In this document: positions 1-37,796 of the stretch, piece by piece
How positions within the stretch are numbered: the stretch's first letter is position 1
Layout: every line of letters starts with the position of its first letter
IMG/VR virus record: IMGVR_UViG_3300012964_000028
Location: 1-37,796 of that record
Length of the DNA stretch: 37,796 bases
Direction: 5' to 3' (one strand)
Origin: a virus
Program-made: the position numbers and the translations under genes
Notes under the pieces: model-generated
What the model saw: only the letters and a program-made list of their open reading frames with translations
What the model was told of the DNA's origin: nothing
Database searches by the model: none

Positions 1-70
1 CGACCTTAATAATTCGATCATCGCCATATCGGAGTTTGTTGTCCGAGGCTGCAAAATACCAAGCTTTCAT
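1..70 (-). CDS. Partial phage protein, DUF7666-like N-terminus
   Basis: The gene starts at ATG 70 and runs off the left edge, so only about 23 residues are visible, beginning MKAWYFAASDNKLRYGDDR. I recognise this opening as that of a widespread phage protein family (DUF7666 type), whose function is unknown. A GGAAAGGTG ribosome site lies just upstream. The start overlaps the stop of the preceding gene (ATGA), so translation is probably coupled. The family call rests on this short stretch only. Confidence 0.6.
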   Translation of the reverse strand, partial: MKAWYFAASDNKLRYGDDRIIKV

Positions 71-228
71 TTTTTCACCTTTCCAACACAGCAATTTGTG
101 CCGATTACCCAGATTCGGGAAATTGTGCTACGTGGTTGCATGTCAATCACTTTCTGTGCGGAAACATATGTACTAGCACGGGTAACATACAGCGTATTGC
201 CAAGCACGGTAGTGATTTCGTAGATCAT
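67..228 (-). CDS. Hypothetical 53-residue protein
   Basis: The ORF runs from ATG 228 to TGA 67-69 and encodes MIYEITTVLGNTLYVTRAST and so on. It ends in a basic GKVKK tail and has two adjacent cysteines near the end. Both ends overlap neighbouring genes by ATGA, which is typical of packed phage early operons and is the main support that it is real. I see no family motif. It probably belongs to the leftward early cluster of small accessory proteins. Confidence 0.6.
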   Translation of the reverse strand: MIYEITTVLGNTLYVTRASTYVSAQKVIDMQPRSTISRIWVIGTNCCVGKVKK

Positions 229-398
229 GCTACATTACTCCAAACTGGTTGTTTAACATTGAGTTTCTTCACGTACCCGTGACCGACCTTCTTTACTGCA
301 CGAATTGCAGCATCGAGGGATTTAAATGGATTGATACGAACAGCACGGACTTGTGCGTACCCATAACCATTATCGACAAACGTCATTGCGTAGTACAT
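225..398 (-). CDS. Hypothetical 57-residue protein
   Basis: The ORF runs from ATG 398 to the TGA that overlaps the next start. It opens MYYAMTFVDNGYGYAQVRAV. An AAGAGGAGT ribosome site stands at a good distance upstream. The protein is rich in Tyr and Val with a basic middle (RAVKKVGHGYVKK). No known family is recognised. The tRNA gene lies immediately upstream, so this ORF would be read from a transcript that also carries the tRNA. Confidence 0.65.
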   Translation of the reverse strand: MYYAMTFVDNGYGYAQVRAVRINPFKSLDAAIRAVKKVGHGYVKKLNVKQPVWSNVA

Positions 399-419
399 TG
401 CACGGACTCCTCTTTAAAT

Positions 420-494
420 TGGTGGGCCTGAAGGGAATCGAACCCAATTCCAGCGATTATGAGTCGCTCGCTTTTACCAATAAGCTACAGGCCC
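420..494 (-). tRNA. tRNA-Met or tRNA-Ile2 (anticodon CAT)
   Basis: Read on the - strand, the acceptor GGGCCTG pairs with CAGGCCC and is followed by A73 and an encoded CCA (420-422). The D-stem is GCTT/AAGC. The anticodon stem AGCGA/TCGCT closes the loop CTCATAA, giving CAT. The T-arm has the expected GGGTTCGATTCCC core, but its outer two pairs do not match. CAT reads Met, or Ile AUA if the C is modified to lysidine. A73 fits either. It does not look like an initiator, since the first acceptor pair is a normal G-C. Confidence 0.85.
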
Positions 495-501
495 GGTAGG
501 T

Positions 502-642
502 TTAAATTTCCCGGTGGAGACTAGAGCGATAGGGAAAAGCAAGACAAGAATACCACCTATCCATATACCAATCATCATTAAACCGCTCTGCTTTCGCGAC
601 AGCAAGACGCACAGCTTGAGCAAAAGAATTAGTTTTTTGCAT
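502..642 (-). CDS. Hypothetical 46-residue protein
   Basis: The ORF runs from ATG 642 to TAA 502-504, opening MQKTNSFAQAVRLAVAKAER. The ribosome site AAAAGGGG lies about 6 bases upstream. The N-terminal half looks helical, and a Trp/Tyr-rich stretch (WYMDRWYS) follows. It sits between the 163-residue protein and the tRNA in the same leftward unit. I do not recognise a family. The good ribosome site and position support it. Confidence 0.5.
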   Translation of the reverse strand: MQKTNSFAQAVRLAVAKAERFNDDWYMDRWYSCLAFPYRSSLHREI

Positions 643-734
643 ACAAACCCCTTTTGTCAGTGGAAAAAGCACAAGACACTAGCGCGTTTACTAATGCCTT
701 GTACTGTTACACTTCTTGTTTCGGTGCGCTTTCG

Positions 735-1226
735 TTATGCGGCTTCTTTAGCCGGAATCATTTCGGAAAGCTTGGCCAACAGTTCCGAGTGTTCCACTGG
801 CTTGCCGTCCTTATTGAATTTAGCCGCACGTTTCATGATGGAAAGAATCGCCTTTTGTACATCATACACAGAAGCCGGAGCAATCTCTTTCGTGTAGGTG
901 TAGAACGGTTGATCGTCGGCATACGGCAGAATATCCGTACCGCTAATGACTTCCCCGTCGATCTTTAGTTCTTTCTTACCCGCATACTCAAGGGTATTGT
1001 CTTTCGTGTTACGGCGAACCATACCAAAGTCAAGAAACCACACAACCAGCGCCTCTTTCCGCATGGAAGCGGATAGGGCTGAAGTCAGTTGATTAACAAA
1101 GTTACTGTTGCCGTGAACGTTGACTTGCTCCAAGGCAAACATTGCTGATTCATGAATCAGGGTATCAGCTTTCTTACCCATAGTTGCAATTGCTTTGACG
1201 TTCTTTTGAAACTGTTTGATTTCCAT
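735..1226 (-). CDS. Phage hypothetical protein, 163 residues
   Basis: The product opens MEIKQFQKNVKAIATMGKKA. It contains a stretch LIHESAMFALEQVNVHGNSN followed by a conserved-looking RKEALVVWFLDFG. Similar proteins with an IHESAxFALEQ and KALVxWLxxFG layout are common in early regions of podophages and siphophages, with no known function. The C-terminal part (from about residue 110) is predicted helical and ends PAKEAA. The ribosome site AAAGGATAACATT precedes ATG 1226 and overlaps the stop of the upstream small gene. This is the largest gene of the leftward cluster and probably early expressed. Confidence 0.8.
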   Translation of the reverse strand: MEIKQFQKNVKAIATMGKKADTLIHESAMFALEQVNVHGNSNFVNQLTSALSASMRKEALVVWFLDFGMVRRNTKDNTLEYAGKKELKIDGEVISGTDILPYADDQPFYTYTKEIAPASVYDVQKAILSIMKRAAKFNKDGKPVEHSELLAKLSEMIPAKEAA

Positions 1227-1230
1227 AATG

Positions 1231-1377
1231 TTATCCTTTCAGTTGAGTATTAAGTTTTTGAATCTGGTATTTATTCAATACCTTTACCTTGCTGGTGCGA
1301 TGGGTTACTTTACGAATACGAGACATGCGCCGCGAACCCGACAACGGAACATGACCATAGTGATTATGGATTCTCAT
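1231..1377 (-). CDS. Hypothetical basic 48-residue protein
   Basis: The ORF starts at ATG 1377 and opens MRIHNHYGHVPLSGSRRMSR. It is strongly basic, with many Arg, Lys and His, and ends QKLNTQLKG. Its stop lies 5 bases before the start of the 163-residue gene, and its last codons supply that gene's ribosome site. It appears to be the first gene of the leftward operon. The charge would suit nucleic acid binding, but no motif supports that. The ribosome site (GGAAAGG) is rather far from the start. Confidence 0.5.
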   Translation of the reverse strand: MRIHNHYGHVPLSGSRRMSRIRKVTHRTSKVKVLNKYQIQKLNTQLKG

Positions 1378-1397
1378 GGTGTGACCGACCTTTCCGC

Positions 1398-1492
1398 GAA
1401 TGGCTTGCGCTCGATTCGCTCTAGTTTACCGGCCTACCCTGCTAGTGCTAACAGGATAGGACTGTATTCTATGAATGGCTTGCGCTCGATTC
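1398..1492. repeat. Direct repeat, two 20-base copies
   Basis: GAATGGCTTGCGCTCGATTC occurs at 1398-1417 and again, exactly, at 1473-1492. The start points are 75 bases apart, and the 1433-1460 hairpin lies between them. Each copy begins GAAT and ends ATTC, so each could fold on itself. The pair may be part of the structured RNA or a duplicated protein-binding site. Confidence 0.85.
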
Positions 1493-1985
1493 ATTACAGT
1501 AATAAGGCGGATTCCTGTTACAAGAAATCGGGGATGTTACACGATTATTAATCGTACCCGTCGAAACAGAGCTGCCTTCACCGTGGAACACTAGTACAAA
1601 AGTACTATAGCCCTTTAGGTGTCTCTGTCCAAGTTAGTCCCTAGCTAGACTAGTCCTTTCGAACTAGCGCCCCTCACCGTTATAGATATTGGGGTCACAT
1701 GCCGTACGGTATTCACTTGTTTGTCGCCCTTACTTTGTTAGCCTGTAGTATGCAGGTAAAGCATTAGAACATGAAACAGAAACTAATGCAAGGGCCTATG
1801 CTATCGCTCCCTGCCACGTACCTAGGCTAGTCACAAAGGACATTAGATCATAAGGCTTGTGGTGTGCTTCAAGGTAGTACCCTTGTTATCGGATAGCGCG
1901 GAGTATTGGCCGCCGTCCTATTTCACCCGATGCCTGACATAGAGCAGAAGGCGTGCCAGGAGCGCCCTCCGCTGTGCTGCGGTGC
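1398..1985. ncRNA. Candidate large structured noncoding RNA
   Basis: No convincing ORF is found on either strand, and the base composition is nearer 50% GC than the AT-rich DNA to its right. At least ten local hairpins stand in a row: 1433-1460 (CCTA, CCTG / CAGG, TAGG), 1499-1521, 1541-1555 (ACGATT/AATCGT), 1592-1607 (TAGTAC/GTACTA), 1650-1667 (CTAGT/ACTAG), 1733-1761, 1761-1789 (GCATTAG/CTAATGC), 1794-1827 (GCCTA/TAGGC), 1870-1885 (CAAGG/CCTTG) and 1969-1982 (CCGC/GCGG). ACAGAG 1566-1571 can pair with CTCTGT 1623-1628 around the 1592 hairpin, giving a branched fold. Strand and exact ends are unknown. No named RNA class is recognised. Large phage RNAs such as GOLLD are a precedent for the setting, not an identification. 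Confidence 0.45.
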
Positions 1986-2120
1986 ACTAACTACTTGAAT
2001 ATAAAAGAAAAGAAATAATATACACGAAGCATCAAGAATTGGCATAGAGTTTGCTTGGGTGACGTACAACGGCACAATGTGACGCTTTTTGCGGTATGTT
2101 TGAATATCAGGGAATACAGA

Positions 2121-2168
2121 TGTTGTAAAAAAGAGACAAGTATTTGATTGTGTTGTATAAATACAACA
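2121..2168. promoter_or_regulatory. Operator-like inverted repeat with an extra half-site
   Basis: TGTTGTA at 2151-2157, then TAAA, then TACAACA at 2162-2168 form a perfect 7-base inverted repeat of 18 bases in all. A further direct copy of TGTTGTA lies at 2121-2127. The same heptamer recurs at 2540-2546 and 2577-2583 around the likely rightward promoter. Symmetry and recurrence suggest a repressor or replication-protein site, but a hairpin is equally possible. Confidence 0.4.
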
Positions 2169-2282
2169 ATGATAGCGTTATATATGAGTGGATATAACGG
2201 TAAGTGAGTGCAAACTAGGGAGATAGTGTATTTCACACACTAACTAATAAACTAATATATTTATATACTTATATACTTAAAA

Positions 2283-2303
2283 GGGGTATAAGGGGGGAGG
2301 GGG
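2283..2303 (+). other. G-rich tract
   Basis: The + strand has runs of 4, 6 and 5 G within 21 bases (2283-2286, 2292-2297, 2299-2303) directly after an AT-rich stretch of about 35 bases. A three-run tract could form a two-layer G-quadruplex at most. It could also mark a replication origin or transcription pause, but nothing in the sequence decides this. Confidence 0.35.
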
Positions 2304-2340
2304 TAGGAGATTTATAGTGCACTACAACTAAAAAATATCT

Positions 2341-2378
2341 CCAAGAAAATACGATATTCCTTCGGAATGTTTTCTTGG
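2341..2378 (-). terminator. Long hairpin, possible leftward terminator
   Basis: CCAAGAAAA (2341-2349) pairs perfectly with TTTTCTTGG (2370-2378). Inside it, ATTCC/GGAAT (2356-2368) closes a 3-base loop. On the - strand the stem is followed after five bases by a run of six T (2330-2335 complemented), which fits a terminator for leftward transcripts. On the + strand no T-run follows. It may instead be part of a structured leader. Confidence 0.35.
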
Positions 2379-2413
2379 TGAGAGTAACGATGAAAATCAC
2401 AGATTCCGGGGGA

Positions 2414-2461
2414 GGTTCCCTTGAAAGTATGATAATACTTTTAAGGAGGGGTGGAACCCCT
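2414..2461. promoter_or_regulatory. Hairpins with mutually exclusive pairing
   Basis: A 12-pair stem with one G-T wobble spans 2419-2446 (CCTTGAAAGTAT with ATACTTTTAAGG, loop GATA). Directly after it, AGGGGT/ACCCCT forms a hairpin at 2447-2461. GGTTCC (2414-2419) can instead pair with GGAACC (2453-2458), which would open the second hairpin. Such alternatives are typical of RNA switches, but the element lies upstream of the likely rightward promoter, so its transcript is uncertain. Confidence 0.35.
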
Positions 2462-2541
2462 AGGTTTGCTCGGGTTGTTGGACCCTCGCTTATTCGTCGA
2501 TGTCTTCGTCTTAGTCTATTGACTTAGATATATTACATATG

Positions 2542-2571
2542 TTGTATTTCAAGTAAAAAGTATGGTACAAT
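2542..2571 (+). promoter_or_regulatory. Likely sigma70-type promoter for the late + strand operon
   Basis: TTGTAT (2542-2547) and TACAAT (2566-2571) are 18 bases apart, and TG at 2563-2564 gives an extended -10. The element TATGGTACAATA resembles TATGGTATAATA at 13001-13010, upstream of the scaffold and capsid genes. It would give a leader of about 240 bases before the first late gene. Two TGTTGTA heptamers overlap or flank it. Confidence 0.5.
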
Positions 2572-2606
2572 ATAGTTGTTGTATAGATTAGTAGAAAACA
2601 ACAAAA

Positions 2607-2632
2607 GCTACCTGACAACAAAGGCAGGTAGC
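2607..2632 (+). promoter_or_regulatory. Perfect 8-pair leader hairpin
   Basis: GCTACCTG (2607-2614) pairs with CAGGTAGC (2625-2632) around a 10-base loop, ACAACAAAGG. It lies in the predicted 5' leader of the late operon, about 35 bases after the likely promoter. No T-run follows, so it is not a standard terminator. It could stabilise the mRNA 5' end or bind a protein. Confidence 0.45.
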
Positions 2633-2759
2633 GATTAAAGTTGATTGTACCACTAAAGTGGAATTTCGAGGCAAACTCTATCTTTAAAAAAGATAAGAAT
2701 TAATAGTAACAGCATTCACTCGAAGAGATCCGTACATACGTACGGTCTTCTCGTTCACA

Positions 2760-2821
2760 AACCCACAGTAGATGCGGGTTGAAAATCGAAAACCCGCCCT
2801 ACTGCAAGGAGTTTTTTTTTG
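2760..2821 (+). promoter_or_regulatory. Hairpin leader with T-run, overlapping the ribosome site of the first late gene
   Basis: CAGTAG (2766-2771) pairs with CTACTG (2799-2804), and inside it GCGGGTT (2774-2780) pairs with AACCCGC (2791-2797). AACCC at 2760-2764 can pair instead with GGGTT (2776-2780), which would break the main hairpin. One base after the hairpin come AAGGAG (2806-2811), nine T (2812-2820) and the TTG start at 2819. The hairpin plus T-run resembles an attenuator fused to a ribosome site. Confidence 0.5.
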
Positions 2822-3361
2822 AAAGAACCAAAACCAATTAAATACACTTCCTCGGACTTACTAGATGTCCTCGGAAGATATCGTACTGTTTCTCTATTTC
2901 TTGAGAATCATCGAGAGGTGGATAAGTATCCACCGTTCTTCACTCTTAAAGATGAAGATGTTGTTCGGGATAATATTCTTTATCCTTCACTAAAAAAGAT
3001 CTATTTCTCGTATTCTCACATTCCGGGTTTCGAATACGAATTTGCAGTTGATATCTTCTTCTCTTGGGATCATTGGATCAAACTTACCGAGGAAAGTGTT
3101 CTTCGTACCAAGTTCAAAGAGTGGAGAGATGAACTTGAGATTAAACTGAAAGCACAAGCTATTCGTTCTCTGATTGAAGTTTCGAAGATTCCAGATCCAA
3201 AGGGAGTAGCTGCAGCTAAATATCTCGCAGAGAAAGGATATGTCTCTCGAAAAGGCCGTCCCTCCAAAGAAGAGCTGGAGCGTCAGCGGAAGCAGGACGC
3301 AGCAGTTCGAGAGAATCTCGATGCCGATATGGCTCGTTTAAATATCAGTGTTGTTAAATAG
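2819..3361 (+). CDS. Putative terminase small subunit
   Basis: A 180-residue protein starts at TTG 2819 with AAGGAG seven bases upstream. The C-terminal third has KGRPSKEELERQRKQDAAVR and a helical acidic-basic tail (about residues 138-180). Such GRPSKEE-type tails are frequent in small terminases and related DNA-binding proteins of podo- and myophages. The centre (FKEWRDELEIKLKAQAIRSL) is predicted coiled or helical, followed by a region with helix-turn-helix character (DPKGVAAAKYLAEKGY). It is the first + strand gene, about 6 kb before TerL. The small terminase would recognise phage DNA for packaging. The call rests on composition and position, since small terminases diverge strongly. Confidence 0.5.
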   Translation: MKEPKPIKYTSSDLLDVLGRYRTVSLFLENHREVDKYPPFFTLKDEDVVRDNILYPSLKKIYFSYSHIPGFEYEFAVDIFFSWDHWIKLTEESVLRTKFKEWRDELEIKLKAQAIRSLIEVSKIPDPKGVAAAKYLAEKGYVSRKGRPSKEELERQRKQDAAVRENLDADMARLNISVVK

Positions 3362-3383
3362 CGCCCAACTATAAGGAAAAGAA

Positions 3384-3719
3384 ATGTCAATACATAGTAT
3401 CAATGATCGTCGTCACTATCAAACAGCGTTTGTAAATCCGTCTACAGCGACGGATACGGCAGTAGTTGCTGCTGCAGGCACCAACGCCACGATTCGAGTC
3501 CACGCGGTAGCTGTTGTAGCTGCCGGTGCAAATAGTGTTTATTTCAAAAGTGCTTCTACCGCCATCTGTGGTACAATGGCTCTTGCAGCTAATGGTGGTT
3601 TTGTTCTACCCTACAATCCAGAAGGTTGGTTTGTTACAGCAGCCAATGAAGCTCTTAATCTTACAACCAGTGCTGCTGTAGCTACGGGTTGTACTGTTGT
3701 CTATTCAGTGGAGCAATAA
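3384..3719 (+). CDS. Small beta-rich virion-type protein
   Basis: A 111-residue protein opens MSIHSINDRRHYQTAFVNPS. It is rich in Ala, Thr, Val and Gly and low in charge, with alternating beta-strand patterns (TIRVHAVAVVAAGANSVYFK) and an ending TVVYSVEQ. It looks like the small all-beta proteins that decorate capsids or tails in podophages. The ribosome site AAGGAAA precedes ATG 3384. It stands at the head of a group of similar small beta proteins between the putative small terminase and the tail fibre. Exact role unknown. Confidence 0.65.
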   Translation: MSIHSINDRRHYQTAFVNPSTATDTAVVAAAGTNATIRVHAVAVVAAGANSVYFKSASTAICGTMALAANGGFVLPYNPEGWFVTAANEALNLTTSAAVATGCTVVYSVEQ

Positions 3720-3722
3720 ACA

Positions 3723-3968
3723 ATGTTAGGTATGATTACAGGTTTGTTTAAAACCAAAGAAGCAAAAACCAAGACGAAACTACAAAAGTCTGTTATCAAA
3801 GAAGTAACTATCAAACAGGCAGTCAAAGAACCATATTACCACGAAATTGTAGACAACGAAGTTCGAATCTACTCACGAAAAGAAGGTCTTGTTACAACTG
3901 TTAAAAGTGAGAAGCCTCTTGAAAAAGCTGTAGAACTTCTCGCAAAGTATAACGGAGGGAATACGTAA
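3723..3968 (+). CDS. Hypothetical basic 81-residue protein
   Basis: The product opens MLGMITGLFKTKEAKTKTKL. It has a Lys-rich N-terminus, then a compact middle (EPYYHEIVDNEVRIYSRKEG) and an amphipathic helix near the end (EKAVELLAKY). The start lies 3 bases after the preceding stop, with TGGAG as a weak ribosome site. Its stop overlaps the next ATG. It is translated within the late operon. No family is recognised. Confidence 0.6.
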   Translation: MLGMITGLFKTKEAKTKTKLQKSVIKEVTIKQAVKEPYYHEIVDNEVRIYSRKEGLVTTVKSEKPLEKAVELLAKYNGGNT

Positions 3969-4369
3969 TGGCTCTTGCTTTTGCAACTACTCTTCGAAAT
4001 AATATGTTGGATCAAATCAAGACTTCTCTTGATGCTGGAGTCGGAGCAGCACTTATTCGAATTTATGATGGAGTTCGTCCAGCAACAGGTGGTGCCGCTA
4101 CTACCCTTCTAGCTGAACTTACTTGTACAGATCCCTCTTCAGGTGCGGCTGCCAGTGGTGTCCTAACCTTTAGTTCGATTACACAAGACTCATCTGCAAA
4201 TGCTACCGGGACTGCTACTTGGTTTCGCATGGTAGATAGCACAGCTACTTTCGTCATGGATGGTAATGTAAGTACTTCCGGTAGCGATCTTAATCTGACC
4301 TCAGTTTCTATTGTTATTACTCAACCAGTATCAATTTCATCCGCAACAATTACCGCAGGAAACGCATAA
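3968..4369 (+). CDS. Phage structural-type protein, 133 residues
   Basis: The protein opens MALAFATTLRNNMLDQIKTS, where a short helix is followed by beta-rich sequence with IRIYDGVRPATGG. Proteins with this RNxMLDxI...IYxGxRPA layout are common beside tail-fibre genes of phages of Gram-negative bacteria and are presumed virion components. The ATG overlaps the stop of the previous gene. It is AT-rich, like most of the genome, and the GC-rich island begins right after it. Function is not established. Confidence 0.7.
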   Translation: MALAFATTLRNNMLDQIKTSLDAGVGAALIRIYDGVRPATGGAATTLLAELTCTDPSSGAAASGVLTFSSITQDSSANATGTATWFRMVDSTATFVMDGNVSTSGSDLNLTSVSIVITQPVSISSATITAGNA

Positions 4370-4372
4370 GAC

Positions 4373-4882
4373 ATGGCACTCTATCTAATTGCAAACGGCC
4401 CAGCCCCGACGACAGCAGCGCAAGCCGTTGTTACTACCGGCACGGCCATCAAAACGCTGTTGCAGCTTTCATCCAGCGCGACCAAGCCTTTCAAAGTGGT
4501 TGAATGGGGCATCTCGTTCGACGGATCGGCGGCGGCAACCCCGATCAAATGCGAGCTGGTGGAAACTGATGTTGCAGCGACCGTTACGGCGCACGTCACG
4601 GCGGGCATCGTCAAGCTTGATGGTGAGGCGTTGGCGGGCGGCGATCCCGTGACCAACTTGCTGCCAGTTGGTACGGCGGCGACTGGCTACACGGCGAGCG
4701 CTGAGGGCACGATCACCGCTACACGCATGCTTGATGTTCAGTTAATCGCGCCGACGAATCAGTACGTGAAACAGTTCCCGCTTGGCCGTGAGCCTGTGGT
4801 GCAGATTTCCAAGTTCGCTCGGATTCGCGTCACGGCTGGCACTGCGGTAAATGCTTACTGCTACATGATCGTCGAGATTTAA
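4373..4882 (+). CDS. Hypothetical beta-rich structural protein, GC-rich
   Basis: A 169-residue protein opens MALYLIANGPAPTTAAQAVV. It shows a beta-sandwich style pattern, with PFKVVEWGISFDGSAAATPI and an ending FARIRVTAGTAVNAYCYMIV. It is low in charge and has no signal peptide. The gene is clearly more GC-rich than the preceding one, with many GGC, GCG and CGG codons, so it probably came from another genome. It is likely a virion or receptor-related protein of the tail region. No precise family is identified. Confidence 0.65.
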   Translation: MALYLIANGPAPTTAAQAVVTTGTAIKTLLQLSSSATKPFKVVEWGISFDGSAAATPIKCELVETDVAATVTAHVTAGIVKLDGEALAGGDPVTNLLPVGTAATGYTASAEGTITATRMLDVQLIAPTNQYVKQFPLGREPVVQISKFARIRVTAGTAVNAYCYMIVEI

Positions 4883-4884
4883 TT

Positions 4885-5121
4885 TTGGCATCCATCACCC
4901 TGACCCGCACTAGCGAGTGCGCTACGCAAAATCACATTACGATTTCCGTGACGGGCGACGCAACGTATAACTGGCACACCACGATGGACGGCATTACCGC
5001 TCCGATCACTGAGGCAGACAAGGAAGCATTCTTGCGTGTGCTGCTACGAATCGCCAGAATCGGGCGCACTGACGCGCAAGTTCGAAATGCGCTTACCGCT
5101 GGCTACACGGTGACGATATGA
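4885..5121 (+). CDS. Hypothetical 78-residue protein
   Basis: The start is TTG 4885, only two bases after the previous stop. The product opens MASITLTRTSECATQNHITI and ends AGYTVTI. The N-terminal half looks beta-stranded and the C-terminal half helical (ADKEAFLRVLLRIARIGRTD). The end overlaps the next gene by ATGA. It lies in the GC-rich island and shares its codon use. The ribosome site is weak, so coupling to the upstream gene is likely. No family is recognised. Confidence 0.6.
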   Translation: MASITLTRTSECATQNHITISVTGDATYNWHTTMDGITAPITEADKEAFLRVLLRIARIGRTDAQVRNALTAGYTVTI

Positions 5122-6236
5122 GCTATGTCACGCTGCCCGGTCAAGGATTGATCCTGCCAGATCGCCCTCTGTTTACAAATCCCGCGCTCGGCTTTGCTAC
5201 CGCAGTTATCGACGCAACGGGTGAAAAGGTGGCGTTCATTGGCCACGTGTTCAACAAAGATCGTACGTCAAAAGACATTACGAAGATCGGCTTCAGGCCC
5301 GGCACCGTTGTTTCCGCAGGCGGGTCCGGCATTACGCTATCGCTGCAAAATGTTGACACCACGGCCGGACCGCCTGGACGTCCGGATGGGACGCAAGATC
5401 AAACTGTCGGATTCCTGCTATCTGCACTTACGAGCAGCACCTATTATCACAGCGCCGCGCTAAGCGCCAATCGAACTGTTGCGTTTGGCGAGCTGGTGGC
5501 GGTGGTGTTTGAGTACGATGTATCGGGTAGGCTCGGCGCTGATAGTTTGCAGATAAGTGGGATGACGCAACAGTTTACAGGTTCGCCGATTGGGCCGATC
5601 ACTTCGCTGTACGCTGGGGCCGCGTGGTCGCTGCAAACTATGCTGCCTAATGTCGTTTTCGAGTTTACGGACGGTACATTCGGCACGTTGAAAGGCAGTT
5701 ACCCGGTTAGCGGTTCGGCGACTATCTCTGACTGGAAAAGTGACTCGACACCAGACGAGCGCGCATTGCGTTTTCAAGTGGCCCACAAGTGCAAGATTGA
5801 CGGCGGATGGATTAGTGCATACGCGGCAACGGGTTGTAATTTCGACGTAGTCCTATACAACGGAACAACGCAAATGGCGTCTGTTTCCATAGATCAAAAT
5901 ATCATGGGGGCAGTGGGGATTAGCTATCTTACATTCGCTTTCGATGCTGAGTATGAGCTGCTGCCTGGCAATACGTATTACCTATCCATGAAGCCGACAA
6001 CTGTCACTAGCGGCGTGAATTTGGCCCATATTTCTGTCAACGCAAACGGGCATTTTCAAGCGCACCAAGGCGGCGTGGAGTTTTACGCAGCATCTCGTAC
6101 AGACGCGGGTGCGTGGACGGATGTGACCACTAACCGGCCAGTCATGGGTATCTGCATTAGTTCTGTTGACGACGGAGCGGGGGGCAGCGGTCCGGTCGGG
6201 CAAGCGCGGATCATCCAGAACATCGGGACGTACTAA
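5118..6236 (+). CDS. Large beta-rich tail or receptor-region protein
   Basis: A 372-residue protein opens MSYVTLPGQGLILPDRPLFT. It reads as repeated beta-sandwich sequence with little charge. Segments such as VAFIGHVFNKDRTSKDITKI and KCKIDGGWISAYAATGCNFD resemble two related jelly-roll-like halves of about 170 residues. It ends RIIQNIGTY. No enzymatic motif is visible. Its place between small structural genes and the tail fibre suggests a virion surface protein. It lies wholly in the GC-rich island, so it probably arrived with its neighbours. Receptor binding is inferred from context only. Confidence 0.6.
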   Translation: MSYVTLPGQGLILPDRPLFTNPALGFATAVIDATGEKVAFIGHVFNKDRTSKDITKIGFRPGTVVSAGGSGITLSLQNVDTTAGPPGRPDGTQDQTVGFLLSALTSSTYYHSAALSANRTVAFGELVAVVFEYDVSGRLGADSLQISGMTQQFTGSPIGPITSLYAGAAWSLQTMLPNVVFEFTDGTFGTLKGSYPVSGSATISDWKSDSTPDERALRFQVAHKCKIDGGWISAYAATGCNFDVVLYNGTTQMASVSIDQNIMGAVGISYLTFAFDAEYELLPGNTYYLSMKPTTVTSGVNLAHISVNANGHFQAHQGGVEFYAASRTDAGAWTDVTTNRPVMGICISSVDDGAGGSGPVGQARIIQNIGTY

Positions 6237-6737
6237 ATGGCACGGCTAGGGCGCAGGCAGCCGTTTAAGCCGCTGATTAGTAAAGCGCCGCCGAGTGCGG
6301 GGGGTGGTGGTGTAACCGGAACAATAGCTGTAACTCTTGAAAATTTTACATCTTCCATATCTGGAACTACTACCATTGTAGGTACTATTAGTCAAACAAT
6401 GGCTAATTTCACCTCTAGTATTACCGGCACACCTACAATTACAGGAACGCTTGCATCCACAATGGATGCTTTTACATCGTCAATGTCCGGCACTGCTGGA
6501 GAAATTACAGGAACAATCGCACAAACTCTTGAAGCATTTGTTTCAGCTTTCTCTGGAACTACAACAATTATTGGAAACATGGCAGCTTCATTGGAAGATA
6601 CTACTTCGTCCATAACAGGAACAACAACAATCGTAGGAACTATTGCTCAGACTATGGCAGATTTTACATCATCTATGTCTGGATTTCTTGGAACACAAAC
6701 AGCAAGACTTCTTGCTCTTATGGGGGTAGGTTCATAA
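6237..6737 (+). CDS. Repeat protein, six 21-residue units, chimeric gene
   Basis: Residues 1-26 (MARLGRRQPFKPLISKAPPS, then a Gly run) are encoded by GC-rich DNA. The rest is AT-rich and made of about six tandem units of 21-22 residues with the pattern GTIxxTMxxFTSSxSGTTTI. Units of this kind probably form a beta-solenoid or a stacked fibre. The C-terminus is LLALMGVGS. The change in base composition at about 6310 marks a joint between two sources. The gene lies between the GC-rich structural genes and an HNH endonuclease, and its stop overlaps the next start. It could be a fibre or linker protein. Function unknown. Confidence 0.65.
   Translation: MARLGRRQPFKPLISKAPPSAGGGGVTGTIAVTLENFTSSISGTTTIVGTISQTMANFTSSITGTPTITGTLASTMDAFTSSMSGTAGEITGTIAQTLEAFVSAFSGTTTIIGNMAASLEDTTSSITGTTTIVGTIAQTMADFTSSMSGFLGTQTARLLALMGVGS
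6310..6690 (+). repeat. Six tandem coding repeats of about 63-66 bases
   Basis: The units begin with GGAACAATAGCTGTAACTC and similar sequence and differ by scattered substitutions, so they are degenerate, not recent copies. At protein level each reads approximately GTIAQTMADFTSSMSGTTTI. One unit is one residue longer (GTAGEIT). No unit contains a stop or frameshift. Confidence 0.75.
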
Positions 6738-7258
6738 TGCCGTATATGAAAAATCAACTTCCTTGTAAATTATGTGGAGAAGTAAATAAAGAGACACGTC
6801 TTAAATGGCACTCTAAAAATAAAAAATATTACTTACAATCAAAATGTTCAGAGTGCGAATATCGAGATATTTTAAAATGGCGGCAGAGAAATAAAGAGCA
6901 ATGGGCTAAGTTAGTACAAAAATCTTATTTAAAACGTTCGGTAGATAAAGTATCTAGACGAAATAATATGCAACATACAGAAGAATCTCGTGCCCAGTGG
7001 AAAAGAGATAAATCTAATCGTAGGTGTGGAAGAGCTAAACAAGCTAGATTTACTGATGAACTTACTAAGTTTGTAACTAAAGAAGCACATTCTTTAAGAG
7101 TTCTTAGAAATAAATTAACTGGTTTTGCTTGGCATGTAGATCACATTGTTCCCTTAAAAGGCAAAAATGTTTGTGGACTACATCTGTGGACTAATTTAGC
7201 AGTGATACCAAAGGTAGAAAATCTGCGCAAGGGGAATAATCATTCCATTCATGACTAA
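6737..7258 (+). CDS. HNH endonuclease
   Basis: A 173-residue protein. An N-terminal zinc-finger-like pair (C10, C13 and C37, C40) is followed by a basic linker. The C-terminal HNH domain has H133, D135 and H136 in WHVDHIVPLKG, then N153 in LWTNLAVI and N162, N167 in ENLRKGN. HNH enzymes nick or cut DNA using one metal ion. Such free-standing genes in phages act in homing or in genome packaging. The gene is AT-rich, unlike the GC-rich genes to the left, and is flanked by overlaps on both sides (TAATG and ATGACTAA). Confidence 0.85.
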   Translation: MPYMKNQLPCKLCGEVNKETRLKWHSKNKKYYLQSKCSECEYRDILKWRQRNKEQWAKLVQKSYLKRSVDKVSRRNNMQHTEESRAQWKRDKSNRRCGRAKQARFTDELTKFVTKEAHSLRVLRNKLTGFAWHVDHIVPLKGKNVCGLHLWTNLAVIPKVENLRKGNNHSIHD

Positions 7259-7511
7259 AGGAAAGCGTGATTACAAAAAAGAAAGACAGTGGGAAAAAGA
7301 GAATGGTGATCGTCGAGGTAAAGAACGAGCAATGCGAAACAAGGCACGGCGTGAAGCTGGCCTTAAAGTAGGTGATCCTCGTGAAGCGGATCATAAGAAA
7401 CCACTAAATGAAGGTGGATCTAATGCCAAAAAGAATATTCGTGTTGTTTCTCGAAAAACAAATGCACGAAAAGAAGTAGCACGTAAACGTAAAACTCCCG
7501 GAAATAACTAA
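7251..7511 (+). CDS. Small HNH-like phage protein
   Basis: An 86-residue, very basic protein opens MTKGKRDYKKERQWEKENGD. The core ADHKKPLNEGGSNAKKNIRV, then SRKTNARKE, matches small HNH-superfamily proteins often found near the terminase or tail-fibre genes of podophages. D47 and H48 and the later Asn residues would be the metal and DNA contacts. The first half is a Lys/Arg-rich helix. The start overlaps the end of the preceding HNH gene by 8 bases. Whether it cuts DNA is not known. Confidence 0.75.
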   Translation: MTKGKRDYKKERQWEKENGDRRGKERAMRNKARREAGLKVGDPREADHKKPLNEGGSNAKKNIRVVSRKTNARKEVARKRKTPGNN

Positions 7512-7513
7512 CG

Positions 7514-8827
7514 ATGGCAAAACTTACACTTAATAATATTACTTCTGGTTATGCTAGTACTACAGCTCTTAATGATAATTTTGATCTGATTGAAACGGCA
7601 CTTGAAAATACCCTAAGTCGAGATGGCACGTCTCCAAATCAGATGAATGCTGATTTAGACATGAATGGTTATCGAATTTTAAATGAATTAGCTACCTCTG
7701 GGGATGGGTTTATCTGGAAGGGACAATGGCTAACATCAACTGCATATGCTATTAATAATCTAGTAATTGAGGCTGGAACCACTTATATTTGTAAAGTAGC
7801 CCATACCTCTGGGACTTTCAGTACAGATTTGACAGCAGTTAAATGGGAAATCCTGGCTTCTAAAGGAAGTACTGGAGCAGGTACAGGAGATCTACTTGCT
7901 GCTAATAACTTGTCTGAACTTACAGCGACAGCAGCAACTGTAAGAAGTAATATAACAGCAGCTAAGAGTGGTGCTAATAGTGATATTACTTCTTTGGCTG
8001 GCTTCTCCTCTACCGGCGACATCACCATGTCCGGCGCGTCAATCTTCGACGCCAACGCCTCAGTAGCCGCTCACGCCACGACGATGGACCCGTGGAGTGC
8101 CGGTAACTACGTCACGCTAACAGGATCAGCCGTAACGTTCACTGGCATGGCTGCCGCCCCTCAAGCCGGGGCAGAAGTCGAACTTTACATGAACGCGGCG
8201 CACGTCTTTACCGATGGCGCGGTGTTTGAAGTGGATGGTAATGCAAACTTCACGGCGACGGCTGGTGATAGGGTTTTGATCCGGGCGAAATCTACTACCG
8301 TGTTTACGGTACGCCCGAGGAAGGCAGATGGCACGTCGGTTGTTGCTGTAGATACTGGCGCAATTACTCTTGGCACCACGCAAGCCTCTACGTCCGGCAC
8401 GGCAATTAACTTTACAGGTATCCCAAGCGGAACAAAATCAATCAACATCATGTTCGATGGTGTTTCTACTTCAGGCACGTCTGTTGTTATGGTGCAAATT
8501 GGAATATCTACCGGAATTGAAAACACTGGATACACTGGCTCATCTTCGACGCTTGGAGTATCCACTACCAATTGGAGTAGCGGCGCGATTCTTTCCAGCA
8601 CAAGCGCCGCAACCGTTTCTCTCCGTGGGTTTTGCACTCTTGTTTTGCTAGATTCATCCACAAATACATGGGCGTTTTCGGGAAATATAGGTCGAAGCGA
8701 TGACGTATATATGATGCTTTCCGGTGGCACAAAATCATTAGCCGGTGTACTTGATAGAGTGCGCATTACCACTGCGAGTGGCACCGATACTTTTGACGCA
8801 GGCAATATCAATATTTCCTATCAATGA
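7514..8827 (+). CDS. Tail fibre protein, chimeric
   Basis: A 437-residue protein. The N-terminus MAKLTLNNITSGYASTTALN, followed by NDNFDLIETALENTLSRDGT and QMNADLDMNGYRILN, is the virion-attachment domain seen in many podophage fibres. A carbohydrate-binding-like segment (GTTYICKVAHTSGTF) follows at about residues 85-105. From about residue 165 (near 8005) the DNA becomes GC-rich and the protein continues as beta-sandwich domains (YVTLTGSAVTFTGMAAAPQA), ending NINISYQ. The fibre would bind the host surface. The AT-rich anchor joined to a GC-rich tip suggests exchange of the receptor-binding part. The end overlaps the next start by ATGA. Confidence 0.85.
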   Translation: MAKLTLNNITSGYASTTALNDNFDLIETALENTLSRDGTSPNQMNADLDMNGYRILNELATSGDGFIWKGQWLTSTAYAINNLVIEAGTTYICKVAHTSGTFSTDLTAVKWEILASKGSTGAGTGDLLAANNLSELTATAATVRSNITAAKSGANSDITSLAGFSSTGDITMSGASIFDANASVAAHATTMDPWSAGNYVTLTGSAVTFTGMAAAPQAGAEVELYMNAAHVFTDGAVFEVDGNANFTATAGDRVLIRAKSTTVFTVRPRKADGTSVVAVDTGAITLGTTQASTSGTAINFTGIPSGTKSINIMFDGVSTSGTSVVMVQIGISTGIENTGYTGSSSTLGVSTTNWSSGAILSSTSAATVSLRGFCTLVLLDSSTNTWAFSGNIGRSDDVYMMLSGGTKSLAGVLDRVRITTASGTDTFDAGNINISYQ

Positions 8828-9215
8828 AAACCCACGAATACAACCACGGTAACAACTGGATAGACAAGCTGCTGAACAGCTATCCATTCCTGCTCGATTC
8901 CGAAAGCATCGTTCCGCTGTTGCGCTTCGGCCTGTGCCGTACAGATGGCCTTTGGCATTTCTGGTTTGCGCGCAATGCGGGTGAAAGCCTGTTCTACAAC
9001 GGCGCATTTTTCATGCGCTTCATGTTCCCTTTCTGGATTGGCATACACATTCGCTTTACCAGTACGCGCTTTTTGCAGTGCGGTATCGGCTGGAAACTCA
9101 ACGGGCGACTAGGTGCATTGTTCAGGATTCAGTCAGATGAGAGCGCAACGGCGGGGGCGCACGATAACGCGCCGAATCACGGTCATACAAACGGCTGGGA
9201 ATGTGGGAATAAATG
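8005..9215. other. Second GC-rich island covering the fibre tip and the next gene
   Basis: Base composition rises within the fibre gene at about 8000-8015 (GGCTTCTCCTCTACCGGCGA). It stays mostly high up to the stop of the following gene, apart from a mixed stretch around 8420-8820. It falls back to AT-rich exactly at the TerL start. The island covers the receptor-binding part of the fibre and one accessory gene, a usual unit of host-range exchange. Confidence 0.65.
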
Positions 9216-9216
9216 A
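8824..9216 (+). CDS. Phage protein, DUF7338-like, 130 residues
   Basis: The protein opens MKTHEYNHGNNWIDKLLNSY. It is rich in Phe, Trp and Arg (LWHFWFARNAGESLFYNGAF), and a C-terminal GAHDNAPNHGHTNGWECGNK carries His, Asp and Cys that could bind metal. I associate this layout with DUF7338-type proteins found near fibre and terminase genes of proteobacterial phages. The function is unknown. It is GC-rich and overlaps both neighbours by ATGA. Confidence 0.6.
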   Translation: MKTHEYNHGNNWIDKLLNSYPFLLDSESIVPLLRFGLCRTDGLWHFWFARNAGESLFYNGAFFMRFMFPFWIGIHIRFTSTRFLQCGIGWKLNGRLGALFRIQSDESATAGAHDNAPNHGHTNGWECGNK

Positions 9217-10748
9217 GTAAAGATAAGTATCAAGCAATTCGAGAAGCAGCAGAAAACGATTTAGAAGTTTTCATTAAACTTGTAGCTCCTCATATTTTGC
9301 TTGGTTCTATTCATGCAGAACTCATTCGTTGGTGGACACGACAAGAAGCAAAGCCAAATCAACTAGTTCTTCTTCCTCGTGGTCACATGAAGAGTAAACT
9401 TGTAGCTTATCGTGCTGCTTGGTGGATTACAAAATATCCAGAGACTACAATTGTATATCTTTCTGCTACCGCAGATCTAGCAGAAAAACAACTCTATCAA
9501 ATTAAACAGATCCTCGAATCTCCAATCTATCGGCGATATTGGCCGGATATGATTCATGAGGATGAAGGTAAACGAGAGAAGTGGGCAGTTGCTGAGATTG
9601 CAGTAGATCATCCACAGCGTAAACTTGAAGGTGTCCGTGATCCGACTGTAAAAGCTGTAGGTGTTACTTCCAACTTTACTGGTTTCCACGGAGATGTCGT
9701 TATTCTCGATGATATGGTAGTACCAAAGAATGCTTATACGGAAGAGGGGCGGGAGAAAGTAGCTGCCGCCTACTCTCAATTAGCTTCAATCGAGAATCCC
9801 GGAGCACAGGAATGGGCTGTAGGTACTAGATACCATCCTAAAGATATTTATGATGTCATGATCAATATGAAAGCTGAAGTCTTTGGAGATGATGGTGAAT
9901 TACTTGAAGAACAAGAAATATATGAAGTTTTCCAAAGACAAGTAGAAGATGGAGGAGAATTCCTCTGGCCTCAACAAACTCGTGATGATGGAAAGAAATT
10001 CGGATTTGACCAGAATGTACTTGCTCAAATTAAAGGAAAATACGTAGATACTACACAGTTCTACGCACAATACTATAATAATCCAAATGCTGCTGAAAAT
10101 GCTCGCATTGATTCATCAAAGTTTCAATACTATGAACGATCACTTCTAAATAACAAAGAAGGAGATTGGTACATTAAAGATCGGCGTCTTAATGTTTATT
10201 CCGCAATTGACTTTGCATTCTCTCTTCGTAAAAAAGCAGACTCAACTGCTATTGTAACTGTTGGAGTAGATCACCTTGGGAATTATTATATCCTTGAAAT
10301 TGATCGGTTTAAAACAAATAAAATTGTAGATTACTACAATCATATCGTTACTGCACAACAAAAATGGGGTTTTCGTAAACTTCGTGCAGAAGTTACAGTA
10401 GGACAACGTGCCATTGTAGAAGAACTTAAAAATAGTTATATTAAACCAAATGGTCTTGCTCTCTCGATTGATGAGCATAATCCAACAAGACATGAGGGCG
10501 ACAAAGAAGAGCGAATTGCTGCAATTCTTGAACCTAAATATGACAATTTACAAGTTTGGCATTATCGTGGAGGAAATTGCCAATCTTTGGAAGAAGAACT
10601 TGTGATGGCTCATCCACCCCACGATGATATTAAAGATGCACTCGCAAATGCGATTGCTATTGCACTCATTCCAAAACAACGAGCACAAATTTTAGACATC
10701 AGTAGTAGAATTCAAACACATTCCCGCTTTGGCGGCGTTCGTTTTTAA
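9213..10748 (+). CDS. terL: Terminase large subunit (DNA packaging ATPase and nuclease)
   Basis: A 511-residue protein. A Walker A-like motif LPRGHMKSK lies at about 54-62, and VVILDD (Walker B with the adjacent acid) at 162-167. The ATPase coupling region follows with AVGTRYHP. The C-terminal RNase H-fold nuclease starts at AIDFAFSLRKKADSTAIVTV (about residue 330) and ends with HPPHDDIKDALANAIA. TerL pumps DNA into the procapsid and cuts the concatemer. It starts by ATGA overlap. Length and motif order fit podophage TerL of the T7/SIO1 kind. An endonuclease gene separates it from the portal gene, which usually follows directly. Confidence 0.95.
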   Translation: MSKDKYQAIREAAENDLEVFIKLVAPHILLGSIHAELIRWWTRQEAKPNQLVLLPRGHMKSKLVAYRAAWWITKYPETTIVYLSATADLAEKQLYQIKQILESPIYRRYWPDMIHEDEGKREKWAVAEIAVDHPQRKLEGVRDPTVKAVGVTSNFTGFHGDVVILDDMVVPKNAYTEEGREKVAAAYSQLASIENPGAQEWAVGTRYHPKDIYDVMINMKAEVFGDDGELLEEQEIYEVFQRQVEDGGEFLWPQQTRDDGKKFGFDQNVLAQIKGKYVDTTQFYAQYYNNPNAAENARIDSSKFQYYERSLLNNKEGDWYIKDRRLNVYSAIDFAFSLRKKADSTAIVTVGVDHLGNYYILEIDRFKTNKIVDYYNHIVTAQQKWGFRKLRAEVTVGQRAIVEELKNSYIKPNGLALSIDEHNPTRHEGDKEERIAAILEPKYDNLQVWHYRGGNCQSLEEELVMAHPPHDDIKDALANAIAIALIPKQRAQILDISSRIQTHSRFGGVRF

Positions 10749-10757
10749 AGGTAAAAT

Positions 10758-11219
10758 ATGGCTGGCAAGGTTGCATGCCTCTATTGTGAAAAAGATTATA
10801 ACAAGATAAGAGACTGGCAAAAGTTTTGTACTACTTCTTGTTCAGATAAACATAGATACAAATACTCTAAAGGAAGAAAAGATAGTATTATAGAACAGCA
10901 GAAGAAGAATAAAGAGAAGATTAAAAATCAAGTTAGAGATAATCCAAATAGAAAACAGACATATTGGAAAACAAAATTAAAAATAAATTTTGGAATAACT
11001 CCTGAAATATATATAGAAATGTATGAGTCTCAGGAAGGATTATGTAAAATCTGTAAAAATAAAATAGAATTTATTCATAGAAATACACATGTAGATCATT
11101 GTCACTCTACTGGTAAAGTTAGAGGATTACTTTGTCATCATTGTAATCTTGGATTGGGGCATTTTAAGGACAGTATAAAAGCTCTTTCAAGTGCTATTAA
11201 TTATTTAGGAGAGCCCTAA
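10758..11219 (+). CDS. Recombination endonuclease VII family protein
   Basis: A 153-residue protein. The C-terminal half has CKIC (96-99), then HVDHCHSTGKVRGLLCHHCN (111-130). This is the zinc site and beta-beta-alpha metal active site of T4 endonuclease VII and relatives (Recombination endonuclease VII family). The N-terminus adds a second possible zinc cluster (C7, C10, C24, C28) like those that bind DNA in homing enzymes. The gene is very AT-rich and sits between TerL and portal. Its stop overlaps the portal start (TAATG). It may resolve branched DNA before packaging or be a mobile homing endonuclease. The extra zinc finger and position favour the second. Confidence 0.85.
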   Translation: MAGKVACLYCEKDYNKIRDWQKFCTTSCSDKHRYKYSKGRKDSIIEQQKKNKEKIKNQVRDNPNRKQTYWKTKLKINFGITPEIYIEMYESQEGLCKICKNKIEFIHRNTHVDHCHSTGKVRGLLCHHCNLGLGHFKDSIKALSSAINYLGEP

Positions 11220-12976
11220 TGGCGGGACGTGTTGCACACATTGAAGATGTAATTAAACCAGAAGGTCTTGCACGTAATCTTTCTGCTCTATATAACAAGT
11301 GGTGGTTACAAAGACAAGCAAAAGAAAGTGAATGGCGAGAACTTCGCAACTACTTGTTCGCTACAGATACTCGTAAAACTTCCAACTCCCAACTTCCTTG
11401 GAAGAACAGTACTACTTTACCAAAGCTAACCCAGATTCGGGATAATCTACATGCCAACTACATGGATGCCCTTTTTCCGAATGATGATTGGCTTCGTTGG
11501 GAAGGTTATAGTCAACAAGATGTAGTAAAAAGTAAGCGTCGTGCTATTGAATCTTACATGAAAACTAAATGTCGAGATTCAGGATTTCGTGAGACTATTG
11601 CTCAATGTCTCTATGACTACATTGATACGGGTAATCCGTTTGCTGAAGCTATCTGGGTACATGAAAAGCACATTGATCCATCAACAGGCGAAGAAGTAAC
11701 TACATACATTGGTCCAAAAGCCCTTCGCATTTCTCCATATGATCATGTGTTTAATCCAACAGCAGCTTCATACAAAGATTCTCCTAAATTTACACGTTAT
11801 GTAAAAACGTTAGGAGAATTGAAGAAGGAAATGAAACAGCGTCCAGATCTTATGTTTGACGATACAGCTTTCTTAAAAGCTATAGATGCTCGTAAAACAA
11901 TGTCTGGTTTTAAAGTAGAAGATTTCAATAAAGCTGAAGGCTATACGATTGATGGTTTTGGATCACTTCAAGAATACTATCAATCAGATTTAATTGAACT
12001 CCTCGAATTTGAGGGTGATTTCTACGATAATCATACGGATACATTATATGAGAATCGTATTATTACTATTATTGATCGTGCCTATATAATTCGAAATGTA
12101 CCTAATCCTAGTTGGTTTGGTACAGACAATAAAGTACACTGTGGTTGGAGAGAGCGTCCTGACAATCTATATGCTATGGGACCACTGGATAATCTAGTAG
12201 GTCTACAGTATCGTGTAGATCATATGGAAAACCTGAAAGCAGATGCTCTGGATCAAACCATTCTACCCCCAAAAGCAATTATTGGCGATGTAGAACCATT
12301 TGAGTGGGGACCAGATGCAGAAATCCATCTCCCTGAAGATGGGGATATTAAGATCCTTGCCCCGAATCCTGCAGCATTCCAAGTGAACAATGAGATTGCC
12401 GTTCTTCTTCAATTGATGGAAGAGATGGCAGGCGCTCCCAAAGAAGCTATGGGAATTCGTACTCCCGGTGAAAAAACTGCATTTGAAGTACAACAATTAC
12501 AAAATGCCGCCGGGCGTTTATTCCAGCATAAAGTCAATAAGTTTGAGATTGAGTTCCTAGAACCTCTTTTAAATAAGATGTTAGAGTTATCCAAACGTAA
12601 TCTTAGTGCTGTTGATATTGCACGAACTCTGGATGATGATTTAGGAGCAATGGAATTTATTAACATTACAAAAGAAGATTTAACGGCTTCTGGCAAATTG
12701 CGTCCTATTGGTTCTCGACACTATGCTGCTCGTGCTCAACTTGTGCAGAATCTTGCTGCCCTCTTTAATAGTCCTGTAGCTGCTAAGATAGATCCTCATG
12801 TATCCGCCAAACAACTTGCACTTCTTGTTGAAGATTATATGGGTTTTGATCGATATGGATTTATCAAAGAAAATATTGCAGTATTTGAGCAAGCTGAAAC
12901 TGCTAAATTAGCCAATCAGGTTTCTCAACAAGCTGAAATTGAACAGGCCACTCCTGTTGAAGAGGCGTTACTATAG
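11219..12976 (+). CDS. Portal (head-to-tail connector) protein
   Basis: A 585-residue protein of the usual podophage portal length. It opens with MAGRVAHIEDVIKPEGLARN and LYNKWWLQRQAKESEWRELR. Typical segments follow: DNLHANYMDALFPNDDWLRW, the TGNPFAEAIWVHE stretch, and MEEMAGAPKEAMGIRTPGEK near residue 400. The C-terminus is helical and Gln-rich (QVSQQAEIEQ). Twelve copies form the ring through which DNA enters and leaves the capsid. It lies after TerL and before scaffold and capsid, as in T7 and SIO1. Confidence 0.93.
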   Translation: MAGRVAHIEDVIKPEGLARNLSALYNKWWLQRQAKESEWRELRNYLFATDTRKTSNSQLPWKNSTTLPKLTQIRDNLHANYMDALFPNDDWLRWEGYSQQDVVKSKRRAIESYMKTKCRDSGFRETIAQCLYDYIDTGNPFAEAIWVHEKHIDPSTGEEVTTYIGPKALRISPYDHVFNPTAASYKDSPKFTRYVKTLGELKKEMKQRPDLMFDDTAFLKAIDARKTMSGFKVEDFNKAEGYTIDGFGSLQEYYQSDLIELLEFEGDFYDNHTDTLYENRIITIIDRAYIIRNVPNPSWFGTDNKVHCGWRERPDNLYAMGPLDNLVGLQYRVDHMENLKADALDQTILPPKAIIGDVEPFEWGPDAEIHLPEDGDIKILAPNPAAFQVNNEIAVLLQLMEEMAGAPKEAMGIRTPGEKTAFEVQQLQNAAGRLFQHKVNKFEIEFLEPLLNKMLELSKRNLSAVDIARTLDDDLGAMEFINITKEDLTASGKLRPIGSRHYAARAQLVQNLAALFNSPVAAKIDPHVSAKQLALLVEDYMGFDRYGFIKENIAVFEQAETAKLANQVSQQAEIEQATPVEEALL

Positions 12977-13000
12977 TATTACCTAATCAAGGACTTATTA

Positions 13001-13010
13001 TGGTATAATA
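13001..13010 (+). promoter_or_regulatory. Extended -10 promoter before scaffold and capsid genes
   Basis: TGGTATAATA contains a perfect TATAAT (13004-13009) with the TGn extension, but no good -35. It resembles the -10 of the likely operon promoter at 2563-2572. Transcription would start at about 13015-13017, right at the ATG of the next small gene. It could raise expression of the highly demanded scaffold and capsid genes. Confidence 0.4.
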
Positions 13011-13014
13011 AACT

Positions 13015-13224
13015 ATGAATTTTTCTGAAGTAAAAACGAAGGAAGATGTATTTGATCTTCTAAATAAATATCTCGTAGACCAAATAAAACTTGCTCGTCG
13101 AGAGATGGAATCCAAAGATAGTTTTGAGAAAGCTGCTTGGGCAGAATTTCAAGCATATCAACTCGGATCTATCAAAGCTTTAAAAAAGCTGTATAATTTA
13201 ATACCTGACCAAGGGAAAAAATGA
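13015..13224 (+). CDS. Hypothetical 69-residue helical protein
   Basis: The product opens MNFSEVKTKEDVFDLLNKYL and is almost entirely helical with mixed charge, ending YNLIPDQGKK. Small helical proteins between portal and scaffold are common in podophages, with unknown roles. No Shine-Dalgarno sequence precedes ATG 13015; an extended -10 element is found there instead. It may be translated leaderless or by read-through. The end overlaps the scaffold start by ATGA. Confidence 0.65.
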   Translation: MNFSEVKTKEDVFDLLNKYLVDQIKLARREMESKDSFEKAAWAEFQAYQLGSIKALKKLYNLIPDQGKK

Positions 13225-13916
13225 GCGAACCAACTATTTTTGACACTCCTCCACAAGAGGTTGTCGATGTAACTCCACCAGCACCAGTAATTCCTACCGA
13301 AGTTGCTGATCTTGTTGGGGAGGGTAAGAAGTATCGATCAGTAGAAGATGCACTAAAATCTGTACCTCATGCACAAAAGCATATCCAAACTCTTGAAGAA
13401 GAGAATGCTCGCATCAAGGCAGAATTAGAGAAACGTCGAACTGCTGAAGAACTTCTAGATGAAGTAAAGTCTGGAATTCAAAGTGGAGTTACCCCTTCAC
13501 GAGTAGAATTTAACCAAGACGATGTAGTAAAAACTGTAGCGCAGATTCTAGAGCAAAAAGAAGCTGAAAAACAAGCAGTAGCTAATGTAGATACTGTTAT
13601 TGGAGCATTCACGGCACAGTTCGGAGAAAAGGCACAAGAAGTTTTCCGTACAGTTGCTACAGAAGCAGGAATGTCTCTTCAAGCTCTGAATCAACTTTCC
13701 GCTACATCACCCTCAGCAGTTCTGAAACTTGCAGGACTAAATGGTAAACGTGAGGCTTCTCCAGCTAAGACTGGTAGCTCCGTAAATACCCAAGCATTGG
13801 CACAAACTCAACCACCCGGTGAATTGAGTGCTCGTGTAACAGGTCGTTCTACCAAAGATCTAGTTAATGCGTGGAAGATTGCAGGTGAAAAAGTAAAAAG
13901 ACAATCTAATGGTTAA
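13221..13916 (+). CDS. Capsid scaffolding protein
   Basis: A 231-residue protein with a Pro-rich acidic N-terminus (DTPPQEVVDVTPPAPVIPTE) and then GKKYRSVEDALKSVPHAQKH. A long charged coiled coil (about 50-80) follows. The C-terminus is basic (WKIAGEKVKRQSNG). Acidic coil plus basic tail directly before the capsid gene is the standard scaffold layout. The tail binds coat protein during procapsid assembly and the scaffold leaves before DNA fills the head. Position and composition make the call. Sequence families here are diverse. Confidence 0.85.
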   Translation: MSEPTIFDTPPQEVVDVTPPAPVIPTEVADLVGEGKKYRSVEDALKSVPHAQKHIQTLEEENARIKAELEKRRTAEELLDEVKSGIQSGVTPSRVEFNQDDVVKTVAQILEQKEAEKQAVANVDTVIGAFTAQFGEKAQEVFRTVATEAGMSLQALNQLSATSPSAVLKLAGLNGKREASPAKTGSSVNTQALAQTQPPGELSARVTGRSTKDLVNAWKIAGEKVKRQSNG

Positions 13917-13930
13917 ATAAAGGAAATTAA

Positions 13931-14917
13931 ATGACTATTCAATCAAAAGCTAATACTACTGCATTTGAACATGCACAACAGTATAGCCAGTTTATTCTGG
14001 ATAATCTTCACGACTATCTTCTTCCTGAAGGTATGTGGCGTGATGTTACCGATTTTCAGACTGGTTCTACTCTAAACATTAAAACAGTAGGTACGGTAAC
14101 TCTACAAGAAGCTGCTGAGGACACTCCTCTAAACTTCACTCCAATTGATACCAACACCATCACCATGACTATTTCTGAATATATTGGCGATGCTTGGGGC
14201 GTATCTGATGATGTAAAAGAAGACTACAGCCAAATTGACACTTTGATGTCAATGCGTGCTATGGAGTCTACCAAAGCTCTCGCAGAACATCATGAGACTA
14301 AATTCTTAGCTGCGGCTAATTCCGGTCAAACCTCTGCAAACGTAAATCTAGTCAATAGCCGTCCACATCGTTGGGTTGCTGGCGGCGCTGGTGGTACTAA
14401 CCGTATCATGACTCTTAGCGATTTTATTGCTATGAAGCTTTCTTTTGATAAGGCTAACGTACCTGCAGAAGGACGTATTGCTATTGTTGATCCTATTGTT
14501 GAGGCTACTTTAAACAGTCTTACCAACTTGGTAAACGTAAGTAATAACCCAATGTTTGATGGCATTGTAAATACTGGTTTCGAACGCAGTCACAAATTTA
14601 TCAAGAACATTTTTGGTTGGGACATTTATACTTGTAATCGTCTGCCAACTAAATCTGCTACTGAGGCACTAGATGCTTCAGCCTATGGTCTTGCTAATGA
14701 TACGGCTGAGATTGGTGACGTTGCTAATATCTTTATGTGTATTTCTGACGATAGCGTGAAACCTGTAATGCATGCATGGCGTCGTATGCCACAGACTGAA
14801 GGTTGGCGTGATCCAGACAATCGTGGTGATAAATATCAAGTGACTTCCAAATTTGGTTTTGGTGTCCAGCGTCTTGACGCTCTTGGTGTTGTATTCACTG
14901 ACGACGCCACTTATTAA
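13931..14917 (+). CDS. Major capsid protein
   Basis: A 328-residue protein opens MTIQSKANTTAFEHAQQYSQ, with a good ribosome site (AAAGGAAAT). Segments such as YIGDAWGVSDDVKEDYSQID and AEGRIAIVDPIVEATLNSLT, and the ending FGFGVQRLDALGVVFTDDAT, fit an HK97-fold coat protein of SIO1-like podophages (P22-coat-like group). It follows scaffold and precedes a small head protein and a terminator. It is the most abundant virion protein by inference. No cleavage site or fused protease is visible. Confidence 0.92.
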   Translation: MTIQSKANTTAFEHAQQYSQFILDNLHDYLLPEGMWRDVTDFQTGSTLNIKTVGTVTLQEAAEDTPLNFTPIDTNTITMTISEYIGDAWGVSDDVKEDYSQIDTLMSMRAMESTKALAEHHETKFLAAANSGQTSANVNLVNSRPHRWVAGGAGGTNRIMTLSDFIAMKLSFDKANVPAEGRIAIVDPIVEATLNSLTNLVNVSNNPMFDGIVNTGFERSHKFIKNIFGWDIYTCNRLPTKSATEALDASAYGLANDTAEIGDVANIFMCISDDSVKPVMHAWRRMPQTEGWRDPDNRGDKYQVTSKFGFGVQRLDALGVVFTDDATY

Positions 14918-14934
14918 TATAAAGGAGAAATAAT

Positions 14935-15435
14935 ATGGGTTACGAAACTGACAGCAAACGAGGCGTTTACAACCAATATGGTCCTCGTCCTACCCTAGAG
15001 AAATTTGGTGGTCGGATTGATGATGATGTTGTTAAGTATGCCGTCTGGGCCTTTAGTTACGATGATCTTCCTGCCGCTGGTACAGATAAACTAATTCTGT
15101 CCATTCCACAGGGATCAGTTCCACTAGAAGCATATTTCCAAACTATTACTGCCTTTGCAGGTGGCACTAGCTACGACATTGATCTAGTAGACAATACAGG
15201 CGCTGCAATTGGTTCCGGCGAAGATAAACTGTGGGATGCTTTGGTAACTGCAGATATTAATGCTGAGGATGAAGTAGGACTATCTTCTACTCACGGAGGT
15301 ACTAATTCTGGCAATGCCTTAAATGTTGCACTGGCTTCTGCTGGCCAACTGCAGGTTGTAGCCACGGGTACATTCACTGCAGGTAAGGGTCGAATCATTG
15401 TTAAGTATCTAACTGTTTCCCCAGAAGTAGCTTAA
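14935..15435 (+). CDS. Head-associated protein, probable decoration protein
   Basis: A 166-residue protein opens MGYETDSKRGVYNQYGPRPT. Beta-rich sequence follows (DKLILSIPQGSVPLEAYFQT), with Ala/Gly-rich loops and a final RIIVKYLTVSPEVA. It is low in charge and has no enzymatic motif. It is coded directly after the capsid gene with a strong ribosome site (AAAGGAGAAATAAT), so it is likely made in large amounts. The strong terminator after it closes the head block. A decoration or head-completion role is inferred from position. Confidence 0.65.
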   Translation: MGYETDSKRGVYNQYGPRPTLEKFGGRIDDDVVKYAVWAFSYDDLPAAGTDKLILSIPQGSVPLEAYFQTITAFAGGTSYDIDLVDNTGAAIGSGEDKLWDALVTADINAEDEVGLSSTHGGTNSGNALNVALASAGQLQVVATGTFTAGKGRIIVKYLTVSPEVA

Positions 15436-15458
15436 TACTAATAACTTGATGTAATCTT

Positions 15459-15490
15459 AGGGGAGTTGTCCAACGACACTCCCCTTTTTT
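15459..15490 (+). terminator. Rho-independent terminator after the head genes
   Basis: AGGGGAGT (15459-15466) pairs with ACTCCCCT (15478-15485), and GTC/GAC extends the stem inward to a CAAC loop. A run of T (15485-15490) follows. It lies 24 bases after the stop at 15435 and before the tail genes. T7 has a partial terminator at the same place after its capsid gene. Since no clear promoter follows, read-through probably feeds the tail genes. Confidence 0.88.
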
Positions 15491-15502
15491 CTAGGAGAAT
15501 TT

Positions 15503-15889
15503 ATGTCCAATACTATCAATGAAAAATCTGTTGATTTTCAGAAGATGGAAGTAGTATGTGAATCTATTGTCATTAGTCCCGGTAGTACTGTAACACAGGC
15601 AACTAATCGTTCCACTGGTGTAACAATTAATGCACCTTCTGGTCAAATTACTACTGATTCCACTTCACTGGCTGCTGCGGCAGAGGCTACATTTGTGGTA
15701 ACTAATAGTTATGTTACTGCTAAGAGTGTACCTATTGTTGCTCTAGCTTCCGGCGCTGCAGCTACGACTCAAGTATTTGTAAGTGCTGTTGCTGCAGGTT
15801 CTTTTAGCATTACTGTAGCCAACCTACATGCTGCTACTGCGGAGACTGGTGCTCTTGTGATTAACTTCGCAGTACTAGAAAGCGCCTAA
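15503..15889 (+). CDS. Small beta-rich virion-type protein
   Basis: A 128-residue protein opens MSNTINEKSVDFQKMEVVCE. It contains SGQITTDSTSLAAAAEATFV and an ending ETGALVINFAVLESA. This Ala/Val/Thr-rich pattern, with GxIT..SLAAAAEATF..TN and AVAAGSFSITVANL, is common in small phage proteins coded beside capsid and tail genes. They resemble immunoglobulin-like or decoration folds. The ribosome site CTAGGAG is good. It is the first gene after the terminator. Confidence 0.7.
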   Translation: MSNTINEKSVDFQKMEVVCESIVISPGSTVTQATNRSTGVTINAPSGQITTDSTSLAAAAEATFVVTNSYVTAKSVPIVALASGAAATTQVFVSAVAAGSFSITVANLHAATAETGALVINFAVLESA

Positions 15890-15891
15890 AG

Positions 15892-16440
15892 ATGACAGTA
15901 CAACACTCTGCGATTACGGAAGCACAAGGCATTCACGAACCAAAGGGTGTCTCGACTGCTTCTTCTGGTCAAGTGTATATTGCTGATGGGGCAGGTAGTG
16001 GCGATTGGCGTTACCTGCCTCACAGTCATTGCTATTATGATGCTATAGGTACTGGTACTACATATACAGCCCCAACGGCATACACGTTGATTAATCCAAC
16101 AACTGCTGCAGATTCAGCTCCGCACGCATTTACACATAATAGTGCAGGCCGTCTAACCTATACAGGAACAGATACAATTGATGTTACTGTAGAAGTTTCA
16201 TCAACATTTAAACATTCCAGTGCAACACTTGTAGATATTTTCTTTAAACTTTACAAAAATGGTACGGGTGTTACTGGTACTGAAGCAGCTATGGCGGCTC
16301 TTTCCGGTAATTACACGCATACAACACTTCGTGGACATTTTAGCATGGCTACAAATGATTATGTCGAAGTATATTGTAAGACTGCTTCTGGTAATGTTGT
16401 TATTCATGCCATTAGTCTTTCTGCACTAGGACATCCATAA
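15892..16440 (+). CDS. Structural protein, possible head fibre or trimer domain
   Basis: A 182-residue protein opens MTVQHSAITEAQGIHEPKGV, then has SSGQVYIADGAGSGDWRYLP. The second half is jelly-roll-like (RLTYTGTDTIDVTVEVSSTF; TLRGHFSMATNDYVEVYCKT), ending SLSALGHP. The H-x-P-K-G-V N-terminus is frequent in small head- or tail-fibre proteins of podophages. The C-terminal half resembles TNF/C1q-like trimer domains. It would decorate the virion. Its stop overlaps the next start (TAATG). Confidence 0.65.
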   Translation: MTVQHSAITEAQGIHEPKGVSTASSGQVYIADGAGSGDWRYLPHSHCYYDAIGTGTTYTAPTAYTLINPTTAADSAPHAFTHNSAGRLTYTGTDTIDVTVEVSSTFKHSSATLVDIFFKLYKNGTGVTGTEAAMAALSGNYTHTTLRGHFSMATNDYVEVYCKTASGNVVIHAISLSALGHP

Positions 16441-17189
16441 TGCCTAGCATGACTCTTCTTGAGATAACTCAAGATATTCTATCCGATATGAACAGTGATT
16501 CGGTAAATTCCATCAATGACACTGTTGAGGCGCTGCAAGTAGCGCAAATTATTAAATCTACTTATTTTAGTATCATTGATGGCCGTGATTGGCCTCATCT
16601 ATTTCAATTCTTTAAATTAACAGCCTCTGGCACAGCTTCTAGACCAACGCATATGAGTCTACCAGATAATGTATTGAAAGTAAATTGGATTAAATATAAT
16701 ATTAGAACTTCTACTGATACTAAAGATAAATATACTAAAATCATTTACAAAACTCCAGAAGAATTTATGGAGATTTGTGATTCTCGGGATTCTTCTGCCT
16801 CTCGTGTTACACAAGTAACTGATCCTACAGGTGTCTATATTAACATCTATAATGATACAGCACCTATTTATTATACGTCATTTGATAATGAAAACATTGT
16901 GATGGATGCTTATGATAGTGGCGTGGATAGCACTCTTACGCAAGTTAAATCTCAGTGTTATGGTAAAGTCTATCCAACTTGGACAATGACTGATGAATTT
17001 GTCGCGGACTTACCAGAAGAGGCTTTTAGCTATTTTCTAAATGAAGCTAAGTCTGCTTGCTTCCTCCGAATCAAAGAAGCTCCTGATGCTAAGAGCGAGC
17101 AATATTCTGTCTCACAACGGCGTCGTATGAGTCAAGATGCTTGGCGGGTAAAACGCGGTATTACCTACCCTAACTATGGACGAAAGTAA
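16440..17189 (+). CDS. Tail tubular protein A (T7 gp11-like)
   Basis: A 249-residue protein. The opening MPSMTLLEITQDILSDMNSD, then VEALQVAQIIKSTYFSIIDG and RDWPHLFQFFKL, is characteristic of the adaptor that joins portal to tail in T7-like podophages. The last part (SQRRRMSQDAWRVKRGITYP) is basic. A ring of twelve copies sits below the portal. It is followed, after three small genes, by the tail tubular protein B homologue, the usual order. Confidence 0.9.
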   Translation: MPSMTLLEITQDILSDMNSDSVNSINDTVEALQVAQIIKSTYFSIIDGRDWPHLFQFFKLTASGTASRPTHMSLPDNVLKVNWIKYNIRTSTDTKDKYTKIIYKTPEEFMEICDSRDSSASRVTQVTDPTGVYINIYNDTAPIYYTSFDNENIVMDAYDSGVDSTLTQVKSQCYGKVYPTWTMTDEFVADLPEEAFSYFLNEAKSACFLRIKEAPDAKSEQYSVSQRRRMSQDAWRVKRGITYPNYGRK

Positions 17190-17379
17190 TAAATATTCAA
17201 CTTTAACTGATGTAAAGGATGCACTTTGCTACAAATGCAAATACTGGGAATGGGGGATCATACCAACAAACACCAGTTGGCTTTGGCAAGATACTTGTAC
17301 AAAAGAGTTAAAAGTACTAGTTACAAAATGTGAAGGATTTGAAAATGCCCATCAATCAGAAAAAAATGAAGGCTCTTAA
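17176..17379 (+). CDS. Cys-rich 67-residue phage protein
   Basis: The product opens MDESNKYSTLTDVKDALCYK and has CYKCKYWEWG, then DTC and KCEGF. Five cysteines with aromatic residues could form a small zinc fold. Similar proteins with CxxCxxW occur between the two tail tubular protein genes of podophages, function unknown. It overlaps tail tubular protein A by 14 bases and the next small gene by 35. Base composition is like its neighbours. Confidence 0.65.
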   Translation: MDESNKYSTLTDVKDALCYKCKYWEWGIIPTNTSWLWQDTCTKELKVLVTKCEGFENAHQSEKNEGS

Positions 17380-17461
17380 AAAAGAATATGGTACTAAGAA
17401 GGGTGAAAATATTTATTATGCCCTTGAACAGAAAGCAAAGAAAAAAGGAAAGAAGAAATGA
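17345..17461 (+). CDS. Lys-rich 38-residue phage protein
   Basis: The ORF runs from ATG 17345 to TGA 17459-17461, encoding MPINQKKMKALKKEYGTKKG, ENIYYALEQ and a Lys-rich end. Short proteins of the form MP.N.K..KALK..YG.KKG..IYYA are very common in podophages at this point of the tail operon. They are usually missed because of size. It overlaps both the Cys-rich gene and the next gene (ATGA). The function is unknown. Confidence 0.75.
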   Translation: MPINQKKMKALKKEYGTKKGENIYYALEQKAKKKGKKK

Positions 17462-17658
17462 AGAAGTGGATTACTCCAGGCGGTAAGGAAATTGAACTTG
17501 TTCCAGCAGATAATTCTCCTCTCTTAAAAATCCGATTTGTTGGTGGCGGTGAATTGCCAGAAGAACTCTCTGGACTCTATACAGAAGAAGTTAAAGCAGA
17601 GAACGATATTCTTTCTTATCTAGATAAAGCAAAATCTAAAATTAAAAAGGCAGCTTAA
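17458..17658 (+). CDS. Hypothetical 66-residue phage protein
   Basis: The product opens MKKWITPGGKEIELVPADNS and contains LLKIRFVGGGELPEELSGLY, with a Lys-rich end (KAKSKIKKAA). The compact beta-rich core and helical tail are seen in small proteins lying just before tail tubular protein B in podophages. The start overlaps the upstream stop by ATGA, and its TAA overlaps the next ATG (TAATG). It is likely co-translated with tail genes. Role unknown. Confidence 0.7.
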   Translation: MKKWITPGGKEIELVPADNSPLLKIRFVGGGELPEELSGLYTEEVKAENDILSYLDKAKSKIKKAA

Positions 17659-19904
17659 TGCCAAAAGTAACTGCTGAAAAGCAGTATAATACTTTTATTG
17701 CTGGTCTTGTTACTGAAGCTAATCCGCTTACTTATCCAGAAAATGCATCTCTGGACGAAGACAACTTTGTCCTTGAGCGAAACGGCAAACGTGCTCGTCG
17801 TCTTGGTGTAGACTACGAAAGTGGCTATGGTCTACAAGGAACAGGTCTTGCAGAAGTAACAATTCAACAGGGACGCCAATCTTTCCATCGTTGGGATAGT
17901 CCCGGTGGAAATATTGATATTTCTATTGGTGTTATTCGTGTCCAAGAACGTCTGTGGTTCATCAATCTTTTTGATGATTCCCCTTCAAATGCATTCTTAA
18001 ACAGTGGAAACTACATTACCATTACTGGATTAGGTTCTGCTAATCTAGAGGCTACCGGAATTAATGGTAGTCTATTACTTGCTTCTTCAGATCTCTCTAA
18101 ACCCATTCTACTTGACTATGATTCTGGTACAGATACGGTTTCACAGGCTGAAATCTCACTAGAAGTTCGAGATTTATGGGGAGTTGATGATGGACTAACT
18201 CTTACAGAACGTCCTACTACACTATCTACAACTCATAGATATAATTTAAGAAATCAAGGATGGTCTGAGCGAGTACAGAGTACTTGTGGTACTGATGCAA
18301 TTGATTGTACATACTCATCTCAATCTTTTTATCCATCTAATGCTGATATTTGGACTCTTGGAAAAATAGGAGATAGCAACTCCGCAAATTTTGAGAAGTA
18401 TGATCCTGCCACAATGAAACGTAATAGTTTCGATAATGCCCCCGCACCAAAAGGTGCTTATATTATCGATGCTTTCAATCGTGGTAGTTCTCGTGAAAGT
18501 AAAGCCAGTGTTTCTGGTCTACCCACTGATATTGAATCTGGTCGCATTACTTCTGTGACTGCCTACGCCTCTCGTGTTTTTTATTCTGGTGTAACTTCTT
18601 CTGTTTCAGGAGGCGATGCAGCTTCTCCGAACTTTTCTGGATATGTATTCTTTTCTCCTGTCGTAACATCTAATGATGTTCTTGGTAAATGCTATCAAGA
18701 AGCAGATCCAACAAGTCCTGATATTAGTGATATTGTAGACACGGATGGTGGAACAATTCAGATACCAGAAGCAACTCGAATTGTTAAGCTTGTCTCAGCA
18801 AAGTCAAGTCTTCTTGTTTTTGCCGAGAATGGTGTTTGGGAAGTATTTGGAGATACTGGTGGATTTATTGCCACATCTTTCCAACTATCCAAAGTATCTT
18901 CGGTAGGTATTTCGAATTCTCGCTCAGTTGTAGAAGCAAATGGAGTTGTGTTTTACTGGAGTAAAGCAGGTATCTATATGCTTACCCAAGACCAAGCTTC
19001 TGCTCGTTATAGTGCAGAGAATATTTCTCTGATCACTATTCAGACACTTTACAATGACCTTGCTGAAGTCACAAAGAACAATTCTCGTGGATTCTATGAT
19101 GAACGTGAAAATCGTATTCGCTGGTTATATAATGATACCAATACATACAGTGAAAGTAATTATCTAAATAGATATAATCGTGAACTTGTTCTAGACCTAA
19201 CTCTTCGAGCATTTTACACAAATACAATTGAAGATTTAACTTCAAATTCTCCATGGGTATGTGATTACGTAGATATTCCGGGATATTCTGTCTCAACAAT
19301 TACAGAAGATATTTATGTTGGTAGCGATCAAGTTCTAGTTTCTACTGATAATGTAGCAATTACAACTAACTCACTTGCTGCTCGTAGTAGTCAATTTTCA
19401 TTTCTGACATTTAAAACTACAAGTTTCACACTGTCTAAATATAGTAATAGTGCTTTTAAAGATTGGATTACTGCAGATGGACAAGGAGTAGACTTTTCTA
19501 GCTATCTTGTCACGGGATACGAATTATTTGGTGATGTTATGAGAACCAAACAAATCCCATATATCTTCTTTTATTTTGAACGAACTGAAGATGGTTACAG
19601 TTTATCGGGGAGCAACTTGATTCTGGATAATCAATCCTCCTGTCTTGTACAAGCACAGTGGAATTGGACAAATAGTGCTACTTCAGGTAAGTGGGGAACA
19701 CAATTCCAAGCTTACCGATTCCTTCGGAATTACATTCCAACAGGAGAAGCAGATACTTTCGACTATAGTGAAACTGTTATTGTAACTAAGAATCGCCTTC
19801 GCGGTTCTGGTAAATGCTTAAGCCTTAAAATACAAAGTGAGGCTGGTAAAGATATGAAACTCCTTGGTTGGTCTGTTGTAGTCTCAGGGGATGGAAAACC
19901 ATAA
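17658..19904 (+). CDS. Tail tubular protein B (T7 gp12-like) / tail hub
   Basis: A 748-residue protein opens MPKVTAEKQYNTFIAGLVTE, followed by ANPLTYPENASLDEDNFVLE and RNGKRARRLGVDYE. This is the standard N-terminus of podophage tail nozzle proteins, which read FxxGLVTExxxLxxPExxxxDxxNxxLxxxGxxxRRxGxD. The middle and end are beta-rich, consistent with a propeller-like nozzle. A hexamer would form the tip of the tail below the gp11-like ring. Length agrees with T7 gp12 (about 790 residues). Confidence 0.9.
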   Translation: MPKVTAEKQYNTFIAGLVTEANPLTYPENASLDEDNFVLERNGKRARRLGVDYESGYGLQGTGLAEVTIQQGRQSFHRWDSPGGNIDISIGVIRVQERLWFINLFDDSPSNAFLNSGNYITITGLGSANLEATGINGSLLLASSDLSKPILLDYDSGTDTVSQAEISLEVRDLWGVDDGLTLTERPTTLSTTHRYNLRNQGWSERVQSTCGTDAIDCTYSSQSFYPSNADIWTLGKIGDSNSANFEKYDPATMKRNSFDNAPAPKGAYIIDAFNRGSSRESKASVSGLPTDIESGRITSVTAYASRVFYSGVTSSVSGGDAASPNFSGYVFFSPVVTSNDVLGKCYQEADPTSPDISDIVDTDGGTIQIPEATRIVKLVSAKSSLLVFAENGVWEVFGDTGGFIATSFQLSKVSSVGISNSRSVVEANGVVFYWSKAGIYMLTQDQASARYSAENISLITIQTLYNDLAEVTKNNSRGFYDERENRIRWLYNDTNTYSESNYLNRYNRELVLDLTLRAFYTNTIEDLTSNSPWVCDYVDIPGYSVSTITEDIYVGSDQVLVSTDNVAITTNSLAARSSQFSFLTFKTTSFTLSKYSNSAFKDWITADGQGVDFSSYLVTGYELFGDVMRTKQIPYIFFYFERTEDGYSLSGSNLILDNQSSCLVQAQWNWTNSATSGKWGTQFQAYRFLRNYIPTGEADTFDYSETVIVTKNRLRGSGKCLSLKIQSEAGKDMKLLGWSVVVSGDGKP

Positions 19905-20272
19905 TGATTTCCTTTGAAACTACAACCGGATTAACATTTCATCCAGCACGTATTAGTATTCTTGAAGATGGAATTGAGATTGGGTTTTATCTACTCGTCC
20001 CACATTCTCAGGAATTGTGGGAAGTACATACACACTTTTATCCTCAAGGCTATGGCAAAGCATTTGATATTGGCCAACAGGCAATTGATTGGTTTTATTC
20101 TGTAAATCCAAATATCAAAACATTAATAACAAAAGTACCAGAATATAATAAATTAGCTAAGATGCTTACACTTAAAAGTGGATTTAAGAAATGTGGAGAT
20201 ATTCCTTTTAGTTATCTCCATAATGGTAAAATGATAAATCAAGAACTATATTACTTTGTAAAGGAAAATTAA
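19904..20272 (+). CDS. GNAT-like acetyltransferase, phage type
   Basis: I chose ATG 19904, which overlaps the previous stop (TAATG), giving 122 residues. A longer frame would run 36 bases into the nozzle gene. The protein opens MISFETTTGLTFHPARISIL. It has LWEVHTHFYPQGYGKAFDIG, matching the beta-strand and pyrophosphate-binding turn (QGYGKA) of GNAT enzymes. LITKVPEYNKLAKMLTLKSG and FKKCGDIPFS form the later GNAT segment. Such proteins lie between tail and internal virion protein genes in T7-like phages. The substrate is unknown. Confidence 0.8.
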   Translation: MISFETTTGLTFHPARISILEDGIEIGFYLLVPHSQELWEVHTHFYPQGYGKAFDIGQQAIDWFYSVNPNIKTLITKVPEYNKLAKMLTLKSGFKKCGDIPFSYLHNGKMINQELYYFVKEN

Positions 20273-20273
20273 T

Positions 20274-20810
20274 ATGCCAGCCGCCGCTGTAGTTGCTATT
20301 GTTGCCGCTGTGGCACAGACTTACTCTTCGATGCAGCAAGCAAAAGCTGCAAAGAAGGGTGCTCAAGCACAGAGAGATGCTGCAGAACAACAAGCACAAG
20401 CACAAAAAGAATCCATTGCGGCACAAGGACGCATTCAACAAATTGAAGCTCAGCGTGCTCGGATTGCACAGGTACGAGAGGCACGGATTCGACGAGCTTC
20501 TATTATCGCTTCTGCAGGTAATGTAGGACTTGGTGCTGGTACGTCCGGGGTTGGTGGTTCTGTTGGTTCTATCCAGAGTCAAGCAGCTTCTAATATTGGT
20601 ACTATTAGCCAGAAGCAAACTTTTGCTGATATGGCCTCGGCTGCAAATCAACGGGCTGCCGATGCCGCTTCCGCTTTCGTTGCTGCTGGTGCTACTGCCC
20701 AAGCTAAAATGGCACAATGGCAAGCAATTGGAAGTATTGCTAAATCTGTTGGTTCGGTTGCTGGAGGTTTTAGTGGTGGTGGAGGAGCGGCTGCTTCTGC
20801 AGGATCATAA
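20274..20810 (+). CDS. Internal virion (ejection) protein, T7 gp14-like
   Basis: A 178-residue protein starts with a hydrophobic stretch (MPAAAVVAIVAAVAQTYSSM). A long Ala/Gln-rich coiled coil follows (about 20-75), then a Gly-rich and Ala-rich second half ending FSGGGGAAASAGS. It is followed by two very large ejection-type proteins, as gp14 is followed by gp15 and gp16 in T7. Such proteins enter the host outer membrane during DNA ejection. The N-terminal hydrophobic segment could insert in the membrane. The call rests on composition and order. Confidence 0.82.
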   Translation: MPAAAVVAIVAAVAQTYSSMQQAKAAKKGAQAQRDAAEQQAQAQKESIAAQGRIQQIEAQRARIAQVREARIRRASIIASAGNVGLGAGTSGVGGSVGSIQSQAASNIGTISQKQTFADMASAANQRAADAASAFVAAGATAQAKMAQWQAIGSIAKSVGSVAGGFSGGGGAAASAGS

Positions 20811-23800
20811 ATGCCAACAATACCAAATATAACTTATAAAGTACCGAAGTACTTTAACACACAGCCTATTGATTTTTCTGTACCTCCTCCAGATACAGGA
20901 AAACCTCCTCTATCTTCTCAGCAAGCTTCTGAGAAAGCTTTTTATGTTGCCGGTACTTACTCAGAAAATCCAGTTGAAGATTATCAAGCTATTAAAACGG
21001 ATCTTGAAACTACAGGTTCCTCCGAGTTTGTGCAAATTGCTGAAGATCGTCTTAAGCAAGAACATGATGCAGAGATTGTCTCCACAGTTACTTCTATTAT
21101 CCAAGATCCTGAGATTAGTAAAGTAACGCGCCAAGCGGTTCTACAGCAATATGCTTCTGGTGGATTTGTTCCACAATCGATTAAAGATCGCTATCTTCAA
21201 AAAATGGCAGCTAGTCCTACGGGACAAACGATTGACGATCAACATGCACAGGATCTTGTAATTGATTCCTTTACAAAACGTAAACAAGAATTAGATCGTG
21301 CAGCTCTAGTTAAAAAAGCGGAAGAAGGTAAAAAGAGTTTTCTTGATTATGTACAAGGAGTTGGTTCTATTGGAGCTAATATCCTTATGTCTATTCCGGC
21401 TGGATTAGCTGCAGCATTTACAGTCGTTAAAGAACAAGATGCAGACAAAGCAGTTCAAATTCTTGAAAAAGTACAATCTTATGCCTATTCTCCTGAAAGT
21501 AAAGGCGCTCAAGAAGTACAGAAATCTGTTGCAGAAGCATTATCTGTCTTAAGTATTCCTGCTCAATGGGTAGGAGATAAGTTATTTGAATTTACTGGTA
21601 GTCCTACAGCCGGTGCATTTGGTCAAACTGTTCTTGATCCCGTAGCATTAATTCCCGTAGGGAAATTAACCTCTGTTCTTAAAAAAGGAATTAAAGGTAA
21701 ACCTCATATTCCTGAGACAAGTCCGGCGGTAACGACTCAAGTAGCTAATCCAACAAAAGCTGCAGAATTAGGTGCGGCCGCCCTTCAAGATGATACTGGT
21801 AGAGTGGCTGAAGCTCTTGGTACAGACCAAGGTACTATTATTTCTGATTGGGTATTACCAAAATTACCGGAAGAAATCCAAAAAGAATATATTGATCTTT
21901 CAGCACAGATTAAAGCTCTTGATGAAACACAAAGAGCTACTTTTGAAATTCAACGATATGATGCCAATATCGTAAATGCAACTCGTCGAGAAGAAGATCT
22001 ATCTAGAATTAATCAAATCTTACGAGAAGCCCGAACTCCTTACTATCAACAAGCAGCAAGTCATTACGAGATTCTAGATAACTCGACTCAAGGTACAATG
22101 ACTTTTGGACGTAATGGTACATCTGGATATGTACGAGAGATTGATGCCCAAAATGCACTGGAACGCCTTAAAGAATCCATTGATGGTCAATTTGATGAAG
22201 GTAATCGGGGTTCTCTTGCCTTAATTAAAAAAGATACGGGTTATCATATCGAATGGAAATTTAAACAAGATTATGATGATATCTCTAATCTAATCTTTGG
22301 TAAAGACAGTATCCAGACTTCAATTTTAGGTGTGAATGTATCAGGACTTGCTCGTTCACGTCTTGGTAATTATATCTTTGCACAGGGACGTTTTCCTGAT
22401 TGGGTGGAGAAAGGTGCAAGTCGGGGTATTGAACGTGCAGCTATTATTGAAAAACATCTCCTTGATACAATTCAAGGAAATGTAAAGACACGTAAAATTG
22501 GACGTGAGTTAGATCACCTGATTAATGATGCCGAAGAACTAGGAAAAGAATTCTACAAAAGATCTGAACTAGAATCAATGTTCCCTCATCTTAGTCAGAA
22601 ACAAGTAGATTCTCTTTTTGAATCCCATCTCTACTGGCGCAGACTTCAGCACTATAAGTATAATTGGCTGAATCGTGAGACTAAACATAAAATGGCCTCA
22701 CAAGGAATGAAGGGTATTTATGATGATATGGGTAACTATATTGGTGCTGGAACTACTCATTTCCCTAATGCCGAACTAGATACTATTAAAGAAGTCTGGG
22801 ACTTTGAGAAGAAGCAAAGTGTAGCTTTTTCTAAAGATGCTATTGAAAAAGAAGGTAAAGTTCTAGTAAAACTAAATGATAAAGTTGAACTTGGTGACGA
22901 CACTGTACTGCAATTTGCAGTTGTTGGAGGTAAACATAAACTTGATGTTTTACCAAATCAAGTACTTCCTGAGATTCCCGGTTACTCTGCTCGGCGGGTA
23001 AAAGAGAATTTCTTCGTACAAGCAACCCCAAAAAAATTACGTATTGATGGTGTTGATGTTACTGATACCGCAAAATTAGCAAATTTCTCTAAAGTGAAAG
23101 CAGCTACTCGAAATGAGTATGAAGCTTTAAAAGTAAAAGAACAGCTTGAAGCAGATTATCCAGAATACAATATTGAAGTACGTCCTGAACGTATGGATAA
23201 CTATGGTCGTGTAGTTTCTGATTACCAAGTTCATGCTGAATTGTTACGCTCTTCTATGCGTCGAGGAGAACGTCTGCCTTCTGCTGAAGGACTTGCTCGT
23301 ATTGAAGATAGACTTGTAACTGAAATTTCCAGTATCCAACAACTTTCTCGTATGGGAGCATTCCGTCAATGGGACAATGCTTTTCAGAATTCCTATATCA
23401 AAGGATTTGACCAATTTCTACCGGGCGGTAAGTTTCCAGAATATGCTGGAGATATTCGTGCTCTTCCTAATATGGATAGAGCAACGGCGGCTGAATTTCA
23501 GTCAGCTCATAGACTGTTTGAATACTACTCCAAAATTAAATCCTATGAAACTTTTGGGGATTACGTTTGGAAGCAAGGTCTAACTGCAATAGCTGATGTT
23601 ATCGATCGATGGAAAGTTCCTGCAGATGTCATGCGACAATTAAGTCGTACTGCAAATCCTCTCGTTAAATATCCAAAGATTGCAGCATCCATGATGTATA
23701 TTCATCTAAATCCGCTTCGACAATGGTTACTACAACCAATGCAGATGGTTGAAATGTATGCTATTAATCCAGTAACCTTCTCACAGAATATGACTCAACT

Positions 23801-25334
23801 TATTCCTGTGCGAATGGCCTTACTCTCTTCTGCGTCTGTACTAGGCAAACACAAAGCTTTGTACGATGACATTCTTTCTCGTATGCCTTTGCAGATGAGT
23901 AAGAAAGAATTTAATGATGTTGTGGGAGCTATTAAAGAGTCTGGATTACTACAATCTGTAGATTTAAACGTGCTTGTACATGGTATGTTTAAAAATATGG
24001 ATCGTAATCTTGTTGAAAATATTCCAGAACGATTTGCAAAAGACTTTGCTGATACTCTGAAAGCTCCTGTTCGTATTTCACGCACGGCTGGTTTTGACTT
24101 TGCTGAGATTACAAATCGTATTGGTCTTTGGTTACAAACTAAATCTATCTGGGAAGTACGAAATCCTGGTAAAGACTGGCGTACTCGTGAAGCAAAAGAA
24201 GCAATCTCTGCAGACGCAAATCGTCTGGCGGGTAATATGAATAAAGCGGGTAATCTTCCATACCAACAGGGAGCCCTCTCAGTCTTCATGCAGTTTGCAG
24301 CTATCAACCAAAAGTTGATGATGAACTTAATCCAAGACAATGCTACCATTCTTTCTCCTGCACAACGCGCCCGATTAGCTGTAACTCGTGCTGGTTTATA
24401 TGGAGCTAAGTATGGTCTTCCCGGAGGAGCTGCCCTCTACTATTTCTTAGATCAATCTGATGATCCGTTGATCCAAGAAAATAAAGAAGTGCTTCGTCGT
24501 GGTCTTATTGATCGAGTTGCGAACGATTTAGTCGGAGCAATGCTTGATCCAGATAAACCTACCCAACTTGAGGTAGGTAAGAGTCTCTCTCCATATAGTG
24601 AAAATGTTCTTCCATACATAGATTTTATTCGAGAACTCTTTAAACTATCCGATGGTAGTGCCAATACCAATCCTAGATTCCCATCAATGGGGGCAGTTTC
24701 TTCTATCTATGAGACTGCCGATCAGATTAAGAGTTGGTTTACAACTCGTGAGATAAATGACCAGTCTTTTGCTTCGGCTGTTTTAGATGCCACTGAACTA
24801 GCTTCTGGTATGAATAACTATGCTAAGATGCAATTAGCTCTTGGTATGGGTGATCTTGTTACAAAAAATGGTAACAAGTACGGCATGGAAATGACTCGTC
24901 TAGAAGCGATTGGTAAACTCTTTGGTGTACAAACCACTGAAGAAGTAGATCTATGGAAAATGAAAGAACTTCTCTCAGACCACCAAGCAGAGAAGAAAGC
25001 AATGGCACAGGATATTCATCGATATCTCATGTATCAACGGAAGCATATTGGTGAACCCGATTTTGAAATTTATGTTCGACGTTTAAACAGTTTCATGTCT
25101 CTTCTGAGTGAGAAACATTTCTCTCCTCAAGATAAAGATGAACTATTTGCTGAGATTGTAAAACTGGATCAACAAAGTCAAACAACTCTAAAAGAATCTC
25201 TATTTGCAGATATTTGGAAATATCATGCAGATAACCAAGCAGAGGCAATAACAAAAGTTATGAATATTCTTCGTACTAGCGATAAGCCACGTACTCGTGA
25301 ATTTGTGGAAAGTTTAGAGAAAGGTAAATTATAA
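20811..25334 (+). CDS. Large internal virion (ejection) protein
   Basis: A 1507-residue protein, the largest in the window. It opens MPTIPNITYKVPKYFNTQPI and is mostly helical. Hydrophobic stretches occur at about 185-205 (SIGANILMSIPAGLAAAFTV) and near 1200 (YGLPGGAALYYFL). It has no lysozyme motif that I can see. T7 gp16 (1318 residues) carries its transglycosylase in the same protein; here a muralytic-looking region lies in the next gene. It is expected to form the trans-envelope channel and to pull DNA into the cell. It follows the gp14-like gene directly. Confidence 0.82.
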   Translation: MPTIPNITYKVPKYFNTQPIDFSVPPPDTGKPPLSSQQASEKAFYVAGTYSENPVEDYQAIKTDLETTGSSEFVQIAEDRLKQEHDAEIVSTVTSIIQDPEISKVTRQAVLQQYASGGFVPQSIKDRYLQKMAASPTGQTIDDQHAQDLVIDSFTKRKQELDRAALVKKAEEGKKSFLDYVQGVGSIGANILMSIPAGLAAAFTVVKEQDADKAVQILEKVQSYAYSPESKGAQEVQKSVAEALSVLSIPAQWVGDKLFEFTGSPTAGAFGQTVLDPVALIPVGKLTSVLKKGIKGKPHIPETSPAVTTQVANPTKAAELGAAALQDDTGRVAEALGTDQGTIISDWVLPKLPEEIQKEYIDLSAQIKALDETQRATFEIQRYDANIVNATRREEDLSRINQILREARTPYYQQAASHYEILDNSTQGTMTFGRNGTSGYVREIDAQNALERLKESIDGQFDEGNRGSLALIKKDTGYHIEWKFKQDYDDISNLIFGKDSIQTSILGVNVSGLARSRLGNYIFAQGRFPDWVEKGASRGIERAAIIEKHLLDTIQGNVKTRKIGRELDHLINDAEELGKEFYKRSELESMFPHLSQKQVDSLFESHLYWRRLQHYKYNWLNRETKHKMASQGMKGIYDDMGNYIGAGTTHFPNAELDTIKEVWDFEKKQSVAFSKDAIEKEGKVLVKLNDKVELGDDTVLQFAVVGGKHKLDVLPNQVLPEIPGYSARRVKENFFVQATPKKLRIDGVDVTDTAKLANFSKVKAATRNEYEALKVKEQLEADYPEYNIEVRPERMDNYGRVVSDYQVHAELLRSSMRRGERLPSAEGLARIEDRLVTEISSIQQLSRMGAFRQWDNAFQNSYIKGFDQFLPGGKFPEYAGDIRALPNMDRATAAEFQSAHRLFEYYSKIKSYETFGDYVWKQGLTAIADVIDRWKVPADVMRQLSRTANPLVKYPKIAASMMYIHLNPLRQWLLQPMQMVEMYAINPVTFSQNMTQLIPVRMALLSSASVLGKHKALYDDILSRMPLQMSKKEFNDVVGAIKESGLLQSVDLNVLVHGMFKNMDRNLVENIPERFAKDFADTLKAPVRISRTAGFDFAEITNRIGLWLQTKSIWEVRNPGKDWRTREAKEAISADANRLAGNMNKAGNLPYQQGALSVFMQFAAINQKLMMNLIQDNATILSPAQRARLAVTRAGLYGAKYGLPGGAALYYFLDQSDDPLIQENKEVLRRGLIDRVANDLVGAMLDPDKPTQLEVGKSLSPYSENVLPYIDFIRELFKLSDGSANTNPRFPSMGAVSSIYETADQIKSWFTTREINDQSFASAVLDATELASGMNNYAKMQLALGMGDLVTKNGNKYGMEMTRLEAIGKLFGVQTTEEVDLWKMKELLSDHQAEKKAMAQDIHRYLMYQRKHIGEPDFEIYVRRLNSFMSLLSEKHFSPQDKDELFAEIVKLDQQSQTTLKESLFADIWKYHADNQAEAITKVMNILRTSDKPRTREFVESLEKGKL

Positions 25335-27814
25335 TGCCGGAATTTGGTGTAAAAGCAACAAATATTGCTCCTGCTGATGTAAAACCTTTTATTGCTCCGG
25401 GAGTGGAGACACGACAACCTACCATCAATGCTGGCGTAGCACAGGCACAGATGTGGTCTGAATTGGGAAGTCAGGCTGTTGAAGCATATAAAGGATATCA
25501 ATTAGCTGATCTTGAGAAAGAGCAACAAAAGAATATTGATGCTTATACAGAACATAAAGCTGCCGCTGTTGATGTTGCTGGAACTTCGCAGGCACTAGAA
25601 CTAGCATGGGGAAAGGGAGATGCTCAACCTACTTCAGATTTAGAAGGAATTTCTGCCGTTGAGAAAAGCCATGCAGCCGCTTTAGATAGACTAAAACGTG
25701 CAACAGAACAGGGTGTAATGTCTCCTGAAGAGTTGAATGCTCGTATCCTTAAAACTACTCGTGAAGCAGTTGCTAAAAATCCCGGACTATATCCAGAGTT
25801 ACTTGCTCGTTCTCAACGTGTTCTTGAATTATCTGGTATTCAACAAGTTGTTAAATTAGATCAGGCAATTGCTGAATCCAAACAGAAACAACAACAGAAG
25901 ATGTTGGATAATATTGTCCAACTTGCCAAAGAAAAGAATATTCCTGTTCAGTATAATCCTGATGGTTCTATTTCAAATATAGGTCAAGTCAAACAACAGA
26001 TTGACATTGTGCAACAACAGGATTTCGCAGCAGAACAAGTTAAACGTGCAACTACCGCTGTAACAGAGCAACAGAAACTCCAAGGTATTCAATTTGCAAA
26101 AGAGTTCGGTATTGCTGGAGCTAATGGTTTAATCAATGAAGCTTCTGCTAATGCTATAGAAGCATTCAATGGTGCTGGTGATTACGCTCAAAAAGTAGCA
26201 TATGCTCGTAATCTCTTTAATGCGGTTCGACAAACTCTTGGAGAAAAAACACAAGGTATTTCTCATGATCCCGCAGTAAAGGAAGTTACTGACTATACTG
26301 AGAAACAACTAAAAGCCATTGAAGAGAATCTCGTAAACTTCAAGAGTGGGGAAGATGCAGCAAAATATCTTGAGAATTCTGTTGCAATGCTTCGTCATGA
26401 AGGTTTTATCCGTGTAACACAACAGACAGGAATGGACCCAGACACTCTTCGAACTGTGTCCGGTTTTATGCAGGGTGTTATTGGTAATCGAGTTATCCAA
26501 CAGAATCCTAAATTAGCTAATAGTCTAGTAGACACTATTGCAAATATGGCAAAGGGGGTTACGGGGGGTCTTGGGACTGATGTTACTGCCAAGGATCATA
26601 CAGGTAAACCTGCCTCAACTAATTTCATCGGACATGCCGCGAAACAGGCAGGTAATGGTGATGTAGCTGCAGTTCGTACCTTGAATAACACAATTCTAAC
26701 ATTATCTTCTGAACTGGCTAATCCAGAAAAATTTACACCTACTCCTGAAGGTACGTCTCAGAAGTTTCTCTTCTTTGATTCTTACATGCAAGAGCTTGGT
26801 AAAGAACAGAATAAAATTGGACTCGCTCAAATTTCTGATACTGCCAGATCTGCTGCATCAACTAATCTAGCTGAGTATATGGATCTCACTCTACGAGATA
26901 TGGATAAACAGATTAAAGCGGCGGAAGCTTCTGGTGTTAAGGTTGTCTGGAATGCGCTTCCAGATGGTCGTATTTCTGTAGAGACTTCTGATCCTCGCCT
27001 CACCCAACTCTTAACACAGAACTATGTGTCTCGTGTTAATTGGGGTCTTGGTGCTTTTGCTAATCTACAAGGGGTTGATAAGAAGCAGGCAGCGTCTACT
27101 TTCTACCCAAGCTATCGTGAATATTTTGGTCTTGCTGCCGGTCCGGGTCGAGTCTCACAGGCAGGAACTACAAGTAATGAAACTAGACCAAACAGTTCAA
27201 ATCCACTTAATTTAACTATCCCCGGAAAAACAGGACAATTTCAAACATTTAAGGATCAAATCACAGGTATTCGAGCTGCCTCAGATCAACTAGATAGATA
27301 CTATAATGGTAAAACTACAGGCACTAAATTACAAACGGTAGGGGAAATTGCCCGTCTTTGGAACAATGAAAATGAACCCGGTAGCATGCCTGCAAATAAG
27401 TATATAGCTACTATTGTTAGACATAGTGGATTAGATCCAAACAAGAAGTTAGATTTTTCTGATCCTAAAACAAAAGCTGCTCTTATTTATGGTATGAGTA
27501 TTGCTGAAGGGAATTCATTAAATCCCAAAGATATTCTTTTTGCTCTCACACAACGTTCTGGACCCTCGATGAAAAACCCGGCCGCAGCTTCTACTGTATA
27601 TGAAGATATAATTGCTCCTGTTTTGGATGTACTAATTGCTGCTGGAGAACCTTTCCGACAAGCAGCGACGAAGGTAGCTAATCAAGTTGGAATGTCTGCT
27701 GAACAAGTCATCCAAGCAGAAAAAGACTATCGTAACCGTATCCAACACGCTACAGGAATCGATAAATTGAAACAAAATCAAGACGATTCAATAGTTCCAA
27801 AAGAGTTTAGATAA
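25334..27814 (+). CDS. Internal virion protein with a muralytic-like domain
   Basis: An 826-residue protein with Gln-rich helical N-terminal two thirds, typical of ejection proteins. From about residue 620, SSNPLNLTIPGKTGQFQTFK, then ITGIRAASDQLDRYYNGKT, and TVGEIARLWNNENEPGS with ANKYIATIVRHSGLD, resemble the peptidoglycan-degrading domain of phage structural P5-like proteins. It would open the cell wall for the ejection complex. The start overlaps the upstream stop (TAATG). Catalytic residues cannot be fixed by eye; E and D around NNENEP are candidates. Confidence 0.75.
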   Translation: MPEFGVKATNIAPADVKPFIAPGVETRQPTINAGVAQAQMWSELGSQAVEAYKGYQLADLEKEQQKNIDAYTEHKAAAVDVAGTSQALELAWGKGDAQPTSDLEGISAVEKSHAAALDRLKRATEQGVMSPEELNARILKTTREAVAKNPGLYPELLARSQRVLELSGIQQVVKLDQAIAESKQKQQQKMLDNIVQLAKEKNIPVQYNPDGSISNIGQVKQQIDIVQQQDFAAEQVKRATTAVTEQQKLQGIQFAKEFGIAGANGLINEASANAIEAFNGAGDYAQKVAYARNLFNAVRQTLGEKTQGISHDPAVKEVTDYTEKQLKAIEENLVNFKSGEDAAKYLENSVAMLRHEGFIRVTQQTGMDPDTLRTVSGFMQGVIGNRVIQQNPKLANSLVDTIANMAKGVTGGLGTDVTAKDHTGKPASTNFIGHAAKQAGNGDVAAVRTLNNTILTLSSELANPEKFTPTPEGTSQKFLFFDSYMQELGKEQNKIGLAQISDTARSAASTNLAEYMDLTLRDMDKQIKAAEASGVKVVWNALPDGRISVETSDPRLTQLLTQNYVSRVNWGLGAFANLQGVDKKQAASTFYPSYREYFGLAAGPGRVSQAGTTSNETRPNSSNPLNLTIPGKTGQFQTFKDQITGIRAASDQLDRYYNGKTTGTKLQTVGEIARLWNNENEPGSMPANKYIATIVRHSGLDPNKKLDFSDPKTKAALIYGMSIAEGNSLNPKDILFALTQRSGPSMKNPAAASTVYEDIIAPVLDVLIAAGEPFRQAATKVANQVGMSAEQVIQAEKDYRNRIQHATGIDKLKQNQDDSIVPKEFR

Positions 27815-27815
27815 T

Positions 27816-28274
27816 ATGGAAATAAGTGAATCTCTTAAAAAATTAATGGGTTTGGTAGAAGAGGGTGCTTCTAAAGGAGCAGAAACTTATGCCAAACCTT
27901 TGGAAGAGACTAAAATTACATTAAGTATTCCTAATTGGGCAGGGGAGACTGCTGCAAAAATGATTGAAGGGAGTAGTGATTCTCCGGGTTGGCAAGATCA
28001 ACAAGATGCTGCCCGACATCTATTGGGAGTAGGAGAATTGGCGAGACGAACCCATCCTATTGTAGCCAAAAGTTTGGGTGCCTTACATGAGTTTCTTGAT
28101 CTTGGTTCTACAACAGAGGATACAGCTATGGATGCTCATAATAATGAATTAGCATTATCTTTATACAATGCCAAAACACGAGAAGAATTAGAGGCCCGGG
28201 TTAAAAAATTAATGCCGCAGGCTCAGTATAGATCCCGAGAAGATAAAACAGCCCCCACCTATAATCGGAGATAG
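27816..28274 (+). CDS. DUF6973-like protein
   Basis: A 152-residue protein opens MEISESLKKLMGLVEEGASK. The core is QDQQDAARHLLGVGELARRT, then LGALHEFLDLG and AMDAHNNELALSLY. The spaced set D-A-A-R-H, H-E and D-x-x-N-N matches my recollection of the DUF6973 family, whose His and Asp residues look like a metal site. Its biochemical role is not known. It lies between ejection proteins and the endolysin, so a virion or lysis role is possible. The end is basic (YRSREDKTAPTYNRR). Confidence 0.55.
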   Translation: MEISESLKKLMGLVEEGASKGAETYAKPLEETKITLSIPNWAGETAAKMIEGSSDSPGWQDQQDAARHLLGVGELARRTHPIVAKSLGALHEFLDLGSTTEDTAMDAHNNELALSLYNAKTREELEARVKKLMPQAQYRSREDKTAPTYNRR

Positions 28275-28276
28275 TT

Positions 28277-28615
28277 ATGCCTCTTCGCCAAAAACAGTCT
28301 AAATTTGCTCGTATGATAGCAGATCTAATTATAAAAGCCTACGATCTAGGATATGAAATTACTTTGGGTGACGCCTATCGTGCTCCACGCTTATTCGGAG
28401 CGGTTGGAGAAAAGAAAGGGTATGGTCATCCAAAGAGTTGCCACAAAATTCGTCTTGCCATTGATTTAAATTTATTCGATAAAGAAGGTAATTTTCTAAC
28501 GACCACGGAAGATCATCGACAACTAGGCGAATGGTGGGAAAGTGTGGGAGGTACTTGGGGAGGTAGATTTAATGATGCAAATCATTACAGTCTAGAAGAA
28601 AACGGAATGAAATAG
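28277..28615 (+). CDS. Endolysin, M15-type L,D/D,D-peptidase
   Basis: A 112-residue protein. Zinc ligands fit H56 in KSCHKIRLAIDLNLF, D63 seven residues later, and H103 in FNDANHYSL. The H-x6-D spacing is as in T5 endolysin and VanY-like enzymes. R35 and Y34 (GDAYRAPR) match the conserved substrate region. It cuts peptide cross-links in peptidoglycan at the end of infection. No signal peptide is present, so a holin is needed for export. It is followed by a small membrane protein gene. Confidence 0.88.
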   Translation: MPLRQKQSKFARMIADLIIKAYDLGYEITLGDAYRAPRLFGAVGEKKGYGHPKSCHKIRLAIDLNLFDKEGNFLTTTEDHRQLGEWWESVGGTWGGRFNDANHYSLEENGMK

Positions 28616-28624
28616 GAAAAGATC

Positions 28625-28897
28625 GTGGAAGAAATCTTAAAATGGGCAGGGTATGTTCTTACTGGTATTATTGGATGGTTTGTTAAGTCTCTTTGGGATG
28701 CTCAAAAAGAGTTACGAGAAGATATGAAAAAGATCGAACTTAATCTGGCAGAGAACTACACAAAGCGAGTAGACTTTAGAGATGTTGTAGATAAACTTGA
28801 AGAGAAGATGAAAGAGACGACCCAACCTCTATATCAGAAGTTGGATCGTATTGAAGAAATATTACTTAACCGCCACCACCGGAATTCGGACCCTTAA
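28625..28897 (+). CDS. Small membrane protein with coiled coil, lysis-associated
   Basis: A 90-residue protein starts at GTG 28625 with AGGAAAAG upstream. One transmembrane segment lies at about residues 6-24 (KWAGYVLTGIIGWFVKSLW). A long charged coiled coil follows (AQKELREDMKKIELNLAENY and LEEKMKETTQPLYQKLDRIE). Its place directly after the endolysin suggests a lysis accessory such as an inner-membrane spanin or a holin partner. No lipoprotein partner gene is visible. The last 32 bases overlap the convergent SLOG gene. Confidence 0.7.
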   Translation: MEEILKWAGYVLTGIIGWFVKSLWDAQKELREDMKKIELNLAENYTKRVDFRDVVDKLEEKMKETTQPLYQKLDRIEEILLNRHHRNSDP

Positions 28898-29255
28898 TAA
28901 CCATAATCGGAACACCAATCTTCTGAGCATAGGAGATTGCGTGTTCTGTTCCACTGCTCACTCCATCCCAAATAGCTAGTACCTTATCGGCATTAGCTAT
29001 CATTTGTTTATTCCGAATAAAGAAATGTCGTTTTGAGAACTTTACAGTTTTATCTAGTTGATGATAGGGAACAAACTCAACAAAATCAAGCGCACGAATA
29101 CGTGCATATTCTTTTGCAAGCTTATCCACTCCCTTAGCACCACCACTGATAATTGTAACTTTCCCTACTCCCTGATCTTTAATGAATTGATCGATCCATT
29201 TAAAGACTAGTTCTGGTTGGTCGATAGATCGACTACCCACCACACAAATTTTCAA
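28866..29255 (-). CDS. SLOG-family nucleotide-binding protein (YpsA/DprA-like)
   Basis: A 129-residue protein begins with MKICVVGSRSIDQPELVFKW. VVGSRSI followed by ISGGAKGVDKLAKEYA is the Rossmann-like nucleotide-binding signature of SLOG proteins (DUF2493/DprA-like), and ADKVLAIWDGVSSGTEHAIS completes the fold. It probably senses or handles a nucleotide ligand. Function in phages is not settled. The start is TTG, overlapping the upstream stop. It is the last gene of the leftward replication operon and overlaps the lysis gene tail to tail. Confidence 0.85.
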   Translation of the reverse strand: MKICVVGSRSIDQPELVFKWIDQFIKDQGVGKVTIISGGAKGVDKLAKEYARIRALDFVEFVPYHQLDKTVKFSKRHFFIRNKQMIANADKVLAIWDGVSSGTEHAISYAQKIGVPIMVIKGPNSGGGG

Positions 29256-29464
29256 TGTACGCTCTCCCCTTCGATGTCATCAGAATCATCAATAAGTTCT
29301 AACTCAGCCTGATCCGATTCATGGATTAAAAGTTCATAGACAACCCAAGGATCGTTCTCATAGGCCCACTTAAAAATAACAGGGGTTTCTTTAAGATCTA
29401 CTCCGCCTTCTGTTCGAAGACCTTCTACAAGTTTCTGTAGTTCAATTTGCATTTGTTCGTTCAT
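29252..29464 (-). CDS. Hypothetical acidic 70-residue protein
   Basis: The product opens MNEQMQIELQKLVEGLRTEG and ends ELIDDSDDIEGESVH, a strongly acidic tail. The middle, ETPVIFKWAYENDPWVVYEL, is compact. The stop TGA overlaps the TTG start of the SLOG gene, and its own ATG adjoins the stop of the gene upstream. No family is recognised. A small acidic protein in an early operon could bind a host protein, but nothing shows this. Confidence 0.65.
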   Translation of the reverse strand: MNEQMQIELQKLVEGLRTEGGVDLKETPVIFKWAYENDPWVVYELLIHESDQAELELIDDSDDIEGESVH

Positions 29465-29715
29465 TATGAACAGATTCCTTTTTTACGTAATTTATCTTTT
29501 AGAAGAAGATTATCAGATACAAGACCTTTGATAATCTCATCCTTTACTAAATTATTTGCTACTAGATACTCGTAGATATGCTCATTGTATGATGGAGCAA
29601 CAAGATATTTAGTTGCTGAGGCGAGAATAACTACTATCAAGATACCTTTGATAACTTGCTTGAATTTCTTCCATCGTCCGTCCACAACCGACACAGTATT
29701 CGATTCCTTCTGCAT
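29464..29715 (-). CDS. Hypothetical membrane protein, 83 residues
   Basis: The product opens MQKESNTVSVVDGRWKKFKQ. One hydrophobic segment lies at about 24-40 (IKGILIVVILASATKYLVA) after a basic stretch, predicting an N-in single-pass membrane protein. The C-terminal helix (LVKDEIIKGLVSDNLLLKDK) is charged. The first third overlaps, in another frame, the end of the DUF1289-like gene. No ribosome site is obvious beyond GAAGG. Function unknown. Confidence 0.6.
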   Translation of the reverse strand: MQKESNTVSVVDGRWKKFKQVIKGILIVVILASATKYLVAPSYNEHIYEYLVANNLVKDEIIKGLVSDNLLLKDKLRKKGICS

Positions 29716-29755
29716 TAGTTACCTTCCTACAAATTGATTGACACTTAGATTTCAC
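29609..29755 (-). CDS. DUF1289-like Cys-cluster protein
   Basis: I chose GTG 29755, which gives 48 residues starting four before the first Cys; the same frame is open to 29812. The pattern C-x3-C-x11-C-x2-CGRTMEEI matches DUF1289 proteins, whose cysteines are thought to bind a metal or iron-sulphur cluster. The start overlaps the end of the ribonucleotide reductase gene. The last 107 bases overlap the membrane protein gene in another frame. Coding right after the reductase may hint at a redox link, but this is speculation. Confidence 0.65.
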   Translation of the reverse strand: MKSKCQSICRKVTNAEGIEYCVGCGRTMEEIQASYQRYLDSSYSRLSN

Positions 29756-31694
29756 AACTCCCTGCTGAACAAGCAAGCGTTTGCTGACCGATGGTGTTGT
29801 CTTCATATTCAAAGAATGCTTCCCATTTAAGATCTACTGGTTGTTGTGCAACCAATTCTTCATACTGCTCAGCAGTAATATCCTCGTAGGGTGCCTGTTG
29901 ATACGTATGGTTTGAATGAGGTAAGAAAGAAATACCACTTACTTCATCAAAGTGTTTCCATATCCAAACTCCTACTTCTGGCCATTCCTCATCTTTAACC
30001 GTAATTGTTACAGAAGGTTTATGTTCACACCAGTGACGTTGATATAGCAACCATAGTTCGAGTTGCTCAATTGCAGTTTTATCATTACGGCAAACTGCAC
30101 CTTCTGGAGCTTTCATCGGGAATGAGAAGACTGCGGTACTCTCCGGCCGGAAAATCTCATCTTCAACTTGGCATCCTTGTTGTTTAAGGAATTCGTAGAG
30201 AGGATCTTTCTTATCCATACGAATCCGTCGAATGTAATAAGGATTGTGTCGAGCATGAATGCCACTAGCACTATCCACCAACTGGCTGACTGTACCGGAA
30301 GGCTTAACACAAGTGATAGCAGTAGAAGATTGAATACCAAGTTTTTCAGCCCACTCTTCATTTACACTCCTTGCATGGTCTCGTAATGCTTCTAATGCTG
30401 CTGGTAGATATTCCCAATAATCAGAGGGATCTTCATCTGCATCTTTAATAGGTTCTCCTGATCCACTAAGAAAAGCATTATCCATAATACCAGTAAGAGA
30501 AACACCAAGTAACCGTTCCTCTTCCGTGTTCTTCTTCCACTCTTCGCTTAGGAATTGGAAAGAAGTCAACGTACTTTGGATAGTCCCAAGAATTGTCGCC
30601 AACTCCACTTTTCTTTTGAGGGTTTCATAGGTGTCGTTTGATCTAACAACAACTTCAGTGAGGTTACAAAATTGCTTGTCTCTAAGGATAATTTCTGAGC
30701 AAGGATTACATCCGTAGCTGTAAATGGAGCTTCTCCGGCCCCATTTAGAGGCTTGAGTGCTTGCAGCTACTCGATTGAAGATTCCACGCTCACCTGACTT
30801 GGATTTAACAAGAGAGAGCCATTCTTCCATGAAAGTTTCAGCATCGGGTTTCTCCGTATAAGCTACACTATTGTTTGCAAGAGAACGCTGCGAGTTATCA
30901 TGCCACCACGCTCCCATCTTTGCTTCCCGCATACGACGATCAGTAAGATTGGAAAGAGAGATAAGAGCAGAGCGACGTACACCGCCTACAACTACAATCT
31001 CACCAATCATACACATAATGTCGTGAACTTCTAAGCTGTTGAGTTTTCGTCCTGCTGCATTTTTGAAGGTACTAGTAACGAACTCAAACAGTTTTCGCAA
31101 AGGTTCAGGGCCACTGGCGCGTCCTCCGAATGTTTTAAGCCTAGCTCCCGAAGGGCGTACCTTTGAATAATCAATCTTAGGAATATCTCCTTCCCACAGA
31201 GAGGACAGGAGTTTTTTGAATGCTTTTGCCCACCCAAGTTTACTATCTCCGACCACGATGACATCATCTACCTCTTTAAAAGAACTAGGGATACTAGGGA
31301 GTTTATCAATCTCTTGTCGTTCACAAGAGAATCCAACACCAGTACCATTCATCAGAATATAAAGAGCTTCACTAAAAGCTCGTTTGTTATTTACAGCAAG
31401 ATAACTACAATTATATGCAGCAATGTTATCTCGTTCACATGCTTCTCCTGCAGTCATCATTAGACGCATAGAAGGCATTACTTCGAGATTTAAAATTGCT
31501 TCCATTAACTGCCACCAAATTTCATTTGGTATTGGACCTTCGGCAGTTGATTTATCTGCAAATTTTAAATATAAATAAGAAATTAATCGTTCTACTGTCT
31601 CTTCCCAAGTCTCACGTCGATTCTTCTCTGGAATAAATCGTGCATAGCGACTAATGGCAATTACTTTTTGGTATGGTGTCAATCTTCTTCCCAT
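29745..31694 (-). CDS. Adenosylcobalamin-dependent ribonucleoside-triphosphate reductase (class II)
   Basis: A 649-residue monomeric reductase. C96 in AAYNCSYLAV and C343 in KQFCNLTEVV would be the redox pair. C332 in GCNPCSEIIL would carry the thiyl radical, and E334 is the active-site acid. The C-terminal pair C642 and C647 (ACSAGSCEI) has the same C-x4-C spacing as the Lactobacillus enzyme. LNGTGVGFSCER-like sequence (LMNGTGVGFSCERQ) is typical. It makes dNTPs from NTPs in one chain with B12 and thioredoxin-like reductants, aerobically or not. It serves phage DNA synthesis together with the downstream-coded replication genes. It starts within the end of a small acidic gene. Confidence 0.95.
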   Translation of the reverse strand: MGRRLTPYQKVIAISRYARFIPEKNRRETWEETVERLISYLYLKFADKSTAEGPIPNEIWWQLMEAILNLEVMPSMRLMMTAGEACERDNIAAYNCSYLAVNNKRAFSEALYILMNGTGVGFSCERQEIDKLPSIPSSFKEVDDVIVVGDSKLGWAKAFKKLLSSLWEGDIPKIDYSKVRPSGARLKTFGGRASGPEPLRKLFEFVTSTFKNAAGRKLNSLEVHDIMCMIGEIVVVGGVRRSALISLSNLTDRRMREAKMGAWWHDNSQRSLANNSVAYTEKPDAETFMEEWLSLVKSKSGERGIFNRVAASTQASKWGRRSSIYSYGCNPCSEIILRDKQFCNLTEVVVRSNDTYETLKRKVELATILGTIQSTLTSFQFLSEEWKKNTEEERLLGVSLTGIMDNAFLSGSGEPIKDADEDPSDYWEYLPAALEALRDHARSVNEEWAEKLGIQSSTAITCVKPSGTVSQLVDSASGIHARHNPYYIRRIRMDKKDPLYEFLKQQGCQVEDEIFRPESTAVFSFPMKAPEGAVCRNDKTAIEQLELWLLYQRHWCEHKPSVTITVKDEEWPEVGVWIWKHFDEVSGISFLPHSNHTYQQAPYEDITAEQYEELVAQQPVDLKWEAFFEYEDNTIGQQTLACSAGSCEI

Positions 31695-31849
31695 TCTTCT
31701 TCTAAATCATCAGATAGTTCTTCGAATTTATCGTCGATCTTATCTTGGAACCGCTCTACAATATCCTCACTAGAGATATTTAATACCTCTAGGAGGATAG
31801 TTTCTTCTAGTTTTTTTAGACGCTCAGAGAGGTCTACGATAGTCATCAT
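31679..31849 (-). CDS. Hypothetical acidic coiled-coil protein, 56 residues
   Basis: The ORF runs from ATG 31849 (or 31846) to TGA 31679-31681. It reads MMTIVDLSERLKKLEETILL and continues to an acidic end (DDLEEEWEED). Almost all of it is a charged helix, likely coiled coil. The start overlaps the stop of the holin-like gene, and the end overlaps the reductase start by 16 bases. This tight chain supports it as a real gene. No family is recognised. Confidence 0.65.
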   Translation of the reverse strand: MMTIVDLSERLKKLEETILLEVLNISSEDIVERFQDKIDDKFEELSDDLEEEWEED

Positions 31850-32250
31850 TTGGCAGCGACACCATTAATTTTCTCTACAGTACGAAGAGAACCCAAACCA
31901 AGCAAACCACCAAGAACAGTAAGTAGAGTCCCAAGATCCAAGGTAGGAGGAGTTGCAAAGCCCCAAGTGAGAGAAGCCCAAGCGAGAAGAGGATTACCGA
32001 TAAAAGAATAGACAAGGCCGAAACCGCATACCCAACCAACAAAAGGTCGCCAACCAGAAACGAAGAGAGAAATGTGCTTAGCTTCTTCACGATTGATTTC
32101 CATTTGCCCACTAGCGAGGGTAAGTTCACCTTGTTTTTGAAGTTTAAAAAGTTCATATTTTGCCTTTTCTGCCTCTTCAGCATTAGGAAAGAAGTGATCG
32201 ATTACTTTACTACCAAGTTCAAATGCTGCAGTTAATGGATCAAGTGCCAT
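31846..32250 (-). CDS. Holin-like protein (GTA-type 3-TM family)
   Basis: A 134-residue protein. An N-terminal helix carries AEEAEKAKYELFKLQKQGEL, then EINREEAKHISLFVSGWRPF. Two to three hydrophobic segments follow from about residue 70 (VGWVCGFGLVYSFIGNPLLA; LGTLLTVLGGLLGLGSL). The REEAKH..LFVSGWRPFVGWV pattern is typical of the 3TM holin family named from gene transfer agents. It would make pores that let the endolysin out. It is coded with replication genes on the - strand, apart from the endolysin on the + strand. Confidence 0.85.
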   Translation of the reverse strand: MALDPLTAAFELGSKVIDHFFPNAEEAEKAKYELFKLQKQGELTLASGQMEINREEAKHISLFVSGWRPFVGWVCGFGLVYSFIGNPLLAWASLTWGFATPPTLDLGTLLTVLGGLLGLGSLRTVEKINGVAAK

Positions 32251-32536
32251 ATTTACTCCGATTAATACCTTCGGTCTGTGAAGTATTTACAATTATATTG
32301 TCTTGTGTTAGACCAAGTTCTCGTTGAAGATACCAAAGAGCTTTCTCAAGGTCTGCTCGTTGTTGACCTTTATGTTTATGTCGCCCAATATATTTAATTA
32401 CTTGCCCTAGATTGAAAGACAGTTGCCAGCCTTCAATAACTTCAATTGGTTCTGGTTTCACTTGTTGATAGTGGGAACTGTGGGGAGCACTTTGTCGGTG
32501 CTCATCCTCTGCCCAATTTTCAATACCACCACTCAT
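32240..32536 (-). CDS. DUF3310 phage protein
   Basis: A 98-residue protein. SSHYQQVKPEPIEVIEGWQL, then LGQVIKYIGRHKHKGQQRAD and LEKALWYLQREL, is the DUF3310 signature (SaV-like; HY....E.I..W.L.F..G...KYI.R...K....DL.KA..YL). The family is widespread in phages and sometimes labelled nucleotide kinase, without firm evidence. It lies within the replication operon and overlaps the holin-like gene by 11 bases. The N-terminus is hydrophilic with several His. Confidence 0.88.
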   Translation of the reverse strand: MSGGIENWAEDEHRQSAPHSSHYQQVKPEPIEVIEGWQLSFNLGQVIKYIGRHKHKGQQRADLEKALWYLQRELGLTQDNIIVNTSQTEGINRSKYGT

Positions 32537-32551
32537 ATCTATATATCCTTT

Positions 32552-33295
32552 TCAGATTACTGTAAACTTATGTCCAGCCGAAGGTGCTAGGGACTTAGTA
32601 TCACGAAACCAACCACCACAAGAAGTACACTGATAACGCTGATACTTACATGCACTCGTGTACGAAAATCCTCGCTTATGATATTCTGATCCACCACAAT
32701 TAGGGCAAACCAAAGAATTGCCAGAATATAGAGAATAGTTAGCATGACCTTTAATCCAAGGTAAAAGTTTATAGTATACTTTTTCAAGAAGAACTACGTC
32801 ATTTTTATTGTAGTCTTCCATCATTTTCCAAGCCTCATCATTATTAGCCATACATTGAATCCAAAGTTCATGACCAATATGCTTTACCTTTTTACCAAGG
32901 TCAAGTGCCTGTGCAATATAATCTAACTTGTTGCTTGGAAATTTAAACTGACTACGAGCAGTCTTCAGCAGATCAATCTGCTTATATGGAGCTGGAGGTT
33001 TTAGGTTATAAAGCAAGAATTCCTTATTAAGTGTAGGAATATCAAACTTAGTACCATTATAGTGAACAACTGCATCGGCTTCATCCAACATCTTGTGGAT
33101 TGATTTAAGCATCTGTTTTGGACCATCATGGTATACAGAGGAGAAATAAACTTCATCTTCTCCTAACCACTTTGCTGCCCAACAAAGAACGTAACCACTA
33201 TCAATAATTTGAGGAAGACCTACATTTTGTTGCCAAAGACCCCACACATGAACTAGATTTGGCGCGGTTTCAATGTCAAGAAGCAAAATTTTCAT
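32552..33295 (-). CDS. DEDDy 3'-5' exonuclease with C-terminal zinc ribbon
   Basis: A 247-residue protein. Exo I is LLLDIETAPN (D7, E9), Exo II is DAVVHYNGTKFDIP, and Exo III is MMEDYNKNDVVLLEKVY with the Tyr-x3-Asp spacing, so it is a DEDDy nuclease as in PolB-type proofreading domains. A zinc ribbon follows at about 199-230 (CPNCGG and CTSCGGWF). The nuclease would trim 3' ends of DNA. Its separate coding next to a split polymerase suggests proofreading supplied in trans, but DNA turnover or recombination is possible. Confidence 0.85.
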   Translation of the reverse strand: MKILLLDIETAPNLVHVWGLWQQNVGLPQIIDSGYVLCWAAKWLGEDEVYFSSVYHDGPKQMLKSIHKMLDEADAVVHYNGTKFDIPTLNKEFLLYNLKPPAPYKQIDLLKTARSQFKFPSNKLDYIAQALDLGKKVKHIGHELWIQCMANNDEAWKMMEDYNKNDVVLLEKVYYKLLPWIKGHANYSLYSGNSLVCPNCGGSEYHKRGFSYTSACKYQRYQCTSCGGWFRDTKSLAPSAGHKFTVI

Positions 33296-33537
33296 AGTTC
33301 TTTTACCTCAGTAATTTGTTTCTTGAGGATTGCCATATTACTCATAACAGTCTCTCCCTCTTCATCAATCGATTTTGACTGCACTAAGTAGATGTAATGT
33401 CTATTCTCTGCTACAAAGAAACCTACTGTTTTAATGAGACAATCACTATCAATAATATCTTTAGGATCAAATTCATCCCAACCATCCATATGATAATGAT
33501 CCCGCCATGTTACTTGATAGATTTGGCCTTCAACCAA
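33292..33537 (-). CDS. Hypothetical 81-residue protein
   Basis: The start is TTG 33537 with AAGGAT five bases upstream. The product opens MVEGQIYQVTWRDHYHMDGW and contains SDCLIKTVGFFVAENRHYIY. It is acidic in the middle and has a compact all-beta look. The end is helical (NMAILKKQITEVKEL). Similar small proteins with YxVxWxDHxxxxxWxDP occur in phages, function unknown. It overlaps both the endonuclease I gene and the exonuclease gene. Confidence 0.7.
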   Translation of the reverse strand: MVEGQIYQVTWRDHYHMDGWDEFDPKDIIDSDCLIKTVGFFVAENRHYIYLVQSKSIDEEGETVMSNMAILKKQITEVKEL

Positions 33538-33917
33538 TTTTTATCCTTTCGCCAGTCATACCACTTAATACCATGCTTAGTCGCCCACATACCATAGGTA
33601 GTCGGACTCCCTTTGTTCAGCTTCACGTCTGCATTCTGAAAGATAATCCTGATATCGACGGAAGGATTCGAGGATAAAACGTGGAGAATCTTCTTCCGAT
33701 CCATTGCTGTAAGTTTCCCTTTGCTTTCGAAGAAAATCTTTCCAATCTTCCAATCGGGTGTGTACTTGTGCTTGCTTTCTGGTACGATATAATCCAGTTT
33801 GCATGGTTCATACTCAAAGTTAATTTTTGCTTCTTCCAACCACTGAGCAATGGTGTGCTCGAACTTAGATCGATATCCTGCTTTTTTAGCTTCTGCCCGA
33901 TGTTTACGAAGTGACAA
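33510..33917 (-). CDS. Endonuclease I, T7 gp3-like Holliday junction resolvase
   Basis: I chose TTG 33917 with GGAG eight bases upstream, giving 135 residues; the frame is open to 33971. With this start the catalytic acids fall at E20, E35 and D55, exactly the numbers of the T7 enzyme, and E64-x-K66 lies one residue before T7 E65-x-K67. Motifs are KINFEYEP, HKYTPDW, FFESKGK and LNKGSPTTYGMWATKHGIKW. A dimer cuts branched DNA and, in T7, also degrades host DNA. It overlaps the 5'-3' exonuclease gene by 14 bases, so expression is coupled. Confidence 0.92.
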   Translation of the reverse strand: MSLRKHRAEAKKAGYRSKFEHTIAQWLEEAKINFEYEPCKLDYIVPESKHKYTPDWKIGKIFFESKGKLTAMDRKKILHVLSSNPSVDIRIIFQNADVKLNKGSPTTYGMWATKHGIKWYDWRKDKNWLKAKSIK

Positions 33918-34590
33918 AACGATCACTCCATTGTTGATCTGGTTCACGCATGATCCAAAGACAATCAGCATTCATTTGAAATCGATCCGCATCGTTGTAA
34001 AGAGAGCATACCAGATTTTGCATAGAAATTTCGTCTTCAATAGAATCAAGAAGTTTACCGGCTTTAACAGGACCAATTCCCGCAATACCAAAAATATTAT
34101 CAGCAACATCACCAATCAACATTTGTTTGTAGAAGTGACGAATTCCTTCAATTTTTGATACCGTAGAGAAAGTTCGATTGACAAAATTATAGTGATAACC
34201 CGGAATTTGAAGTAGATCTTTGTCAATGCTACAGATAACTGTTCCGTAACCATGCTCATCACCACACTTATCCGCAGCAATTCCCAAAAGATCATCTGCT
34301 TCAACTTCATCCAAATAGACTGCATTCCATTCCTCTATCAAGTATTCTCGACAAGCCTGTAAATGGGTTGGTCGAGGTTTATCTTTCCGATTAGCTTTAT
34401 ACTCTGGATTAATTTGTTTACGGAAATTATTGGAGCCTGTAAGAAATACTTGATATTCAGTAGTTCCTACACTATCAATAATATCTTGAGTCACCTTCTC
34501 ACAGCCATAGTATGCAAATTCAACACTATCTTCGCCTACTACTGCAGCATTGCGGTATGCAACAATATCTCCATCAATTAGTGCTATCAT
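33904..34590 (-). CDS. FEN-like 5'-3' exonuclease
   Basis: I chose ATG 34590, whose ATGA overlaps the stop of the zinc-ribbon gene and puts the conserved MIALIDGDIVAYRNAAV at the N-terminus (228 residues). Metal-binding acids lie in LIDGD, VEADDLLG and CSIDKDLLQIPG. The helix-hairpin-helix is IFGIAGIGPVKAGKLLDSIE. This is the 5'-nuclease family of T5 D15 and T7 gp6. It removes RNA primers and makes 3' tails for recombination. It is coded next to endonuclease I and SSB. Confidence 0.92.
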   Translation of the reverse strand: MIALIDGDIVAYRNAAVVGEDSVEFAYYGCEKVTQDIIDSVGTTEYQVFLTGSNNFRKQINPEYKANRKDKPRPTHLQACREYLIEEWNAVYLDEVEADDLLGIAADKCGDEHGYGTVICSIDKDLLQIPGYHYNFVNRTFSTVSKIEGIRHFYKQMLIGDVADNIFGIAGIGPVKAGKLLDSIEDEISMQNLVCSLYNDADRFQMNADCLWIMREPDQQWSDRFVTS

Positions 34591-34766
34591 ACCGGCGATC
34601 CACAATTAGAGCAGACAAAATCACTTGGTTTATTTAGAGTACCACACTGGGCACAGATAACGGAATGATCTGACTCTTTACGAAAGATACGATCATAGTT
34701 ATCTTTATATTCCTTGGAAGGGACTTTACTTCGTACATCCCCTCCCGGCTGTTCATATTTTTCCAT
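34587..34766 (-). CDS. Small zinc-ribbon protein, 59 residues
   Basis: The ORF runs from ATG 34766 (AAGAGGTTTAT upstream) to TGA 34587-34589. The start is MEKYEQPGGDVRSKVPSKEY. The end has C-A-Q-C (ICAQCGTLNKPSDFVCSNCG), that is two CxxC pairs 12-13 residues apart. A single zinc ribbon of this kind binds nucleic acid or protein. The stop overlaps the exonuclease ATG. It is the first protein gene after the tRNA pair. No further function can be stated. Confidence 0.75.
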   Translation of the reverse strand: MEKYEQPGGDVRSKVPSKEYKDNYDRIFRKESDHSVICAQCGTLNKPSDFVCSNCGSPV

Positions 34767-34781
34767 ATAAACCTCTTAAAT

Positions 34782-34857
34782 TGGAGCGGGATAAGAGACT
34801 TGAACTCTTAACCTTCTGATTGGAAATCAGTTGCTCTGCCAATTGAGCTAATCCCGC
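34782..34857 (-). tRNA. tRNA-Gly (anticodon TCC)
   Basis: The acceptor GCGGGAT pairs with ATCCCGC, followed by T73 and an encoded CCA (34782-34784). The D-arm is TAGCTC...GAGC. The anticodon loop TTTCCAA is closed by CTGA/TCAG, giving TCC. The T-arm is AAGAGTTCAAGTCTCTT. T73 with a GCGGG acceptor is typical of bacterial tRNA-Gly. If the loop is shifted by one base it would read CCA (Trp), but T33 and T73 favour Gly. Confidence 0.85.
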
Positions 34858-34859
34858 TT

Positions 34860-34937
34860 TGGCGAACCCCCAGAGAATCGAACTCCGCTCAGTCGGATTT
34901 GGAGTCCAACTCGCCTGACCTTGGAACATTGGGGCTC
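34860..34937 (-). tRNA. tRNA-Trp (anticodon CCA)
   Basis: The acceptor GAGCCCC pairs with GGGGTTC (one G-T), then G73 and an encoded CCA (34860-34862). The anticodon stem TTGGA/TCCGA closes CTCCAAA, giving CCA. The T-arm CGGAGTTCGATTCTCTG is good. G73 fits Trp. The D-arm region (TGTTCCAAGGTCAGGCGA) does not form a standard stem, so function is less sure. It stands 2 bases from tRNA-Gly. Confidence 0.75.
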
Positions 34938-34945
34938 TATTTTAT

Positions 34946-35116
34946 TTAAAAGGGAATGTTGTCATCTTCCTCTTCTGGAGGAAGTTCTTTGGTTAATTCC
35001 GCTTTAACCACCTTTAATACCTGAGCTACTGTCTTGCAGTATGTTTGTGTACCAGTATGATAAGCTTCAACAAGAAAACCATTAGCAAGTGCATTAATGT
35101 AAACGCGAGTACTCAT
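34946..35116 (-). CDS. Small phage protein with SSB-like acidic tail
   Basis: I chose ATG 35116, giving 56 residues; the longer open frame upstream only shadows the SSB gene. It opens MSTRVYINALANGFLVEAYH, a beta-type start common in small podophage proteins, and has a helix (TVAQVLKVVKAELTKEL). It ends PPEEEDDNIPF. The tail is nearly the DDDIPF tip by which bacterial SSB recruits its partners. The true SSB-like protein is coded just upstream and lacks such a tail. It may therefore mimic or replace this tip. Confidence 0.75.
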   Translation of the reverse strand: MSTRVYINALANGFLVEAYHTGTQTYCKTVAQVLKVVKAELTKELPPEEEDDNIPF

Positions 35117-35129
35117 AAAATCTCCTGTA

Positions 35130-35684
35130 TTAATCAATGTTAAACTCAGATGAATTTTGGATGGTGTCGATAGAACCATCATCAAAATTCGTACCCATGA
35201 CATACGCCTCAAACTCTTTGGCTGCAGAAATAACATCAGCCGGAGAGTTCTTTTTACCACCATTTGCTGCTAGTAGTGCTTGTGCCGTAGACAGAGAAGA
35301 TTGACGAACAATCATAACCTGTCGAGCAGCACGTTCCTCTGGAGTCTCCCAAGAACCTTTTGCACCAGAACGGGCATTAGATACTGAAGGAGTTGAATCA
35401 TTTGATTCTTGAGGGACTCCGTTACCTTTTACAATTGCGGTTACTTGCCAGTAACCAGACTCAGTATTTTTAATTTTTGAAATCTTAATGTTATCACCCG
35501 GCTGTAGAGTTTTCAGCATCTTCGCTACAGCAGGAGTAAATTTCAGGGCCTTCTCATGCCAAGCCTGCTCTTGTACTTTACCGTCAGCACGGTACGTAAG
35601 ACGAGTGCCGGGATAGGTACCGCCACCATTCTTATCAATTTGAATATCGTGTTCTACATTTACTACTTGTGCATTAATGTCCAA
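35130..35684 (-). CDS. Single-stranded DNA binding protein
   Basis: A 184-residue protein starts at TTG 35684 with AGGAG seven bases upstream. The N-terminal OB-like half has QVVNVEHDIQIDKNGGGTYP, then GTRLTYRADGKVQEQAWHEK and LQPGDNIKISKIKNTESGYW. The second half (WETPEERAARQVMIVRQSSL, then STAQALLAANGGKK and AAKEFEAYVMG) matches phage SSB proteins. It coats replication intermediates. The C-terminus is SSEFNID, not the usual acidic IPF tip. It lies between the HNH endonuclease and the tail-bearing small gene. Confidence 0.82.
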   Translation of the reverse strand: MDINAQVVNVEHDIQIDKNGGGTYPGTRLTYRADGKVQEQAWHEKALKFTPAVAKMLKTLQPGDNIKISKIKNTESGYWQVTAIVKGNGVPQESNDSTPSVSNARSGAKGSWETPEERAARQVMIVRQSSLSTAQALLAANGGKKNSPADVISAAKEFEAYVMGTNFDDGSIDTIQNSSEFNID

Positions 35685-35724
35685 TTACATTCTCCTATAT
35701 CTATACTAATATTATATCAAATAA

Positions 35725-36291
35725 CTACTTGTTGTTACTACTGCTTAAGTATTGCCAAATCAAGTAATGTTCTTCGGCAGTCCCATCATTCTTAATACGA
35801 TTTGCTCTCCAACTTACTATTTGAACATTTCCGTCAATATATCCTTTTTCTGGATCAATTCTATCAAAAGACGGACTATTCTCTTGTCGTCCCTCTGCAT
35901 TGTAATCTAACTCTATACCAAGAATTGGACAAACTTTATTCCAGATAATTTCAGAAAAAGCAACATCAAAGTGATGTCCTACGGATTTAGTTAGTGCTTT
36001 TTTTTGTCGATATTTTTGTTTACATACGGCTAAAAAATCTTTATCTTGTAAACGTTCTCCGTCAAAAAACTCTCCATATTTAGCTTGCATTTTCTCAAGC
36101 CATTTTTGATTTTTCTCTCGACTGCGTTCTTTAAGGCCATATCCATTCAGATTAAATCTTTTTGCAAACTGACGTATGCGTTCACGACTCAGACCATAAT
36201 CATCTGCAATCTTCTGATAAGTATCTCCATTTCGCAGACGTTCTTCGATTTTTGGTAATTCTTCTGGTTGCACTTTGTACTTAAAAGTCAA
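35725..36291 (-). CDS. HNH-type endonuclease with N-terminal HTH
   Basis: A 188-residue protein starts at TTG 36291, overlapping the end of the polymerase C-part by 11 bases. N-terminal NGDTYQKIADDYGLSRERIR forms a helix-turn-helix at about 21-45. The nuclease part has CPILGIELDY, then ENSPSFDRIDPEKGYIDGNV, QIVSWRANRIKND and TAEEHYLIWQYL. This DRIDP..GY..GN..IVS..AN..K layout is typical of phage HNH endonucleases, often homing enzymes. Its place right after a broken polymerase gene fits a mobile endonuclease that targets polymerase genes. Confidence 0.85.
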   Translation of the reverse strand: MTFKYKVQPEELPKIEERLRNGDTYQKIADDYGLSRERIRQFAKRFNLNGYGLKERSREKNQKWLEKMQAKYGEFFDGERLQDKDFLAVCKQKYRQKKALTKSVGHHFDVAFSEIIWNKVCPILGIELDYNAEGRQENSPSFDRIDPEKGYIDGNVQIVSWRANRIKNDGTAEEHYLIWQYLSSSNNK

Positions 36292-36985
36292 CTTCTTCTA
36301 GCTCCTTCATATTATTTCCAACGGACACTTCGCAACGAGTTGGAAGATCAAATGGTACCTTAAAGACTTGCTCAAAGTTATGAGGAAGCTTTTTAAAAAC
36401 ATCAAAAAATAACTCAACAGTTCGATCTACTTCATGGTTAGGTACGTCAGCTACAATTGAATCGTGTACTGTGTTCACAAATACACCCTGAATCTGTCGT
36501 TCTTTAAATCGTTTAAAAGCAGATACACGAGCAATTGACATTAAATCAGCCGCAAGACCCTGAACAATGTAATTTTTAATTGTAGTTACTGGCCATTTTC
36601 CATTAATTGGTGAGTACTCATATGTCCGTCGTGTTGCTGGATTAATAATCTTTCCTGTTGTAGTTGCCTCTTGGATCAGGGAAGTCCACCAACCATTCCA
36701 TCCAGAATATTTATCACAAAACTTATCAATTGCTTTTTGCCAGAATTTTTCAGCAGTACTTACATCTGTAAAATCTGGATCATTTGCATACGTGTGTGCC
36801 GTACCTCCATAAATTAAACGGAAGATGAATTTCTTTGCAATCAATCGAGAAGGGAGTCCAAAAGCATCTTGATTTAATGTATGCTGATCTACACTATCCC
36901 AAATCTCTTGATAGGCAACTTTATCCTTTGCAAGAAACGTGCCTGCTACCCACTCAATGGCGCGACCGTCAACATTGACAATCAT
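36281..36985 (-). CDS. DNA polymerase family A, C-terminal part (motifs A, B, C)
   Basis: A 234-residue protein starts at ATG 36985, at the very strand that carries motif A: MIVNVDGRAIEWVAG, with D6 as metal ligand and E11. Motif B is RLIAKKFIFRLIYGG, with R47, K51, F55 and Y59 at the spacing of E. coli R754, K758, F762 and Y766. Motif C is NTVHDSIVAD (H174, D175). Palm and fingers are thus complete, but thumb and any exonuclease domain must come from another chain. The frame is closed by a TGA five codons upstream. The start overlaps the stop of a small ORF by ATGA. Confidence 0.93.
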   Translation of the reverse strand: MIVNVDGRAIEWVAGTFLAKDKVAYQEIWDSVDQHTLNQDAFGLPSRLIAKKFIFRLIYGGTAHTYANDPDFTDVSTAEKFWQKAIDKFCDKYSGWNGWWTSLIQEATTTGKIINPATRRTYEYSPINGKWPVTTIKNYIVQGLAADLMSIARVSAFKRFKERQIQGVFVNTVHDSIVADVPNHEVDRTVELFFDVFKKLPHNFEQVFKVPFDLPTRCEVSVGNNMKELEEVDF

Positions 36986-37230
36986 AGGTCTTCTGGCTCA
37001 GGGAGTAGATGTCGATTTTCTTTAGCCCACATTACTAATTTGCAAACATCTTCTGGTATCCAACGTCTGTCTACACACCAATCATTATATAGAAATAGCG
37101 CACTTCTAACTATATGCAAGTGCTCAGTTTCTTGTCCTGTCATTATTCCAGTTGTTGGATAAGGTGTTACATCAGGTAGTTCTATTAACATACTCCTTCT
37201 GATATCGTTCACAAAAGTTCTAACGATCAT
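36982..37230 (-). CDS. Hypothetical 82-residue ORF between the polymerase parts
   Basis: The ORF runs from ATG 37230, overlapping the previous stop by ATGA, to the TGA that overlaps the polymerase C-part start. It opens MIVRTFVNDIRRSMLIELPD, then has IVRSALFLYNDWCVDRRWIP and EDVCKLVMWAKENRHLLPEP. A second start at Met14 (37191) has AGAAGGAG directly before it but too close for normal use. It is helical and Trp-rich in its second half. No family is recognised. It may link or chaperone the polymerase halves, or be a passenger. Confidence 0.6.
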   Translation of the reverse strand: MIVRTFVNDIRRSMLIELPDVTPYPTTGIMTGQETEHLHIVRSALFLYNDWCVDRRWIPEDVCKLVMWAKENRHLLPEPEDL

Positions 37231-37433
37231 TTATGACCTATAATAGTATTATTAACTGTAATTTGATTAAACAAATGCTCTAATAATCGCTCTCCCTGTT
37301 TCCCATATTTAGTAACGTAAATATAATTTCGTAGACTTTGAAAATCTTCTTTATATATATCAGATACCTGATTTTCTAAGAATTCAATGAATTCTTGTGC
37401 TTCATCAAAAGTCATTATTCTTAAATCATACAT
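37227..37433 (-). CDS. Hypothetical 68-residue ORF between the polymerase parts
   Basis: The ORF starts at ATG 37433, overlapping the end of the polymerase N-part by 8 bases, and stops at an ATGA shared with the next ORF. It opens MYDLRIMTFDEAQEFIEFLE and continues NQVSDIYKEDFQSLRNYIYV, with a basic YGKQGERLL later. It looks helical and mixed-charge. No family is recognised. Together with the 82-residue ORF it fills the whole gap in the polymerase without spare bases. Confidence 0.6.
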   Translation of the reverse strand: MYDLRIMTFDEAQEFIEFLENQVSDIYKEDFQSLRNYIYVTKYGKQGERLLEHLFNQITVNNTIIGHK

Positions 37434-37796
37434 ATCGACTCCTCATATAAATCTTCGTTACTGGATCGGCATTCTGTAAATTGGGTTTAGAACTGGACAA
37501 TCTACCTGTCACAGCCACACATTGATTTAGTGTGCCATGAAGCATATCTTTCTCCCAATTCATCTTATCAATTAAATCAGAATAGCCTTCAAGATAAGTC
37601 CCTCGAAGCTTTTCAATCTCTGCATGTTTCTTTAGCAGAGCTACGATCTTACGAGCATGTGAGGATAGTTTTAGTTTACGAAGAACTGTATCATTTACTT
37701 GCCAGTATCCTCCTTTTGCGACTTCAGTGTTCGCAAGCGGTTCGACGAGGCGGGGTAATTCGTATTCTTTTTGGATAACTTTGTAGCGTGTGTGAC
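37426..37796 (-). CDS. DNA polymerase family A, N-terminal part (partial)
   Basis: About 122 residues are visible; the start lies beyond the right edge. The end of the thumb (LRGTYLEGYSDLIDKMNWEK) is followed by VTGRLSSSKPNLQNADPVTK, which is the conserved TGRLSSxxPNLQN of family A polymerases. The chain then reads IYMRSRYV and stops at TGA 37426-37428. IYMRSRY matches the residues that normally lie just before motif A, so the break removes almost nothing. Motif A itself begins the C-part at 36985. Whether an exonuclease domain is present lies outside the window. Confidence 0.93.
   Translation of the reverse strand, partial: HTRYKVIQKEYELPRLVEPLANTEVAKGGYWQVNDTVLRKLKLSSHARKIVALLKKHAEIEKLRGTYLEGYSDLIDKMNWEKDMLHGTLNQCVAVTGRLSSSKPNLQNADPVTKIYMRSRYV

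Follow-up and report, generated by a model that had tools for sequence, protein, structure and literature searches.

The window analysed here, a single metagenomic contig of 37,796 bases from IMG/VR, encodes a family A DNA polymerase that is spread over two minus-strand open reading frames (ORFs) and broken directly before motif A. We consider it highly probable (roughly 0.88) that this is a two-chain polymerase, derived from one old gene fission, coupled through its operon and assembling without a covalent link. If so, a replicative family A polymerase exists as two unlinked chains throughout a phage clade, which would mean that a core enzyme can be heterodimeric, and would provide a natural split polymerase ready for engineering use.

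The upstream chain (chain 1; 37426–37796, minus strand) runs off the contig end at position 37796, leaving its 122 C-terminal residues visible. These match Pfam DNA_pol_A (PF00476, E 1.7e-16) over profile positions 51–132, and align to the full-length chain 1 of relatives with 55–64% identity. The stop codon, at 37426, follows ...LQNADPVTKIYMRSRYV, the last residues of the chain being ..TGRLSSSKPNLQNADPVTKIYMRSRYV. Chain 2 (36281–36985, minus strand; 234 aa), which comprises the palm from motif A onwards and the fingers, starts at 36985 with MIVNVDGRAIEW, i.e. with motif A itself, and matches the same Pfam profile over positions 205–380 (E 1.3e-18). Two PHROG DNA polymerase families, phrog_9556 and phrog_2573, likewise end or begin at the break point. 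The 440 nt that separate the stop of chain 1 from the start of chain 2 hold two further minus-strand genes, ORF1 (37227–37433; 68 aa), the start of which overlaps the chain 1 stop by 8 nt, and ORF2 (36982–37230; 82 aa), which shares a 4-nt ATGA overlap with ORF1 on one side and another with chain 2 on the other. A preliminary description of this DNA, made from the letters alone, had placed the split just before motif A with overlaps of 8, 4 and 4 nt around ORFs of 68 and 82 codons, and ORF calls, Pfam and PHROGs all agree with it. It had also held that almost no residues are missing, and the loss indeed amounts to about three (DKG) when compared with the intact relative HTVC033P (VTSRF-DKG-SILEIDF).

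All the catalytic motifs are found on chain 2. The motif A aspartate, residue 6, corresponds to Klenow D705 by alignment (codon at 36968–36970, minus strand); motif B, R47-LIAKKFIFRLI-Y59 (Rx3Kx3Fx3Y), was located by Klenow alignment and conservation at 36809–36847 (minus strand), and the His-Asp of motif C (VHDS; residues 174–175) by conservation at 36461–36466 (minus strand). Across 45 chain 2 sequences the motif A aspartate, R47, K51 and F55 of motif B, and H174, D175 and S176 of motif C are invariant, and Y59 is nearly so. Both halves are predicted to fold: chain 2 of the window, modelled alone with AF2, reached a pLDDT of 95.9, and chain 1 of the closest relative (L013), also alone, reached 91.3, with both models matching Pol I family structures in Foldseek. 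The enzyme is thus family A by Pfam as well as by structure, and not a family B polymerase of the T4-like 43A/43B type. Given the Klenow alignment and the loss of only some three residues relative to HTVC033P, the cut can be placed in the turn that joins two palm strands, immediately ahead of the strand of motif A. The preliminary description had assigned the thumb to one chain and the palm and fingers to the other; this needs refining, in that chain 1 carries the exonuclease and the first palm strand in addition to the thumb, leaving the remaining palm and the fingers to chain 2. The exonuclease part is seen in relatives, the window's own copy lying off the contig.

To place the split among other phages, viral contigs were scanned with profiles of chains 1 and 2 and with HNH profiles. 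This yielded 132 distinct split loci, all broken at the same point, and not a single intact polymerase among them; a search for intact relatives had been proposed in the preliminary description, and those that exist lie outside the clade. The same break is found in every one of the closest annotated phages. A tree built from the joined chains places the 82 split rows together in a single clade (SH-aLRT 99), with the intact polymerases and the polymerase of Vibrio phage ICP2 outside it, the tree being the product of a quick search with some long branches outside the clade. The end of chain 1 is nearly always no more than a few residues away from SRY, and chain 2 opens with M-[IL]-x-x-x-D.

What lies between these fixed ends varies freely. 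Gap length ranges from -17 to +3,598 nt, the relative frame of the chains may be 0, 1 or 2, and gaps have opened or closed at least seven times on the tree. In 34 of the 132 loci the gap is 1 nt or less, in several frames; these include the cultured Alcaligenes phage QDWS535, where the chains have no gap and overlap in TAATG. Elsewhere the gap holds a single 77-aa ORF (MEP401 and MEP402), an R67-type dihydrofolate reductase gene (MW202697), or about eight genes in 3.6 kb, one of them for a DNA methyltransferase (MW202796). Two loci with nearly identical flanks (L050 and L054) differ in that one has a 279-nt gap with a membrane-peptide gene which the other lacks. Where the gap is -17 (L033, L058, L059, L060, L067, L073 and others), the halves share 17 nt in different frames, and the TGA of chain 1 overlaps the codon for the catalytic aspartate of chain 2. 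An R67-type dihydrofolate reductase (PF06442, E 2.7e-22) is encoded in the polymerase gap of L002 (4773–4979), a phage genome from a spring-water assembly, and L010:2710–4752 encodes a DnaB-like helicase that seems to contain an intein (CLAPNTKVLMFNGKWKRV...IVTHNT).

We propose that a single fission divided the polymerase gene in the ancestor of this phage clade, cutting it in the turn that links the final palm strand of the first half to the strand of motif A, and that the halves are now separate genes of one operon. In the window a single message would be translated by way of the overlapping stop and start codons, termination being followed by re-initiation through the two small cargo ORFs; no strong Shine–Dalgarno sequence precedes chain 2 in the window, so its expression would depend on this coupling alone. 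The two chains would then assemble non-covalently, probably through pairing of ..KIYMRSRY with MIVNVD, the two strands of the cut hairpin, into an enzyme whose catalytic motifs all sit on chain 2. The joint would accept genes of any kind or length, with homing endonuclease genes entering it repeatedly.

Are the two small ORFs of the window passengers in this arrangement, or parts of the enzyme? ORF1 belongs to no Pfam or PHROG family and has no clear relative among phages and viral contigs, while ORF2 shows a weak match to phrog_26073 (E 0.0012) and matches small ORFs of large Klebsiella phages at E 0.07 or worse. Relatives of either were not detectable in other polymerase gaps, and to judge from this both look like cargo rather than subunits. 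The preliminary description had raised the idea of two small partner proteins. Taken as a hetero-tetramer in which the ORFs bridge the polymerase halves as structural partners, the idea draws on their co-transcription and overlap with the chains, and on a different family of small acidic proteins. In the MEP401-like subclade this family is conserved in about 30 gaps, its gene nearly always lying next to chain 2 on the upstream side (e.g. L022:2209–2442, L025:1698–1889, L071:2250–2480). That family persists even in a gapless relative (L039), where its gene lies at 2551–2787, 3.6 kb upstream and before chain 1. It has no Pfam or PHROG match and is absent from the window; from its distribution it could be a candidate polymerase partner within the MEP401-like subclade. 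The window ORFs, however, match neither this family nor anything in other gaps, many loci lack a gap ORF altogether, and with at least seven openings and closings, and gap content differing between near-identical polymerases (L050/L054), the enzyme appears to have no need of these proteins. We therefore regard a hetero-tetramer in the window as unlikely, and the comparisons lend no support to the notion of partner proteins. ORF2 does begin MIV, like chain 2, a weak hint that its start might be a relic chain 2 start; 20 of 1,226 ATG sites match as well.

Group I introns are frequent in phage DNA polymerase genes, and the 440 nt might be a self-splicing intron whose removal from the mRNA would give a single-chain polymerase. 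That only some three residues of protein are missing speaks for this, as does the presence in five relatives of real group I introns with HNH ORFs and a typical core sequence, inserted in motif B of chain 2 after the FxFR codons (L011:5328–6001, L047:2051–2590, L072:4266–5013, L079:6351–7020, L082:1505–2201). Those introns were missed at the Rfam gathering threshold, and the covariance-model search was hence rerun at permissive settings with a control: RF00028 then recovered the L047 intron (E 1.5e-6), but neither these models, for group I or group II, nor a core-motif search found an intron or a group I core in the window gap. In addition, 34 relatives split at the same point have gaps no longer than 1 nt, and these fall in different frames; neither an intron nor an intein can explain such a split. 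Elsewhere the gaps hold ORFs or operons, up to 3.6 kb long, that are unrelated to one another, the stop and start sites are fixed, and chain 2 has a Met start in nearly all loci. We thus take the intron to be very unlikely. The earlier proposal of two chains with coupled translation and no intron is supported: relatives without a gap, a break point that does not move and the controlled Rfam search all point the same way. The authors who described MEP401 stated that self-splicing of its insert was unknown (PMC10580990); as far as sequence can, the gapless relatives answer that question of intron versus two genes. A split intein was also considered and rejected: neither joint carries intein sequence, as the end of chain 1 is no more than a residue away from SRY and chain 2 opens with the motif A strand.

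The short overlaps in several relatives could also be read as sites of programmed frameshifting or readthrough that fuses the chains into one protein. Yet in the window the chains are separated by 440 nt that include several stops, and among relatives the frame may be 0, 1 or 2 and the gap as long as 3.6 kb, making such fusion most improbable. The window is a metagenomic contig, but that its split reflects a pseudogene or assembly artefact has a negligible chance, as the same break occurs in the isolates MEP401, MEP402 and QDWS535 and the catalytic residues are invariant, and since 132 distinct relatives break at the same place, chance or the sequencing error that the preliminary description had allowed for is excluded.

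If the gene has indeed been divided by fission, the HNH genes around it may indicate how. Directly after chain 2, and overlapping its end by 11 nt, the window encodes an HNH endonuclease-like protein of 188 aa (HTH plus HNH; 35725–36291, minus strand) belonging to phrog_3322, the same PHROG as HNH genes inside the breaks of relatives. Elsewhere in the window, genes for tRNA-Gly (tcc) and tRNA-Trp (cca) lie side by side at 34782–34937. An HNH gene sits inside motif A of chain 2 in about 15 relatives; it is of the phrog_3322 type except in L070, which has a different HNH. On its 5' side these insertions leave a relic chain 2 start, and on its 3' side stand a new ribosome-binding site, a start codon and the codons for LxQxDAKx. 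In L021, L046 and L113, reading by eye suggests a sigma70-like promoter that belongs to the HNH gene itself. Chain 2 then carries a frame-breaking indel of -1, +1, +2, +4, +6, +7 or +8 nt between DAKxL and EW (L046:6705–6790, L081:2255–2340, L172:4400–4510, L165:3610–3700, L248:3328–3414, L251:1493–1579, L257:383–469, L170:4410–4500, L113:1900–2010, L173:4390–4500, L021:3670–3740, L149:2960–3050, L094:3930–4040, L002:4945–5030, L070:2060–2140), in L002 and L094 without an HNH gene. Such indels number 16 at loci with chain 1 present (17 with L257), against two breaks elsewhere in split genes, intron loci excluded. The window has neither an HNH gene in its gap nor an indel in chain 2, both of which are seen in L046, L165, L172 and others.

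The codons before the indel and at its end are identical or synonymous in 14 of 15 distinct cases, such that a hop between them would restore the normal peptide; for the eight matching indels of 4 nt or more, random insertion predicts a match in 4–9% each, and the exception is L070 (+7). Three of the indels read Leu-stop-Leu, among them CTG TAA CTG in L046 and CTT TAG CTA in L172. The matched codons suggest that ribosomes hop here as they do in T4 gene 60. On this model, a free-standing HNH gene would enter the motif A codons of chain 2, leaving a relic start on its 5' side and bringing a new ribosome-binding site, start and first codons on its 3' side, and ribosomes would slip or hop over the indel just after those codons. 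Microhomology in the DNA is another possible source of matched codons, and hopping remains a strong lead. RNA splicing of these cassettes was rejected: it could not restore the enzyme in L021, L046, L149 and L165, where the catalytic Asp codon is missing from the relic copy and both copies lie 5' of the indel. After the indel, dN/dS is 0.12 (L021/L149). The polymerases have diverged more than the HNH genes, and recombination alone accounts for the differences between L165 and L166, so the age of the indels is bounded only loosely. We lean slightly towards the reading that these loci form a family of HNH-plus-hop cassettes, that such a cassette was the route of the first gene split, and that the window is a healed descendant which has kept the fission. 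No natural in-frame stop-hop was known to a 2016 review (PMC5009743); if the reading is true, hop cassettes would supply natural stop-hops and would reveal a way in which homing endonucleases make two genes out of one.

Several known systems invite comparison. In T4, a homing endonuclease split gene 39 (gene 39/mobA/gene 60), and gene 60 contains a 50-nt bypass (PMC5009743); the jumps proposed for the cassettes of relatives are much shorter (-1 to +8 nt) and represent many independent cases, and the window, unlike the mobA/gene 60 type, has no HNH in the gap and no indel. Vibrio phage ICP2 has a related polymerase with an HNH ORF near the same place and a chain 2 that restarts at its own ATG. 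Its interruption lies about 14 residues upstream, however, and represents a separate event, as this polymerase groups with intact ones on the tree. GenBank annotates it as a spliced join (L009:2438–3010), yet the HNH ORF overlaps both halves; this overlap and the separate ATG suggest that ICP2 may hold a second, independent gene fission. The split family B polymerase 43A/43B of Aeromonas phages 25 and 44RR co-purifies and is active, and the split NrdA of Aeh1 works (PMC2988022). Like the polymerase of the window, each is a phage replication enzyme in two chains, in some phages with a homing endonuclease gene at the break. They differ in being a family B polymerase or a reductase with a different break, and reassembly, demonstrated for them, is what we infer for the window.

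The nearest parallel is the family A polymerase split reported in 2023 for the Methylophilales phages MEP401 and MEP402 and related metagenomic genomes (PMC10580990). These share with the window the polymerase family, the break before motif A, a small gap ORF and the clade, and their chains are homologous to those of the window (45–50% identical), although they have one 77-aa gap ORF of another family. From the sequence comparisons, the split in the window would be a further case of the kind already reported for these phages, with the intron alternative now very unlikely.
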